A stretch of 64,000 bases of DNA. Source: Bifidobacterium breve. GTDB taxonomy: Bacteria > Actinomycetota > Thermoleophilia > Solirubrobacterales > Solirubrobacteraceae. The DNA lies in assembly GCA_945889475.1 (NCBI GenBank), contig CAMDBT010000003.1:1-64000 (forward strand), in the 5' to 3' direction. The translations under genes and the position numbers were made by a program. The notes below the pieces were generated by a model. The model saw nothing but the letters and a program-made list of their open reading frames with translations, was not told the DNA's origin and did no database searches. This document shows positions 1 to 64,000 of the stretch, one piece after another; position 1 is the first letter of the stretch, and each line of letters opens with the position of its first letter.

Positions 1-249
1 ATTGAGGACCGTCAGATCACCGGGGATGATGCCGCCATCGATCGCCTTCGCGGCCAGCGGAGCGGGCGCCAGCGAAGCTGCGACGCCGACGACCAGCGCG
101 ATTGACATCAGGATTACGCGCCCGCGGTAGGGGCTCATCAAGCTCGCCAGTCCGCGCAGCTTTCGGCCGCGGCCGCTGGTTCCTTCGAGGCGTCGGCGAA
201 CGTCCTCGCGGCGCGTGAGGCCCATCTCCTGGCGCTGGCTCTTGCTCAC
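1..249 (-). CDS. ABC transporter ATP-binding/permease half-transporter (N-terminal part, truncated by window edge)
   Basis: Reverse complement reads GTG AGC AAG AGC CAG CGC CAG GAG ATG GGC CTC ACG..., giving ...LRGLASLMSPYRGRVILMSIALVVGVAASLAPAPLAAKAIDGGIIPGDL, typical of an ABC exporter N-terminus; GTG overlaps the TGA stop of the upstream ABC gene. Confidence 0.75.
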   Translation of the reverse strand, partial: MSKSQRQEMGLTRREDVRRRLEGTSGRGRKLRGLASLMSPYRGRVILMSIALVVGVAASLAPAPLAAKAIDGGIIPGDLTVLN

Positions 250-2060
250 AGCCCTGCGACCTCGCTCTCGGCCGGTTTACGAGTCAGAAATACCTGGTCC
301 GGTAAGCCTTTCTCGACGATCTGGCGGTAGAGATCGCTTTCGACCAGCAGGTGTTCGTGGTCGCCACGGGCGACTAGCCGTCCGCCTTCAAGCAGCACGA
401 TCTCGTCGGCCAAGGCGATCGTCGAAAGTCGGTGAGCGATCACGAACGTCGTACGGCCGGTCATGACCTCTCGCAGCGCCGTCTTGATCTGCTGCTCGGT
501 CGAGGAGTCGACGCTCGAGGTTGCGTCGTCGAGAATCAAGATCCTTGGGTCGGCAAGTAGCGCGCGGGCGATTGCCAGCCGCTGGCGTTGGCCGCCGGAG
601 AGCGTCAGGCCGCGCTCGCCGACGATCGTGCGGAGGCCGTCGGGCAGCCTTTCGATGAAGTCGGCTGCCTGCGCCTGGCGGACTGCCGCGAGGACGTCCT
701 CGTCGCTGGCGTCGGGACGGGCATATGCGATGTTGTCGCGGACGCTTGCTGAGAACAGGAACGGGTCATCGTTGACAACGGCGATCTGGCTGCGCAGGGC
801 GGCAGGATCAACGCTACGAACGTCAGCGCCGTCGACCAGTACGCGGCCAGCGGTCGTGTCGTAAAGTCGCGGAATCAGCTGGACCAGCGAACTTTTGCCG
901 GAGCCGGTGGAGCCGACCAGAGCGACCGTCAGGCCGGCAGCGACGTCGAGCGTGACTGATTCGAGCGCGTTGTTTGATCCGCCCGGATAGCGCAGCGTTA
1001 CATTCTCGAACTGCACGCGTCCACCACCGGCGGGGAGCGGGCCAGCGCCGGGCTCGGCCGTGATCTCCGGCTGGCGGTCGAGGATCTGGAAGATCCGTCC
1101 GCCGGAGGCTGTCGCCCGCTGCGAGAGACCGAGCATCATGCCGAAGGTCCGCATCGGTGCGATTAACATCAGTAGGTAGGTGTAGAAGGCTGAGAAAGCG
1201 CCGATAGAAAGATCGCCGTTGATTACTTGGCGACCGCCGAAGAAGAGCACTGCGGCGAGGCCGAGCTGAGGTAAAAAGCCGATGAACGGGCTGTAGAAAG
1301 CGGTCAGCCGTGTTGAAACCATCGACTGATCGAAGACGCGGCCGACGCGGTAGTCGAAGCTGAGTTTTTGACGCTTTTCGGCGGCGAAGGCCTTGACGAC
1401 GCGGACGCCAGCGATGTTCTCCTCAACCTCCGCGGTCAGCTCAGCGACGCGCTGCTGAACCTCAGCTAGTGCAGGCCGTGAACGACGGCCATAACGGAAG
1501 GCGATCACGATCACAAACGGAACAGGCGCCAGCGACAGTGCGGCCAGAACTGGGTCGGTGAGGAACATCGCGATCGCTGCCAGTCCGATCGTCAGCAGCG
1601 CTTGAATAAGAAAGACGAGTCCGTAACCAAGGAAGAATCGGACCGCCTGAAGGTCGACCGTGGCGCGGGACATCAGCTGCCCGGTTTGCTGCTGATCAAA
1701 GAAGGCGAGCTCCAGCGACTGCAGGTGGCCGTAGATCTTGGCGCGCAGATCGAACTCCAGCCCGAGCGACACGCGGCCCGCGACTAGGCGGCGGATTACG
1801 GTCAAGATTGCGCGCAGGACTCCGGCCAGCAGCACGGCCCCGCCGAGCAGCTTTAGGTTTGCCTTGTCGCCCTCGTAAATCTGGTTGATCGCCTGCCCAG
1901 TTAGCCAGGGGATCGAAACTGTCATCACCATCGCCAGCAGCGCAAAGATCAGCGAAGCGAAGATGCTGCGGCGGTACGGCCGCAGGAAGCTGAGCAACCT
2001 GATGAAGGTCGTCATGCCCGTGTCGGGCGTCTGAAGCTGTTCGGAGTTTGGATTCGTCAT
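246..2060 (-). CDS. ABC transporter ATP-binding protein/permease (exporter type)
   Basis: 604 aa; TM domain then Walker A GSTGSGKSS, signature LSGGQRQRLAIARAL, Walker B ILILDDATSSVD. Confidence 0.95.
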   Translation of the reverse strand: MTNPNSEQLQTPDTGMTTFIRLLSFLRPYRRSIFASLIFALLAMVMTVSIPWLTGQAINQIYEGDKANLKLLGGAVLLAGVLRAILTVIRRLVAGRVSLGLEFDLRAKIYGHLQSLELAFFDQQQTGQLMSRATVDLQAVRFFLGYGLVFLIQALLTIGLAAIAMFLTDPVLAALSLAPVPFVIVIAFRYGRRSRPALAEVQQRVAELTAEVEENIAGVRVVKAFAAEKRQKLSFDYRVGRVFDQSMVSTRLTAFYSPFIGFLPQLGLAAVLFFGGRQVINGDLSIGAFSAFYTYLLMLIAPMRTFGMMLGLSQRATASGGRIFQILDRQPEITAEPGAGPLPAGGGRVQFENVTLRYPGGSNNALESVTLDVAAGLTVALVGSTGSGKSSLVQLIPRLYDTTAGRVLVDGADVRSVDPAALRSQIAVVNDDPFLFSASVRDNIAYARPDASDEDVLAAVRQAQAADFIERLPDGLRTIVGERGLTLSGGQRQRLAIARALLADPRILILDDATSSVDSSTEQQIKTALREVMTGRTTFVIAHRLSTIALADEIVLLEGGRLVARGDHEHLLVESDLYRQIVEKGLPDQVFLTRKPAESEVAGL

Positions 2061-2377
2061 GGATTGTGATCAGCGCCAAGCAGCGCTCCGACTTAGGGTA
2101 CGGCGGTAATAATGCTTGCCGGATGACTCAAGCCGATCTTGGCCTTTGCGGCGGCTGCCGCTTCCAGCGCGCGGTGCCCAATACCCGTGGGTCGCTCTTT
2201 TCGCTCTGCGAGCGTTCACGCGAGGAGCCGAGCTTTGCTCGTTATCCGAAGCTGCCGGTTGCGATCTGCACAGGCTTTGCGCCGCGCGCCGCCGAGGCGG
2301 CCGGCCGCGACGAAGATGAACCCGACTGAGAGCGTTTGTCTGGCGCAACCGCGCGAGCGGGGTGGTAGCTTCACGCG

Positions 2378-4270
2378 ATGGTCGCTCGGCGCCATCGGCC
2401 AAGCGTCACGTTGGCTCTCAGCCTAGTCGCGCTGGGGCTTGGCACAGCAGACGCGGTGGCTCTGAAGTTCACTCCCTGCGCCGCGCGCAGCCAGTTTGGC
2501 TGCGCGACGCTGACTGTCCCGCTAGACCACTCAAGAAAGGTGCCGGGGGAGATCCGGATTCGGCTCGCAGCTCAGCGCCGTTACCCGCGCGGGGCGGGCC
2601 TACTGATTGCGCTTGCCGGCGGGCCCGGTCAGGCAGCGCTGCCCTACGCAGATGGATTCGTCGCCGAGCTATCGCCAATGCTGCGCCGTCATCGGCTCGT
2701 CGTGCTCGATCAGCGCGGGACAGGGTCGTCCGGCGCGCTCTCCTGCCCCGCGCTCCAGAACACTACGGAGATCGACCCGTGGCCTCCTTCGCTGGTGGCC
2801 GCTTGCGCGCAGCTGATCGGGCCCCGTCGCCGGTTCTATTCGACCCGCGACAGCGCAGCTGACATTGACGCGATTCGGCGTGCTTTCGGCGCCCGCAAGG
2901 TGACGCTAATGGGTGTCAGCTACGGGACCTGGGTCGCTCAGGAGTACGCCCGCCAGTATCCGACCAGGACGCAGTCGCTGATCCTCGATTCGGTCGTCGG
3001 ACCGGGGCAGCCGAGCGGTTTCTACCTCGACACGCTCGCTGCCGTTCGACGAGTCACTGCTGAGCAGTGCGCCGGCGGGCGTTGCAATGGGATTACGAAC
3101 GACCCAGTCGGCGACCTTTCGGCGGTGGTTCAGCGCCTTGCAACAGGTCCGCTGCGAGGCACGGTCTACGACTCACGCGGGCGTGGCACCGCGGCAAAGT
3201 ATTCCAGCCAAGGCGAGATAGCTGAGGTCATCGTCGGCGGCGACGTCAACGCCGAGCTGCAGGCGCAGCTGCCTGCCGCGATGGCCGCTGCACGACGAGA
3301 GGATTACGCGCAGCTGCTGCGGCTGCTAGGGACTCTCGGCGACACGCCCGAGACGACGCGTGAACTGAGCGTCGGCCTCTACGCGGTCACGAGCTGTCTC
3401 GATTCAGCGATGCCTTACCGGCTGTCAAGTCCGATTTCGGGGCGCCCCGCTCTGATGGCGTCGGCGCTGGCAGCAATTCCAGCCAGCAGCTACGCCCCGT
3501 TCGACGCCGCTACCGTCGGTTCGCAGAGCGGCGTGAGCGATTGCCTGCAGTTTCCGGTCCAGTTCGACACAGCTCCCGCCGCCGGAGTGCTGCCCAACGT
3601 CCCGGCGCTGATCCTGGCCGGCCAGCTAGATCTGCGCACACCGGCTGAGAACGCTGCCGCGCTCGCCGCTCTGCTGCCGAAGGCAAGTCTGGTAGAGCTA
3701 CGAGGCGCTGGTCACGACTTGCTTGGCACCGACACAACGGGCTGCGTTGCGACCGCGCTGCGGCGTTTCGCAGCGAGCCAGAGGGTCGGCGCACCGTGTG
3801 CTAGACGCGACAACGCGGTGCAGCCGGTTGGCGTCGCGCCTCTTCGCGTCGCCAACGCCACACCGGCGCGCGGAACAAGCGGCATCCGGGGCCGTGCGCT
3901 GAGCGTCGCGCTGGCCAGCGTGAACGACGCAATCGCGATTGCCTACATGATGCTTGATGCTGGCGCTGAGCCGCGCGGCGGCGGCCTCCGTGGCGGCAGC
4001 TACGACGCACGCAGCGGGCCGGTCGACGAGCTCCGCCTTCGCAGTTATCGCTACGCCGCCGACCTTGCGGTGAGCGGCAAGCTGAGTCTATTCTCGTCTG
4101 GGCCGCGCGGCCGGGTGACGCTTAGCGGCGCCGCTCGCGGCAGCGTGGACGTTGAGTCGTGGAGCTCCGCTAGCGGAGTGATAGATGGCCTCGCTGTGAA
4201 GTCCAGTGGAGGTTATGCAACGGCGACGCGTCGCCCGGCTGGGCGACGCGCACGAGCGATCCTGCGCTAA
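2378..4270 (+). CDS. secreted alpha/beta hydrolase (TAP-like peptidase family)
   Basis: N-terminal signal sequence, DQRGTGSSG, GVSYGTWVAQEYA nucleophile elbow, C-terminal GAGHD. Confidence 0.85.
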   Translation: MVARRHRPSVTLALSLVALGLGTADAVALKFTPCAARSQFGCATLTVPLDHSRKVPGEIRIRLAAQRRYPRGAGLLIALAGGPGQAALPYADGFVAELSPMLRRHRLVVLDQRGTGSSGALSCPALQNTTEIDPWPPSLVAACAQLIGPRRRFYSTRDSAADIDAIRRAFGARKVTLMGVSYGTWVAQEYARQYPTRTQSLILDSVVGPGQPSGFYLDTLAAVRRVTAEQCAGGRCNGITNDPVGDLSAVVQRLATGPLRGTVYDSRGRGTAAKYSSQGEIAEVIVGGDVNAELQAQLPAAMAAARREDYAQLLRLLGTLGDTPETTRELSVGLYAVTSCLDSAMPYRLSSPISGRPALMASALAAIPASSYAPFDAATVGSQSGVSDCLQFPVQFDTAPAAGVLPNVPALILAGQLDLRTPAENAAALAALLPKASLVELRGAGHDLLGTDTTGCVATALRRFAASQRVGAPCARRDNAVQPVGVAPLRVANATPARGTSGIRGRALSVALASVNDAIAIAYMMLDAGAEPRGGGLRGGSYDARSGPVDELRLRSYRYAADLAVSGKLSLFSSGPRGRVTLSGAARGSVDVESWSSASGVIDGLAVKSSGGYATATRRPAGRRARAILR

Positions 4271-4276
4271 GGACAG

Positions 4277-4828
4277 CTACTTCACGACATGCTTGCTGCA
4301 GACCTCAGCCGAGTTCGACTGGCAGAGCGCGTACTCGACGTCGGCCTCCATCGGTGATTGGGTTGCTATCGCTGTAGGGACGCCGTTCAACGTTGGGTCG
4401 GTTGTGGTGACGATGTAGTGGGTGCCGTTGGTCCAGCCAAAGCCGCCAAGCGCTGCCTTGGCGCCCGCGGACGTGCCGCTTGCCGTCCCTTCCTTGATTC
4501 CGTCGGCGTTGCCCTTCTTGTACCCGACCTTCTTGCCATATCGAGCGCCGCTCTTCTTCCCTGCTTCGTCGCCGACGGCTGTACCAGCCTGGGAGCCAGC
4601 GGTGTAGATCTCTTGGTAGCCGGCGGCGCCAGGCTTGTACTTGTCGGCCTCGTGATTGGTGCCGAGGAAGTAGCCGCCAACGCCAAGTGCGATCGCGATT
4701 ACCACCGCAGCGAGCCACCAAAGAGCCGAAGGGGCGCCGGATGAACCACCGCTGGCATCTGGCGCTGCATACGCCGGTTGAGCTGAACCTGGAGCTTGTG
4801 GGGGAACTGCTGGGCCGCCTGCTTCCAT
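4277..4828 (-). CDS. single-TM protein with G-x-x-x tetrad repeat
   Basis: ATG at 4828 preceded by GGAAGGTGATTCCG (SD-like); TM WWLAAVVIAIALGVGGYFLG, then 12 consecutive Gxxx tetrads. Confidence 0.8.
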   Translation of the reverse strand: MEAGGPAVPPQAPGSAQPAYAAPDASGGSSGAPSALWWLAAVVIAIALGVGGYFLGTNHEADKYKPGAAGYQEIYTAGSQAGTAVGDEAGKKSGARYGKKVGYKKGNADGIKEGTASGTSAGAKAALGGFGWTNGTHYIVTTTDPTLNGVPTAIATQSPMEADVEYALCQSNSAEVCSKHVVK

Positions 4829-4951
4829 CGGAATCACCTTCCATCGTTGGGCTAGCTGAACGACACAAGCTAACTCACGCACCGAGATTCGGCAACCGGT
4901 CGGCGATCGCTCAACGCGCAGTTCGCTTGTGGCCGCCGGAAGTAGCGCTGT

Positions 4952-6058
4952 TTACGGCACCGAAGCACCAGCTGCGCGATCGCGCGCAAGTGCGACCGTG
5001 ACCTTCCCCAGCTTGGCCCAAGTTGCCGCGCCGAGATGGCCGTCCACGGTCAGTTTATTGGTTGCCTGGAAGGCTTTGACAGCGGCGACGGTCGCCGCGC
5101 CAAAGATGCCGTTCGCCTTCAGCTTCTTCGCGCCAGCCGATGCCAATAGTTGCTGGGCGCGGACGACCGAGTCGCCTTTTGCACCGCTCCTCAGTAGCGG
5201 CCAGCCCGGATCCTGTGGGGCGCTGATCGCCGGCAGCGCTCGTCCCAGCGCCGTCCAGATCTTCTCGCTCGTAGTCGACCAGACCCACCAGCTGTAACCG
5301 GGCGCCTTGTAGCTGGCCGCGAGGCGACGGAACGCGAGGATGTCCGCGACCGATGGCGACTGGTAGGTCTGCCCGATCGGGTGAATCGGCCGACCGTAGA
5401 TCCGGTTCTCGCGCCAAGTGTGTTTGACCGACGTTGCGACCGAATCGCCGATATCGCGCCAGTAGATCTGCGGCATGTTGACCTCAGCCCCGCCAGGGCC
5501 GAGAAAGACCGAATAGGGCAACGAAGGGTGGTAGTCGACGTAAGGGAAGCTTGTGAAGCCGAGCGGGAACTTCGCGCCAACGAGCCGGCGCAGCTCTTTC
5601 ATGTAGCTGCGCGCCGGGCTGTATCGCCCTTCGTAGCTCGACTCAGCATCGATGATCAGGCAGTCGGCGCCAGCCTTCTTCGCGGCTGCTGCGGCGCGCG
5701 CTTCAGCGGCCGGTCTTAGCCCGTAAACGAACTGCCAGCCGCAGACGCGAAGCCCTGCAGCGTGGAGCGTGGAGACGAGCGGCCTCGTAAACTGCTGCCA
5801 AGCGTTGGTGCCGTCGGCCGACTTGATGTAGACCGCCGACAGGCCGGCTCGCTTCGCTCGCGCGACGATCTTGGCGACGTTGCCAGCTTCGGTATCAGGC
5901 GTGTTCCAGATCCACATCGACTGGCCTTTGAATGCCGGGTTGATTCGGGCTGCGTCCGCCGGGCTGGGTCCAATAGCCAAGACCACAATCAGCGCCAATG
6001 CGGCGATCGCAGCGGCGGCGCCGCCGCGGCAGAGAGGGGCGTTGTGGCGCGTCGTCAT
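4952..6058 (-). CDS. secreted TIM-barrel glycoside-hydrolase-like protein with C-terminal peptidoglycan-binding domain
   Basis: Signal peptide; C-term RSGAKGDSVVRAQQLLASAG...NGIFGAATVAAVKAFQATNKLTVDGHLGAATWAKL is PG_binding_1-like; ATG 6058 chosen over the longer ORF. Confidence 0.75.
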   Translation of the reverse strand: MTTRHNAPLCRGGAAAAIAALALIVVLAIGPSPADAARINPAFKGQSMWIWNTPDTEAGNVAKIVARAKRAGLSAVYIKSADGTNAWQQFTRPLVSTLHAAGLRVCGWQFVYGLRPAAEARAAAAAKKAGADCLIIDAESSYEGRYSPARSYMKELRRLVGAKFPLGFTSFPYVDYHPSLPYSVFLGPGGAEVNMPQIYWRDIGDSVATSVKHTWRENRIYGRPIHPIGQTYQSPSVADILAFRRLAASYKAPGYSWWVWSTTSEKIWTALGRALPAISAPQDPGWPLLRSGAKGDSVVRAQQLLASAGAKKLKANGIFGAATVAAVKAFQATNKLTVDGHLGAATWAKLGKVTVALARDRAAGASVP

Positions 6059-6259
6059 GACGCTCAAGGTAGGGCTCCGCCGAAAAGTGTTGGTCATCTG
6101 CACTACATTCCCCAACCCAAGACGAAGGCCGATGTTGCGATACTTCGGGTCTAACACCGTGTTCACCTAAGTAGTCGCCGCGAGAAGCGGCGCCAAGCAA
6201 GAGACAATTCGGAATAATGATGTCTGCAGCGGACGCTGTCCGCACGGAGAGGAAGTCGA

Positions 6260-7882
6260 ATGATTCGCAGCACTGCGCTTGTTTTTTCAGTCGTCGCCAC
6301 GATCACCGCGCTGGCGCTGCCGGCCGCCGCGTCGGCGAAGGTCGCCAAGCCCAACGTGCTTGTCGTGATGACCGACGACATGAGCTACGACAACCTGAAG
6401 TTCATGCCGAAGACGTCCGCGTTCTTCAAGAAGAACGGCACATCGTTCACGAAGAATTACGTCAGCTACCCGCTCTGCTGCCCTGCCCGCACGACCTTCC
6501 TGACAGGCCAGCTGGCCCACAACCATGGGGTAGATAGCGTCTTTTCGCCCGACAACTACATCGGTTGGGAGACCAAAGACAACAACATGGCCGCTTGGCT
6601 GCAGACCGGCGGCTACCGCACGGGGGTTAGCGGTAAGTATCTCAACGGCTACGGCGAGATTAGTCAGACCGAGGTCCCGAAGGGCTGGGACGACTGGCAG
6701 GTTTCGATCGATGAGACGACGATTGACGCCTTCAACGTCCGCTACAACCGCAACGGCCAACTAGTTGAGTACGGCGACCCGGACTGGATCTCCCGCACGC
6801 AGGCATTTTCCGAAGTCGTTGGACACCAGCTGATTTTGGATTACCCGGGACTCGTCAGCAATCTCTTCAGCTTCTTCATGTCGCGGCCGCGGCCGTGGAC
6901 CTTCGGGACGACCGTTGACGCCAACTACACGACCTCGGTGGAGGCGGCAACAGCACGCCAGTTCATGGCCGCCGGTGCAAACTCCAAGAAGCCTTGGTTC
7001 CAGTACTACACGCCGCCCAGCCAGCACCGCGAAGACATCGCGGAGCAGGCCAACGCCGGTCAGGACATCGGCATCAACCCGCGGATCCCGTCGAAGTACA
7101 TTCCGAAGGTAGAGAACCTCAAGTTGCCGCGTCCGAAGGCCTTCGCTGAGAAGGACATGAGCGACAAGCGCAAGGTGCTACAGCCGCCGACCACTCCCAA
7201 CGACGACAGTCCTGAGTGCGTCGTCAAGCAGTGCATTCAGAAGCTGACGCACTACTACCAAGGGCGCGCAGGAGCCTCGTTGGCGCTTGACGACGAGATC
7301 GCCAAGATGATCGCCGAGCTCAAAGCCAGCGGCCAGCTCAGTAACACGCTGATCATCTTCACATCCGACAACGGGTGGTTGATGGGGCAGCACAACATCA
7401 ACGGCAACAAGTACCTCCCATACGAGGAGTCGATTCATGTGCCGCTGATGATCGCCGGGCCGGGCGTGCCGAAGGGCAAGACCAATAGCGCGCTTGTCGC
7501 CAACGTTGATCTCTCGCCGACAATTGTTGCTGCCACCGGAGCTAAGCCGCTGCGCAAGACCGATGGAATGTCGCTCTTCTCGGTGATGAAGAATCCGTCT
7601 AAGGGCCGTAGCGCAGTTCCGTTGGAGGCAACGCGCAAGCTGTTCGTCAAGCCTGGCAACTTCCCGAACCCAGAGGACACGCCCTACTACGGCGTCCGTA
7701 CGAAAGACTGGATGTACGCCAAGTACCTCGAGACCGGCGACCAGGAGCTTTACGACATGGTGCGCGACCCGGCGCAGATGAACAATCTCGCCAAAAAGTC
7801 CGCCTACGCCAAGCAGCTTGCTGCAATGTCCAAGCTCGCGCTGCAGCTAAAGCGCTGCAAGGGCAAGGCCTGCGTTCGCTAG
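6260..7882 (+). CDS. secreted sulfatase (arylsulfatase family)
   Basis: NVLVVMTDDMSYDN metal site and CCPARTTFLTGQ (CxPxR formylglycine motif); SD gagagga upstream. Confidence 0.93.
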   Translation: MIRSTALVFSVVATITALALPAAASAKVAKPNVLVVMTDDMSYDNLKFMPKTSAFFKKNGTSFTKNYVSYPLCCPARTTFLTGQLAHNHGVDSVFSPDNYIGWETKDNNMAAWLQTGGYRTGVSGKYLNGYGEISQTEVPKGWDDWQVSIDETTIDAFNVRYNRNGQLVEYGDPDWISRTQAFSEVVGHQLILDYPGLVSNLFSFFMSRPRPWTFGTTVDANYTTSVEAATARQFMAAGANSKKPWFQYYTPPSQHREDIAEQANAGQDIGINPRIPSKYIPKVENLKLPRPKAFAEKDMSDKRKVLQPPTTPNDDSPECVVKQCIQKLTHYYQGRAGASLALDDEIAKMIAELKASGQLSNTLIIFTSDNGWLMGQHNINGNKYLPYEESIHVPLMIAGPGVPKGKTNSALVANVDLSPTIVAATGAKPLRKTDGMSLFSVMKNPSKGRSAVPLEATRKLFVKPGNFPNPEDTPYYGVRTKDWMYAKYLETGDQELYDMVRDPAQMNNLAKKSAYAKQLAAMSKLALQLKRCKGKACVR

Positions 7883-7913
7883 CTGGTCGGCCTTCAAGGC
7901 GCGGTCTGCTCAG

Positions 7914-7987
7914 TGCCGGAGGAGGGACTCGAACCCCCGACACGCGGATTATGATTCCGCTGCTCTAACCAGCTGAGCTACTCCGGC
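7914..7987 (-). tRNA. tRNA-Met (CAU)
   Basis: Reverse complement GCCGGAGTAGCTCAGCTGGTTAGAGCAGCGGAATCATAATCCGCGTGTCGGGGGTTCGAGTCCCTCCTCCGGC folds as a cloverleaf; anticodon loop ATCATAA; CAU could in principle be Ile2. Confidence 0.93.
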
Positions 7988-8050
7988 GGGAGGCGGTGAT
8001 CGTACCGAAAGAATGGGCGCTGTCGGCTGACGGCCAAGTACCGTTGCGCC

Positions 8051-9250
8051 GTGCCCTCCACTAGTGAAGCCGTCCAGCGGCGCCTTCGAGCAGCAACATT
8101 CCTCTCCAGCTTCGACCGCTTGGTGATTCCGCCGCTGCTGGTTCCGATCAGCTATGCCTTTGGCGTTCCGCTGGGCACGGCGGCTTTGGTCGCTAGTGCA
8201 TATTTCATCGCCTACGGCATCAGCCAACCGTTCTGGGGCGCGCTCTCAGATCGCTTCGGCCGGGTCAAAGTGATCCGCTTCTCGATCGTCGCTGGCGGGC
8301 TCTGTTGCGTGGTCGCGGCGCTGGCGCCGAGCTTCACCGTGCTGATCGTCTCGCGGACGCTGAGCGGCGTGCTCTTTGCTGCGATCGTGCCGACGATCGT
8401 CACCTACATCGGCGATACCGTCGAGCTGCAGCAGCGGCAGCATGCGCTGACGCTGACGATCGCTTCGGCCTCAGCCGGGATCGCGGTAGCGACGGTCGTC
8501 GGCGGGCTATGCGCGCAGCTGATTAGCTGGAGAGCAGCGTTCGTTGCCACCTCGATCCTCGCGCTGGCGCTGTCGTTTTCGCTGACGCGCGTTCCAGAGC
8601 CGCTGCGAGCCGAGTCGCCACACACCTATATCAGGAACGCGGTCAACGCCCTGCGCCAACGCTGGGTTTTGATCGTCCTTGCAATCGGCTTCATCGAGGG
8701 AGCAGTGATCCTTGGTTCGCTCACGTTCCTCTCGGCGTCGCTACAGGAGCAGGGCGTTGGGGCGGCCGTCGCCGGTTCGGCCGCCGCTGGCTTCGGGATC
8801 GCGAACGTCTGCTGCGTCCCCGTCGTTACGCGGGCGATCAAGCGCTTCTCCTCGCCACTGATGATTGCCGCCGGCGCGGTTCTAGCTGCGACCGGCCTGC
8901 TGGTCGCAGCTGCCGACACGGTCGTCGCCACGGCGATCATCGCCGCACTCGGGCTCGGCGCCGGCTTTGGCTTCCTGCACCCAACGGTGCAGCTTTGGGC
9001 AACCCAAGTCAACGCGCAGGCGCGAGCTGTGACGATCTCATTTTTCGCCGGCTCAGTATTCGTTGGCGGCGCAATAGCAAGTGCAGGGGCTGCGCCGCTC
9101 GCGGACGGGGGGAGCTTCAACATCATCTTCCTCGGCGCAGCCTTGCTCGCTCTACTGCTCGCGACCGCGGGCGCGTGGCTGAGGTCACGCTACGTGAGCT
9201 CAGGGGATGCAGAGCGCGGTGCGAGTGAACCTGCCCCGGCCGCGCTCTGA
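8051..9250 (+). CDS. MFS transporter
   Basis: 12-TM-like hydrophobic protein with MFS motif GALSDRFGRVKVI. Confidence 0.9.
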   Translation: MPSTSEAVQRRLRAATFLSSFDRLVIPPLLVPISYAFGVPLGTAALVASAYFIAYGISQPFWGALSDRFGRVKVIRFSIVAGGLCCVVAALAPSFTVLIVSRTLSGVLFAAIVPTIVTYIGDTVELQQRQHALTLTIASASAGIAVATVVGGLCAQLISWRAAFVATSILALALSFSLTRVPEPLRAESPHTYIRNAVNALRQRWVLIVLAIGFIEGAVILGSLTFLSASLQEQGVGAAVAGSAAAGFGIANVCCVPVVTRAIKRFSSPLMIAAGAVLAATGLLVAAADTVVATAIIAALGLGAGFGFLHPTVQLWATQVNAQARAVTISFFAGSVFVGGAIASAGAAPLADGGSFNIIFLGAALLALLLATAGAWLRSRYVSSGDAERGASEPAPAAL

Positions 9251-9264
9251 GGCGGCGGCCCGAG

Positions 9265-9846
9265 CTATTGGTCTGGAGGCTGCGGCCGCCACCAAAGCGC
9301 CTGTGGCTTGCCGCAGGCGCGGTTGATTGCAACGCCGGCCACGGTGACGGCGAGCACGCCGACGAAGACCGACAGCCAGTCGAAGGGGCCCTTCAGTAGG
9401 CCAGCACCGATGATCATTGCCGTCGCGACCGAGGGAACGTGAAGCGCGCGCAGCGCGATGATTCCACCTAGGCCGAGCGCTACCGCGACCGTCAGTGCCC
9501 CGGCGCGGGTCCAAGTTAGGTCGGTCAGGTTGGGGGGGACGCCGATCAGGTCGAAGAGTGCTAGCGCAATGATCCCCGCGACGATCGTTGCTGCAGTTGC
9601 CAGCAGAATGTTGCGGGGGTGCGCTTGCTCGGACAGGGGGAAGGCGACGATGATGAAAATTGTTGGCCCGACCGATGGAACAACGAACGGTTCGCTGGCG
9701 ATCACTGCGATCGCGCACAGCATCGCCGTGAGCAAGGTGCCAACGACGAGGATGTACAGCGAGCTCGATCGGTACGGGACGCTGACGTCCCCGACCTTCG
9801 TGCGCCGCGGCACGATGTCGGAGATGTTCGAGAATCCACGGCTCAC
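9265..9846 (-). CDS. HPP family membrane protein
   Basis: PSVGPTIF and HPRN motifs, 4 TM; GTG start 9846. Confidence 0.85.
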   Translation of the reverse strand: MSRGFSNISDIVPRRTKVGDVSVPYRSSSLYILVVGTLLTAMLCAIAVIASEPFVVPSVGPTIFIIVAFPLSEQAHPRNILLATAATIVAGIIALALFDLIGVPPNLTDLTWTRAGALTVAVALGLGGIIALRALHVPSVATAMIIGAGLLKGPFDWLSVFVGVLAVTVAGVAINRACGKPQALWWRPQPPDQ

Positions 9847-9881
9847 GGCCAGCCAAGCTTACCCCGGCTAGGGTCTCCGAC

Positions 9882-10871
9882 GTGAACGGTGCTGAAAAGC
9901 TTGGGCGCAGAACGGACGCCACGATCGAGGCCGAGGGCCTTGAGCGGGTCTACCCCGGAGGGTTACGCGCAGTCGACGGGGTTGACTTAGCGGTCGAGGC
10001 TGGCGAGATCTACGGCTTCCTCGGGCCGAACGGAGCTGGAAAATCGACGACGGTAAGGATTCTCACGACCTTGCTGCGCCCTACCGCTGGCCACGCGCGT
10101 GTCGCCGGCTATGACGTCGTAAAGCAGGCCTCTCAGGTCCGTCGCTCGATTGGGGTCGCGCTGCAAGAGGCGGCGCTTGATCCGCTGATGACAGGGCGTG
10201 AGCTACTGCAGCTCCAAGGCGCTCTCCACGGCCTGCGGCGCGCGGAGTCGAGGTCGCGCGCAGAGCAGCTACTAGAGCGGGTCGATCTCGTCGATGCCGC
10301 CGATCGGCTGCTCAACACCTACTCCGGAGGCATGAGGCGGCGGCTGGACCTCGCGATGGCGCTGGTTCACCGACCGAGCGTGCTCTTCCTTGACGAGCCA
10401 ACGACAGGGCTTGACCCCGTAAGCCGTTCCTCGCTTTGGGGCGAGCTGCGTAGCCTCAACGATGAAGGAACGACGATTTTCTTGACGACGCAGTACCTCG
10501 AAGAAGCTGAGCAGCTAGCGGACCGTGTCGGCATTATCGACCACGGGAAGATCGTCGCCGAAGGGACACCGCAAGAGCTTGGGAGGCTGGTCGGCGACCC
10601 CGGCCTTTATGTGAAACTGATCGATCCCTCCCAGAGTGACCGCGCGCGCGAACTGCTAGCCGTGCACGGGTCGGTCAGCGACCGCGGCGAAGGCTGCCTG
10701 TCGCTTCGTACCGTGCTCGGCGCTAGAGCGATCGCACCGATCGTCCGCACCCTCGACGAGGCGCAGATCGAAGTCGACGCGGTTGAGGTGGAGGAGCCAA
10801 CACTCGACGACGTCTTCCTCGCCGTCACCGGCCACCGCGCCGAGGAGCCGGGCGAGGACGGATCGCCGTGA
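9882..10871 (+). CDS. ABC transporter ATP-binding protein (DrrA-like)
   Basis: FLGPNGAGKSTTVRILTTLLRPTAG, YSGGMRRRLDLAMALV, LFLDEPTTGLDP. Confidence 0.95.
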   Translation: MNGAEKLGRRTDATIEAEGLERVYPGGLRAVDGVDLAVEAGEIYGFLGPNGAGKSTTVRILTTLLRPTAGHARVAGYDVVKQASQVRRSIGVALQEAALDPLMTGRELLQLQGALHGLRRAESRSRAEQLLERVDLVDAADRLLNTYSGGMRRRLDLAMALVHRPSVLFLDEPTTGLDPVSRSSLWGELRSLNDEGTTIFLTTQYLEEAEQLADRVGIIDHGKIVAEGTPQELGRLVGDPGLYVKLIDPSQSDRARELLAVHGSVSDRGEGCLSLRTVLGARAIAPIVRTLDEAQIEVDAVEVEEPTLDDVFLAVTGHRAEEPGEDGSP

Positions 10872-11668
10872 GTACCGTTGCACTTGAGCGTGACGTAGCG
10901 ACGCAAGGGCGTGTGATCGTCGCGCTAACCGAGCGCGCGCTGCGCGTGCAGATGCGTCGCGCGCAGTTCTTGCTGCCGTCGTTTCTGCTGCCGCTGCTAC
11001 TGCTCGCCGTAATTGCCAGCGGCACGTCGGCCGCGCAGCAGCTGCCAGGCTTCCCGTCGACCGGGTCCTACGTCGGTTTCGTCGTGTCTGGGACGATCAT
11101 GCAAGGAACGCTGCTGGCTGGCCTGATGGCAGGGATTGCGATTGCTTCAGACATCGAGGGGGGCTTCTTCGACCGGCTGCTCTCGGCCCCAGTCAATCGC
11201 GCCAGCATCGTCCTCGGGCGAGTGCTCGGAACGGCGGTGATCGGCATCGCCCAGGCGGTTCTATTCCTGTCGGTAGCACTGGCCTTCGGAGCCGACTTTC
11301 CAGGTGGCATAGTCGGTGTCGCATTGGCGATCCTGCTTGCGGCGCTAAGCGCGTCGGCGGCGGCCGGTCTCGGTGCGGCGATCGCGCTACGGACCGGCTC
11401 GCTGTCGCTGATGCAGAATCTTTTCCCATTCGTTTTCGTGCTGCTGTTCATTGCGCCAGCGTTTTTCCCGCGCGAGCTGCTCAGCCCCGTGCTGGAGACG
11501 ATCTCGGTGGTCAATCCGCTCAGCTATGTCGTCGAAGGGATGCGCGGCGCGCTATTCGACAGCAGTGCGCTGGGCAGTGTCGCGCTTGGCTTTGCCGCCG
11601 CGGCCGGCTCAGTGCTTCTAACTTGCGCGCTCGCCGTCTGGGCGATGCGCGCGAGGGTGCGCTCGTGA
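10868..11668 (+). CDS. ABC-2 type transporter permease
   Basis: Overlaps ATPase gene; ABC-2 permease pattern NPLSYVVEGMRG. Confidence 0.92.
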   Translation: MSTVALERDVATQGRVIVALTERALRVQMRRAQFLLPSFLLPLLLLAVIASGTSAAQQLPGFPSTGSYVGFVVSGTIMQGTLLAGLMAGIAIASDIEGGFFDRLLSAPVNRASIVLGRVLGTAVIGIAQAVLFLSVALAFGADFPGGIVGVALAILLAALSASAAAGLGAAIALRTGSLSLMQNLFPFVFVLLFIAPAFFPRELLSPVLETISVVNPLSYVVEGMRGALFDSSALGSVALGFAAAAGSVLLTCALAVWAMRARVRS

Positions 11669-12453
11669 GTACCAGCGGCCTGGCGTACACGGGCGGCGTC
11701 GGCTTCGCGCTTTGGCGCAGATCGCTGCTCGAACTGGCGCGTGTCCGGGGCGGTCTGCTGCCGACAACGCTCGCACCGTTGATCTTTCTGCTCGGCAGCC
11801 TCGGCCAGTTTGGCCGGCTCGACCAGCTCGTTGGCTTCCCGACAACCTCTTACATCGCCTGGCTCGTGCCGCTCTCTTGCCTTCAGGCGGCAGGGTTCGC
11901 GGGCGGCGCGACCGGCGCCAACTTGGCCCGCGACATTGAGGCCGGTTGGTTCGATCGGCTGCTCAGCTCGCCGGCGCCACGGCCGCTGCTGATCCTTGGG
12001 CCGGTGATGGCTGCTGTAACCCGTTGCCTAGTGCCGGTGACGGTGATTCTGGCCGCCGGATTAGTGCTTGGACCGGGTCTGACAGGTGGCCTGTTCGGGA
12101 TCGCGATGCTCTACCTAGCTGCTGTCTCGTTCAGCATTGTCGCCTCGCTGTGGGGGATAACGCTCGCGCTGCGGGCACGCAGTCAGCAGGTAGGCCCGCT
12201 GATCCAAAACGGGGTCTTCGTTGCCGTTTTTCTTTCAACTGCGTACACGCCGCTGCCATTTCTAAAAGGTTGGCTCGCTGTCGCCGCTCCCTACAACCCG
12301 GTCACCTACGTGCTCCAGATGGGGCGTCAAGCAACGGTCTCGGGCATTGAGCCGAGCTGGGCGCACACCTGGCCGGGGCTGCTGGCGCTCGCGGGGATGG
12401 TTGCTCTCTTTGGACTGCTCGCGCTGCGCCAGCTTCGCCGAGTAGATCGCTAG
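11665..12453 (+). CDS. ABC-2 type transporter permease
   Basis: GTG at 11665 overlaps upstream TGA; six TM segments, NPVTYVLQMGR. Confidence 0.9.
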   Translation: MSTSGLAYTGGVGFALWRRSLLELARVRGGLLPTTLAPLIFLLGSLGQFGRLDQLVGFPTTSYIAWLVPLSCLQAAGFAGGATGANLARDIEAGWFDRLLSSPAPRPLLILGPVMAAVTRCLVPVTVILAAGLVLGPGLTGGLFGIAMLYLAAVSFSIVASLWGITLALRARSQQVGPLIQNGVFVAVFLSTAYTPLPFLKGWLAVAAPYNPVTYVLQMGRQATVSGIEPSWAHTWPGLLALAGMVALFGLLALRQLRRVDR

Positions 12454-12478
12454 CCCATCGCGCAAGTAGGGTTAGCCG

Positions 12479-13363
12479 GTGCCGCTCGACCGGACCACTC
12501 TGCTGACTGCGGTGCCAAATGTTTCCAATGGCCGCGAACGTGTGGCGCTCGCTGCAGTCGGCGCTGCCTTCGAGCGGAGCGGGGCTGCCCAGCTGCTGGC
12601 TGAGCCGCACAGCGACCCTGACCACGGCCGCACCGTCTTCACGCTGGCCGCCGAACCCGGGCAGATGGCTGCGGCACTGGTTGCCGGTGCGCGCGAAGCG
12701 CTCGAGCGCTTCGATCTTGGCAATCATGGCGGCTCGCATCCGAACGTTGGCGTCGTTGATGTCGTGCCGCTGGTCTATCTCGACCCTGAGCGGCGCGCAG
12801 CGGCGATCGCTGAAGCGCTCGCAACCGCGCGCCTTCTGGCCACCGAACTGGAGCTGCCGATCTTCCTCTATGGCGAGTTGGCTGCTGGCCGAACGCGGGC
12901 TGAGCTTCGCCGAGGCGGCATTGCCGAACTGACGGCTCGGATTCAAGACGGCGAGCTTGATCCCGATTTCGGCCCCAGCGAGGTTGACCCAACGAAGGGC
13001 GTCACCCTAGTCGCCGCACGGCCGCCGCTGGTCGCTTTCAACCTCGAACTCGCGCCGCCAGCGACGCTCGCAGACGCGAAGGCGATCGCGACCGAGATTC
13101 GCGAGGGCGGTGAGGCCGGACTGCCGGGGCTCAGAGCAATAGGGCTGGAGCTGTCGGCCCACGGCGCCGTGGCGCAGGTTTCGATGAACATTGAGGATCA
13201 CACTGCGCTACGGCTCGCGGAGGTTGTCGCTGCTGTCAGCGCGCGCGCGGAAGTGAGCGAAGCGGAGTTGGTTGGGCTCGCGCCGCGCGCCGCGTTCGAT
13301 GGCTGGCCCGAGCAGCTTCGCTGCCGCAACCGGGCGACGCTCGAGGACGCTCTAGGCTTCTAA
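12479..13363 (+). CDS. glutamate formimidoyltransferase-like protein
   Basis: VPNVSNGRE...DPDHGRTVFTLAAEP...LGNHGGSHPNVGVVDVVPLV typical of the formiminotransferase N-domain. Confidence 0.9.
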   Translation: MPLDRTTLLTAVPNVSNGRERVALAAVGAAFERSGAAQLLAEPHSDPDHGRTVFTLAAEPGQMAAALVAGAREALERFDLGNHGGSHPNVGVVDVVPLVYLDPERRAAAIAEALATARLLATELELPIFLYGELAAGRTRAELRRGGIAELTARIQDGELDPDFGPSEVDPTKGVTLVAARPPLVAFNLELAPPATLADAKAIATEIREGGEAGLPGLRAIGLELSAHGAVAQVSMNIEDHTALRLAEVVAAVSARAEVSEAELVGLAPRAAFDGWPEQLRCRNRATLEDALGF

Positions 13364-13368
13364 CCGAT

Positions 13369-13758
13369 ATGGCCCAAGCGAAGAAGAAGCGCAGCTCCAA
13401 GCACCGCGGCAATGCAGCAGGCGTGGTCGAGACGCGCGGGCGTACGGGACGGCCACTGAACGAGCGCGAGCAGAGCAAGAACAAAGCTGCGAGTAGCTCG
13501 AAGCGCGCCGCCCCGCGCGGCCCGGGCGGCAGGCCGGTTCGCCCGCCAAGCTGGCGCAGCGCTGCGACCCGCTCGGTGGTGGCCGTGGTGATCTTCGTCG
13601 CCGTCCTCTCCTTGCTTCTGAAGGTGCCAATCAACGAGACGATGCCGGTCGCCGGATTGATGCTCGTGTTTTACGTTCCGCTCAGCTACTACACCGACCG
13701 CTGGCTTTATCGCCGGCGGCTCGCCAAGGACGCCGCGGCACGAAAAGGCAAGCGCTGA
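13369..13758 (+). CDS. small membrane protein with very basic N-terminal region
   Basis: 129 aa; KKKRSSKHRG... then two TM segments; between two confident genes in the same orientation. Confidence 0.75.
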   Translation: MAQAKKKRSSKHRGNAAGVVETRGRTGRPLNEREQSKNKAASSSKRAAPRGPGGRPVRPPSWRSAATRSVVAVVIFVAVLSLLLKVPINETMPVAGLMLVFYVPLSYYTDRWLYRRRLAKDAAARKGKR

Positions 13759-13762
13759 GCGC

Positions 13763-14428
13763 ATGGAGGTACAGGTTCTAACGGTCGGGCCGGTACAGGA
13801 GAACTGTTATCTGCTTCGCAGCGGTCCCGACGAGACGGCGGCACTGCTGATCGATCCCGGCGAAGAGGCGCCGCGGATCCTTGAGGCGATCGAGGCGCTC
13901 GGTGTTGAGCTCGAAGCAATTCTGCTGACGCACACCCACTTCGACCACATCGGTGCCGTCGCGCCGATCGCCCGCGTTACCGGCGCGCCTGTCTACTGCC
14001 CGGAGCTTGAAAGCCACGTCCTAGCCGACATCATGACCTACGTTCCGTACGAGGGAATTGGTCCGTATGAAAGCTGGCAGGCCGAACAACTTGTTGGTGG
14101 CGGCGAGCGGCTCGAGCTAGCCGGTTTCGAGATCGAGGTCTTCTTCACCCCTGGGCACAGCCCGGGCCACGTCACCTACGCCTTCTGCGACCCGGACGAC
14201 AGCGACGGCGGCTATGTAATTGCTAGCGGCGACGTACTCTTTCAAGGCTCGATTGGGCGGACAGATTTGCCCGGCGCGGACCATGCTGAGCTGATCCGTT
14301 CGATCGCGATGTTGGTCGATTCTTTCGCCGCCGAGACGACCGTGTTGCCGGGCCACATGGGGATCACGACGCTCGGCCAGGAACGCTCCACGAACCCCTT
14401 CCTGCAGGATCTGCCGAGCGTCTCGTGA
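13763..14428 (+). CDS. MBL-fold hydrolase (hydroxyacylglutathione hydrolase-like)
   Basis: LTHTHFDHIG, TPGHSPGHV, SGDVLFQGSIGRTDLPG. Confidence 0.93.
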   Translation: MEVQVLTVGPVQENCYLLRSGPDETAALLIDPGEEAPRILEAIEALGVELEAILLTHTHFDHIGAVAPIARVTGAPVYCPELESHVLADIMTYVPYEGIGPYESWQAEQLVGGGERLELAGFEIEVFFTPGHSPGHVTYAFCDPDDSDGGYVIASGDVLFQGSIGRTDLPGADHAELIRSIAMLVDSFAAETTVLPGHMGITTLGQERSTNPFLQDLPSVS

Positions 14429-15684
14429 GCGATCCGCTGCAGGCGCCGCGAGGTACCTTCGACATCCTTCCCGAGCAGGCACCGCTTCGGCTGGCGGTTG
14501 AAAAGGTGACGCGCTCTGTGCTCGAGAGCGCAGGCTACGAGCGGATCGAAACACCGACTTTCGAACCAACGGAACTATTTACCCGCAGCGTCGGTGAAGC
14601 AACCGACATCGTCCAAAAGGAGATGTACAGCTTCGTCGATGGTGGCGAACGCTCGCTCACCCTCCGCCCCGAAGTGACGGCGCCGATAGTGCGCGCCTAC
14701 CTCCAGCACGGCATGCACAAGCTTCCCCAGCCGGTCAAGCTGTGGTACCTCTCGAGCTGCTTCCGTTACGAACGTGCGCAGAAAGGTCGCTACCGCCAGT
14801 TTTGGCAGATCGGCGCCGAGGCGATCGGATCCGACGATCCTGCCGTTGACGCGGAGTCGATCACGCTGCTGGCAGAGATCCTCGAACAGCTCGGCGTTCA
14901 AGGGCTTCAGCTTCGGATCGGCAGCCTTGGCGGGGCGGCCGCGCGGGAACGTTACCGCGAACTGTTGAAGGCCCACCTGCGTGCGAATGAGGATCGACTT
15001 GCCGAGGACGTCAAGGCGCGGATCGAGCTGAACCCACTGCGAGCTTTCGATTCGGCCGACGAATCAACCCGCGCGGTGATGGCGACCGCCCCGGTTCTGC
15101 TCGACCACCTCGACGAGGAGGATCTCGATCACTTCGCTGAGCTTCGCTCACTGCTGGATTCGATCGAGCTGGGCTACGTGATCGACCCCGCGCTCGTCCG
15201 CGGACTCGACTACTACGCGCGCACCGTCTTTGAGTTCAGCTCCGCGGCGCTCGGCGCCCAGAGCGGAGTCGGTGGTGGCGGGCGCTATGACGGCCTCGCC
15301 GAGCAGATCGATGGACCACCGACGCCGGGCGTCGGCTGGGCGGCGGGGATCGAACGGATTCTGCTTGCTGCCGAAGGGTTGCCTCAGCCTGAGCCGCTGA
15401 CGGTGTTGTTCGTCGCTCTTGCCGATAGTGGCGCTCGTACGCGCAGCGCCGCCTTCGCGCTCAGCACGGCCGCACGCCGCGCAGGTGTGCCAAGCCGAAT
15501 CGAACTTGCTGGCCGCTCGATAAAAGGGCAGCTCAAACACGCCGACAGGCTGAAGACTCGGTTTGTCGCAGTCGTATCGGGCGAAGGCGTTGAGCTGAAG
15601 GACTTCGAAACTGGCGAGACGAGCGCATTCGAAGACGGCGACGGAGCGCTGGCGGCCGTGCTACGCGGCCGGGGGATTGCTTGA
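14425..15684 (+). CDS. hisS: histidine--tRNA ligase
   Basis: APRGTFDILPEQA, RPEVTAPIVRAYL, FWQIGAEAIG, GLDYYARTVFEF, GGGGRYDGL. Confidence 0.97.
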   Translation: MSDPLQAPRGTFDILPEQAPLRLAVEKVTRSVLESAGYERIETPTFEPTELFTRSVGEATDIVQKEMYSFVDGGERSLTLRPEVTAPIVRAYLQHGMHKLPQPVKLWYLSSCFRYERAQKGRYRQFWQIGAEAIGSDDPAVDAESITLLAEILEQLGVQGLQLRIGSLGGAAARERYRELLKAHLRANEDRLAEDVKARIELNPLRAFDSADESTRAVMATAPVLLDHLDEEDLDHFAELRSLLDSIELGYVIDPALVRGLDYYARTVFEFSSAALGAQSGVGGGGRYDGLAEQIDGPPTPGVGWAAGIERILLAAEGLPQPEPLTVLFVALADSGARTRSAAFALSTAARRAGVPSRIELAGRSIKGQLKHADRLKTRFVAVVSGEGVELKDFETGETSAFEDGDGALAAVLRGRGIA

Positions 15685-17456
15685 TGCAACCGCCGCAGGC
15701 CAATCGTTACCGCGACAGCTGGTGCGGCGAGCTGGGCTCCGACGATGTTGGCCGCCAAGTTCGCGTAGCAGGGTGGGTTCGCCGTCGCCGCGACCACGGT
15801 GGCTTGATCTTCATCGACCTCCGCGATCGCTCGGGCATCGTGCAGATCGTTTTCCACCCTGAGCGCGGCGACGAACTTTTCGCGCTCGCTGAGCAGCTCC
15901 GTCCCGAGCATGTGATCACGGTCAGCGGGGAGCTACTGGCGCGCAGCGCCGAGAACGTGAACTCCGAAATGGCGACCGGCGCGGTTGAGCTTACCGTCGC
16001 CGACGCTGAGGCGCTCGCCTCGAGCCAGACACCGCCGTTCGCGATCGACGAGGACGGCCCGGTTGATGAGATGACGAGGCTGCGTTACCGCTGGCTCGAC
16101 CTGCGCCGCGACTCCATGCAGAAGACGATGATCACAAGGGCGCTGATCACACAGACGCTGCGCGAGCAGCTCGTAGCACGCGACTTCCTCGAGATCGAGA
16201 CGCCGATCTTGACCAGATCAACGCCCGAAGGAGCGCGCGACTTCCTCGTCCCAAGCCGGATCAACACTGGAGCCTGGTACGCGCTACCGCAATCACCGCA
16301 GCTCTTCAAGCAGCTCCTGATGATGGCCGGATACGAGCGCTACTTCCAGATCGCGCGCTGCTTCCGTGACGAGGATCTGCGCGCCGATCGCCAGCCGGAG
16401 TTCACGCAGCTTGACATCGAGATGGCGTTCGTCGACGAGGATCAGGTGATCGAAGTCAGCGAGGCGGCGATCACGGCGGTCTTTGCGCAAACCGGTTTCG
16501 AAACCGCGCCAGCACCGTGGCCGCGGATCGGCTACGACGAGGCGATGCTCCGTTACGGCAGCGATCGGCCCGACCTACGCTTCGGTCTCGAGATCAAGGA
16601 TGTCAGCGAGCAGTTGCGCGGCAGCGAGTTCAAGGTCTTCGAATCGGTGCTCAGCGGCGGCGGCGCCGTACGCGCGCTGAACGCCGGTCGGCGCGAGATG
16701 TCGCGCTCCGAGCTCGACAGCCTCAACGAAGTCGTGCAGGTCCACGGCGCCAAGGCGGTTGCACCGATAACGGTCGGCGACGGCGGTTGGACCGGCAACC
16801 TCGCAAAGTTCTTCTCGGCGCAGCAGATCGCGGCTGTCAACGAGGAACTCGGCGCCACTGACGGTGACCTGCTCTGCTTCGTCGCCGACAGCGAGAACGT
16901 CGCCGCGGTCGCAATCGGCGCTCTTCGCCTCAACCTCGGAGCCCGCTTTGACCTCATTCCTGAAGGCCACTGTGCCTGCTGGGTCGTTGACTTCCCGATG
17001 TTTGAGGCCGACGAAGAGAGCGGCGGCCTAACAGCGCTCCATCACCCGTTCACAGCGCCGCAGGGCGATCTGGACGACCCTGAATCGCTGCGCTCCCGCG
17101 CCTACGACCTAGTCGTTGACGGGATCGAGCTAGGCGGCGGTTCGATCCGCATCAACAGTCCCGATCTTCAGAGCCGTGTATTCGACGCCATCGGCCTGGA
17201 TGGTGAAGAGGCGCAGGCGCGCTTCGGCTTTCTGCTCGAGGCACTCGAATACGGTGCCCCGCCCCACGGCGGGATCGCCTTCGGCCTTGATCGGATCGCG
17301 GCGCTGGTCTGCGGCCACGATTCGATTCGTGACGTAATAGCGTTCCCGAAGACGGCCACCGGGGCCGATCCGTTGACCGGTGCTCCGGCAGCGGCCGACG
17401 AGCGCCAGCTGCGCGATTTGGGAATCAAACCGCACGTGCCTCCTGCCGTCGGCTAA
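15681..17456 (+). CDS. aspS: aspartate--tRNA ligase
   Basis: RDSWCGEL...GWVRRRRDHGGLIFIDLRDRSGIVQIVF, RYRWLDLRRD, ARDFLVPSR, GLDRIAALV; bacterial-type GAD insertion present. Confidence 0.97.
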   Translation: MMQPPQANRYRDSWCGELGSDDVGRQVRVAGWVRRRRDHGGLIFIDLRDRSGIVQIVFHPERGDELFALAEQLRPEHVITVSGELLARSAENVNSEMATGAVELTVADAEALASSQTPPFAIDEDGPVDEMTRLRYRWLDLRRDSMQKTMITRALITQTLREQLVARDFLEIETPILTRSTPEGARDFLVPSRINTGAWYALPQSPQLFKQLLMMAGYERYFQIARCFRDEDLRADRQPEFTQLDIEMAFVDEDQVIEVSEAAITAVFAQTGFETAPAPWPRIGYDEAMLRYGSDRPDLRFGLEIKDVSEQLRGSEFKVFESVLSGGGAVRALNAGRREMSRSELDSLNEVVQVHGAKAVAPITVGDGGWTGNLAKFFSAQQIAAVNEELGATDGDLLCFVADSENVAAVAIGALRLNLGARFDLIPEGHCACWVVDFPMFEADEESGGLTALHHPFTAPQGDLDDPESLRSRAYDLVVDGIELGGGSIRINSPDLQSRVFDAIGLDGEEAQARFGFLLEALEYGAPPHGGIAFGLDRIAALVCGHDSIRDVIAFPKTATGADPLTGAPAAADERQLRDLGIKPHVPPAVG

Positions 17457-17486
17457 ACGCGCGCTGGGCGCCTAGACTGGGCGTCA

Positions 17487-18896
17487 GTGGCTGACGAGCG
17501 TTTTGAGGATCACCTGCGCCATCCGCGTGGGCAGGGCGACGTGCCAAGCGGCGCGCACTGCGGCGTCGCCGGGGGCGCGGCCTGCGGTGATCTGGTGCGG
17601 ATCGCGATTCGCGTTGAGGGCGACCACGTAGCAGAGGCCAGCTTCGCCGCATCCGGCTGCGGCGCCGCGAGTGCCGCAGCTAGCGCGGCGATCGAGCTGG
17701 TAACTGGAGCTGCGGTGTTGGAGGCGGCCAAGATCGGCACGCGAACCGTCGACGAACAGCTCGGCGGGCTCAGCGCGGGCAAGATTCACGCCGCCGAGTT
17801 GGCCGCCGACGCGTTGGCGCGTGCGCTGGGAGGAGCTGTCGCAGCTGACGCGCAGCTGCGGTTGGCCCCGGGCCGAGTCCTCGTTGCGATGAGTGGAGGC
17901 GTTGATAGCGCTGTCGCGGCTCAGCTCTGCGCTGAGGCGTCCGACGAGCCTCCGGTCGCGGTGACGCTCGAGCTCTGGCGCGATCAGCAAAACGACGCTG
18001 ATGGAAGCTGCTGCTCGGCGAGCGCGGTCCAACGAGCCCGCTCGCTCGCCCACAGCCTCGGGCTCGCTCACCTGACGCTCGATCTGCGCGAGGCCTTCCG
18101 TGCCGGGGTCGTCGAGCCATGGATAGCCGGGCACGCAGCCGGAAAGACGCCGAACCCGTGTGTGCGCTGCAACGGTGCCGTTCGGCTCGACGCGATGCTT
18201 GAACTGGCCGCTCGTGTCGGAGCGGCGGAGCTAGCGACCGGCCACTACGCGCGCGTTGGCGACGATGGCCTGCTGCGGGCCGCCGCTGATGCCGCCAAGG
18301 ATCAGTCCTACATGCTCGCGGCGCTGGCTCCCGAATCTCTTGCGCGGATGCGTTTCCCGCTCGGCGAGATGACGAAACCGCAGGTGCGCCAACTGGCAGC
18401 CGACGCCGATCTTGCTGTTGCACAGACCCCCGATTCGCAGGATCTTTGCTTTCTCGCCGGAACCGCGAGCGGCGCCTTCCTAGCCAGGCACGGAGGAATC
18501 GGCGAGCGCCCGGGGCCGATCCTCGACCTTAGCGGCACGAAAGTCGGCAGCCACCGCGGCGCTCATGGCTTCACCGTCGGTCAGCGACGTGGCCTTGAGA
18601 TTGGCGGTGTCGCTGAGCCGCTTTACGTAGCGGCAACCGACGCCGAAGCCAACACGGTCACCGTCGGGACGCGCGATCAGCTCCATCGCAGCGAGGTCGC
18701 GTTGACCGATCTGAAGCTCTACCGCCCGGCCGAGAGCGTCGATCAGGCGAGGCTTCGCTCGCACGCACCGGCGCTCGAATGTCGGCTCAACGGAGAGGTG
18801 CTGGAGCTGAAGAAGGGCGCATGGGCTCCAGCTCCGGGGCAGACTGCGGTGCTGTTGAGTGGCGATCGCGTCGTCGGATGCGCCACAATCGCCTGA
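17487..18896 (+). CDS. mnmA: IscU/NifU-like scaffold domain fused to tRNA 2-thiouridylase MnmA
   Basis: N-term HLRHPRGQG...GGAACGDLVRI...ASGCGAASAAASA...KIHAAELAADAL (IscU-like) followed by SGGVDSAVAAQL, NPCVRCNGAVR, TGHYARV, KDQSYMLAAL, DSQDLCFL (MnmA). Confidence 0.93.
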   Translation: MADERFEDHLRHPRGQGDVPSGAHCGVAGGAACGDLVRIAIRVEGDHVAEASFAASGCGAASAAASAAIELVTGAAVLEAAKIGTRTVDEQLGGLSAGKIHAAELAADALARALGGAVAADAQLRLAPGRVLVAMSGGVDSAVAAQLCAEASDEPPVAVTLELWRDQQNDADGSCCSASAVQRARSLAHSLGLAHLTLDLREAFRAGVVEPWIAGHAAGKTPNPCVRCNGAVRLDAMLELAARVGAAELATGHYARVGDDGLLRAAADAAKDQSYMLAALAPESLARMRFPLGEMTKPQVRQLAADADLAVAQTPDSQDLCFLAGTASGAFLARHGGIGERPGPILDLSGTKVGSHRGAHGFTVGQRRGLEIGGVAEPLYVAATDAEANTVTVGTRDQLHRSEVALTDLKLYRPAESVDQARLRSHAPALECRLNGEVLELKKGAWAPAPGQTAVLLSGDRVVGCATIA

Positions 18897-21490
18897 TGCC
18901 GGCGCGCAGCTCAGACGAGATCCGTTCCACCTTCCTCGAATTCTTCGAGCGCAATGGCCACACGTTGCGCCCGTCGGGTTCGCTCGTTCCAGCCGCTTAC
19001 GATTCCTCGGTGCTGCTGACGACGGCGGGCATGCACCCTTTGAAGGAGTACTTCATGGGGCTCGAGACGCCACCGTCGGCGAAGCTGGCGAGCTGCCAGA
19101 AGTGCTTCCGAACGACCGATATTGAGAACGTCGGAAATACCGCACGCCACCTCACCTTCTTCGAGATGCTCGGCAATTTTTCGCTCGGCGACTACTTCAA
19201 AGAGGGTGCGATCGAGCTGGCCTGGGCGCTCTCGCTCGAAGGCTTCGGCTTCGATGCCGAGAGCATCTGGATCACGGTCTTCGAAGGAGACAAGGAGCTT
19301 GGCCTCGGCGCCGACGAGGAGGCAATCGCAGCCTGGGAGGCGGTCGGTGTAGCGCGTGAACGGATCATTCTCTGCCCCCGCTCAGAGAACTTCTGGCAGG
19401 CCGGTCCGACCGGCCCCTGTGGCCCGTGCAGCGAGCTTTACCTCGACCGCGGCGAGCAGTATGGGTCGGCCGACGATCTTCCCGGCGGCGACAATGACCG
19501 CTTCCTTGAGTATTGGAATCTGGTCTTCATGGAGTTCGATCAGAATCAGCAGGGCGTAATCACGCCGCTGCCGGCGAAGAACATCGACACCGGTGCCGGG
19601 CTAAATCGGCTAGCGCTGATCGAGCAGGGGGTCGCGAGTGTCTTTGAGACCGACCAGTTCGCCGGTCTGATGACGCTCGGCCGCGAGCTCGCTGGCGCAG
19701 AGGCCGACGTTCGTGCGTTGCGGATTCTGGCCGACCATTCGCGCGCGATGACCTTCCTGATTGGCGACGGCGTCGTTCCGTCGAACGAGGACCGCGGCTA
19801 CATCCTGCGCCGCGTGATGCGCCGCGCCGTGCTCCAAGGCAAGCGAATCGGGATCGAAGGGCCGTTCCTACCTGCGTTTGCCGAGCAGGTGATCGGTTCG
19901 ATGGGGGCGGCATACCCGGAACTCATAGAACGTCGCAAGACGATTCTCGAATGGGTTCGTGGTGAGGAGGAGAGCTTTGGCCGCACGTTGGTCCAAGGCA
20001 GCGGCCTGCTGGAAGAGCTGTTTGCCGCCGGCACGCTCAGCGGCGACGACGCCTTCCTTCTCCACGATACCTTCGGCTTTCCGATCGAGCTGACCCGCGA
20101 ACTGGCCGAAGAACGCGGCGTGCCGTTCGCCGAGCAAGAGCAGTTTGACCGCCTGATGGCCGAGCAGCGCACGCGCTCGGCGGCAGGAGCGGGATCGCGC
20201 GAGGTTGGCGTTTCGGCGGAAGCGGTTCGCGCCGTTGGCGGTGATCAGGTGCGCTTCGTTGGGTTTGAAGCGCTGAGCGTGCGGACGAACGTCGCCGCCG
20301 TCGCCGAAGCGGATGGCCGCACACTGGTGAAGCTCGCCGAATCCCCGTTCTACGCTGAAGGTGGAGGGCAGGCAGCTGACACCGGAGCGCTGCTCTCGCC
20401 CGACGGCGAGCGGCTTGCTGATGTGGTCGGCGTAATTCGCGCCGGCGACGATCAGGCGCTGATCGTCGAGCAATCGAACGGAACGCTCGACGCTGGGGCT
20501 GAGGTCGTCGCCGAGGTCGATGCGATCAACCGGCATGCCACGGAGTGCAACCACACCGCAACCCATCTGCTTCACGCAGCGCTGCGCGAGCGGCTCGGCG
20601 ACCACGTCCGCCAGGCTGGCTCCTACGTAGGCCCTGACAAGCTCCGCTTCGACTTCAACCATTCGGCGCGTCTTAGCGACGAAGATCGTCAAGCGGTCGA
20701 AGATCAGGTCAACGAGCGAATCCTTCAAAGCCTCAGTGTTCGAGCACTGACGACAACAATCGACGAGGCCCAGCGGCTCGGAGCGATGGCGCTTTTCGGC
20801 GAGAAATACGGCGACGTAGTGCGGATGGTCGAGATTGGCGACGGCAGCTTTTCGCGCGAACTCTGCGGTGGCACGCACGTCGCGCGGACCTCGGAGATCG
20901 CCTGCCTGAAGATCATCAGCGAAGGCTCAAGCGCCGCCAACGTGCGCCGAATTGAGGCCGTCACCGGACCCGTCGCGGTCGCTCTGCTGCGCCGCAACGA
21001 CGCCCTGGTGAGCGAGGCAGCCGGAGCATTGAAAACAACTCCCGACCAGCTTCCTGCTGCTCTCGCCAAGCTGCAAGAAGCTGCGCGAAGCGCAGCCGGC
21101 GCGGCAACGGCGAGCATTGACGAGCAGCAGCTCGCAGCGTCGGCCAGGGATCTTGGCGACGCGAAGTTGCTTGTCGCTGACGTCGGCGGCGTTCCGGCCA
21201 CGGAGCTGATGGACGTCGCCGACAGGCTCAAGGCAAGGCTCGGGGATTCGGCCGCGGTGGTTGTCGGCAGCGTCGTCGACGGGCGCGTCTCGCTCGTCGT
21301 CGCCGTCACCCCGGCTCTCGTAGAGCGAGGCGTGAAGGCTGGCGATGTTGTCGCTGCAGCGGCGACGCTCGTCGGCGGCGGAGGAGGAGGGCGCGACACG
21401 ATCGCGCAGGCGGGCGGAGGGGAGCCTGAGAAACTCGACCAGGCGCTCGCGCTGGCCGCGAAGATGGTCGAAGAGGCACTCGGCTCGTAG
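18896..21490 (+). CDS. alaS: alanine--tRNA ligase
   Basis: MPARSSDEIRSTFLEFFERNGHTLRPSGSLVP, TTAGMHPLKEYFMG, CGGTHVARTSEI; ATG overlaps mnmA TGA (TGATG). Confidence 0.97.
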   Translation: MPARSSDEIRSTFLEFFERNGHTLRPSGSLVPAAYDSSVLLTTAGMHPLKEYFMGLETPPSAKLASCQKCFRTTDIENVGNTARHLTFFEMLGNFSLGDYFKEGAIELAWALSLEGFGFDAESIWITVFEGDKELGLGADEEAIAAWEAVGVARERIILCPRSENFWQAGPTGPCGPCSELYLDRGEQYGSADDLPGGDNDRFLEYWNLVFMEFDQNQQGVITPLPAKNIDTGAGLNRLALIEQGVASVFETDQFAGLMTLGRELAGAEADVRALRILADHSRAMTFLIGDGVVPSNEDRGYILRRVMRRAVLQGKRIGIEGPFLPAFAEQVIGSMGAAYPELIERRKTILEWVRGEEESFGRTLVQGSGLLEELFAAGTLSGDDAFLLHDTFGFPIELTRELAEERGVPFAEQEQFDRLMAEQRTRSAAGAGSREVGVSAEAVRAVGGDQVRFVGFEALSVRTNVAAVAEADGRTLVKLAESPFYAEGGGQAADTGALLSPDGERLADVVGVIRAGDDQALIVEQSNGTLDAGAEVVAEVDAINRHATECNHTATHLLHAALRERLGDHVRQAGSYVGPDKLRFDFNHSARLSDEDRQAVEDQVNERILQSLSVRALTTTIDEAQRLGAMALFGEKYGDVVRMVEIGDGSFSRELCGGTHVARTSEIACLKIISEGSSAANVRRIEAVTGPVAVALLRRNDALVSEAAGALKTTPDQLPAALAKLQEAARSAAGAATASIDEQQLAASARDLGDAKLLVADVGGVPATELMDVADRLKARLGDSAAVVVGSVVDGRVSLVVAVTPALVERGVKAGDVVAAAATLVGGGGGGRDTIAQAGGGEPEKLDQALALAAKMVEEALGS

Positions 21491-21493
21491 ACG

Positions 21494-21907
21494 GTGAGGG
21501 TTCTGGCACTTGATCACGGCTCGGCTCGCTGCGGCTGCGCGCTCAGCGACCCGACCGGCACGCTGGCCACGCCGATTGAGCCGGTGCTTCGGCCCGAGAC
21601 GAAGGCAGGCATCGGGGCGATACGCAAGCTCGTTGAGCAGCGGGAGGTCGGCCGCGTCGTTGTCGGCTTGCCACTCTCGCTCTCCGGCGCCGACTCGCAG
21701 CAAACGCTCGAGGCGCGCGCTTTCGCCGATCGGCTGCGATCGGCTCTCGGCCCAAGCGTGCCGGTCGAACTTTTCGACGAGCGCTTTACGACAACGATCG
21801 CCGCCGGCAGCGGCGGCCGCGAGAGCGAAGATTCGCGCGCCGCCGCCGTTCTGTTGGATGATTGGTTGGCCCGCCACGGGCACGAGCATTGGAATTGCGA
21901 TGAGTGA
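21494..21907 (+). CDS. ruvX: Holliday junction resolvase-like RuvX/YqgF
   Basis: VLALDHGSARCGCALSDPTG, VVGLPLSLSG, FDERFTTTIA. Confidence 0.93.
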   Translation: MRVLALDHGSARCGCALSDPTGTLATPIEPVLRPETKAGIGAIRKLVEQREVGRVVVGLPLSLSGADSQQTLEARAFADRLRSALGPSVPVELFDERFTTTIAAGSGGRESEDSRAAAVLLDDWLARHGHEHWNCDE

Positions 21908-23282
21908 CAGCCCAGATCGAAGCGACGAGGAACGCGAAGTGGCTCGCCTGGAGCGCGAGCAGAAGCGCGCCGCCGAGGGTGCTGAGGGGGCGCCAAAGCC
22001 CCCGCCTCGAGCTGACCTTCCGGCGCAGGCGCCGCCGATCGGCGCCGGCCCGCCGCGCAAGGCACAGCCACCGACTCCAGCCGGTCCCCGACCGGTCCCG
22101 CGGTCGTCGCAGCCGGCGGGCGCCGACGCGACGCCCACGCCGCCGCGTAAAGTTAGCGACGACGATGAGTCCCCGAGCGGCACGGTGAGGCCGGTCGGCG
22201 CTACTGCCTCGCCGCAGGGCCGTCGCCGCTCGCCCGGTCGTCACGCACTGCTTTTCGCCGTCGTCGCTGTCGCTGTCGTCGCCGTCCTCTTCATCTTGAA
22301 CGGGGTCTTCGAGCCGTTCAAAGGCGAAGCGTCGGGAAGCGTCACGGTGAAGATCCCCGCTGGGCTCGACGCCGGTGAGATCGGTGCGCTGCTAGCCGAT
22401 AGGGGGGTTATCGGGTCGGCCTTCTTCTTCGAGCTGCGGGCGACGATCGGTGGCGATCGCGGCAATCTGCGGGCCGGCACGTTCAAGTTGCGTAAAGAGA
22501 TGAGCAACGCTGCGGCGCTTGCAAGCTTGACCAATCTTCGCGATGGCTCTCCCGTGATCGACGTGCTCGTCCCGGAAGGACCGGCGCGCGCAGAGATCGC
22601 ACCGATCGTCCGTAAGCAGGGCGTCAGCGGCAACTACTTAGCCGCTTCGGTCTCGTCACCGCAGTTCAACCCGAGCCTTTACGGCGCACCGAAGAACGTC
22701 AAGTCGCTGGAGGGCTTTCTCTTTCCGGCCACTTACGAAATGCTGGAGAACGGAGCGACAGCGAAACGGCTCGTGGCCGACCAATTGAAGGCCTTCAAGC
22801 GGAATATCGCCGCTGTCGACATGAGCTACGCGAAGAGCAAGAACCTGACCGTTTTCGATGTCGTCACGCTGGCCTCGATTATCGAGCGCGAGGCGCTCTT
22901 TGATCGCGATCGGCCGCTAGTCGCGGCCGTCTTTTACAACCGCTTGCGTAACTCGATCTCGCTCGGTAGCGACGCCACGACACGCTTCGCGGTTGGCAAT
23001 TGGGATCAGCCCTTGACCGTCAGCCAGATCAACAGTAAGTCGCCCTACAACACGCGCCAAGTCGCGGGCCTTCCGCCAGGGCCAATCGGCAACCCTGGCC
23101 TCGCCTCCTTGAAGGCGGCAGCGAAGCCACCGAAGAGCGATCAGCTCTATTTCATCGTTGAGGTTTGCAAGAAGGGCGGATTGGTTTTCGCGAAAACGCT
23201 GGCCGAATTTCAGCAGCTGATCGCCGCCTACAACAATCGTCGCGCCGCACAGGGCGGCAAAGACCCGGCCTTCTGCCGCTAA
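21900..23282 (+). CDS. mltG: endolytic transglycosylase MltG (YceG-like)
   Basis: LEGFLFPATYEM, ASIIEREA, VFYNRLR, NTRQVAGLPPGPIGNPG; ATGAGTGA overlap with ruvX. Confidence 0.94.
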   Translation: MSDSPDRSDEEREVARLEREQKRAAEGAEGAPKPPPRADLPAQAPPIGAGPPRKAQPPTPAGPRPVPRSSQPAGADATPTPPRKVSDDDESPSGTVRPVGATASPQGRRRSPGRHALLFAVVAVAVVAVLFILNGVFEPFKGEASGSVTVKIPAGLDAGEIGALLADRGVIGSAFFFELRATIGGDRGNLRAGTFKLRKEMSNAAALASLTNLRDGSPVIDVLVPEGPARAEIAPIVRKQGVSGNYLAASVSSPQFNPSLYGAPKNVKSLEGFLFPATYEMLENGATAKRLVADQLKAFKRNIAAVDMSYAKSKNLTVFDVVTLASIIEREALFDRDRPLVAAVFYNRLRNSISLGSDATTRFAVGNWDQPLTVSQINSKSPYNTRQVAGLPPGPIGNPGLASLKAAAKPPKSDQLYFIVEVCKKGGLVFAKTLAEFQQLIAAYNNRRAAQGGKDPAFCR

Positions 23283-23295
23283 CGGTGCACTGCTG

Positions 23296-24090
23296 ATGAC
23301 TCCCACAAGGCTCGCGGTGCTCGGATGGCCGGTAGAACACAGCCGATCGCCGGCAATGCACAACGCGGCGCTAGCGGCGGTCGGCCTGAGCGACTGGGAG
23401 TACGGACTGCTTCCGGCTGCGCCGGAGCAGTTTGTTGCTGTCGTCGGCACCCTTCGAGCCGCCGGCTACCGCGGCGCGAGCGTGACGATCCCACACAAGG
23501 AGGCGGCGTTCGCGTTGGTTGACCGCTTGAGCGACAGCGCCGCGGCGATCGGCGCCGTCAACACTCTGATCTTCGAACCCGAAGGCGAGCTGGTCGGCGA
23601 TAACACCGATGCGCCGGGCTTCATCGCTGCGCTGCCATCTGCGCCCCAGCCCGGCTCGCGGGCGGTTGTGCTCGGTGCCGGTGGTGTCGCTCATGCCGTC
23701 GTTTGGGCGCTTCGTGGCTGCGGACTGAACGTTGAGGTCTGGAACCGAACGCCTGAGCGGGCCGAACAGCTCGCCGAGCGGTTTGGCGCCTCGGCCGTCA
23801 CCGAGTTCGGGCCGGCCGAGATGCTCGTCAATTGCACAGCGGCTGGCCTCGAAGGAGATCCATTTTCGAGCCTTCCTGTCACTCCCGGGCAGCTTGCCGA
23901 TTACGGCATCGTCGCCGATGCCGTCTATCACGGCGGGCCGGGCGCGCTGCTCGCCGCGGCCGCGGCCGCTGGCGTCCAGACCGTTGATGGGATCGAAATG
24001 CTCGTCCAGCAGGGCGCTATCGCCTTCGAAGAATGGACCGGCCGCAAGGCGCCGGTTGACCTTATGCGCGCGGCTGCGCTAGCTGGCTAG
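23296..24090 (+). CDS. aroE: shikimate dehydrogenase
   Basis: LGWPVEHSRSPAMHNAAL, SVTIPHKEA, GAVNTLIF, NTDAPGF, VLGAGGVAHAV. Confidence 0.95.
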   Translation: MTPTRLAVLGWPVEHSRSPAMHNAALAAVGLSDWEYGLLPAAPEQFVAVVGTLRAAGYRGASVTIPHKEAAFALVDRLSDSAAAIGAVNTLIFEPEGELVGDNTDAPGFIAALPSAPQPGSRAVVLGAGGVAHAVVWALRGCGLNVEVWNRTPERAEQLAERFGASAVTEFGPAEMLVNCTAAGLEGDPFSSLPVTPGQLADYGIVADAVYHGGPGALLAAAAAAGVQTVDGIEMLVQQGAIAFEEWTGRKAPVDLMRAAALAG

Positions 24091-24096
24091 CGTTCG

Positions 24097-24690
24097 CTAC
24101 TCGAGTTTTTCGCCAACGTGGTGGAGCTGGAATGCCCTAACGACGTCGATCAGTCCGGACATCAGCGCCCAAAGGCCGACGAAGAGGACCAGCAGGTTCG
24201 CTTTGACGTTGACGTCCGAGCCGGCCGCAATGAAGGCGATAGCGAGCATTAGCGTGCCGCTGACGAGGCCGAGCCACCAAAGGTCGTTGTGGTCGCGCTC
24301 GGAGAATGCTTGGACGATCCAGATGAAGGCCACGAGTAGGAAGATGAAGCCGAGGATGTCAGCGAACTCATTGAAGGTTTCAACCGGGTTGAAGAGCGCA
24401 ACGACGCCCCAGATGATCAACAGCGCGCCGAGAATCAACCAAACCCAGCGCCACTTCGGAGCCAGCGTTGAGAGCGCCATGTATTGGATGCCAGCGCCGA
24501 TGAACATTGCCCCGATCATGACCCCGATGACAGCAAACGAGGAGTCACTGAACTGAAGCACGACCAGCGCCACGATGATCCAGATCGTTCCGAAGATCAG
24601 CCACAGCCACCAGAACGCGGCTAGCTGTTTGATCGCTTCACGCTCGGTCGGTGTTGCGCCCGCTAGCAGCGCGTCATCGGTCTGGTTCAT
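24097..24690 (-). CDS. HdeD/DUF308 family membrane protein
   Basis: Six TM segments with LILGALLIIWGVVALFNP-type repeats; SD GGAGAA before ATG. Confidence 0.8.
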   Translation of the reverse strand: MNQTDDALLAGATPTEREAIKQLAAFWWLWLIFGTIWIIVALVVLQFSDSSFAVIGVMIGAMFIGAGIQYMALSTLAPKWRWVWLILGALLIIWGVVALFNPVETFNEFADILGFIFLLVAFIWIVQAFSERDHNDLWWLGLVSGTLMLAIAFIAAGSDVNVKANLLVLFVGLWALMSGLIDVVRAFQLHHVGEKLE

Positions 24691-24717
24691 TGGTTCTCCT
24701 CGGTTTAGGGGTTTGTT

Positions 24718-25650
24718 CTATGCGACTGGTGTTCGTTGGCCCGTGTACTGCTCCGCTGCCGGAGGATTATCGAGCAGCAACTGCGGAACCGTGACCATTT
24801 TGTAGCCCGCTTTGCGCAAGCCTTTGATCATCATCGGCAACGCGACGGACGTTGTCGTCCGGTCGCCGCCGCCGTCGTGCATCAAGATGATCGCCCCCGG
24901 ATGAACCTCGGCGAGCACCTGCGCCGCCATCGCTTCCGGCGTCGGTAGTTCGTAGTCGTTGGTGTCGAGCGACCACATCACCGTCAGCATGCCGGCACGG
25001 CGGGCCTCAGCGACGATCAGATCGTTGACGGCGCCGTAGGGGGGACGGAACAGTTTCGGCTCCGGAAGGTTCCTTCCTGTCACCGCGTCGTTGGCCTCTG
25101 TCAGCTCGCCACGGATCTCCTTCGGTCTCAGCTGAGTTAGGTCTTGATGGTCCCATGTGTGGTTGGCGACTGTGTGGCCCTCAGCGACGGCTCGCTGTAG
25201 CGGCAGCGGAAACTCTGCGATCTGATTACCGAGCGTGAAGAAGGTGGCGCTGGCGTGGTATTTCTTCAGCGTGTCGAGAATCCCGGGGGTGTAGGTGCTC
25301 GGACCGTCATCAAAAGTGAGCGCGACCTCCTTGTTCTCCGGTCCGGCTTGGCTGATGATCGGGGTCTGCTGCAAGACAGCATCGATCGCCGCGTTTTCAG
25401 CTTTGATCGCTTCTTTGCGCTTCTCGATCACTGCCGCTGCCGCGCGGGCTTGCTCGGCAAGCTCCAGCTTGGGCTTCTCGGCCGCGGCGCCCTGTTCTAG
25501 CTGTTGCGGATCCCACTTGCCTGGGCTTCCGACGCTGACGGCGACGATTGCGATCGACCCGACCGCGACGGCTAGTCCGGCGCCCAACGCGACGAGCCGC
25601 CTGCGGCGTTGTTGCGCTGGGCTAGAGGAGTTCGGCTGTCGGGTTGGCAT
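24718..25650 (-). CDS. polysaccharide deacetylase (NodB homology domain), membrane-anchored
   Basis: N-terminal TM; VALTFDDGPSTYTPGILD, TFFTLG, ANHTWDH, FRPPYGA, ILMHDGGGDR. Confidence 0.94.
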   Translation of the reverse strand: MPTRQPNSSSPAQQRRRRLVALGAGLAVAVGSIAIVAVSVGSPGKWDPQQLEQGAAAEKPKLELAEQARAAAAVIEKRKEAIKAENAAIDAVLQQTPIISQAGPENKEVALTFDDGPSTYTPGILDTLKKYHASATFFTLGNQIAEFPLPLQRAVAEGHTVANHTWDHQDLTQLRPKEIRGELTEANDAVTGRNLPEPKLFRPPYGAVNDLIVAEARRAGMLTVMWSLDTNDYELPTPEAMAAQVLAEVHPGAIILMHDGGGDRTTTSVALPMMIKGLRKAGYKMVTVPQLLLDNPPAAEQYTGQRTPVA

Positions 25651-25751
25651 CGAAGATCGGCGGTTGGCGCATAAATAATGTAGCTAGAGCGGTGGCCGGT
25701 TACGCCGCTCAGCGACCGACTCTCGCGGCGACCGAGCGCGCCGGCGCCTGA

Positions 25752-26921
25752 TCAGTCGGCAACGACAACACGCAGCTGCTGATCGATTCGAAGGCTGCGC
25801 TCTCCCTGCAGTAGCGCCAGCAGCTCATCGCCTACGACCGCCCGGCGCCAGCCTCGCAGCGTCCTAACGTCAGGGTCGGGCCCGTGGTCGCGCACGGCGC
25901 TGACGACGGCTTGCAGGTCGGCGCGCGTTGCCAGCAGCTCGTAGGCGAGATCCTCTTGAACTGCTCGAGCACGGACGAGCGATTCGGCGAGCACGATCAG
26001 CGCGGCGTCACCCGGATCGGACTGCGTGCGATCGCTGCGCTGCGAGGCGATCGGCGGATTGTCGGCGGCGCTCGTAACCACGTTCACGATCGCAGCGCCG
26101 CGACGGCGCGCGATTCCGTCGTGAATTCCACGCATCTCCCGCAGTTGGCGGTCATCGATTGGCTGGCGCTTGGCGACCTCGACGATTGCGGCATCGGCGA
26201 GGACCTTCTGAACGGGCTTGTCTTCACGGTCGGCGCACTCCTCGCGCCAGATCACTAGCGCGCGCGCCGTCGCACGCTGCTCGCCACTGATGACTCCGAT
26301 CTTCGGCAGCTTGGCGAAGATCACGTCAATGTCGCGCTCGTCTGTCGACGCTTCCAATGGCAGGCACTCTTCGCGCGCCCAATCGAGCCTGCCGCGCTCG
26401 CGAAGGCGATCCTTGAGCACCGTCGCCACCTGGTTCAGCTGCAGCACATCGCCGCGTGCGTAGCTCTGCTGAGCGTCGCTGAGCGGCCGCGTATCCCATT
26501 GCGAGAAGCTCGCGCCTTTGTCGAGCTGAACGCGCAGCAGATCTCGGAGCAAGGCTTCGTAGCCGATCTGCGCTCGCATCCCAGCGAATGCTGCCGCGAT
26601 CTGCGTGTCGAAGCAGTTGCGCGGCTGGGCGTGCCAAAGGCGCCGCAGCAGTGCGAGGTCCTGTCGCCCGGCGTGAACGATGATCTCAACCTCAGGGTCG
26701 TCGATCAGGGCGACGATTGGCGCCGGGTCAATCTCGCGGTCGAAGGGGTCGATCAGTTCGGTCCACGCGGGCTCGTCCGGCTCGTCTGTTTCGACCGCGA
26801 CTTGGACCAAGCAGAGTTCGGTGCGGTAGCGCCCCTCTCCCATGAATTCGGTGTCCAGCGCCAGCGCGCCGACCTGTTTTGCCCGTGCGGCCAACTTGCG
26901 CAAGGCTTCGTTAGTGGTCAC
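25752..26921 (-). CDS. rnd: ribonuclease D-like 3'-5' exonuclease with HRDC domain
   Basis: ALDTEFMGEGRYRTELCLVQVAV, HAGRQDLALL, DTQIAA; GTG 26921 chosen. Confidence 0.88.
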   Translation of the reverse strand: MTTNEALRKLAARAKQVGALALDTEFMGEGRYRTELCLVQVAVETDEPDEPAWTELIDPFDREIDPAPIVALIDDPEVEIIVHAGRQDLALLRRLWHAQPRNCFDTQIAAAFAGMRAQIGYEALLRDLLRVQLDKGASFSQWDTRPLSDAQQSYARGDVLQLNQVATVLKDRLRERGRLDWAREECLPLEASTDERDIDVIFAKLPKIGVISGEQRATARALVIWREECADREDKPVQKVLADAAIVEVAKRQPIDDRQLREMRGIHDGIARRRGAAIVNVVTSAADNPPIASQRSDRTQSDPGDAALIVLAESLVRARAVQEDLAYELLATRADLQAVVSAVRDHGPDPDVRTLRGWRRAVVGDELLALLQGERSLRIDQQLRVVVAD

Positions 26922-26931
26922 AGCGGCCGAC

Positions 26932-27168
26932 CTATTCGCCTGGCCAGTGGCCGGTGCGGTCGTAGTGTTCGCGGGCGGCCTCTTCGCGGCCGCGATCTTT
27001 GTCGCCGCGCACGCCAACGCGGTAGAGCAGGTTCAGCAAGGCAACAGAGATACCGGCGCTGACCAGCAGAGCGCCTACCTCGTAGGCCGACTCGCGCGCA
27101 CCGATCACGGCCAGCATGATCCCCGAGAGCACGATCATCACCGGTAGTACAACGCGAACGAAGATCAT
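26932..27168 (-). CDS. small two-TM membrane protein
   Basis: 78 aa, hydrophobic N-half and charged C-term; fits exactly between rnd and gluQ. Confidence 0.65.
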   Translation of the reverse strand: MIFVRVVLPVMIVLSGIMLAVIGARESAYEVGALLVSAGISVALLNLLYRVGVRGDKDRGREEAAREHYDRTGHWPGE

Positions 27169-27217
27169 CGGTGCCCCCGTGCCGCCTCGGTGGTGGAGCC
27201 TGTGGAGGCGGATTCGC

Positions 27218-28138
27218 TCACGCTGAGGATTCTACGAAGGTCGAGTTGAAGCGGCGTAGTAGCTCGTCGTTATCGAGGTTGTCGCCGCGTTCACCAAGGC
27301 CGACAGAGGCGGCGAGATCGCCTCGAACCTGCCGCGGGGTGCGACCCAGCGTTTGCTGCCCGGCAAGGCGCGTCGACTGGTCGCGTTTTGATAACCGTGT
27401 CCCGTTCTGATCGCGTAGCAGCGGTAGGTGGACGTAGCTCGGCCTCTCCAGTTGGAGTTGCTGCGCCAGCCAACACTGCGCAGCGGTCGACGCCAACAGA
27501 TCGTCGCCCCTGACGACCTCATCGATCGATTGCGCTGCGTCGTCGACAACGACGGCTAGGTGGTAAGCGACCGAGCCGTCCTGACGCGCGACGACAAAGT
27601 CGTCAACGGTGTCACTCTGCTGGCCGTGGACCCGATCGAAGAAAGTAATCTGGGCACGATCGGCGCGAACGCGCAGCGCCGGTTGGCGACTCCCTGCACG
27701 GCGCTCAGCCAGTTCGCTGGCCGTCAGTCGCAGGCATGTGCCGGGATAGCGTGGCGTGGCGCCGTGAGGCGCCGATGAGGCTTCGCGGATCTCTGCCCGA
27801 GAGCACCAACATTCGTAAAGCAGGTCGCCGCGGCGAAGTTGGTCGAGCGCGTCGCCGTAGAGCGCGGTTCGATCGCTCTGGCGCACTACCGGCAGATCCC
27901 ACTCAAGTCCGATCGCAGCGAGGTCGCCGAGCTGTTGTTCGGCCGATTCAGGGCGGCATCGTCCGACGTCAAGGTCTTCGACGCGAACCACAAAGCTGCT
28001 GCCATTGGCGCGGGCGCAGCACCAAGCGATCAGCGCGGTTCGAAGGTTGCCAAGATGGAGCGGTCCGGTCGGGCTCGGAGCAAAGCGACCGTTACATCGA
28101 ACGGGTGGGGGAGCGAGCTGAAAAAGCCCTTCGGCCAC
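27218..28138 (-). CDS. gluQ: glutamyl-Q tRNA(Asp) synthetase (GluQRS)
   Basis: GRFAPSPTGPLHLGNLRTAL, VRVEDLD, Zn-type C-x-C...C (CWCSRAEI...YPGTCL), TRLSKRD; no anticodon-binding domain. Confidence 0.92.
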   Translation of the reverse strand: MAEGLFQLAPPPVRCNGRFAPSPTGPLHLGNLRTALIAWCCARANGSSFVVRVEDLDVGRCRPESAEQQLGDLAAIGLEWDLPVVRQSDRTALYGDALDQLRRGDLLYECWCSRAEIREASSAPHGATPRYPGTCLRLTASELAERRAGSRQPALRVRADRAQITFFDRVHGQQSDTVDDFVVARQDGSVAYHLAVVVDDAAQSIDEVVRGDDLLASTAAQCWLAQQLQLERPSYVHLPLLRDQNGTRLSKRDQSTRLAGQQTLGRTPRQVRGDLAASVGLGERGDNLDNDELLRRFNSTFVESSA

Positions 28139-28173
28139 GTGGCCGACGCTAGCAGCGCTACTCTCCGGCCTCG

Positions 28174-28398
28174 ATGTCCGAAGCTAAAGATGACGCCAGC
28201 GAACCGCAAGGCCCGGTCGAGTGTTCGCCATGCCGCGGTAGCGGCAGGCTTACTTCCAAATCGGGTGACGCGCCGCATCAGGTGGACTGCCCGTGGTGCG
28301 AAGGAAGCGGAGTCTCGATCGAAGGGCACGACGCGCAGGCGGCTCGGCGTCCGGCCGGTGAGGCGGCCGACGAGAAGCCTCAGCCTGCCGTCGACTAG
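28174..28398 (+). CDS. small DnaJ-like zinc-finger protein
   Basis: 74 aa with CSPCRGSGRL and CPWCEGSGV (two CxxCxGxG motifs). Confidence 0.8.
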   Translation: MSEAKDDASEPQGPVECSPCRGSGRLTSKSGDAPHQVDCPWCEGSGVSIEGHDAQAARRPAGEAADEKPQPAVD

Positions 28399-28790
28399 CC
28401 GCTGACGATGATCTCGCCGACTTTTTGTTCGGCGATCTGAAGCGTCACCTCGAAGCTCCCGCTACTGGGCGCAACGAGGACAATTCCGCCTGGGACATCT
28501 GGTCCGACGGGGAAGCTCAGCCCCAAGCCGTCGATCAGGGCGATGTCGGGCGTAGCAGCGCGGACCTCGAGTTTCAGCCGTTGGCCGGCCTTCACTTTCA
28601 CCACGCTGTCCGCCGGCATTACCGCGCTGACTTCGCCATCTGCTTCAGCAGGCGCCGAGGCGGCAGCCGGCCCGGTCGCTGGCGCTGCCGTCTTAGAAGG
28701 TTGCTGCTCGGAGCTGCTGCGCAGTGACGAGAGACCGCTGAGCAGAAGCACCAGTACCGCCAACAAGATCAGCAAGCCGCGTCCGCGCAT
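28395..28790 (-). CDS. membrane-anchored protein with beta-rich C-terminal domain
   Basis: 131 aa; RGLLILLAVLVLLLSGL TM then SVVKVKAGQRLKLEVRAATPD...VAPSSGSFEVTLQ. Confidence 0.75.
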   Translation of the reverse strand: MRGRGLLILLAVLVLLLSGLSSLRSSSEQQPSKTAAPATGPAAASAPAEADGEVSAVMPADSVVKVKAGQRLKLEVRAATPDIALIDGLGLSFPVGPDVPGGIVLVAPSSGSFEVTLQIAEQKVGEIIVSG

Positions 28791-28842
28791 CTGAGGATTG
28801 TGACCGATTCTTGGTCGAGAACGCTCGTGATCTACTTTTCTC

Positions 28843-29460
28843 GTGCCGCTAACTCTCTCGCTGATCGCACCGCTGGCGCTGCTCGGCGCGCTGCTCGGAC
28901 TGATTCTCGAACGGCTCGCGGCACTATTCAGCGGAGCCCTGCCGCGGGTCGGCCCGAGGACCCTAGTTTCGGCGCTCGCAGCGAGCGTTCTGGCGTTGAT
29001 GTTGGCGTTCTCGGCGCGATCGCTGCTGCAGTTCACGCTGGCCGCCGTACTGCTCGGCGTACTGTTCGTCGCGACGCTGACCGACCTTCAGACCCGCCGG
29101 ATCCCGAACCACTTAACCGCTGGCGGGCTAGCGCTGATCATCGCCATAACGGTGCTTTTCGAGCCCGGCTTGGTGCCCGAGCGGCTCTTCTTCTCACTTC
29201 TGCTCTTCACATTCTTCCTCGCTGCGGCGGTCATCCGACCCGGAGGCCTCGGCCTCGGCGACGTAAAACTCGTGGCAGTCATCGGAGCGGCGCTGGGCCC
29301 GGCTAGCGTCGCCGCCGTCGGGCTCGCTCTCGCGGCGGGAGCAGTCGTCGGAGCGGCGATCGCCCTACCGCGCGGGTGGAAGCAGGCACGAGCCGCCACG
29401 CTCCCGCTGGCGCCGTTCTTGGCTGCCGGTTCGGTCGTGATCGTGCTGCTCAACGGTTGA
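28843..29460 (+). CDS. A24 family prepilin peptidase (short form)
   Basis: TDLQTRRIPNHL and GLGLGDVKLVAVIGA (GxGD aspartyl protease). Confidence 0.93.
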   Translation: MPLTLSLIAPLALLGALLGLILERLAALFSGALPRVGPRTLVSALAASVLALMLAFSARSLLQFTLAAVLLGVLFVATLTDLQTRRIPNHLTAGGLALIIAITVLFEPGLVPERLFFSLLLFTFFLAAAVIRPGGLGLGDVKLVAVIGAALGPASVAAVGLALAAGAVVGAAIALPRGWKQARAATLPLAPFLAAGSVVIVLLNG

Positions 29461-29506
29461 AGCCGCCCGCCTTGAGGGCTTGCTGCTCGCTAGCCTGCCT
29501 TTGACA

Positions 29507-30676
29507 ATGGCAATTTCGCTGACAACCGCCGGAGAGTCCCATGGCCCCGGCCTCACCTGCATCGTCGAAGGGCTCCCGGCTGGGCTGGAGGTCGACCGCA
29601 GTGCGCTTGACGCCGACCTCGCGCGGCGCCAGCTCGGCCACGGGCGCGGCGGACGGATGAAGATCGAGAGCGACGCCGCCAAGGTGACCGCGGGCATTCG
29701 TCACGGCCGCCTGCTCGGGGGACCGGTCGCGCTGCAGGTGATTAACCGCGATTTCGCGAATTGGGAAGAACGGATGAGCCCATGGCCGGTGGAGGCCGAC
29801 GTGCCGGAAGTGCACCTTCCGCGCCCCGGTCACGCCGACCTGGTCGGCGCATGGAAGTACGGCGCTAGCGACATCCGTGACATTCTCGAGCGCGCCAGCG
29901 CCCGTGAAACCGCCGCACGGGTTGCCGGTGGTGCGCTCTGCCGCCAGTTTCTCGCCGCGATGGGCGTGACGATCCGCTCGCACGTCGTTCGCATCGGCAC
30001 CGTTGCGACGGCGGACGGCGGCGATCCGTTGACGGCCGCCGACTTCGACGGCGTGGACGACGACCCGGTTCGCTGCCTCGACGGCCAGGTCAGCGCGCAG
30101 ATGGTCGAGCACATCAACGTTCAGCGCAAAGCGAACGAGTCGATCGGCGGAACATTTGAGGTTGTCGTCTTCGGACTCGTTCCAGGCGTCGGCTCTCATG
30201 TCTCTTGGAAAACGCGGCTCGACGGGCAGATCGCTGGCGCGATTTGCTCAATTCAAGCCGTCAAAGGCGCGGCGCTCGGTGACGGTTGGGATCTGCCCGC
30301 GCGTCCGGGCTCCGAGGCGCACGATGAAATCTTCTACTCGCCGGAGCGCGGCTACTACCGCGAAACAAATCGCGCCGGCGGCCTCGAGGGCGGTATGACG
30401 ACAGGCGAGCCGCTAATCGCGCGGGGAGCGATGAAACCGCTGCCGACGTTGACGAAACCGCTTCGTTCGGTCGACATCAGTACGCGTCAACCGGCTGAGG
30501 CGCTGCGTGAACGGACCGACTCCTGCACCGTCCCGGCGGCTGGCGTCGTAGCCGAAGCGATGGTCGCCTTCGTCTTGGCCGACGCTTACCGCGAGAAATT
30601 CGGCGGCGACCACATCGACGATGCGCGCGCTGCCCTAGCCAGCTACTGCGAGCGGATCGCATGGATCCCGCGCTAA
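29507..30676 (+). CDS. aroC: chorismate synthase
   Basis: TTAGESHGPGLTCIVEGLPAGL, RHGRLLGGPVALQV, RPGHADLVGAWKYG, GGLEGGMTTGEP. Confidence 0.96.
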   Translation: MAISLTTAGESHGPGLTCIVEGLPAGLEVDRSALDADLARRQLGHGRGGRMKIESDAAKVTAGIRHGRLLGGPVALQVINRDFANWEERMSPWPVEADVPEVHLPRPGHADLVGAWKYGASDIRDILERASARETAARVAGGALCRQFLAAMGVTIRSHVVRIGTVATADGGDPLTAADFDGVDDDPVRCLDGQVSAQMVEHINVQRKANESIGGTFEVVVFGLVPGVGSHVSWKTRLDGQIAGAICSIQAVKGAALGDGWDLPARPGSEAHDEIFYSPERGYYRETNRAGGLEGGMTTGEPLIARGAMKPLPTLTKPLRSVDISTRQPAEALRERTDSCTVPAAGVVAEAMVAFVLADAYREKFGGDHIDDARAALASYCERIAWIPR

Positions 30677-32196
30677 ACAGATCACTCGTATTCATTGGCT
30701 TCATGGGGGCCGGGAAGTCGACCGCCGCTCGCCTCAGCGCCGAGCTGCTTGGCAGCCCCTGGAGCGATAGCGACGAGATTATCGAGCAGCGAAGTGGATT
30801 GACTGCCGCTCAACACTTCGACGCTCACGGCGAAGCCGCCTTCCGCGTGGCGGAAGAGGAGGCAGTCCTCGAGCTGCTTTCAGGGCCGCCGCAAGTGATT
30901 TCGCTCGGTGGAGGCTCGCTTGGCTCGGCCGCTGTGATTGAGGCGCTAGGCGGACACGTCACAGTGCTGCTCGACGTTGATCTCGACCTAGCCTGGGAGC
31001 GGATTCAAGGCAGCGAGCGCCCGCTCGGACGGGATCGCGCCGGCTTCGAGTACCTTTTCCGCGAACGAGAGTACGTCTACCGAGAGCTCGGGGACGTCAA
31101 CCTCTCGACCAGCGACCCGGAAGTGATCGAAGCGGCGTTGCCATCGCTGCTGGCAATGGCCCATGGAACTGCTGGATCGTTGCGCCTGCTTTGGGCAGCA
31201 GGCGCGGGTGGCGGCTACCCAGTCTGGGTCGGCGAAGGCGCACTGATGGCCGCGCCGTGGCCGCTCCCAGATGAGTCTCGACGCTTCGTGATCAGCGACA
31301 GTAACGTCGCCGAGCTTTACGGCGGCGACGTGCCCCTTATCGCAGGCTTGATCGAGTTTGCGGCCGGCGAGGAGTTCAAGACGCTGGCCACCGCGGAGAC
31401 CGTCTGGGATGCGCTAGTCGAGCAGAAGGCGACGCGAGCCGATCACATCGTCGCCGTCGGCGGCGGAGTCGTCGGCGACCTCGCGGGCTTCTGCGCCGCA
31501 GGCTTTCAGCGCGGTATTCCGGTGATTCACGTGCCAACGACGCTCGTCGCGCAGGTCGACTCGGCCTTCGGCGGTAAGACCGGTGTAGACCTCCCACAGG
31601 CGAAGAATTACGTCGGCGCCTATCACCAGCCAGCGGCGGTCATCGTCGATCCGGCAAAGCTCGCAACGCTCCCGGCCGATGAGATGGCGGCCGGTTACGC
31701 CGAGGTCGTCAAGACGGCGTTGATCGGCGGCGGCCTGCTGTGGGAGCGCGTCAGCGGCGGCGACCCAGTAGACGAGCAGATTATCCGCGAATGCGCGCGG
31801 ATCAAGATTGGCGTCGTCGCTAGCGACGAACGCGATGGCGGTCCACGTCAGAAGCTCAACCTCGGGCACACGATCGGCCACGCGATAGAGACCGCAACCG
31901 GCTACGCGCAGCTCCGCCACGGCGAAGCAGTCTCGCTTGGCTTGCTCGCCGCGTTACGGATCTCAGAAGCCCCAGCGCTGCGTGAGCAGGTGGCAGCGAT
32001 TCTCGCCGGCGCTGGCCTGCCAACGGGGCTCCCCGGATTGGATGTCGAAGCGGTTCTTGCTGCCACCGCGCTTGACAAGAAGCGCCTTAGCGGCCCAGTG
32101 CCGTTTGTCTGCTGCAGCGCGCCGGGGGAGGTCCACTACGGAGTGTCGGTTGAGCCGGAACTCGTCCGCGCGGCGGTCGAAGAACTCGCAGTCTGA
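30661..32196 (+). CDS. aroKB: bifunctional shikimate kinase / 3-dehydroquinate synthase
   Basis: N-term IGFMGAGKSTAARLSAELL (P-loop SK), ISLGGGSL; C-term VAVGGGVVGDLAGFCA, HVPTTLVAQVDSAFGGKTGVDLPQAKN, LNLGHTIGHAIE (DHQS). Confidence 0.95.
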   Translation: MDPALNRSLVFIGFMGAGKSTAARLSAELLGSPWSDSDEIIEQRSGLTAAQHFDAHGEAAFRVAEEEAVLELLSGPPQVISLGGGSLGSAAVIEALGGHVTVLLDVDLDLAWERIQGSERPLGRDRAGFEYLFREREYVYRELGDVNLSTSDPEVIEAALPSLLAMAHGTAGSLRLLWAAGAGGGYPVWVGEGALMAAPWPLPDESRRFVISDSNVAELYGGDVPLIAGLIEFAAGEEFKTLATAETVWDALVEQKATRADHIVAVGGGVVGDLAGFCAAGFQRGIPVIHVPTTLVAQVDSAFGGKTGVDLPQAKNYVGAYHQPAAVIVDPAKLATLPADEMAAGYAEVVKTALIGGGLLWERVSGGDPVDEQIIRECARIKIGVVASDERDGGPRQKLNLGHTIGHAIETATGYAQLRHGEAVSLGLLAALRISEAPALREQVAAILAGAGLPTGLPGLDVEAVLAATALDKKRLSGPVPFVCCSAPGEVHYGVSVEPELVRAAVEELAV

Positions 32197-32229
32197 CGGG
32201 CGCCCGCCCAACGTGGCAAACTGGCAGAC

Positions 32230-32685
32230 GTGCTCGCCCATAACCGCATCGCAGTACTTCATGGTGTCAATCTCGATCAGCTAGGTCGCCGCGATCCAGC
32301 GATCTACGGTGAGCTCGATTACGACCGCCTGACGCAGCGAATCGGCGAGTACGCCGCGGAGTTAGAGCTTTCAGCGCAGTTCTTTCAGACCAACTTCGAG
32401 GGTGAGCTGGTCGAGCATCTGCATCGTGTCAACGACATCGCCGACGCGATCATCATCAACCCTGGGGCTTGGACGCACTACTCCTACGCGATTCGCGACG
32501 CGGTTGAGATCGCCGCTCTCCCGACGGTCGAGGTGCACTTAAGCGATGTTCAGAACCGTGAAGAATTTCGCCGCAACTCTGTGATCAGCGAGATCTGCCT
32601 GATGACCGTCAGCGGCCAGGGTGTTGACGGATATCGGTCGGCGCTCGAGGTTTTACGCGACAACCTCGCGGCTGCGGCGAACTAG
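32230..32685 (+). CDS. aroQ: type II 3-dehydroquinate dehydratase
   Basis: VLHGVNLDQLGRRDP, FQTNFEGELVEHLH, INPGAWTHYSYAIRDAV, EVHLSD. Confidence 0.95.
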   Translation: MLAHNRIAVLHGVNLDQLGRRDPAIYGELDYDRLTQRIGEYAAELELSAQFFQTNFEGELVEHLHRVNDIADAIIINPGAWTHYSYAIRDAVEIAALPTVEVHLSDVQNREEFRRNSVISEICLMTVSGQGVDGYRSALEVLRDNLAAAAN

Positions 32686-33791
32686 TGCCTGAGCGGATCG
32701 AGCGGCTCGCCGAGCAGGTTGCGGCCGCCGGATTTGACTGGCTACTCGTCTCGGCGCCGCTCAACGTGCGTTGGTTGACTGGCTTCACCGGCAGCAACGC
32801 GGTCGCGCTCTGCCCGGCCGCCCCAGGTCGAAACCCGGCCGTCCTGCTGACCGATTTTCGTTACACCGAGCAGGCCGCCGAGCAGGCGCCAAGCGCTTGG
32901 CAAATCGAGATTGCCAGCAACGATCTGCTCGGCCCGGGGCTGGCCGAAAAGTTCCCGCTGTCCGACGTTGATCAAAGCGGGTACGGAACAGTCGGTTACG
33001 ACGACACGCACGTAACGGTCGCGCAGCTCGCCGCCCTGCGAACGGCGTTCGATCAGCGGGCCGACTTCGAGCCGCTGAGTGGCAGCGTCGAGGCCTTGCG
33101 AGTGATAAAGAGCGCAGCCGAGGTGGAGAAGATCCGCGCTGCGGCCAATCTGGCCGACGCGGCGATGGTGGAGCTACTGGAAGTCGGAATCGTCGGTCGC
33201 AGCGAGGTTGACGTCGCGCTTGCCTTGGAGTTGGCAATCCGGCGGCTTGGTGCGCAGGAACTGAGTTTTCCGCCGATCGTCGCAGCGGGCGCACATGGCG
33301 CGCTGCCGCACGCCGAGCCGCGAGAGGTAACGATCGAGAAGGGGCAGATGGTGACGCTCGACTGGGGGGCGAGGCTCGACGGCTACTGCTCTGATTGCAC
33401 GCGCACCTTCCTAACAGGCGAGCTCGACGAGGTGCAGCAGCGGATCTACGACGTTGTGCTCGATGCGCAGCTTGCGGCGGTCGCTGCGGTAGAAGCGGGG
33501 CCAACCGGGCGCGAAGTTGACCTAGTCGCGCGCACGATCATCGATTCAGCTGGCTTCGGCGAAAACTTTGGCCACGGCCTCGGCCATGGCGTCGGCCTCG
33601 ACGTCCACGAGGCGCCGCGGCTTTCCCGCAAAGGCGACACGCCGCTGGAAGCGGGAATGATCGTCACGGTCGAACCGGGGATCTACGTCGCCGGCCTCTG
33701 TGGCGTGCGAATTGAGGACCTTCTGCTGGTCACCGCCGACGGTAGCGAAGCGCTGAGCAGCCTCCCGAAAGAGCCTCAGGTAGTTATCTGA
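32685..33791 (+). CDS. pepQ: Xaa-Pro peptidase (M24B)
   Basis: TLDWGARLDGYCSDCTRTF, GHGLGHGVGLDVHEAP, VTVEPGIY metal ligands. Confidence 0.94.
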   Translation: MPERIERLAEQVAAAGFDWLLVSAPLNVRWLTGFTGSNAVALCPAAPGRNPAVLLTDFRYTEQAAEQAPSAWQIEIASNDLLGPGLAEKFPLSDVDQSGYGTVGYDDTHVTVAQLAALRTAFDQRADFEPLSGSVEALRVIKSAAEVEKIRAAANLADAAMVELLEVGIVGRSEVDVALALELAIRRLGAQELSFPPIVAAGAHGALPHAEPREVTIEKGQMVTLDWGARLDGYCSDCTRTFLTGELDEVQQRIYDVVLDAQLAAVAAVEAGPTGREVDLVARTIIDSAGFGENFGHGLGHGVGLDVHEAPRLSRKGDTPLEAGMIVTVEPGIYVAGLCGVRIEDLLLVTADGSEALSSLPKEPQVVI

Positions 33792-34533
33792 CCGGCGGGC
33801 TTGCCGGTGCGGCTGTCGCAGGCGCAATTGCAGCGTTGTTGCGGAGGAAGGCCCAACCACAGCCGCCTAGGAAAATCAGAGTTGCCAGCGGCGGCAGTAT
33901 CTCCAGCGCTTCAACAGCAGCTAGTTCGATCAGCTCAGCGAGGCCACCGTAAAGCAGGTAGCTGGCGAGGATTAGCACGAGCAGGCCGGTTACCAGAAAG
34001 AAGCGGCGGAGGTCGAGCCTCAGGCTCCCGCGATAGATCGCAACTCCCAGACCAACCGCGACGACGCATCCAAGCACGCCACCGATCAACGTGGCGGCCG
34101 CGCCGCTGTCGCCGACGGAGACGAACAGGAAGAGTGCGGTCTCGAAACCTTCACGCGCGACGGTGACAAACGCAACCGCTGCTAGCGCAAACGTGCCTCC
34201 TGTGGAGATCGCTGTGTCGACGCGGTTGTGAAGGTCTGCGCCTAGCGTGACGGCCTGACGGCGCATCCAGAAGACCATCCCCGTGAGGACGGCGCAGGCG
34301 AGCAACATCGTGACCGCCTCGAACGCCACTTCGGCATCTCCCTCCAAACTACCGACCGCCGCGAAAAGGATCGTCGCAGCGGTTGCGCTCACCAGCACCG
34401 CAGCCGCTGTGCCTTGCCAAACAGCACGCCCGTGGCTCTCCAACTGCCCAGTGCGATTCAAGAACGCCAAGATTAGGCCGACGATCAGGCTCGCTTCGAA
34501 GGTCTCGCGCAGAGTAATTAGAAACGCGCCCAC
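33784..34533 (-). CDS. FTR1 family iron permease
   Basis: TLRETFEASLIVGLIL and VAREGFETALFLF (two RExxE motifs), 7 TM; GTG start after GGGGG. Confidence 0.93.
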   Translation of the reverse strand: MGAFLITLRETFEASLIVGLILAFLNRTGQLESHGRAVWQGTAAAVLVSATAATILFAAVGSLEGDAEVAFEAVTMLLACAVLTGMVFWMRRQAVTLGADLHNRVDTAISTGGTFALAAVAFVTVAREGFETALFLFVSVGDSGAAATLIGGVLGCVVAVGLGVAIYRGSLRLDLRRFFLVTGLLVLILASYLLYGGLAELIELAAVEALEILPPLATLIFLGGCGWAFLRNNAAIAPATAAPASPPVR

Positions 34534-34565
34534 GAGCCCCCGTCTGTTCGTAGTCCAGCCATCTC

Positions 34566-34584
34566 TTAGGAGACCCTAACATAA
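34566..34584. promoter_or_regulatory. putative DtxR/IdeR-type operator upstream of FTR1 gene
   Basis: TTAGGAGACCCTAACATAA; 14/18 non-central matches to the DtxR/IdeR consensus TTAGGTTAG-C/G-CTAACCTAA, 33-51 nt upstream of the GTG. Confidence 0.6.
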
Positions 34585-34661
34585 ACCAACGTGTGAGGTC
34601 GGGTATGACTTGGTCGGCTACCTGCGCCGCTTGATCTAGCAGCCAATAGAATTCGATTGCT

Positions 34662-35483
34662 GTGGCTCGTTTCTTTACAGCACTGGCGGCGCTGCTTGCA
34701 GTCGGCGCGCTTCTAATTGCTCCGGCGCAGGCAAGCGCGAGAAGTCAAACGACGGCCGAACGGATCGTTGCGATCGCGCAGCAGGAGTTAGCGCGCGGCG
34801 TTCACGAGCTTCCGATGGGCTCCAACAAAGGCGCGCGGATCAAGATGTACGGCCTCGCCACCCAGGAGCCGCTGCGCTACTACCCGGCAGCGTGGTGCGC
34901 CTATTTCACCTCATGGGTAACGCTGCAGGCCGGCGCGCCAAGTGGCTGGGACGGGCTTGGCGACGGGCTCGTCCCGCGGCTGCGCGATTGGGGTCATCGA
35001 ACGGGAATCTGGCGCACGCTGCCACGGCCCGGCGACCTGATCGCTTTCCCACAGCACATCGGCATCGTCGAAAGCCTTCAACCGCACGGGCTCGTCACAA
35101 CGATCGAAGGCAACACCGGTAACGCTGTCCGCCGCCGTCTACGTCTTGTCAAGAGCGCCACCGGCTTCATCAGGGTCGCCGCGCTCAACCCACCGATCCC
35201 AGTCCTGACCGCTCCAAGCGACACCGTCTACCGCACCGAACCGGTGACGCTCAGGGTGACCAACAGATCAGCGGTACAGCGCGCGATCAAGAGCTACCGC
35301 TGGGATCTAAACGGCGACGGCAGATGGGATCAGACCACGACCGTCGGCCAGATAACGCTGGCCTTCCCGGAGAACGGTGTCTTCCCACTGACGGTGCAGC
35401 TTGTTGACGTCAATGGCGCCTCGGGGAAGACGACGATCAGCCTCACTGTCGTCAATCGCCCCGGCGCTGTCAGCGCCGGCTGA
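34662..35483 (+). CDS. secreted CHAP-like amidase/peptidase with PKD-like C-terminal domain
   Basis: Signal peptide; WCAYFTSWV...PRPGDLIAF..HIGIVES..IEGNT (CHAP Cys/His pattern); SYRWDLNGDGRWDQ PKD motif. Confidence 0.87.
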   Translation: MARFFTALAALLAVGALLIAPAQASARSQTTAERIVAIAQQELARGVHELPMGSNKGARIKMYGLATQEPLRYYPAAWCAYFTSWVTLQAGAPSGWDGLGDGLVPRLRDWGHRTGIWRTLPRPGDLIAFPQHIGIVESLQPHGLVTTIEGNTGNAVRRRLRLVKSATGFIRVAALNPPIPVLTAPSDTVYRTEPVTLRVTNRSAVQRAIKSYRWDLNGDGRWDQTTTVGQITLAFPENGVFPLTVQLVDVNGASGKTTISLTVVNRPGAVSAG

Positions 35484-35589
35484 TCAGCGGTGGTCGCTCG
35501 GTGCGGCCGCGGCTGACGCTGCCGACGATCACATCGCCTCTTTCAATTTCGAAGTACCTCGGTGCGCCCGCGGCGTATAAGCTCCGCGA

Positions 35590-36372
35590 ATGCTTGAGGC
35601 TGGCGCATTCGCGGCGATCGGCCAGGCCGCTCTCGTTGTCGGCGGCCTGCTCGTCTGGCGCTTTCGAACCCTGACTCGTGCCGTGGTCGTCGGTTCGCTG
35701 ATGGCATTTGGTGCCGGCGCTGTGATCTCCGCGGTCAGCACCGACCTAGTCGCGGTTGCCTACGACGAGGCGGGCGCAGGAGCCACTGCGCTCGGGATCG
35801 GCATCGGCGGCCTTGGATATTTCCTGATCATCACGCTGCTGGAGCGCAGCGGCGCGCGCGAAAAGCCAGAGGCACCGTTGGAAGCGGCGGTCGAGAAGTC
35901 CCCGGACGGCGAAGTTGCGGCCGCCAGCCCCACCGAGGCCCGGAACCTGTTTGTCGGAATGGTGATTGACGGAGTGCCAGAGTCGGTCGCGGTTGGACTG
36001 AGCCTGCATTTGGGGTCGGTCGGGATATCGCTCGCGCTCGTGGGATCGATCTTCATCGCCGGACTTCCCGAGGCAATTGGCGTTGCGGCGGCGCTGCTTG
36101 CGGGTGGCTATTCGATCTCCAAGATTCTGATTCGCTTCGGGATTGTTGTTGTGATCGGCGCCGTCTCCGGCGTCCTCGGCTATCAGGCGCTGTACGGGCA
36201 GAACCCCGAACTGATTGCTCTGATTCAGGCGATCGCCGCCGGGGCGCTGCTGGTAGTGGTTGTGAACGAGATGGTCCCGATCGCGATCCGGGGAATCCAG
36301 CGCTGGGCCGGGGTCATCGCTGCATCAGGCTTTGTCTTCTCGGCTGCGATCACCTGGATCTCTGGCGGCTGA
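35590..36372 (+). CDS. ZIP family metal transporter
   Basis: VGMVIDGVPESVAVGLSL and FIAGLPEAIGVAAAL (ZIP TM4/5-like). Confidence 0.83.
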   Translation: MLEAGAFAAIGQAALVVGGLLVWRFRTLTRAVVVGSLMAFGAGAVISAVSTDLVAVAYDEAGAGATALGIGIGGLGYFLIITLLERSGAREKPEAPLEAAVEKSPDGEVAAASPTEARNLFVGMVIDGVPESVAVGLSLHLGSVGISLALVGSIFIAGLPEAIGVAAALLAGGYSISKILIRFGIVVVIGAVSGVLGYQALYGQNPELIALIQAIAAGALLVVVVNEMVPIAIRGIQRWAGVIAASGFVFSAAITWISGG

Positions 36373-36397
36373 GCGATCGCGCTACCGGGGGGAAGTA

Positions 36398-36471
36398 AGC
36401 GGCTGAAGGGACTCGAACCCTCGACCTTCTGCATGGCAAGCAGACGCTCTAGCCAACTGAGCTACAGCCGC
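36398..36471 (-). tRNA. tRNA-Gly (GCC)
   Basis: Reverse complement GCGGCTGTAGCTCAGTTGGCTAGAGCGTCTGCTTGCCATGCAGAAGGTCGAGGGTTCGAGTCCCTTCAGCCGCT; anticodon loop TTGCCAT. Confidence 0.95.
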
Positions 36472-36504
36472 AGTGACGGCGGAGTATAGAGCGCGGCAAG
36501 GCCG

Positions 36505-36921
36505 CTAGGGGACGACGTCCAGTCGCGCGATCGCAGTCCCGGGGTGGAGCTCGATCTCGAAGCGACCGGTGTGCTTGGCGACGAAGACAAACTTGGCCGG
36601 ATCGCCCGGGGCCGCGGTCTTCTCTATGTCGTAGCCGTGAACGTGGACTTCAGCCTCCGCGCCGTCGGTCGTTACCGTGAGGCTGACAGTCGAGCCTTGC
36701 TTGTAGGTCAGCTCCGCGGCGCCACCGACCGGTTCGCCGCCTTCAATCGCGATCGTCCGGGTGTTCGGCTGCGCGGCTGTTGTTTCGGTGGCGGTTTTCG
36801 CCTCCGAAGTGGTGGTCGACGCTGGCGGGGTCTGCCTCTGCTTTGGCTCTAGAAGCAGGAAACCGACGACCATCACAGCGGCAGCGGCGAGCAGGATCGG
36901 TAGCGCTCGCTTGGGGGTCAC
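36505..36921 (-). CDS. membrane-anchored cupredoxin-like protein
   Basis: N-terminal TM; VHVHGYDIEKTAAPGDPAKFVFVAKHTGRFEIELH. Confidence 0.78.
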   Translation of the reverse strand: MTPKRALPILLAAAAVMVVGFLLLEPKQRQTPPASTTTSEAKTATETTAAQPNTRTIAIEGGEPVGGAAELTYKQGSTVSLTVTTDGAEAEVHVHGYDIEKTAAPGDPAKFVFVAKHTGRFEIELHPGTAIARLDVVP

Positions 36922-36961
36922 TCCCGGCAGCGTAATCGAAGCTGGCTCGCGACGGCGGTCA

Positions 36962-37032
36962 AGGCGACGACCGGAATCGAACCGGTGTACGCGGCTTTGC
37001 AGGCCGCTGCGTAGCCACTCCGCCACGTCGCC
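36962..37032 (-). tRNA. tRNA-Cys (GCA)
   Basis: Reverse complement GGCGACGTGGCGGAGTGGCTACGCAGCGGCCTGCAAAGCCGCGTACACCGGTTCGATTCCGGTCGTCGCCT; anticodon GCA. Confidence 0.95.
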
Positions 37033-37116
37033 ACTGGCCTGCCAGCCTAGCGGTCGGTAGCTAATCTGCGGGCTGCCCCCGACCGCTACTCGTTGATACG
37101 CTTGCGGTTCTTCCCA

Positions 37117-37189
37117 GGGCGATTAGCTCAGCTGGGAGAGCGCCGCCTCGACAAGGCGGAGGTCACTGGTTCGAGCCCAGTATCGCCCA
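37117..37189 (+). tRNA. tRNA-Val (GAC)
   Basis: GGGCGATTAGCTCAGCTGGGAGAGCGCCGCCTCGACAAGGCGGAGGTCACTGGTTCGAGCCCAGTATCGCCCA; anticodon loop TCGACAA. Confidence 0.95.
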
Positions 37190-37204
37190 TCGGTTCCAAG
37201 CTCA

Positions 37205-37235
37205 GGCCCCGTTTGGTTAGCTTGTGATCGGGGCC
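37205..37235. terminator. U-less hairpin between tRNA-Val and convergent gene
   Basis: GGCCCCG-17 nt loop-CGGGGCC perfect 7-bp stem (extendable with one bulge); no poly-T. Confidence 0.4.
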
Positions 37236-37251
37236 CTGGCGGGTCTCGCGG

Positions 37252-38175
37252 CTACTTGTTCGGCGCCGTTGATGCGGGGAACGAGGAGGCGTACTCGCTG
37301 TAAGGAACCTGGCCGGTTGGGCTAACGGCTATCGCGCTTGCGACGTTGGCAGGAATCGGGACCCAGCGGGCTGGCATTTTCGCCGCCAACGAGGGGTTGA
37401 GCGTGTAGATCAACGCGAAGTTGGTGATCCAGATCGAGGGGGCGATCGACATGCCAACCGTCGAACTGATCGAGCCTTTCAGGTTAGGAACCAGCTGAGC
37501 GACGCCCGCGGCGGCTTGCGATTTGAAGCCGAAGACCGCCTCGGACGTGTACGCCGACCGATAGAGGTTCCGCATCGACCTAGCGGCGCCGTTGTGGCGG
37601 GACCACGTGCCCATGTACCCGCCCGGCACGAGCACGGCGTTCACCTTCCGGGTCGGAGCGGTGCTGTTGGCAGGGCTTTCAAGTAGCCCGTCGGTATTGA
37701 CAAGCAGGCCGTAACTGGCCAGCACCGTCGCCGTGCGGACGCCGTCAACGTCCGAGTAGAGCGGGCGCCCGGTCGTGTTGGTGAGGATGCGGACGCTTGC
37801 GTCGACGAGCTTGGCCGAAGCCGGGTCGCCGCCGTGCCCCTTGCCGCTAACGAATAGTCGGTACTGCTTCGCCGTGAACACGTCACGGCGTTTCAGTCCG
37901 AGGCCGCGAGCAATCCGCGCCGCCGCTTTCGCGCCTAGAGGCTGGTTTAGCTGAGCGGCTCTGATCGCTTGCGTCGGTGCGTACTTCAGGTACTTCGGCG
38001 TCCCCGAGTAAGGCTCCGAGAAGCCGGTGCGCGTGGAAGCTGCGGCTCCGTTGGCGACTCCGAGCATCAGCGCGAACGCCGCGGTTATCGCGACCACTGT
38101 GGTCAGCTTCGCTTGGTGCGGGTTGCGGCTGGCCGTCGTGGAGCGGTAAAGGGGCAGCTTCAGGGAGGTAGTCAT
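37252..38175 (-). CDS. secreted protein of unknown function
   Basis: Signal-like TTVVAITAAFALMLGVANGAAAS; TACAAT 6 nt before ATG 38175; no family recognised. Confidence 0.8.
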   Translation of the reverse strand: MTTSLKLPLYRSTTASRNPHQAKLTTVVAITAAFALMLGVANGAAASTRTGFSEPYSGTPKYLKYAPTQAIRAAQLNQPLGAKAAARIARGLGLKRRDVFTAKQYRLFVSGKGHGGDPASAKLVDASVRILTNTTGRPLYSDVDGVRTATVLASYGLLVNTDGLLESPANSTAPTRKVNAVLVPGGYMGTWSRHNGAARSMRNLYRSAYTSEAVFGFKSQAAAGVAQLVPNLKGSISSTVGMSIAPSIWITNFALIYTLNPSLAAKMPARWVPIPANVASAIAVSPTGQVPYSEYASSFPASTAPNK

Positions 38176-38289
38176 CAGCAGATTGTACGGCACCGCCTGT
38201 CGGGTTCGCGCCGCTAGGAATTCCGCGTTGACGGGCGCGAATTCACGCCTTTCGAGTTGGCGAAACAGCCGTTGGCGTAACGCTGGAAA

Positions 38290-39348
38290 CTAGGCAGCCA
38301 GAGCCCCGCGCAGGACCCCAGCCAGCTCGCAAACGGCGTCATGCGATCTGCGATTGACGGCAGAGAAGTTGAGGAACCCGTGGATCAGTGAGCGGTGGCG
38401 GCGCAGCGTGACTGCGACGCCGTCGGCTTTGAGCTTCGCCGCGTAGGCTTCGCCCTCGTCACGGAGCGGATCGAAACCAGCGGTGACGATGTGAGCCGGT
38501 GCCAGGCCTTTCAGTGGGCCGGCCTTCAGCGGCGACGCCTTCGGGTCGTTGAGATCATCGTCGGCGCTGAGGTAGTGCTGGCCGAACCAGTCCATCTGTG
38601 CTTCGGTTAGGAAGAAGCCTTCGCTGAAGAGCTCGTACGAGGGGTACTTCTCGGCGAAGTCGCAGACCGGGTAGATCAGCAGCTGGAATGCTGGCGCCGA
38701 TCCCCCCTCGGCTAGCGCGCGCTGAGCCGTTACGGTCGCTAGCTGACCGCCGGCGCTGTCGCCACCGACCGCGATCCGCGCAGGGTCCACGCCGAACTCA
38801 TCGGTGCGCGCGACCGCGTCACGGAATGCAGCCAGCGCGTCGTTGGCTGCGGCCGGGTACTTGTGGTCGGGTGCCAGGCGGTAGTCGACTGAGAGAACGC
38901 GGCAGCCGGAGTGCTCGGCCAGCAGCCGGCAGGGGGCGTCATGGGTTTCAAGGTCGCAGATCACGAAGCCGCCGCCGTGGTAGAAGACCAGCAGCGGGCT
39001 GACGCTTTGTGCGCACTCTTCGGGGACGTAAAGGCGCGCCGGCAACGGTCCTTCGGCGCCAGCGACCGTCGTTTCGATGACGGAGGCCATCGGGATCTGC
39101 GGTGCCGCGATCATCGCGCGCGAGGCCGTTACTGCCGCGCGAGCCTGCGCTGGACTAAGCCGCTCCATCGTCGGCTGTGGCGCTAGCGCCATCAACTTCA
39201 GTAGGAGTTGGATTCCAGAATCGAGCCTCTGGCCGTCCAGTTCGATTGGGCTGCCGCCTGCGAGTCTTAGCTGCGTGGCTGGGCCGAGGCGCATCAAGGA
39301 GCGGACGAGTGCCCCTTGGGCCTTGATTGCGGCTGCCGCTGTATCCAT
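38290..39348 (-). CDS. alpha/beta hydrolase, HSL-type esterase
   Basis: VFYHGGGFVICD (HGGG oxyanion hole), GGDSAGGQLATV nucleophile, IHGFLNF. Confidence 0.94.
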   Translation of the reverse strand: MDTAAAAIKAQGALVRSLMRLGPATQLRLAGGSPIELDGQRLDSGIQLLLKLMALAPQPTMERLSPAQARAAVTASRAMIAAPQIPMASVIETTVAGAEGPLPARLYVPEECAQSVSPLLVFYHGGGFVICDLETHDAPCRLLAEHSGCRVLSVDYRLAPDHKYPAAANDALAAFRDAVARTDEFGVDPARIAVGGDSAGGQLATVTAQRALAEGGSAPAFQLLIYPVCDFAEKYPSYELFSEGFFLTEAQMDWFGQHYLSADDDLNDPKASPLKAGPLKGLAPAHIVTAGFDPLRDEGEAYAAKLKADGVAVTLRRHRSLIHGFLNFSAVNRRSHDAVCELAGVLRGALAA

Positions 39349-39358
39349 CGCGCAGACG

Positions 39359-40354
39359 CTAACCGGTCGCGCTAGCGGGCGCTGCGACGAAGCTGAGCAG
39401 AGCGTCGTTGAACTGCACCGGCCGCTCAAACATCGGCACATGGCCGGTGTCGGGAAGAGTGAGCAGCTTGGCGCCAGGAATCCGCTCGCAGAACTCGATC
39501 GCGTCGCCAAGCGGGACGAGGACGTCGTCTTCGCCTTGGATCACAAGCACGGGGCAGCCGATCTCCTCAAGTCGGTGGCGGAAGTCGTAGCTGAGAATCG
39601 CCTCAAAGGAATCGCCGAAGCCTTCGTCGCCAAAGGTCAGCAGCTGCTCCGAGAGCAGTTCCTTCGAGAGTCTCGTCGGATATCGCGCCACCAAACCCAT
39701 CCCGAGCGCGATGAACCCAGGACGGGTCAACATTTTGCTCGCGCTCTGCGGGTCGCCCTGACCGCGCATCATCAGCTGCCTTGCCAGGCGCTCGCCGGCG
39801 CGTGAACGGGCGACGCTTGCGGAGCTGATTCCAGCGGCGTCAACAAGCACCAGCTGCTCGACCCGCTCGGGGTGCTGGATCGCAACTTCGGCGGCTGTGA
39901 AGCCACCCATAGAGTTACCGACGAGCACGACCGGGCCAAGCCCGAGCGCGTCGCAGAAGGCGTCAACCGCCGCCGCGAAACCGGTGATCGAAATCGGCTC
40001 AACGGGCATCTCGGAGCGGCCGAATCCGGGTAGGTCGAGCGCGATTGCACGGTGGCTCTCTGCCACTCGGGGAAGGTTCTCGAGCCAGTTCTGCCATGAG
40101 CCGCCAAGGCCGTGAATGAAGAGCACGGTCTGGTCGCCAGTCCCGAGCTCGACGTAGTTGACGGAGCGTCCGTTGATCTGAACACGATTGGTCTGCGCCG
40201 GCCAGTCAATCTCGCGCCAATTGGGCTGGTCGGATTGGCCGTATTCGCCGTCGGCCTTGCCGGCGGCGCGGTGCGTCAATGGCCTCGCTGGTGAGGGCCA
40301 GACGCCGCGCAGGGGACCGCGTCGATAGTGGCGCCGTGAAGGTAGGTCGGCCAT
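39359..40354 (-). CDS. alpha/beta hydrolase
   Basis: FIHGLGGSWQNW, DLPGFGRS, GNSMGG, PDTGHVPMFERP. Confidence 0.92.
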   Translation of the reverse strand: MADLPSRRHYRRGPLRGVWPSPARPLTHRAAGKADGEYGQSDQPNWREIDWPAQTNRVQINGRSVNYVELGTGDQTVLFIHGLGGSWQNWLENLPRVAESHRAIALDLPGFGRSEMPVEPISITGFAAAVDAFCDALGLGPVVLVGNSMGGFTAAEVAIQHPERVEQLVLVDAAGISSASVARSRAGERLARQLMMRGQGDPQSASKMLTRPGFIALGMGLVARYPTRLSKELLSEQLLTFGDEGFGDSFEAILSYDFRHRLEEIGCPVLVIQGEDDVLVPLGDAIEFCERIPGAKLLTLPDTGHVPMFERPVQFNDALLSFVAAPASATG

Positions 40355-40466
40355 CCCGTCACGGTAGCGAAGGCTCGATGCCAGAGTGCCACGAGAGAGT
40401 CAAGTCTGTGCTCTCAAAAGCCGATCCGACAGGCGCTCGCCCTGTCGCTCGCGTAGCATCAGCCCC

Positions 40467-42404
40467 GTGCAAGTAACACTTCCCGACGGCACCGCTCTGG
40501 AGCTCGCGGATGGCGCGAGCGGTCTCGACGCCGCCGTGGCGATCGGTCCAGGCCTTGCGCGCGGCGCGCTTGCCTACCGTCAGCAGGGAGAGCTGCGCGA
40601 CCTCAGCGCGCCGCTGACGGCCGACGAGCCGATAGAGATCATCACGAAGACCTCCGGCGATGACGCTCTGGGCCTAATTCGTCACGACGCAGCGCACGTC
40701 TTGGCAGCGGCTGTCACTGAGCTCTACCCAGGCGTGAAGGTCTCGATCGGCCCGGCGATCGAGCGCGGCTTCTACTACGACTTCGAGTTTCCTGAGGGCG
40801 TCGTGATCAGCGAGAACGACTTCGAAGCGATCGAAGCGCAGATGAAGAAACAGATCAAGGCGGGGGTCAGCTTCGAGCGCGAAGTGATCAGCGTCGAAGA
40901 GGCGCTCGCTCGCTTCAGCGACGAGCAGCAGGACTACAAGGTCGAGTTGATCGAAGATCTGGCGCGCAACGAGGGCGTCGAGAGCGTCTCGCTCTACACC
41001 AACGGCCCGTTCACCGACCTCTGCCGCGGTCCTCACGGCCAGACGACGAAGGCGATCGGCGCCGTCAAGCTGCAATCGGTCGCGGGAGCGTACTGGCGCG
41101 GCGATTCCGATCGGACAATGCTGACGCGGATCTACGGCACCGCCTTCTTCGACAAGAAAGAGCTCGAAGCGGAGCTCGAACGGCTTGAAGCTGCTCGCGC
41201 CCGCGACCACCGTCGGCTCGGCAAGGAGCTTGAGCTGTTCGAATTCTCTGACGTCTCTCCCGGGTCCGCCTTCTGGCTGCCGCGCGGAACAATCGTCTTC
41301 AACGAGCTCGTTGCGCTCTCGCGTGAGATGGGCCGCGCCCGTGGCTATCAGGAGGTGAAGACGCCGCAGCTTTATGACGCCGAGCTGTGGCAGACGTCAG
41401 GCCACTGGGAGAAGTACCGCGAGAACATGTTCGTAACTAGCACTGAGGAGCGCGAGTTCGGCCTCAAGCCGATGAACTGTCCCGGCCACGCGCACCTCTT
41501 TGGCGGCCGGCGGTGGAGCTACCGCGAGCTGCCTGTGCGCTATTCGGAGCCTGGGCTGCTGCACCGAAACGAATTAAGCGGCACGCTTCACGGACTGCTG
41601 CGAGTGCGCCACTTTGCGCAGGACGACGCGCACATCTTCTGCACCGAGGAGCAGGTCGCCGAGGAGGTCACCGCTTGCCTTGAGTTTGCCTTTGCGACCT
41701 ACGATCTGTTCGGCTTCGAAGTTCATCTTGAACTCTCGACCAGGCCCGAGACACGGATCGGCAGCGACGAGATGTGGGACCGCGCCGAGGCGGCCTTGAC
41801 CGAGGCGCTCGAAGCGCGCGGGCTCGATTATCAGCTCAACCCCGGTGACGGCGCCTTCTACGGGCCAAAGATCGACCTTCACATGACCGATTCGCTAGAT
41901 CGCTCATGGCAGCTCGGCACGGTGCAGCTCGACTACTCAATGCCGGAGCGTTTTGACCTCCACTACACAGGCGCCGATGATGGCGTCCATAGACCGGTGA
42001 TGATCCACCGAGCGCTGATGGGTTCATACGAGCGCTTCGTCGGAATCCTCGTCGAGCACTACGGCGGCGAGTTCCCGGTTTGGCTGGCGCCGGTTCAGGC
42101 AGTCGTGCTGCCGGTCTCTGATCGGCACGGAGAGGCGGCTGAAGCGATCGCGGCGCAGCTTCGTGAGCGCGGACTGCGTGTCGAAGTTGACCTGCGTTCA
42201 GAGTCGGTCGCGAAGCTGATCCGTGACAACGAACTCGCAAAGATTCCTTACATGCTGATCGTCGGCGACAAAGAAGCCGAAGAGCAGAGCGTCGCCGTCC
42301 GTCGCCACGGCGAGGGGGATATTGGCTCGTTCTCGCTCGACGCGTTTGGAGATCATTTAGTCGCCGAGCGCGCGACGCGTCGAGACGGGCCGCTGAAGTC
42401 TTGA
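40467..42404 (+). CDS. thrS: threonine--tRNA ligase
   Basis: TGS domain VTLPDGTALELADG, RHDAAHVLAAAV, MNCPGHAHLF, LLHRNELSGTLHGLLRVR; GTG 40467. Confidence 0.96.
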   Translation: MQVTLPDGTALELADGASGLDAAVAIGPGLARGALAYRQQGELRDLSAPLTADEPIEIITKTSGDDALGLIRHDAAHVLAAAVTELYPGVKVSIGPAIERGFYYDFEFPEGVVISENDFEAIEAQMKKQIKAGVSFEREVISVEEALARFSDEQQDYKVELIEDLARNEGVESVSLYTNGPFTDLCRGPHGQTTKAIGAVKLQSVAGAYWRGDSDRTMLTRIYGTAFFDKKELEAELERLEAARARDHRRLGKELELFEFSDVSPGSAFWLPRGTIVFNELVALSREMGRARGYQEVKTPQLYDAELWQTSGHWEKYRENMFVTSTEEREFGLKPMNCPGHAHLFGGRRWSYRELPVRYSEPGLLHRNELSGTLHGLLRVRHFAQDDAHIFCTEEQVAEEVTACLEFAFATYDLFGFEVHLELSTRPETRIGSDEMWDRAEAALTEALEARGLDYQLNPGDGAFYGPKIDLHMTDSLDRSWQLGTVQLDYSMPERFDLHYTGADDGVHRPVMIHRALMGSYERFVGILVEHYGGEFPVWLAPVQAVVLPVSDRHGEAAEAIAAQLRERGLRVEVDLRSESVAKLIRDNELAKIPYMLIVGDKEAEEQSVAVRRHGEGDIGSFSLDAFGDHLVAERATRRDGPLKS

Positions 42405-42694
42405 AGCTGCACGTCGCCAAAGGCTTCGCCCAGCGGACGCGCGGCCTTGCTGGGCGCGCGAGCATTCCGGCCGATTACGCGCTGCAGATCAAGCGCTGCC
42501 GCTCGGTCCACACCTTCGGAATGCGTTTTTCGCTCGATCTGATCTGGCTCAATGCCGAAGAGCGCGTAATTCGCGCCGACTACAACGTGCCGCCGAGGCG
42601 CCTACGCGGATGCCGACAAGCACGCTCGGTGGTGGAAGTCACCGCCGGAAACGGGCGAGATCTGGTTGATTCTGTCTATACTGCAGCCCGTTGA
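42401..42694 (+). CDS. DUF192 family protein (cytoplasmic, short)
   Basis: RTRGLAGRASIP, CRSVHTFGMRFSLDLIWL. Confidence 0.8.
   Translation: MKLHVAKGFAQRTRGLAGRASIPADYALQIKRCRSVHTFGMRFSLDLIWLNAEERVIRADYNVPPRRLRGCRQARSVVEVTAGNGRDLVDSVYTAAR
42677..42682 (+). promoter_or_regulatory. candidate -10 element (TATACT) for infC
   Basis: TATACT about 64 nt upstream of infC GTG, implying a leader of about 55 nt; no clear -35. Confidence 0.4.
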
Positions 42695-42745
42695 CCCGAA
42701 TGTTCGTCCAGACGCCGCGCCCTTGACGCGCCGGCTCAGAAGCTA

Positions 42746-43630
42746 GTGCCGGTTCCCCGGCGCTTCGACCGGCGCGTGCCGGATCGTGACACGACTCGGA
42801 TCAACGAGGCTATTCGCGTTGCCGAAGTTCGCGTGATCGACGATCAAGGTGGCCAGATCGGCATCCTCAAGATCGACGACGCGATGAAGCTAGCTGGCGA
42901 CAAGGACCTCGACCTGGTCGAGGTAGCGCCGGAGGCGAGCCCGCCGGTCTGCCGCATCCTCGATTATTCGAAGTACAAGTACGAGCTGGCGCAGAAGGCG
43001 AAGGCCGCTAAGAAAGGCCAGCAGCAGATCTCGATCCGAGAGATCAAATTCCGCCCCAAGATCGCCGAGCACGACTACACGACGAAGAAGGGCCATGTAA
43101 CTCGCTTTCTGATGCACAAGGACAAGGTCAAGGTGACGATCATGTTCCGCGGCCGCGAAGTGACACACCCCGAACTTGGCCGCGCGATTCTCTCTCGGCT
43201 AACACGCGAACTTGCGCCGATCGGCACCGTCGAGCAGCGCCCCAACCTCGACGGGCGCAACATGACGATGGTGCTCGGCCCAAGCAGAGAGGTAATTAGC
43301 GGCGAGATCACCGAGTTTGAGCCGCTCGACTTCAGCGCCGAGATCGCAGCTGAGCAGGCCGAAGCGGACGCCGAGGCGTTCGCCCGCTCGATAGCTGCCT
43401 TGGCCCCGCCCGAGCCGGTCGAGGATGAGCTTGACGAGATCGCAGAGGACGACCAAAACGTCGCTGAAGAGGCCGCTCAGGAGGATGCCGAAGCGGCGGC
43501 CGAAATCGTCGCCGACGGGGCTGACGAAGTAGCGGCCGAAGAGGCTGTCGAAGTTGGCGCTGAGGAGGCCGTCGAAGTAGCGGTCGAAGTTGCCGCAGAA
43601 GCGCCGGGCGAGACGCCGAGCGCGGCCTAG
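42746..43630 (+). CDS. infC: translation initiation factor IF-3 with long acidic C-terminal extension
   Basis: [39 protein letters not shown]-like [17 protein letters not shown], then about 100 aa Ala/Glu/Asp-rich tail. Confidence 0.95.
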
Positions 43631-43664
43631 TTCGGGCGCTTTTGCGCTGCCAGTCGAGCTCGCG

Positions 43665-43695
43665 TTGAACCGCCGCTGCGCCGAGTTTCTATACT
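43665..43695 (+). promoter_or_regulatory. candidate internal promoter for rpmI-rplT
   Basis: TTGAAC (43665-43670), 19-bp spacer, TATACT (43690-43695), 11 nt before rpmI ATG. Confidence 0.4.
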
Positions 43696-43706
43696 TCCGG
43701 TTCGCG

Positions 43707-43904
43707 ATGCCCAAGATGAAGAAACATTCCGGCGCGAAGAAGCGCTTCAAACTGACCTCGAGCGGGAAGGTCCGCGGTCGCAAGGCAATGTCGAGCCACA
43801 TTCTCGAGAAGAAGTCGCCGAAGCGTAAGCGCGGCTTTCGCAAGCCAACTGAAGTCGCTGCCGTAGACGTCCCGCGCGTCAAGAGAATGCTCGGTGCCAA
43901 ATGA
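43707..43904 (+). CDS. rpmI: 50S ribosomal protein L35
   Basis: [33 protein letters not shown]. Confidence 0.96.
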
Positions 43905-44266
43905 CGCGCGTAAAGCGGTCGGTTTCGGCCAAGAAGAAGCGGCGCGCAACGCTGGAGCGGGCGAAGGGCTACCGCGGCACGGCGAACTCCAACTATCGCC
44001 GCGCGAAGGAAACGCTGATGAAGGCGGATTCCTACGCCTACCGCGACCGGCGCAACCGCAAGCGCGACTTCCGTCGCCTTTGGATCACGCGGATCAACGC
44101 AGCTGCCCGGCTCAACGGGATGACCTACGCAAGCTTCATGCACGGCCTCAGCGAAGCCGGGATCGAACTGGACCGCAAGGTACTGGCCGACATCGCTGTG
44201 CGCGACCCTGAGACGTTCCGCCGATTTGTAGACGCCGCCCGAGAGGCGACGGCCGCTGAGTCTTAG
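43901..44266 (+). CDS. rplT: 50S ribosomal protein L20
   Basis: [48 protein letters not shown]. Confidence 0.97.
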
Positions 44267-44291
44267 ACTCCGCTGCTGTTTCGCCGCTACT

Positions 44292-44328
44292 GGGCGCCGC
44301 TTCCGCAAGGAGGGGCGCCCTTTTTTTT
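44292..44328 (+). terminator. intrinsic terminator after rplT
   Basis: GGGCGCC...GGCGCCC followed by TTTTTTTT. Confidence 0.85.
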
Positions 44329-44343
44329 AGCCAAACAGAGCCG

Positions 44344-45045
44344 ATGACAATTCATAACCCAGAAGATCCAAACTTGAACCAGGTAACGCTGCTGCGCACG
44401 CGGCGCGGCCGCGAGCGCAGCGGCCGTTTCGTCGCCGAAGGCGAAGACTTGATCGCCGCCGCCGCTGCCAGCGGCTGGCAGCCGATCGTTTCGTTCGTCG
44501 CCGAAGGCAGTGGCCTGAACGGCACCGAGGTAAGCAAAGAAGCCCTAGCTGAAGTCTCGGCGCTCGGCTCGGGCACCCGCGCGCTAGCGATTTACGAGCA
44601 GCGTTGGAGCGAGCCTGTCGGCCCGCTGGCGATCTGGCTCCACGGCGTCGGCGACCCAGGCAACGTCGGCACGATCATTCGCAGCGCGCACGCCTTCGGC
44701 GCGTCGAACGTGGTTTTCGGCCCTGATAGCGCCGACCCGTATGGGCCGAAGGCCGTCCGTGCCAGCATGGGGGCGATCTTCAGCGTCGCTGTCGCTCGCG
44801 CAGATCGGATCCAGCAGCTGCCCGGCGCAACCGTCGCGCTGGCTGCTTCCGGTGGGATCGCCCTCGACGGTACTCCCTGGCCGCAGGGCGATCTGACGCT
44901 CCTGGTTGGTGCTGAGCGCGACGGACTGCCGCAGTCGGTTACTGCGGCCGCCGATGAGGTTCGGTCGATTGCGATCGCCGGCGACTCCCTAAACGCCGCT
45001 ATGGCAGCGACAATTGCGCTCTACTCATGCACGAGGAAGCTTTAG
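44344..45045 (+). CDS. TrmH/SpoU family RNA methyltransferase
   Basis: LHGVGDPGNVGTIIRSAHAFG, LLVGAERDGLP, AGDSLNAAMAATIALY. Confidence 0.93.
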   Translation: MTIHNPEDPNLNQVTLLRTRRGRERSGRFVAEGEDLIAAAAASGWQPIVSFVAEGSGLNGTEVSKEALAEVSALGSGTRALAIYEQRWSEPVGPLAIWLHGVGDPGNVGTIIRSAHAFGASNVVFGPDSADPYGPKAVRASMGAIFSVAVARADRIQQLPGATVALAASGGIALDGTPWPQGDLTLLVGAERDGLPQSVTAAADEVRSIAIAGDSLNAAMAATIALYSCTRKL

Positions 45046-45055
45046 GGTGGCGACG

Positions 45056-46123
45056 ATGATTGAACGCGTAGCTGAGATACAAAAACAGGCCGAAGCCGAG
45101 ATCTCTACGGCCGCGACATCGGTGGCGCTCGAGCAGCTGCGCGTGAAGTACCTGGGCCGTAAAGCTGAGCTGCCGCAGCTGCTGCGCGACGTCGCTGAGC
45201 TTCCCGCCGAGCAGCGCGGAGCGGTAGGGCGCAGCGCAAACGAGGCGCGCCAAACGCTTGAGGCGCTGATTGAAGCTGCCGCCGCGCGCTTTGAAGCCGA
45301 AGAGCTGACAGCCGCGCTAGCTGACGACAACGTTGACGTCACGCTGCCTGGTTCGCCGGTCGAAGCTCACGGCCACCACCATCTGCTGAGCGCGACGCGG
45401 CGCGAGATTGAGGACGTCTTCTGCGGTCTCGGCTACAGCGTCGTCGAAGGGCCCGAGGTCGAGACCGTCCACTACAACTTTGACGCGCTCAACCACGGCC
45501 CGGCGCACCCGGCCCGTGCGCGCAGCGACAGCTTCTACATCGAGGGCGGTGGTGACGGCTCCGAGCAGACGTTGCTGCGCACCCACACCTCGCCAATGCA
45601 GATTCGGATCATGGAACAGACCCCGCCACCGATCGCACTAATCGTGCCGGGGCGAGTGTTCCGGCGCGACAGCGACGCAACGCATACGCCGCAGTTCCAT
45701 CAGATCGAAGGGCTGCTGGTTGACGAAGGTGTAACGCTCGCCGACCTCAAGGGCACGCTGCTGGCTTTTGCGCGCGCGATCTTCGGCGCCGACCGCGAGC
45801 TGCGGCTGAGGCCGCACTTCTTCCCCTTCACGGAGCCCAGCGTCGAGGTTGACGTCTCCTGCTTCGTCTGCGAGCAGGGAACCGTCGCCGGCGGGAACCG
45901 CTGCTCGCTCTGTAAAGGCACCGGCTGGCTCGAGGTGCTCGGCTCGGGGATGGTGGATCCCAGCGTGTTTGCTGCTGTCAGTGAGCACGGTTACGACCCG
46001 GAGAGCCACCAAGGCTTCGCCTTCGGGCTCGGGATCGAGCGGATTGCGATGCTCAAGCATGGCGTCCCTGATCTGCGCTTTTTCTATGAAAACGACCTGC
46101 GCTTCCTGCGCCAGTTTGGCTGA
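45056..46123 (+). CDS. pheS: phenylalanine--tRNA ligase alpha subunit
   Basis: LLRTHTSPMQIRIME, FRRDSDATHTPQFHQIEG, GFAFGLGIERIAMLKHGVPDLR. Confidence 0.96.
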   Translation: MIERVAEIQKQAEAEISTAATSVALEQLRVKYLGRKAELPQLLRDVAELPAEQRGAVGRSANEARQTLEALIEAAAARFEAEELTAALADDNVDVTLPGSPVEAHGHHHLLSATRREIEDVFCGLGYSVVEGPEVETVHYNFDALNHGPAHPARARSDSFYIEGGGDGSEQTLLRTHTSPMQIRIMEQTPPPIALIVPGRVFRRDSDATHTPQFHQIEGLLVDEGVTLADLKGTLLAFARAIFGADRELRLRPHFFPFTEPSVEVDVSCFVCEQGTVAGGNRCSLCKGTGWLEVLGSGMVDPSVFAAVSEHGYDPESHQGFAFGLGIERIAMLKHGVPDLRFFYENDLRFLRQFG

Positions 46124-46132
46124 GGCGAAGCG

Positions 46133-48562
46133 ATGCGCGTCCCGATCGATTGGCTCAGTGAATACGTCGAGGTCCAGTTAACGCCGGACAAGCTCTCGGA
46201 GCGTTTAGCGATGACCGGAACCGAGGTCGCACGCGTGTTTCGTCACGGCCCGCTTGCGGACGAGAACTTCGTCGTCGGCAAGGTCCTCAGTGCGCAGCAG
46301 CATCCCGACGCCGACCGGCTGAGCGTATGTAGCGTCGACTGCGGCGAAAGCGAGCCGCGCACGATCGTCTGCGGAGCACCAAACGTTGCGGCAGGGCAAA
46401 CCGTAGCGGTTGCTCTGCCGGGCGCGGTGATGGCGGACGGGACGGAACTTGGCGAGGTGACGCTGCGCGGAGTGGGTTCGTCGGGAATGATCCTCGCCGA
46501 GGACGAGATCGGAATTGGTAGCGAACATGATGGGACGATGGTGCTCGCTGACGGGGTGGCCGCAGGAACTCCGTTGAGCGACGTCTTCGCCGTCTCAAGC
46601 GACGTTCTAGAGCCGGAGGTGACGCCAAACCGCGCCGACTGCGGCGGCATCTACGGGATTGCCCGCGAGGTTCACGCCGCTACTGGCGCTCCGCTGAAAG
46701 CGGCGCCCTGGGCTGAGGACCCGGGCGCAGCGACGATCGCTACCGCGCCGGCGGGGATTAGCGTGACGGTCGACGATCAGGGGCTCTGTCCGCGCTTCAC
46801 GGCTCGCGTCTTCGAGAACGTCACCGTTGGCGAGTCGCCGATCTGGCTCAAGGCGCGGCTTGCTGGGGCTGGCCAGCGCTCGATCAGCAACGTTGTCGAC
46901 ATCACCAACTACGTGATGCTCGTCAGCGGCCATCCTCTCCACGCCTTCGACCTCGATCAGATCGCTGGCGGCGAGCTGACCGTTCGCGCCGCCCGCGAGG
47001 GCGAAAAACTGGTCACGCTTGACGGCGAAGAGCGCGCGCTGGACCCCGACATCTGTCTGATCGCCGATCGAGACGGGCCAACCTCGCTGGCCGGTGTAAT
47101 GGGTGGGAGCCGCTCGGAAGTGAGCGAGCGGACGACGCGGGTTCTGCTCGAGGTCGCCGTCTGGGACGGGGCGAACATAAACCGCACGTCGACCCGGCTC
47201 GGGCTGCGAAGTGAGGCGTCATCACGCTTTGAGAAGGGGCTTTCGCCTGAAGGAGCGCTCGAGGCGCAAGCGATGGCCACAACCTTGATGCTCGAACTAA
47301 CCGGCGGAACCCTCATCGACGGCACTCTCGACGTTGGCGGCGAGGGGCCGCCCGCAGTCGTCATTCGGCTGCGCGACGCGCGGATCGTCTCGCTGCTCGG
47401 CGCGCCGATCGAGCGCGAACGCTCGCAGCAGATCCTCGAGGCGCTCGGTTTTTCCGTTCAGCCCGCTGACGACGGTCTCGACGTGACTGTGCCACATTGG
47501 CGCCGCGACGACGTCACGCGCGAAGCGGATCTGATTGAAGAGGTTGCACGGATCAACGGCCTCGAATCGTTGCCGGCCACGCTGCCGCTGAACCGCACCG
47601 GCAGAGCAGGGGGGTTGAGCCGCGAGCAGCAGCTCGTCCGCCGCGCCGAAGACGTTCTCGTCGGCCGGGGCCTCTGCGAAATCGTTGGCTGGTCCTTCGC
47701 CGATCCAACGATCTGCGACCGGCTGCTGCTTGATCACGACCACCCGCTGCGGTCGCTCGTCGTGATCGAAAACCCGATGAGCTCAGCGCAATCGGTACTA
47801 CGCCCTTCGATCCTGCCGTCGCTGCTCGACGCCGCTGCCTACAACCTGGCCCGCGGCGCCGAGAGCTGCGCGCTGTTTGAATCTGGCACCGTCTACCGCG
47901 CCGGTCCAAGCGAGGCCGGGATGGCTGCCAACGAGCACCACGGCCTTGGTGGAATTATCATCGGGCCGGTCCGCGATCCGGGCTGGGCCGACGCGCGGCC
48001 ACCAGCTGCGCGGATCGAAACCGCACACGCGCTCGTCAGCTCAGTACTGGGAGCACTTGGGATCCAGTGGCAGGTTGAAGACGGAGAGCTTTCGTTCCTC
48101 CATCCGGGTCGAACGGCGATGATTCGCACCGCAGACGGCCTGCTCGGTTGGTTCGGTGAAGTTCACCCGGCTGTCGCTGCGAGCTGGGAGATAGACCAGC
48201 CGATTGCGGCGCTCGCGATTGACATCGGCCGGGCCGCCGCGCAGGCTCCTTCACCCCCGTTCTTTAGCGACCTGACGAGCTACCCGCCGCTGCGTGAGGA
48301 TCTGGCCGTGATCGTTCCCGCTGGCGTCAGCGCCGCGAGCGTCGTCGCCTGCGTCACGCAGGCCGGCTCTCCGCTCGTCAGCCGCGCCGAAGTATTCGAC
48401 GTCTACGGAGGCGAGCAGGTAGGGGAGGGGCGCGTTTCGCTTGCGCTACACGTTGACTTCGCTGCCGAAGACCGCACGCTGAGCGACGAAGAGGTCGCGC
48501 CGCTGCGGGAGAAGATCGTCACTGCGCTGAAGGTTGAATTGGACGGTGAGCTGCGTGGCTGA
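46133..48562 (+). CDS. pheT: phenylalanine--tRNA ligase beta subunit
   Basis: MRVPIDWLSEYVEV, tRNA-binding domain, NRADCGGIYGIAREV, LLEVAVWDGANINRTSTRLGLRSEASSRFEKG. Confidence 0.96.
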   Translation: MRVPIDWLSEYVEVQLTPDKLSERLAMTGTEVARVFRHGPLADENFVVGKVLSAQQHPDADRLSVCSVDCGESEPRTIVCGAPNVAAGQTVAVALPGAVMADGTELGEVTLRGVGSSGMILAEDEIGIGSEHDGTMVLADGVAAGTPLSDVFAVSSDVLEPEVTPNRADCGGIYGIAREVHAATGAPLKAAPWAEDPGAATIATAPAGISVTVDDQGLCPRFTARVFENVTVGESPIWLKARLAGAGQRSISNVVDITNYVMLVSGHPLHAFDLDQIAGGELTVRAAREGEKLVTLDGEERALDPDICLIADRDGPTSLAGVMGGSRSEVSERTTRVLLEVAVWDGANINRTSTRLGLRSEASSRFEKGLSPEGALEAQAMATTLMLELTGGTLIDGTLDVGGEGPPAVVIRLRDARIVSLLGAPIERERSQQILEALGFSVQPADDGLDVTVPHWRRDDVTREADLIEEVARINGLESLPATLPLNRTGRAGGLSREQQLVRRAEDVLVGRGLCEIVGWSFADPTICDRLLLDHDHPLRSLVVIENPMSSAQSVLRPSILPSLLDAAAYNLARGAESCALFESGTVYRAGPSEAGMAANEHHGLGGIIIGPVRDPGWADARPPAARIETAHALVSSVLGALGIQWQVEDGELSFLHPGRTAMIRTADGLLGWFGEVHPAVAASWEIDQPIAALAIDIGRAAAQAPSPPFFSDLTSYPPLREDLAVIVPAGVSAASVVACVTQAGSPLVSRAEVFDVYGGEQVGEGRVSLALHVDFAAEDRTLSDEEVAPLREKIVTALKVELDGELRG

Positions 48563-49547
48563 GAAGAGGATTCTTGTGGCCGGAGCTTCCGGCTATGCCG
48601 GCGCACTTGCGGCCGAACTGGTTGATCGTCACCCGTCGCTGACGCTTGCGGCCGCGACCAGCCGCTCCGAGGCTGGCCAGCGCCTCAGCTCGCTCTACCC
48701 GCAATACCGCTGCGACGCGGTGCTCGAGGAGCCGTCGCTCTCCGCCCACGGTCAGCTAGACGCTGCGATCGTTGCCTATCCGCACGGCGCAGCGGCGCCG
48801 CTCGTCGCACAGCTGCGCGCAGATCGCGTGCCGGTCGTCGATCTAAGCGCCGACTTCCGTTTGCGCGACCAGAGCGTCTACGAGCAGTGGTACGTAGAGC
48901 ACCAAGCGGCCGAGCTGCTCGGTGGGGCTGTCTACGGGCTGCCGGAACGCTACCGCGAGCAGATCAAGGGAGCTGGGCTGGTCGCAAACCCCGGCTGCTA
49001 CCCGACCGCGGCAGTGCTGGCGCTGGCCCCGCTCGCCCGATTCATTGCTGATGTCGTGATCGACGCCAAGAGCGGCGTTTCGGGCGCCGGACGCGAAGCG
49101 AGCGCAGTAACTCATTTCGTCAGCGTCGACGAGAACGTGAAGCCTTACGGCGTCGGCCAGCATCGCCACATGCCGGAGATTGACCAAGAACTGGCACTGG
49201 CAGGGGCCGAGAATCTGACCGTCACATTCACCCCGCACCTAGTGCCGCTCGACCAAGGCGAACTCGTCAGCTGTTACGTGACGCTCAGCGAGAGCGTCGA
49301 CATCGAGGCGCTCTACGCCGCGGCCTACGCCGACGAACCGTTCGTCGAAGTGGTTGATCATCTGCCGGGCGTCCGTGAGGTGCGCGGAACGAATCTCTGC
49401 CGGATCAATGCCCGCGTCGACGCGAGGACAGGGAAAGCATTCGTCTTCGCCGTAATCGACAACCTCTGGAAGGGAGCCGCATCGCAGGCGATCCAGAACC
49501 TCAACCTGATGCTCGGCCTCCCTGAAGAGCAAGGGATTGAGCTGTGA
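48555..49547 (+). CDS. argC: N-acetyl-gamma-glutamyl-phosphate reductase
   Basis: VAGASGYAGALAAELVDRHP, VANPGCYPTAAVLAL, HRHMPEIDQEL. Confidence 0.95.
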   Translation: MAEKRILVAGASGYAGALAAELVDRHPSLTLAAATSRSEAGQRLSSLYPQYRCDAVLEEPSLSAHGQLDAAIVAYPHGAAAPLVAQLRADRVPVVDLSADFRLRDQSVYEQWYVEHQAAELLGGAVYGLPERYREQIKGAGLVANPGCYPTAAVLALAPLARFIADVVIDAKSGVSGAGREASAVTHFVSVDENVKPYGVGQHRHMPEIDQELALAGAENLTVTFTPHLVPLDQGELVSCYVTLSESVDIEALYAAAYADEPFVEVVDHLPGVREVRGTNLCRINARVDARTGKAFVFAVIDNLWKGAASQAIQNLNLMLGLPEEQGIEL

Positions 49548-50782
49548 ATCTCTTCACTTCACGCTGGGCTCCCGTTCCCGCCGGCGTTCGCGAAGTGATC
49601 GAGCGAGGGTTGCCGGCGGGCTTCCGCGCCGGTGCGCTCGCGGCCGGGCTGAAGCCGTCGGGCAAGCTCGATCTTGGGATCATCATCTGCGACGAGCCAG
49701 GGGCGACCAGTGCGGCCCGCTTCACGCGCTCAAGCGTTCAGGCCGCGCCGGTGATGCTGACGCGCGAACGCTGCCACCTCGGTCAGCTGCGCGCCGTCGT
49801 CGTCAATAGCGGTAACGCCAACGCGGCGACAGGCCATGACGGCTACGAGGTCGCTGCCGCGATGCAGGATGCCGCCGCCGCTGCGCTCGGCGTCGGCGCC
49901 CACCAGGTGGCCGTCTGCTCAACCGGCGTGATCGGCGTCCAGATCGATCCTGAACCCGTTATCGCAGGCATCAACGAGTGCGCCGAGCAGCTCTCGGCCG
50001 ATGGCGTAGACGATTTCCAGCAGGCGATCATGACGACCGACGCTTTTGTGAAGCAAGCAACGATCGAGATTGCCCTATCCGGAGGGCCGGTAACGATCAG
50101 CGCCCAAGCGAAGGGGGCGGGGATGATCCAACCGTCGTTCGCGACGATGCTCTGCTTCATCGAAACCGACGCCAAGCTCGAGGACCACACCGCCGAACTG
50201 CTGCTTAGCGTGACCGTCAAACGCAGTTTCGATCGAATCTCCGTCGACGGCCAGCTCTCGACCAACGACACCGTCGTGCTGCTCGCCAGCGGCGCCAGCG
50301 GCGTGGCGATCAACCCTGAGAGCGACGACGAGCTGCGCTTCGGCGAGGCGCTCGACGGCCTGCTGCGGGCGCTCGCGATCGCGATTGTGCGTGATGGCGA
50401 GGGAGCCGTGCGCGTTGGCCGCGTGGTAGTTCACGGCGGTAGCGGCCCGAATGTCGAACGCGTAGCACGCTCGGTCGCCAACTCTCCGCTCGTCAAGACG
50501 GCGCTGCACGGCGGCGACCCCAACTGGGGCCGGATTGCCCAGGCCGCTGGAATGGCAATCCCTGACGCTGCTCCGTTGCCGATCGACATCGCAATTGAGG
50601 GCATGCAGGTCTGCGTTGCCGGTCAGGAGTTACAGCACGATCGGGCTGCGCTCGCGATCCGCGTCAGCGGCGACGAGATCGAATACACCGTCGGGCTCCC
50701 AGGCGAAGGACATCAGGCTGAATGTTTCTTTTCCGATCTAAGCCCGCAATACATCACTATCAACGCCGACTACACGACCTGA
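49544..50782 (+). CDS. argJ: bifunctional glutamate N-acetyltransferase/N-acetylglutamate synthase
   Basis: VVVNSGNANAATG, ICSTGVIG-like VCSTGVIGVQ, AKGAGMIQPSFATML, GDPNWGRI. Confidence 0.95.
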   Translation: MNLFTSRWAPVPAGVREVIERGLPAGFRAGALAAGLKPSGKLDLGIIICDEPGATSAARFTRSSVQAAPVMLTRERCHLGQLRAVVVNSGNANAATGHDGYEVAAAMQDAAAAALGVGAHQVAVCSTGVIGVQIDPEPVIAGINECAEQLSADGVDDFQQAIMTTDAFVKQATIEIALSGGPVTISAQAKGAGMIQPSFATMLCFIETDAKLEDHTAELLLSVTVKRSFDRISVDGQLSTNDTVVLLASGASGVAINPESDDELRFGEALDGLLRALAIAIVRDGEGAVRVGRVVVHGGSGPNVERVARSVANSPLVKTALHGGDPNWGRIAQAAGMAIPDAAPLPIDIAIEGMQVCVAGQELQHDRAALAIRVSGDEIEYTVGLPGEGHQAECFFSDLSPQYITINADYTT

Positions 50783-50786
50783 GCCA

Positions 50787-51653
50787 ATGAACCCAATCAT
50801 CCCCACACGCGACGTCGCAACACTGCTTGAGGCGCTGCCATACATCCGCGAGTTCCACGGACAGACAATCGTGATCAAGTACGGCGGCGCGGCGATGGAA
50901 GACCCCGCCCTCTGCGAGGAGTTTGCGCGCGATGTCGTGCTGCTCAAGTACGTCGGTCTCAACCCGATCGTTGTTCACGGCGGCGGCCCCGAGATCACCG
51001 ACTACATGGAGCGGCTTGGGCTTCCGGTCGAGTTCCGCGGCGGGCTGCGCGTCAGCGACGAGGCGACAGTTGAGGTGGCGAAGATGGTGCTGATCGGCAA
51101 AGTCAACAAGGAGATCGTGCTGCGCCTTGGCCGCTACGGCCAACCTGCCGTGGGACTCAGCGGCGATGATGGCAATCTGTTCAGCGTTTCGCGCCGCAGC
51201 GCCCCGGACGGCAGCGACATCGGCTTCGTCGGCGGGATTGATCACGTTGACGTAGACGTGATCAATCACATTGCGAGTGATTACATCCCGGTGATCGCCT
51301 CGATCGGCCCGGGCGCCGATGGCCAGAGCTACAACATCAACGCCGACGATGCTGCCGCCGCGGTAGCGCTGGCGACCTGTGCCTACAAGGCGATCTTCCT
51401 GACCGATGTTGCTGGCTGGCTGGAGAACGCGGATGACCCCGAGAGTTTGATTAGCCAAGCGACCCCCGATCAGCTGCGCGCCGCGCTCGACTCGGTCGAC
51501 GGTGGCATGCGGCCGAAACTTGAAGCCTGCCTGAATGTCGTTGATGGCGGAGTCGGCTCGGCCCACATCGTTGACGGGCGAGTGCCGCACTCGCTGCTGC
51601 TGGAGCTGTTCACCGACGCCGGGATGGGAACGAAGATCGCGGCGCAGCAGTGA
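50787..51653 (+). CDS. argB: acetylglutamate kinase
   Basis: IVIKYGGAAMEDP, VVHGGGPEITDYMERLGL, GLSGDDGNL. Confidence 0.95.
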   Translation: MNPIIPTRDVATLLEALPYIREFHGQTIVIKYGGAAMEDPALCEEFARDVVLLKYVGLNPIVVHGGGPEITDYMERLGLPVEFRGGLRVSDEATVEVAKMVLIGKVNKEIVLRLGRYGQPAVGLSGDDGNLFSVSRRSAPDGSDIGFVGGIDHVDVDVINHIASDYIPVIASIGPGADGQSYNINADDAAAAVALATCAYKAIFLTDVAGWLENADDPESLISQATPDQLRAALDSVDGGMRPKLEACLNVVDGGVGSAHIVDGRVPHSLLLELFTDAGMGTKIAAQQ

Positions 51654-52825
51654 AGTTCGATCAGCTTCAAGCCGCTGACGATGCGAACGTAATCGGTACC
51701 TACGCGCGGCTGCCGCTGCAGGTCGTGCGCGGGGCTGGCAGTTGGGTCTGGGATGGGGACGACAACCAGTATCTCGACCTGCTCTGCGGCATCTCCGTCA
51801 CCAGCCTTGGTCATTGCCACCCGCATGTTGTTGAGGCGATCCGTGATCAAGCGCGGACCTTGATCCACGCCTCCAACCTGTTCTATACCGAGCCTGGCAT
51901 CCGACTCGCCGAGCGGCTTTCGGCAAGCTCGCTTGGGGGCAAGGTTGTCTTCGGCAACTCGGGCGCCGAGGCGATCGAGGCGGCAATCAAGTGTGCTCGG
52001 CGGGCGAAACAGGGCGGCGAGATTGTGACGCTCGAGAACGGGTTCCACGGCCGCACCTACGGCGCGCTATCGGCGACGCATCAGGAGTCCAAGCAGGCGC
52101 CGTTCGCGCCGATGGTTCCGGGCTTCAAGGCTGCCGCAGCGAGCGTTGAGTCGATCGAGCAGGTGGTCGGGCCACAGACAGCCGCGTTGATCATCGAACC
52201 GATTCAGGGCGAGAGCGGGGTTCACCCGATCGCCGACGATCTGCTCGTCGCGGCACGCGAGATCTGTGACCGCCACGAGGCCGCATTGATCTTCGATGAG
52301 ATCCAAACCGGGATGGGGCGCACCGGGACGCTCTGGGCGTACCAAACGACCGGAGTGACGCCGGACGCGATCGTCACCGCCAAGGCGCTCGGTGGCGGCC
52401 TGCCGATCGGTGCGCTGATCACCGGTGAGCGCCTTGCCGACTCGCTCCAGCGCGGCGATCACGGCTCAACCTTCGCCGGCGGCCCGGTCGTGGCGCAGGC
52501 AGCGTTGGCTGCCCTCGCTGTGACCGACGATCAGTACCTGCTAGGCCGAGTCAACATGCTCGGCGAACGGTTGCGCGAGGCAATCTTGTTGCTGCCCGGG
52601 GTAACGGAGGTTCGTGGCCGCGGGCTGATGATTGGCTTTGACATCGAGAGCGGCGACGCGCCCGGGATGGTGAATGCCGCGCTCGCTCAGCAGCGCGTGC
52701 TGATCAACGCTACCGGCCCCAACACCGTCCGTCTGCTGCCACCGCTGACGATCGACGATGACGAACTGGCGGAGGCGATCACGCGGGTTGCCAGCGCGCT
52801 CGCGAACCACGCCGCCCACAGCTGA
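51650..52825 (+). CDS. argD: acetylornithine aminotransferase
   Basis: NSGAEAIEAAIKCAR, GFHGRTYGAL, LIFDEIQTGMGRTG, KALGGGLPIGA. Confidence 0.95.
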   Translation: MKFDQLQAADDANVIGTYARLPLQVVRGAGSWVWDGDDNQYLDLLCGISVTSLGHCHPHVVEAIRDQARTLIHASNLFYTEPGIRLAERLSASSLGGKVVFGNSGAEAIEAAIKCARRAKQGGEIVTLENGFHGRTYGALSATHQESKQAPFAPMVPGFKAAAASVESIEQVVGPQTAALIIEPIQGESGVHPIADDLLVAAREICDRHEAALIFDEIQTGMGRTGTLWAYQTTGVTPDAIVTAKALGGGLPIGALITGERLADSLQRGDHGSTFAGGPVVAQAALAALAVTDDQYLLGRVNMLGERLREAILLLPGVTEVRGRGLMIGFDIESGDAPGMVNAALAQQRVLINATGPNTVRLLPPLTIDDDELAEAITRVASALANHAAHS

Positions 52826-52851
52826 GTCGAACTCTGCCTAGACTGGCGCCG

Positions 52852-54117
52852 ATGACTGAGCCACAGCGAACAGCCAGCTACGTAGCCAATCGAGACGAAG
52901 TCGGACGCGTTCTGCTGCTCTTCTCAGGCGGTCTAGACACGAGCGTGATGTGCAAGTGGATTCAGGACGAATACGAGGCCGAAGTCGTGGCCTTGACAAT
53001 TAACCTCGGCCAGCCGGGCGAGGACTACGAGGTCGTCAAACAGAAGGCGCTCGATCTCGGCGCGATCGCCGCCGAAGTGATCGACGCGCGCGAGCAGTTC
53101 GCGCGTGAATTCGTCGCTCCAGCAATTCTCGCCAACGGAACCTACGGCCTCGGCTATCCGCTTTTCACAGCGCTCGGGCGCCCGCTGATCGCCAAGCTTG
53201 CAGTTGACGGAGCGCGACGCCACGGCTGTGACACGATCGCCCACGGCTGCACCGGCAAGGGCAACGATCAAGTGCGGATCGACGGCACCGTCGCGACGCT
53301 TGCCCCGGAGCTCAAAATTGTTGCGCCGGTACGCCAGTGGCAGATGGGCCGTGAGGAGGAGATCGCCTACGCCCGCGAGCACGGAATCCCAATCAAGGGC
53401 GGCGCCGAGCAGGCGCCGTACTCGATCGACGACAACCTCTGGGGGCGGTCCTCGGAAGGACGCTGGATCGAACAGCTCGATCACGCTCCCGACGATGATG
53501 TCTTCCAGCTCGTGACGCCGCCGGAGCGCGCGCCAGATCAGGCGCAGACGGTTGAGGTCGGCTTCGAGGCCGGTGTTCCGGTCTCGCTCGACGGCGAACA
53601 GCTGGAGCTCGTTGAGTTGCTCGACCGTGCGACCGAGATCGGCTGCCGCCACGGCGTCGGCATCGTCGACCACATCGAAGACCGGATCGTCGGTCTGAAG
53701 GTCCGTGACATTTACGAGGTTCCTGCGGCGACGATCATCCTTACCGCGCACGCAGAACTGGAGCGGCTCGTCTCAACGATCCACCAGAACCAGTTCAAAG
53801 CCAGTCTCGACCGCCAGTGGGCGTACCTCGTCTACGCCGGCCTTTGGTGGGAGCCACTGCGGGAAAACATCGACGCCTACATGCGCAGCGCCAACGAGCG
53901 CGTGACGGGCACGATCGGAATCAAGTGCTTCAAGGGTTCGGCCAGCGTGGTCACGCGCTCGTCGCCAAACGCCGTCTACGACGCCGCGCTAGCGACCTTC
54001 GACAGCTCCGGTGGCCTGTTCAGTCAGAACGCCTCGCCAGGTTTCATCGAGCTCTGGACGTTGCAGTCGCGGATGGCGCACCGCCTGCGTGAGTCGCAGC
54101 AGGCCGAGCGCGGTTAG
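52852..54117 (+). CDS. argG: argininosuccinate synthase
   Basis: VLLLFSGGLDTSVMCKW, HGCTGKGNDQVR, IDDNLWGRSSEG. Confidence 0.95.
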   Translation: MTEPQRTASYVANRDEVGRVLLLFSGGLDTSVMCKWIQDEYEAEVVALTINLGQPGEDYEVVKQKALDLGAIAAEVIDAREQFAREFVAPAILANGTYGLGYPLFTALGRPLIAKLAVDGARRHGCDTIAHGCTGKGNDQVRIDGTVATLAPELKIVAPVRQWQMGREEEIAYAREHGIPIKGGAEQAPYSIDDNLWGRSSEGRWIEQLDHAPDDDVFQLVTPPERAPDQAQTVEVGFEAGVPVSLDGEQLELVELLDRATEIGCRHGVGIVDHIEDRIVGLKVRDIYEVPAATIILTAHAELERLVSTIHQNQFKASLDRQWAYLVYAGLWWEPLRENIDAYMRSANERVTGTIGIKCFKGSASVVTRSSPNAVYDAALATFDSSGGLFSQNASPGFIELWTLQSRMAHRLRESQQAERG

Positions 54118-54120
54118 GCT

Positions 54121-54321
54121 GTGGCGATGAGCAGACCTCGCGCCTATCGAACTATCGGCTTTCTCCTTCTGCGTGGCGGCCGCCTCTACGTCCGCCTGCG
54201 CTATCCCAATCTGCTCCGCAAGCTAATTACCGTCGTCGGATCAGTGGCCGCGGTTGGTCTGCTTATCGCTCTTGTGTCGGCTCTCACTGGTCGCAGCAAC
54301 GTCAACGCAATGACGCCCTAG
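54121..54321 (+). CDS. small membrane protein
   Basis: 66 aa with one TM VVGSVAAVGLLIALVSAL; fits between argG and the next gene. Confidence 0.55.
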   Translation: MAMSRPRAYRTIGFLLLRGGRLYVRLRYPNLLRKLITVVGSVAAVGLLIALVSALTGRSNVNAMTP

Positions 54322-54347
54322 CCTCGGCGCCCGGTACGCTTGCGGTA

Positions 54348-55040
54348 ATGGAGCAGGTAGGACCCTCTCAGAATGATCCGGAGCGTTTCATCGACGCTGG
54401 CGTTCTTGCCGAGCGTCGCGCCCGCCGCGCCGAACTTGCGGAGGCTGAGCTGCGCGAGCGGCTCGCGGGGGCGGAGCAGCGTGTGGCCGAACTCGAGCAG
54501 ATCGCAGACAGCTCAAAGCGCGCCCGCGATGAGCTGAAGCGACGGACCGATCGCGAGCTGGAGATTGCTGCGCTACTTGGCGAAGCCGCCGACGCGGTCC
54601 GCGCTGCGCGCGAGGCGGTAGATCATGAAATTCATGCCCGCGAGGCAGCCGAGGCTGCGCTGCGAGCCGAGCGTATCGCCCGCGAGGCGGCCGAGCAGTC
54701 GGTCGTCGCTGAGCGCGCCGCGCGTGACGCCGCGACGGCAGCGATCGTCTCGGCCCGCGTGCGAAGCAGCGAGGCCGCCCCGGCCGCGGAGCGACTGGCG
54801 CCTCCTGCCGCGGCGGCAACGGAGGAGAGCAAAGCGCTGCTTGCCGGCTTGACGATGGCGGCCGCCCGGCTGCGCGCGCAGGCGTCAGCGTTGCCCGAGG
54901 ACGAGGCCCCTGGCGATCCGTCGGCCGGTCGGCGCGGCGGAGCGGAGGCCGAGGCTCGAAGGCGCGCAGATCGTGGCGGCGGCGGACTGGTCGGTTGGAC
55001 GGCTCGCGCGCTGCGCAAGCTCCGCTCAGAGCGGCCTTAA
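54348..55040 (+). CDS. coiled-coil protein, Ala/Glu/Arg-rich
   Basis: Heptad-like EAAEAALRAERIAREAAEQSVVAERAARDAA; TACGCT 7 nt before ATG. Confidence 0.7.
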   Translation: MEQVGPSQNDPERFIDAGVLAERRARRAELAEAELRERLAGAEQRVAELEQIADSSKRARDELKRRTDRELEIAALLGEAADAVRAAREAVDHEIHAREAAEAALRAERIAREAAEQSVVAERAARDAATAAIVSARVRSSEAAPAAERLAPPAAAATEESKALLAGLTMAAARLRAQASALPEDEAPGDPSAGRRGGAEAEARRRADRGGGGLVGWTARALRKLRSERP

Positions 55041-55092
55041 CGCTTTTCGAAGGCTCGCCAGCGTCCGGTACTGCGCCTATCCTCAGCGCTCG

Positions 55093-58000
55093 GTGTCCGC
55101 CCCTCGATCTGTCCATCTTCACGTTCACTCGGAGTACTCACTGCTTGACGGCGCCTGCGCGATCGACGCGCTTGCCGAGCAGGCCGCGAGCTTCGAACAG
55201 CCGGCGCTCGCGCTAACCGATCACGGCGTAATGAATGGTGCCGTCGAGCACTGTCAGGCGTGTAATCGGCACGGAATCAAGCCAATCCTCGGCTGCGAGA
55301 TCTACTACGCCGAGAAGCCCAAGCCCGGCGCAAGCGGCAAGAATGAGCACAACCACCTGACCTTATTGGCGTCCAGTGATAGCGGCTACCGCAACCTTGT
55401 CAAGCTCTGTTCCGACGGTTTTCTCGAAGGGCTTGAGCGCGGCAAGCCGACCGTCGACATGGCGCAGATCGATAGCCACAGCGACGGTCTGATCGCGCTG
55501 ACCGGATGCCTCGCATCGCGCTTTGCCGGTCGGCTAGCCGAGGGGCGTGAGGACGAAGCGCGCGCCCACGTTGACCAGCTAATCGGCGCGCTCGGCAGCG
55601 AGAACGTTTACTTCGAAATCCAGAACAATGGCATCGCCGCTCAAGACCGTGCCAACGAAGCGATTGTTCGGATCGCGCGCGAGATGGGAGCTTCTCTGGT
55701 CGGTACCGGAGACGTCCATTATCTACGCCACGAGGATCATCGCCACCACACAGCGCTGCTCTGCGTGCAGACGAAGTCAACGCTCGAAAACCCGCGACTG
55801 ATCTTCGAGACGAACGAGTTCTACCTACGCAACAACGAACAGATGGCAAAGGCCTTCAAAGAATGGCCAGAAGCGATCGCGTCAACGGTTGAAATCGGTG
55901 AACGCTGCAACGTCGCGCTGGAGCTCGGCCGCCAGTTGATTCCGCGCTTCCTGCCCGATGACGAAGACGAGAAGGCCTACCTTGAGAAGCTCGTCCGCGA
56001 AGGTCTTCGCGGACGCTACGGCGAGCCGCCGCCGGCCGAGGCGGTCGAGCGGATGGAGATGGAGCTCGCGGTTATCGATCGGATGGGATTCAACGCCTAC
56101 TTCCTGATCGTTTGGGACTTCGTCCGCTGGGCGCGCGAGAACGGCATCGTCGTCGGCCCTGGCCGTGGCTCGGCGGCAGGGTCGATCGTCTCCTACACGC
56201 TCGCGATAACCGACGTTGACCCGCTCCGCTACGACCTTCTGTTTGAGCGCTTCCTTAACCCCGAGCGCGTCTCGATGCCTGATATTGACATCGATTTCTC
56301 GGTTCGCGGCCGCGAAAAGGTGATTCAGTACGTGACCGAAAAGTATGGCCGCGAATCGGTCGCTCAGATAGTCACCTTCGGACGGATGTTCCCGCGGCAG
56401 GCGACCCGTGACGCGGCGCGCGTGCTCGGCCACGATTACGGCGCCGGCGACCGGCTGGCGAAGTTGATTCCCGACCCCATCCAAGGCCGCCCGCCAAGCT
56501 TCGATGACTGCATGAAGCAAGGTCAGCCGCTGCGCCAAGCCTGCGACGATGATCCGACTGCAGCGCAGATCGTTGACGTTGCTCGCGGCCTTGAGGGCGT
56601 AGTGCGCAACTCTTCGATCCACGCCGCAGCGGTCGTGATCGCCGACCGGCCGCTGACGGAGATCGTCCCCGTGCAGCTCGCCGACGCGAACACAACCGAC
56701 GACGAAGGTAACCGCGTCTACAAGGTCGTAACGCAGTTCTCGATGAAGCCGGTAGAGCAGGTCGGGCTGCTGAAGATGGACTTCCTTGGCCTGCGCAACC
56801 TTGACGTGATCGAAGATGCGCTCGACATCATCGAGCGTTCAGTCGGTGAGCGCCCGCGGATGGCGACGCTCCCGCTAGACGACCAGACGACCTACGAGAT
56901 GCTGGCCCGCGGTGATTCGGGCGGCGTCTTCCAGTTTGAGTCCGAAGGCATGCAGGATGCGCTGCGAACCGTGAGGCCGACTGAGTTCGATGACCTCGTC
57001 GCTCTGGTGGCGCTCTACCGCCCGGGGGCGATGGATCAGATCGGTACCTACGCAAAGGGCAAACGCGATCCGTCGACGGTCACGATTCGAGACCAGCGGC
57101 TGGCGCCGATTCTGGGCAAGACCTACGGCGTAATTCTCTACCAGGAACAAGCGATGCAGATCGCGACGCAGCTGGCCGGCTTCAGTGGCGCGAAGGCCGA
57201 CGATCTTCGCAAAGCGATCGGTAAGAAGGACCGCGCGGCGATGGCCAAGCTGGAGCCCGAGTTCCGCGAAGGCTGCAAGAGCTCGGATACCGCTGCCCAC
57301 GTGATCGATTGGATGTGGACGACGAACGAGAAGTCGGCCGACTATTCGTTCAACCGCTCGCACGCTGCCTGCTACGCGCTGATCGCCTATCGCACCGCAT
57401 GGCTGAAAGCCAACTATCCGGCCGAGTACATGGCGGCGGTTATCTCGTCGGTGATGGATACGAAGGACAAGGTGCCGATCTTCATCAACCGCTGCGAAGA
57501 GATGGGGATCGAAATTCTTCCGCCCGACGTAAACCTCTCCGACCATGCTTTCGTTGTTGATGACGGTGCGATTCGGTTCGGCCTCGACGCCGTCAAGGGG
57601 GTCGGTTATCAGGCCGTTGAGGCGATCAAGGAGAGCCGCGAGCGCGAAGGCGACTTCATCTCGCTGTGGGATTTCTGCGAGCGGGTCGACGGTCGGCTGG
57701 TCAACAAGCGCGCGCTCGAGGCGCTGATCAAGTGCGGCGCCTTCGGGTCGACCGGCGCCACTCGTCAGGGAATGATGCAGGTGCTCGAGCAGGCACAGAC
57801 GGCCGGTCAGCAGGCGCAGAGTGACGCCCAGATTGGCCAAGCATCGATCTTCGATGAGGTCGGCGAATCCGGTAAACCTGCGGCTGGCCGCGTTTACCCG
57901 CCGATCCCCGGCGCCGAATACAGCGAGCGCGAGCTGCTCGCCGCGGAGAAAGAAGCGATCGGCTGTTTCCTCTCCACCCATCCGCTGAAGGAGGTCCGCG

Positions 58001-58614
58001 GGGCGCTGGCCGCGGCCTCTGATTGCTCGCTCGCTGCGCTGGCAGACCGCCGTGACGGCGACTCAGTGACGGTCGGCGGCATCATCACTGCGGCGCGCAA
58101 GATCCGCACCAAGAAAGGCGATCAGATGATGTTCGCAACGCTCAACGATCTCCAGACTGACATTGAGCTGGTGATCTTCGGCAAGACGCTTGAGCAGCAC
58201 GGCGACGCGCTTGACGTCGATCAGATTGTGCTCGTCAAAGGCCGCGTCGATCACAAGGACAGCAGCAAGACTTGCGTCGTGGCGCAATCGGTTGAGCGCT
58301 TTGAGCCGAGCGCGGAGCAGATTGAGAATGGCGCGGCCGCCGAAGCACTCGAAGCGCTCGGCCCGCGGCCGATTCACCTCAAAGTTGACGCCACCGACAG
58401 CGGCCTGCTGGCGAGCGTGATCGACGAGCTAAAACATATTCTCGGAAACCACAGCGGCGAGCATGAGGTTGTGCTCGACATCACTACCTCCGGCGGTGGC
58501 CGCAGCCTCAAGTTCGGCGAGCGTTACCGCGTCGCTCCTACGCCTAGTCTGCGCGCAGAGCTCGAGCATGTGCTCGGTCCGGCGGCAATCCGCACCTCCG
58601 GCCAGGCTGCCTGA
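55093..58614 (+). CDS. dnaE: DNA polymerase III alpha subunit
   Basis: PHP VHLHVHSEYSLLDGACAI, GPGRGSAAGSIVSYTL, PDIDIDFS, NRSHAACYALIAYRTAWLKANYPAEYMAA. Confidence 0.97.
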   Translation: MSAPRSVHLHVHSEYSLLDGACAIDALAEQAASFEQPALALTDHGVMNGAVEHCQACNRHGIKPILGCEIYYAEKPKPGASGKNEHNHLTLLASSDSGYRNLVKLCSDGFLEGLERGKPTVDMAQIDSHSDGLIALTGCLASRFAGRLAEGREDEARAHVDQLIGALGSENVYFEIQNNGIAAQDRANEAIVRIAREMGASLVGTGDVHYLRHEDHRHHTALLCVQTKSTLENPRLIFETNEFYLRNNEQMAKAFKEWPEAIASTVEIGERCNVALELGRQLIPRFLPDDEDEKAYLEKLVREGLRGRYGEPPPAEAVERMEMELAVIDRMGFNAYFLIVWDFVRWARENGIVVGPGRGSAAGSIVSYTLAITDVDPLRYDLLFERFLNPERVSMPDIDIDFSVRGREKVIQYVTEKYGRESVAQIVTFGRMFPRQATRDAARVLGHDYGAGDRLAKLIPDPIQGRPPSFDDCMKQGQPLRQACDDDPTAAQIVDVARGLEGVVRNSSIHAAAVVIADRPLTEIVPVQLADANTTDDEGNRVYKVVTQFSMKPVEQVGLLKMDFLGLRNLDVIEDALDIIERSVGERPRMATLPLDDQTTYEMLARGDSGGVFQFESEGMQDALRTVRPTEFDDLVALVALYRPGAMDQIGTYAKGKRDPSTVTIRDQRLAPILGKTYGVILYQEQAMQIATQLAGFSGAKADDLRKAIGKKDRAAMAKLEPEFREGCKSSDTAAHVIDWMWTTNEKSADYSFNRSHAACYALIAYRTAWLKANYPAEYMAAVISSVMDTKDKVPIFINRCEEMGIEILPPDVNLSDHAFVVDDGAIRFGLDAVKGVGYQAVEAIKESREREGDFISLWDFCERVDGRLVNKRALEALIKCGAFGSTGATRQGMMQVLEQAQTAGQQAQSDAQIGQASIFDEVGESGKPAAGRVYPPIPGAEYSERELLAAEKEAIGCFLSTHPLKEVRGALAAASDCSLAALADRRDGDSVTVGGIITAARKIRTKKGDQMMFATLNDLQTDIELVIFGKTLEQHGDALDVDQIVLVKGRVDHKDSSKTCVVAQSVERFEPSAEQIENGAAAEALEALGPRPIHLKVDATDSGLLASVIDELKHILGNHSGEHEVVLDITTSGGGRSLKFGERYRVAPTPSLRAELEHVLGPAAIRTSGQAA

Positions 58615-58617
58615 GCT

Positions 58618-59478
58618 CTAAGCGCGCTGCTTCAGGCCGCGCTCGCGCAGCGCGACAGCTTCGGCGATCTGCCTCTTTGTCGGGCCCTTCTTGTCGGGGC
58701 CGGGGGTTTCGAGCACGCATGGAAGCGCTGCGAATCGCGGCTCGGAGAGGAAGACAGCGCAGCCGTCAGCGCCGAGCTCGCCCGCGCCGAGGTCGGCGTG
58801 GCGGTCTCGGTTGGAACCGATTTCCATCACCGAGTCGTTGCAGTGCAGCGATCCGATCCGCCCTTCACCGGTCGCCGCGACGCATTCGTCGATTGCCGCC
58901 GACAAGGAGTCGACGCTACGAATCTCGATACCGGAGGCGAGCATGTGGCAGGAATCAAGGCAGATTCCGAGCCTCTCGTCGCCGCCGGCGCTCTCGATCA
59001 AGGCGCCAAGCTGATCGAACGAGCGGCCGAGCGTGCCGCCTGCACCGGCCGTGTTTTCAAGGTGCAGCGCGCAGCCTTCGCTTTCAGCGAGCGCCTCGGC
59101 GATCGTCGCGCCGGCGCGTTCGATCGCCTGCCCAACGTCGCCGTCCTTGGCGGAGCCGGGATGGAGTACGACTGCGGTAGCGCCGAGCGCCTCTCCCGCG
59201 TTCAGTGAAGCGGTGAGCGAGGCCAACGTCTTGGCGCGGATCTCTGGATCCTCACTGGCCGCGTTCAGCAGGTAGACGGCGTGGATCAGTAGTGAGTCGA
59301 CTTGGCTGGCGGCCATTGCCGCGCGAAACTCTTCGATCTGCTGGTCGCTGTAGATCGTCGGCTTCCACGCGCGCGGGTTCTGATTGAAGATCTGGATTGA
59401 GCGCGCGCCGAGCTCCTCGCCGCGGCCGACCGCCTTCGCCGGGCCGCCGGCGGGGGAGACGTGTGCGCCGATCAGCAC
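58618..59478 (-). CDS. nfo: deoxyribonuclease IV (AP endonuclease)
   Basis: LIGAHVSPAGG, SIQIFNQNPRAW, LHPGSAKDG, LENTAGAGGTLG, CLDSCHMLASG. Confidence 0.93.
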   Translation of the reverse strand: MLIGAHVSPAGGPAKAVGRGEELGARSIQIFNQNPRAWKPTIYSDQQIEEFRAAMAASQVDSLLIHAVYLLNAASEDPEIRAKTLASLTASLNAGEALGATAVVLHPGSAKDGDVGQAIERAGATIAEALAESEGCALHLENTAGAGGTLGRSFDQLGALIESAGGDERLGICLDSCHMLASGIEIRSVDSLSAAIDECVAATGEGRIGSLHCNDSVMEIGSNRDRHADLGAGELGADGCAVFLSEPRFAALPCVLETPGPDKKGPTKRQIAEAVALRERGLKQRA

Positions 59479-59525
59479 GTTGCCGCGCAGCTGTTAGGAG
59501 CGTCCATCACTAGATTCCTATCGCT

Positions 59526-60845
59526 ATGCGCGTTCGCTTTGCTCCCAGCCCCACCGGTCAGCTACACATCGGCGGTGCCCGAACCGCGCTCTACAACTGG
59601 CTTGCGGCCCGCCATGGCGGCGGAACATTCATTCTGCGGATCGAAGACACCGACCGCGAACGCTCGGCGCCTGAGAACACTGCGCAGATTCTCGAAGCGC
59701 TCGTTTGGCTTGGTCTCGACTGGGATGAAGGACCGTTCTTTCAGGCCGACAACGAGCCGCGCCATCGCGCCGTAGTTGAGCAGCTGCTCGCCGACGGGCG
59801 TGCCTACCGCACCAGTGCCAGCGCTGACGACGTTCGCGCCTGGAAGGACGAATACGGCGACGACCGTGGTTTCCGTGGCACGGCCGAGGATCACGGTGCC
59901 GTGCGCCTGCGGGTTCCAGACGAAGGCGAGACGATCATCGACGACCTAATCCGCGGAACGACCGCGTTCCGCAACGTCCACCTCGACGACCCGGTGATCG
60001 CGCGCGCCGACGGTAGCCCGCTCTACAACCTCGCCGTCGCTGTCGACGACCTCGATGCGGGCATCACCGACGTGATCCGCGGCGTTGACCACCTCTCGAA
60101 TACGCAGAAGCAGGTGCTCGTGCTCGAAGCGATGGGCGAAAAGCCGCCGCGCTACGCGCACCTCTCGCTGCTCCATGGCCCTGATGGCAAGAAGCTTTCA
60201 AAGCGCCACGGCGCGGAGTCGGTGCAGGATCTTCGCGACAAGGGATATCTGCCCGAAGCGGTCAGGAACTACTTGGCGCTGCTCGGCTGGGGCGACGCCG
60301 ACGACGAGACGCTGATTCCGACCGACGAGCTGGTGAGGCGGTTTGAGTTCTCGACCGTGACGCAGGCGCCAGCGCAGTTCGATGAGGCGAAGCTGCGATG
60401 GATCAACGGCCGTTATCTGCACCAGCTCAGCCACGAGGAGCTTACGGCGCGGGTCGAAGCCTTCGTTGGCCGTGAAGGGCTCGGTCCGGCTGTTGCCATC
60501 GCCGGCGAGAAGATCCAAACCTTGGCCGAGTTTTGGCCTCTCTGCGGCTTTATTTGGGACGGCCCGGCCAATGATCCGAAGGCGCGAGAGAAGTGGCTTG
60601 GCGCGGCGAACGCACCAGCGCTGCTAGCAGCGCGTGAAGTACTCGGCGCGCTCGATCGTTGGGCGACCGAGGCAATTGAGGGGGCGCTACGAGGCGTCGT
60701 CGAGGCTCAAGGCGTAAAGCCGAACGATGTCTTCCAGCCGGTCCGTGTAGCTCTGGCCGGTACAACCGTGTCGCCAGGAATCTTCGAGACGCTCGAGCTG
60801 CTCGGTCGTGACGAGTCGCTCAAACGGCTCGACGGCGCGATCTGA
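59526..60845 (+). CDS. gltX: glutamate--tRNA ligase
   Basis: MRVRFAPSPTGQLHIGGARTALYNWLAAR, RIEDTDRERS, KKLSKRHGAESV, C-terminal anticodon domain. Confidence 0.96.
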   Translation: MRVRFAPSPTGQLHIGGARTALYNWLAARHGGGTFILRIEDTDRERSAPENTAQILEALVWLGLDWDEGPFFQADNEPRHRAVVEQLLADGRAYRTSASADDVRAWKDEYGDDRGFRGTAEDHGAVRLRVPDEGETIIDDLIRGTTAFRNVHLDDPVIARADGSPLYNLAVAVDDLDAGITDVIRGVDHLSNTQKQVLVLEAMGEKPPRYAHLSLLHGPDGKKLSKRHGAESVQDLRDKGYLPEAVRNYLALLGWGDADDETLIPTDELVRRFEFSTVTQAPAQFDEAKLRWINGRYLHQLSHEELTARVEAFVGREGLGPAVAIAGEKIQTLAEFWPLCGFIWDGPANDPKAREKWLGAANAPALLAAREVLGALDRWATEAIEGALRGVVEAQGVKPNDVFQPVRVALAGTTVSPGIFETLELLGRDESLKRLDGAI

Positions 60846-61185
60846 TTAGCAGATAGGCGATCAGTACGCCGCTGCAGTCGATCAGCACATCGACCGGGCT
60901 GCCGTGGCGGCCCGTTACGGTGAGCTGGTGGAACTCGTCGCTGATCGCCCAAGTGATCGTGACTAGCGCCGCCATCGCCGGCCAGCGCCAGTCGAAAGCA
61001 CGCCACCAGAGTCCAAACAGCAGCCCGTATTCGGCGGCGTGAACGATCTTGCGGCCGATCAGGTCGATTGCTCCAAGTCCCGAGTTGAGGTCAGGCTGCG
61101 CACTCAGCAGATAGATCAGTCCCATCAACACAAGCGGTGGGCCGAAGCGCGAGAGGTAGCTCGTGGCTTTCGCTGTCGTCATCAA
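60820..61185 (-). CDS. VanZ family membrane protein
   Basis: KIVHAAEYGLLFGLWWRAF, SDEFHQLTVTGRHGSPVDVLID. Confidence 0.9.
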   Translation of the reverse strand: MMTTAKATSYLSRFGPPLVLMGLIYLLSAQPDLNSGLGAIDLIGRKIVHAAEYGLLFGLWWRAFDWRWPAMAALVTITWAISDEFHQLTVTGRHGSPVDVLIDCSGVLIAYLLIRSRRRAV

Positions 61186-61202
61186 TCTGGCAGGGTAGGG
61201 GG

Positions 61203-61592
61203 GTGAACTCGATTACAACCAAGTCCCCTTACGCGGTTGCCGCCTTGACCGAGCTTGCGAGAACGCCCGACCAGCCGATCTCGGTCGGTGAGATTGCGCG
61301 CCGCCGCGAGATCCCCGCCCAGTTTTTGGAGCAGCTCGTTGCAACGCTCCGCCGCGGCGGCGTGCTCCGGTCCCAGCGCGGCGTCAAGGGAGGCTATTCG
61401 CTCGCTCGCGCCGCCGATCAGATAACCGTGCTTGAAGTCGTCGAGCTTCTCGATGGCCCGCTTCAAAGCGAAGGCGACGACGTATTCGCCGAGTCCGCAG
61501 CTGCCGCCCGTACGGTCCTGGCCGCAACGACAGTCGCCGATTGCCTAGCGCGCGAACAAGCTGCCGCCGGCGGCCCGATGTATTACATCTGA
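61203..61592 (+). CDS. Rrf2 family transcriptional regulator
   Basis: TKSPYAVAALTELAR, ISVGEIARRREIPAQFLEQLVATLRRGGVLRSQRGVKGGYSLAR; ends PMYYI; only one Cys. Confidence 0.92.
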   Translation: MNSITTKSPYAVAALTELARTPDQPISVGEIARRREIPAQFLEQLVATLRRGGVLRSQRGVKGGYSLARAADQITVLEVVELLDGPLQSEGDDVFAESAAAARTVLAATTVADCLAREQAAAGGPMYYI

Positions 61593-61594
61593 AG

Positions 61595-62155
61595 ATGGAG
61601 CGGGTTTCGTTTTCCTCCATGGAAGACGGGACGAAGGCCGACTTTGAGTTGCTCGAACGGGCCGAGCGCGAATACCTCCGCGATCTCCCGGCGCGCCTAT
61701 TGGCGACGCTCGAAGGACTGAAGAATTCGTTCGCTGGCTATCAGGTCAGCCGCTATCAGCATTCGCTCCAATCGGCGACGCGCGCTAAGCGGGACGGCCG
61801 CAGCGAGGAGTATGTCGCGGCCGCGCTACTGCACGACATTGGCGACGAGCTGGCGCCCTACACGCACGGCGAGATGGTCGCCGCGATCATGCGCCCGTAC
61901 ATCGCTCCGGAGATCTGCTGGATCGTCGAACACCATGGCATCTTCCAGCAGTTCCATTACGGCGCTGTAACCGGCGACGACCCTGACGCAAGAGAGCGCT
62001 ACCGCGAACATCCGTCGTTCGACGCCTGCGCAGAGTTTTGCGCGCTCTACGACCAAAACTGCTTCGACCCAGCCTTCGAGTCGCTCCCGATCGGCGAGTT
62101 CGCGCCGCTCGTGCGGCGAGTCTTCTCCGAGCCGCGCTACCTCAGCGCTGGCTGA
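61595..62155 (+). CDS. HD-domain protein (possible PhnZ/MIOX-like diiron family)
   Basis: QHSLQSATRAKRDGRSEEYVAAALLHDIGDELAPYTHGEMVAAI..WIVEHHGIFQQFHY. Confidence 0.85.
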   Translation: MERVSFSSMEDGTKADFELLERAEREYLRDLPARLLATLEGLKNSFAGYQVSRYQHSLQSATRAKRDGRSEEYVAAALLHDIGDELAPYTHGEMVAAIMRPYIAPEICWIVEHHGIFQQFHYGAVTGDDPDARERYREHPSFDACAEFCALYDQNCFDPAFESLPIGEFAPLVRRVFSEPRYLSAG

Positions 62156-62270
62156 TTTTCGCTGCGGCCGGTTATTAGACCGCCAGGTTCCGCGCGATCG
62201 GATCGCCGAGCGCGCTTTAGCGACTTCCAAGTTTTGTAGAAGGCGCTCGGCGCGCCGTTAGACTTCCGCA

Positions 62271-63212
62271 ATGGGATCAATTCCGATCAACATTGCGGAG
62301 CTTGTCGGTAAGACGCCGCTCGTAGAGATGACAGCGCTGCTTGGCGACGGCGCAGCAGCGGACGTGCGGCTGTTCGCGAAGCTTGAAGCGTTCAACCCAG
62401 GTGGCTCGGTGAAGGACCGCATCGGCGTTGCGATGATCGACGCCGCTGAGCGTGACGGCCTGATTGAGCCAGGCAAGACAACGATCGTTGAAGCGACCTC
62501 CGGCAACACTGGGATTGCGCTGGCATTCGTCTGCGCCGCAAAGGGCTACGAGCTGCAGGTCTTTCTGCCGCAAGGGATGAGTCGCGAGCGTGAGGCGCTG
62601 CTGCGAATGTACGGGGCGAAGGTCGAGGTAGTGGAATCGACGGGCGGGATGGCCGAGGTCGTCGAGGCGGCGAGAGCGATGGCGTTCGATAACGACGCGT
62701 ACCTGCCCGATCAGTTCTCTAACCCTGCAAACCCAGAGGCGCACCGGCTGACGACCGGCCCGGAGCTGCTCGAAGCGCTCGATAACAAGATCGACATTTT
62801 CGTTGCCGGCGTCGGAACCGGCGGGACAATCACCGGCGCTGGCGAGGCGATCAAGGCCGTCAACCCGAAGGCCAAAGTGGTCGCGGTTGAGCCGCAGAGG
62901 TCGGCTGTACTCTCTGGCGGTCGAGCTGGGGTTCACCGAATCCAAGGCATTGGGGCGGGCTTTGTGCCCGCGGTGCTCAACCGCGAGTTGATCGACGATG
63001 TGATCGCCGTTTCGGACGAGACAGCGATCGCAACGGCGCGCGCGGCGGCCGCTGAGTGCGGCGTCCTCGCAGGGCTTTCTTGTGGCGCGGCGCTAGCAGC
63101 AGCAATCGAGATTGCTGCCCGTCCGGAGTCGAGAGGCGCTCGGATTGCTGTTGTCTTGCCGGATTCCGGCGAGCGCTACATCTCGGCGCCATATTTCGCG
63201 CCGAGCGCTTGA
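62271..63212 (+). CDS. cysK: cysteine synthase A
   Basis: GKTPLVEM, EAFNPGGSVKDRIGVAMI, EATSGNTGIALAF, GVGTGGTITGAGEAIK. Confidence 0.96.
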   Translation: MGSIPINIAELVGKTPLVEMTALLGDGAAADVRLFAKLEAFNPGGSVKDRIGVAMIDAAERDGLIEPGKTTIVEATSGNTGIALAFVCAAKGYELQVFLPQGMSREREALLRMYGAKVEVVESTGGMAEVVEAARAMAFDNDAYLPDQFSNPANPEAHRLTTGPELLEALDNKIDIFVAGVGTGGTITGAGEAIKAVNPKAKVVAVEPQRSAVLSGGRAGVHRIQGIGAGFVPAVLNRELIDDVIAVSDETAIATARAAAAECGVLAGLSCGAALAAAIEIAARPESRGARIAVVLPDSGERYISAPYFAPSA

Positions 63213-63235
63213 CTCGCGGCCGCTAGGCTTGACCG

Positions 63236-63973
63236 GTGTTTGGTCTTTCAACATTGGCTCGCGTGGCGACAGAGCTGCGCCTCGACATCGCCGCCGCCCA
63301 CCAGCGCGACCCGGCCGCCCGCGGCGTCTCCTCGCTTGAGATCCTGAGCTCTTGGCCCGGCGTACACGCCGTCGTAAGCCACCGGGTGGCTCACGTCCTA
63401 TTTGAGGCCGGCATCCCGCTCGCGCCACGATCAATCGCTTACTTCAGCCGCGCCGTAACCGGTGTTGAGATTCACCCGGCGGCAAAGATTGGCAAGGGCC
63501 TGCTGATCGATCATGGCTCTGGGGTTGTGATCGGCGAGACGGCCGAGATTGGCGACGACGTCACTATTTATCAAGGCGTGACGCTCGGCGGCACAGGCTT
63601 TGCGACAGGCAAGCGGCACCCGACGCTCGGTGATGAGGTCACGGTCGGCTCCGGAGCCAGATTGCTAGGGCCGATCGCAGTCGGGCGCGGAGCAAAGATT
63701 GGCGCCAACAGCGTGGTGATTGCGGATGTTCCCGCCGACGCGACCGTCGTCGGCAACCCCGGCCACGTGGTTCGCGTTGACGGTCGCAAGGCGGTCGGTC
63801 CCGACGCCGATTGGATTCACCTGCCCGACCCTGTAGCTGAGGCGATTAAGCGACTCTCGGAGCGGATCGAATCGCTCGACGCGCGCGTCGCTGAGCTGAG
63901 CGGCAGCGAGAGCGAAGCGGCCCCTGTCAGGCCGCTGCGCTCGGTCCGCGGGCGAAACCCGGCGGGCGGGTAA
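63236..63973 (+). CDS. cysE: serine O-acetyltransferase
   Basis: GVEIHPAAKIGKGLLIDHGSGVVIGETAEIGDDVTIYQGVTLGGTG (hexapeptide LbH). Confidence 0.95.
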   Translation: MFGLSTLARVATELRLDIAAAHQRDPAARGVSSLEILSSWPGVHAVVSHRVAHVLFEAGIPLAPRSIAYFSRAVTGVEIHPAAKIGKGLLIDHGSGVVIGETAEIGDDVTIYQGVTLGGTGFATGKRHPTLGDEVTVGSGARLLGPIAVGRGAKIGANSVVIADVPADATVVGNPGHVVRVDGRKAVGPDADWIHLPDPVAEAIKRLSERIESLDARVAELSGSESEAAPVRPLRSVRGRNPAGG

Positions 63974-64000
63974 TCGGCGATCGCAGAAGAGCCGCCGCCG

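What the first reader, a model, noticed from the sequence alone, without database searches (positions are those of the whole stretch)
17487..18896. IscU/NifU-like scaffold domain fused to MnmA, with the third ligand Cys replaced
The first ~125 aa (HLRHPRGQG...GGAACGDLVRI...FAASGCGAASAAASA...LSAGKIHAAELAADALARAL) align by eye to the IscU/SufU fold, and the rest is canonical MnmA with PP-loop SGGVDS and catalytic NPCVRCN. Two IscU Cys positions (CGD and SGC) remain, but the third, usually K-[IL]-H-C, reads KIHA. This suggests a dedicated sulfur or Fe-S delivery module built into the tRNA 2-thiolation enzyme, repurposed away from ordinary three-Cys cluster assembly. No cysteine desulfurase gene is adjacent.
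Basis: partly seen in the sequence, partly recalled or inferred. Interest (0 to 1): 0.72.

Follow-up and report, generated by a model that had tools for sequence, protein, structure and literature searches.

The report
Scaffold domain welded to tRNA thiolase
Across a whole class of soil and freshwater actinobacteria the enzyme that puts sulfur on the tRNA wobble base carries a built-in copy of an iron-sulfur assembly protein that has lost part of its cluster-building site but keeps one cysteine almost everywhere, which suggests it now hands sulfur to the enzyme rather than building clusters.

Summary
Window 17487-18896 (+) is one 469-aa ORF, NifU_N/IscU (residues 7-114) fused to MnmA (130-468). 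It is not a frameshift artefact: the fusion occurs at the same aspS-mnmA-alaS locus throughout the class. The third IscU cysteine (KIHA) is lost in every sequence of the own order.

The fuller picture goes beyond the finding. Unfused relatives form a nifS-nifU-mnmA gene trio. After fusion, none of 181 fused domains keeps both His101 and Cys102, whereas 41 of 42 stand-alone NifU-type scaffolds keep both. Most fused domains keep one of the two plus Cys33, Asp35 and Cys58, a four-residue metal site as in the zinc sulfurtransferase SufU. Cys33, the equivalent of SufU's persulfide acceptor, is the only invariant column of the domain in a 53-sequence alignment. One family lost all these residues and shrank the domain. 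All fused enzymes examined in the class have Cys-rich C-type MnmA.

Own-genus genomes have one cysteine desulfurase (SufS, beside SufU) and no TusA. Best reading: a built-in SufU-like sulfur carrier made from an IscU scaffold, with Fe-S delivery less likely. Nothing is biochemically tested. I found no paper describing the fusion in the held library.

The parts
17487..18896 (+). nifU-mnmA fusion gene, 469 aa, GTG start
   Evidence: orthologues at the same place in relatives
17487..17852 (+). NifU_N/IscU-like domain, residues 1-122 (Pfam match 7-114; AF2 helix 2-11, three strands, helices to 121)
17583..17585 (+). Cys33 codon (IscU first Cys; SufU Cys41 / Mtb SufU Cys40 / ISCU2 Cys69); only invariant column of the N-domain
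17589..17591 (+). Asp35 codon (ISCU2 Asp71)
17658..17660 (+). Cys58 codon (IscU second Cys; ISCU2 Cys95)
17787..17792 (+). His101-Ala102 codons, the former His-Cys pair (ISCU2 His137-Cys138)
17853..17873 (+). short linker, residues 123-129
   Evidence: helix 100-121, then strand 127-134
17874..18893 (+). C-type MnmA (tRNA 2-thiouridine(34) synthase), residues 130-469, Cys175/176, Cys225/228, Cys321
18894..18898 (+). TGATG: stop of the fusion overlaps an ATG that fits the alaS start (MPARSSDEIRSTFLEFFERNGH...)

Best explanation
The gene encodes tRNA 2-thiouridine(34) synthase MnmA with a built-in sulfur carrier. The carrier is a former IscU/NifU scaffold, fused after living beside mnmA in a nifS-nifU-mnmA trio. 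It no longer has the five-residue site used to build [2Fe-2S] clusters. It keeps a four-residue site (Cys33, Asp35, Cys58, His101) that probably holds Zn2+ or Fe2+ and guards Cys33, as in SufU. A cysteine desulfurase (in this genus the only strong candidate is SufS) docks on the domain and puts a persulfide on Cys33. The sulfur then passes to the Cys225/Cys228/Cys321 centre of MnmA, as a cysteine persulfide or onto a [4Fe-4S] cluster held there, and attacks adenylated U34. Shown here: the fusion, its spread, the ligand states, the gene neighbourhoods, the predicted fold and the desulfurase and TusA inventory. Inferred: metal binding, persulfide on Cys33, docking of SufS and transfer to MnmA.
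For: Cys33 is the only invariant N-domain column in 53 fused sequences, and is present in 170 of 170 in the class (f7 excluded) plus family f23. f9 keeps Cys33 alone (sites such as CASAA). None of 181 fused domains has both His101 and Cys102; 41 of 42 stand-alone NifU-type scaffolds have both, and 7 of 7 SufU rows have Cys without His. Known chemistry: in ISCU2 the lost residue (Cys138) is the persulfide acceptor while Cys69, Asp71, Cys95 and His137 bind Fe (PMC11021402); in SufU Cys40/41 accepts sulfur and zinc is required (PMC10216065). Own-genus genomes have one strong desulfurase, SufS, carrying a His 19 residues before the active Cys, the spacing of Mtb His354-Cys373 that serves SufU, and no TusA. 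f10, f11 and f23 have a NifS/IscS-like gene directly upstream. The N-domain is under purifying selection.
Against: No biochemistry. f7 keeps a shrunken domain without the ligand cysteines, so persulfide transfer cannot be its role there, and TusA is present in only a few f7 genomes and does not obviously replace it. The domain is IscU-type, whereas its supposed partner here is SufS, which normally serves SufU; a stand-alone SufU is also present.
Confidence: 0.5

Rival explanations
1. Docking or structural module: the domain's common role is to hold MnmA to the desulfurase (or to tRNA or to a second MnmA), and the cysteines are a lineage-dependent extra.
For: f7 retains a roughly 60-75 aa remnant with no ligand cysteine, at the same aspS-alaS locus, homologous to the other fused domains (HHalign 97%, shuffled controls at most 1.7%) and with dN/dS below 0.4. 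Domain placement is predicted with confidence (pTM 0.92 and 0.89).
Against: A pure docking role does not explain why Cys33 is invariant in every other family of the class and in f23.
Confidence: 0.27
2. Built-in Fe-S scaffold: the domain assembles a cluster and inserts it into the CxxC-C centre of MnmA.
For: C-type MnmA holds a [4Fe-4S] cluster in Thermus (Shigi 2020 as reported in PMC8584467). The domain derives from an IscU/NifU scaffold, and its gene ancestor probably sat beside nifS and mnmA.
Against: 0 of 181 keep the complete assembly site. f9 and f7 have lost two to all cysteines while their MnmA cysteines stay invariant.
Confidence: 0.15
3. Vestigial passenger domain in decay, with no function.
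For: Step-wise loss of ligands and shrinkage in f7, f9 and f16.
Against: Purifying selection on the domain (dN/dS 0.05-0.16 within the genus), an invariant Cys33, and retention across the class.
Confidence: 0.05

Closest known systems
nifS-nifU-mnmA (iscS-iscU-trmU) gene cluster of Clostridia
   Same: Same three activities side by side; annotated in Monoglobus pectinilyticus and jointly induced in Clostridium perfringens cpe1783-1786 (PMC2940859). Also seen here as separate genes in families f6 and f29.
   Different: Separate genes with an intact five-residue IscU site; here nifU and mnmA are one gene and the site is reduced.
SufU zinc-dependent sulfurtransferase
   Same: Four-residue site, Cys33 equivalent to Cys40/41, likely partner SufS.
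   Different: By sequence an IscU/NifU-type domain (80.5 vs 41.3 bits); fourth residue is His, not Cys; covalently joined to its acceptor enzyme.
IscU/ISCU2/NifU_N scaffold
   Same: Fold (A. fulgidus IscU 4eb5 is the best IscU-type structural and sequence match) and four of five assembly-site residues.
   Different: The ISC-type persulfide-accepting cysteine (ISCU2 Cys138) is replaced by Ala.
C-type (CC-CxxC-C) MnmA, e.g. Thermus thermophilus
   Same: All five class-defining cysteines, invariant here.
   Different: Carries the extra N-terminal domain.
TusABCDE sulfur relay of E. coli; YrvO of B. subtilis
   Same: Ways of feeding persulfide sulfur to MnmA (PMC11784392, PMC8300815).
   Different: Unrelated proteins in trans; no TusA in the own genus.

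Membership tests
NifU_N / IscU fold | Profile match over most of the domain | tested here: met
   82.2 bits, profile positions 7-117 of 127; Foldseek to IscU structures with target-normalised TM up to 0.87
IscU-type Fe-S scaffold | Five-residue assembly site Cys-Asp-Cys-His-Cys | tested here: not met
   Site reads C-D-C-H-A; 0 of 181 fused domains have both His and Cys
IscU-type Fe-S scaffold | Assembles and donates a cluster | not testable with these tools
   Needs spectroscopy
SufU | Match to the SufU model above its cut-off | tested here: not met
   41.3 bits against a cut-off of 92.5
SufU | Acceptor Cys40/41 equivalent within a four-residue metal site | tested here: met
   Cys33, Asp35, Cys58, His101; fourth residue His instead of Cys
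SufU | Zinc binding and persulfide acceptance from SufS | not testable with these tools
   Needs ICP-MS and persulfidation assays
MnmA (tRNA 2-thiouridine(34) synthase) | Equivalog match, PP-loop and catalytic cysteines | tested here: met
   320.7 bits against a cut-off of 284; SGGVDS, Cys228 and Cys321 invariant
C-type MnmA | CC-CxxC-C motif set | tested here: met
   Cys175, 176, 225, 228, 321 invariant in all families of the class examined, f7 included
C-type MnmA | [4Fe-4S] cluster | not testable with these tools
   Shown for Thermus, as cited in PMC8584467
nifS-nifU-mnmA gene cluster | Desulfurase gene adjacent | tested here: not met
   Not in the window; present in f10, f11, f23 and f6 relatives

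The most novel reading that the evidence does not exclude
Fusion to MnmA has, more than once independently, turned a five-ligand IscU cluster scaffold into a four-ligand, SufU-like carrier (keeping either His or Cys as the fourth residue), creating a covalent desulfurase-to-tRNA sulfur channel in which Cys33 is the obligatory carrier and SufS feeds tRNA thiolation directly.
Probability: 0.38. Interest if true: 0.75.

Novelty: new variant of a known kind. Interest (0 to 1): 0.6.

Why it matters
How C-type MnmA gets its sulfur, and whether MnmA works through a persulfide or a [4Fe-4S] cluster, is disputed even for E. coli (PMC11784392). Here evolution tied the sulfur-handling partner to the enzyme and then removed its parts one by one, so related natural proteins with four, one or no ligand residues can be compared in one assay. 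It also gives a natural experiment on what separates a cluster scaffold from a sulfur carrier: the His-Cys pair.

Tried and rejected
Frameshift or assembly artefact: rejected, since independent assemblies show the open fusion. SufU origin: rejected by profile scores. Idea that third-Cys loss follows loss of the adjacent nifS: rejected, because f23 has nifS adjacent yet reads KEHA/KEHG. TusA replacing the domain in f7: not supported, only five f7 genomes are among those with TusA. One fusion event for all fused proteins: rejected by AU test, p 0.004; one event for the class plus f23 is not rejected, p 0.29. An attempt to align own SufS to PDB chains failed on coordinates and was replaced by counting residues on the printed sequence. 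Literature: no held paper contains MnmA, NifU and 'fused' or NifU, thiouridylase and 'fusion'; of three with MnmA and NifU I searched one (PMC8300815) and found no mention of a fusion in the passages shown. The Shigi 2020 paper is not held. Domain-architecture databases such as InterPro could not be consulted.

Full report
Observation. Window 17487-18896 (+) is a single 469-codon frame starting with GTG. hmmscan gives Pfam NifU_N at residues 7-114 (82.2 bits, cut-off 22) and MnmA at 130-468 (NCBIfam 320.7 bits, cut-off 284). The N-domain scores best against clostridial NifU (80.5 bits), then NifU/IscU (about 62), and poorly against SufU (41.3). The MnmA part carries the CC-CxxC-C set (Cys175, 176, 225, 228, 321) of C-type MnmA as defined by Shigi (PMC11784392). 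The stop TGA overlaps an ATG that fits the alaS start. The gene sits between hisS-aspS and alaS-ruvX, and aspS and/or alaS flank it in most families of the class.

Spread. The genome search and contig search returned the same fusion in all 19 nearest relatives, one of them cut by a contig end. In a sample of 249 genomes of the class, long fused frames occur in families f1-f5 and f8-f11. Family f7 has a shorter N-terminal extension, and f6 has separate nifS, nifU and mnmA genes. In the wider phylum, f23 is fused with a NifS-like gene directly upstream, f29 has the three separate genes, and f16, f55 and f73 are fused outside the aspS-alaS context (f73's short contig was not part of that neighbour count). 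An MnmA tree with AU tests does not reject one fusion for the class plus f23 (p 0.29) and rejects one fusion for all (p 0.004). Outside the phylum, Monoglobus (Clostridia) shows annotated nifS, nifU and mnmA as neighbours, and the same order is described in Clostridium perfringens (PMC2940859). So the fusion most likely came from such a trio.

Ligand states. I aligned 181 fused and 49 stand-alone domains; some species and loci are present twice, so rows are not all independent. The five IscU assembly-site positions are, in window numbering, Cys33, Asp35, Cys58, His101 and 102. Stand-alone NifU-type scaffolds: 41 of 42 read C-D-C-H-C; the exception (L180, C-D-C-H-A) is a split gene within the fused family f23. 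Stand-alone SufU: 7 of 7 rows read C-D-C-K-C. Fused: f1-f5 and f23 read C-D-C-H-(A/G/V); f10, f11, f55 and six of ten f8 read C-D-C-x-C; f9 reads C-(A/V)-S-x-(A/S); f16 and f73 vary, and the single f34 row is too degenerate to align reliably. No fused sequence has both His and Cys. Cys33 is the only invariant column of the domain in the 53-sequence alignment. In f7 the domain is cut to about 60-75 residues without the ligand cysteines. HHalign still links it to the other fused domains at 97% (30 shuffled controls at most 1.7%), and AF2 keeps three strands and the C-terminal helix.

Fold. AF2 on the 53-row alignment gives mean pLDDT 94.7 and pTM 0.92. Foldseek finds MnmA structures for the C-terminal part and IscU structures for the N-terminal part; A. 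fulgidus IscU from the IscS-IscU complex is the best IscU-type match, as it is by sequence. In the model Cys33 lies in the turn between strands 24-29 and 36-45, where SufU carries its mobile acceptor cysteine.

Sulfur supply. All six genomes searched from the genus, up to 99% complete, have one strong cysteine-desulfurase match, a SufS; in the own genome it lies beside SufU. TusA is absent from all six. Own SufS has a His 19 residues before its active Cys, the spacing of Mtb His354-Cys373, which opens SufU for persulfide transfer (PMC10216065).

Mechanism. In human ISCU2 the equivalent of position 102 (Cys138) accepts persulfide, while Cys69, Asp71, Cys95 and His137 bind iron in free ISCU2 (PMC11021402). 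The fused protein has therefore lost the ISC-type acceptor and kept the metal site. SufU, with four ligands, uses the Cys33 equivalent as acceptor. The most economical reading is a carrier: desulfurase persulfide to Cys33, then to the MnmA cysteine or cluster centre, then to adenylated U34. The fusion, ligand states and inventory are shown; the chemistry is inferred. f7 shows that some non-chemical role, perhaps docking, can persist without the cysteines, which is why confidence is 0.5. Within-genus dN/dS of the domain is 0.05-0.16, close to that of MnmA, though synonymous sites are near saturation.

Verdict. The finding is confirmed and widened: not an oddity of one genome but a class-wide, progressively reduced scaffold-enzyme fusion. 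It is a new variant of known parts.

Noticed in passing
L135-L144 (family f7 mnmA loci): The NifU-like domain of MnmA has shrunk to about 60-75 aa with no ligand cysteines, yet stays attached and conserved (GLTLLEAAAVGGE...DALA.ALG); function unknown.
   Followed up: partly
L180 (G310:C12:66100-72500): Within the fused family f23, nifU and mnmA are separate ORFs but the NifU still reads KEHA; either a later split or a pre-fusion state.
   Followed up: no
L118 (G010:C129:7000-13300): An f8 fusion gene interrupted by an in-frame TAG in the MnmA part; sequencing error or pseudogene.
   Followed up: no
L190-L196 (family f16): Fused, degenerate NifU-MnmA with PP-loop SGGIDS and variable first cysteine, away from the aspS-alaS neighbourhood; an apparently independent fusion.
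   Followed up: partly
L034, L040 (family f8): Stand-alone NifU proteins of 282-298 aa continue into an extension with VC[ED]CFGVT, possibly a BFD-like [2Fe-2S] domain; also near a NifS-like gene.
   Followed up: no
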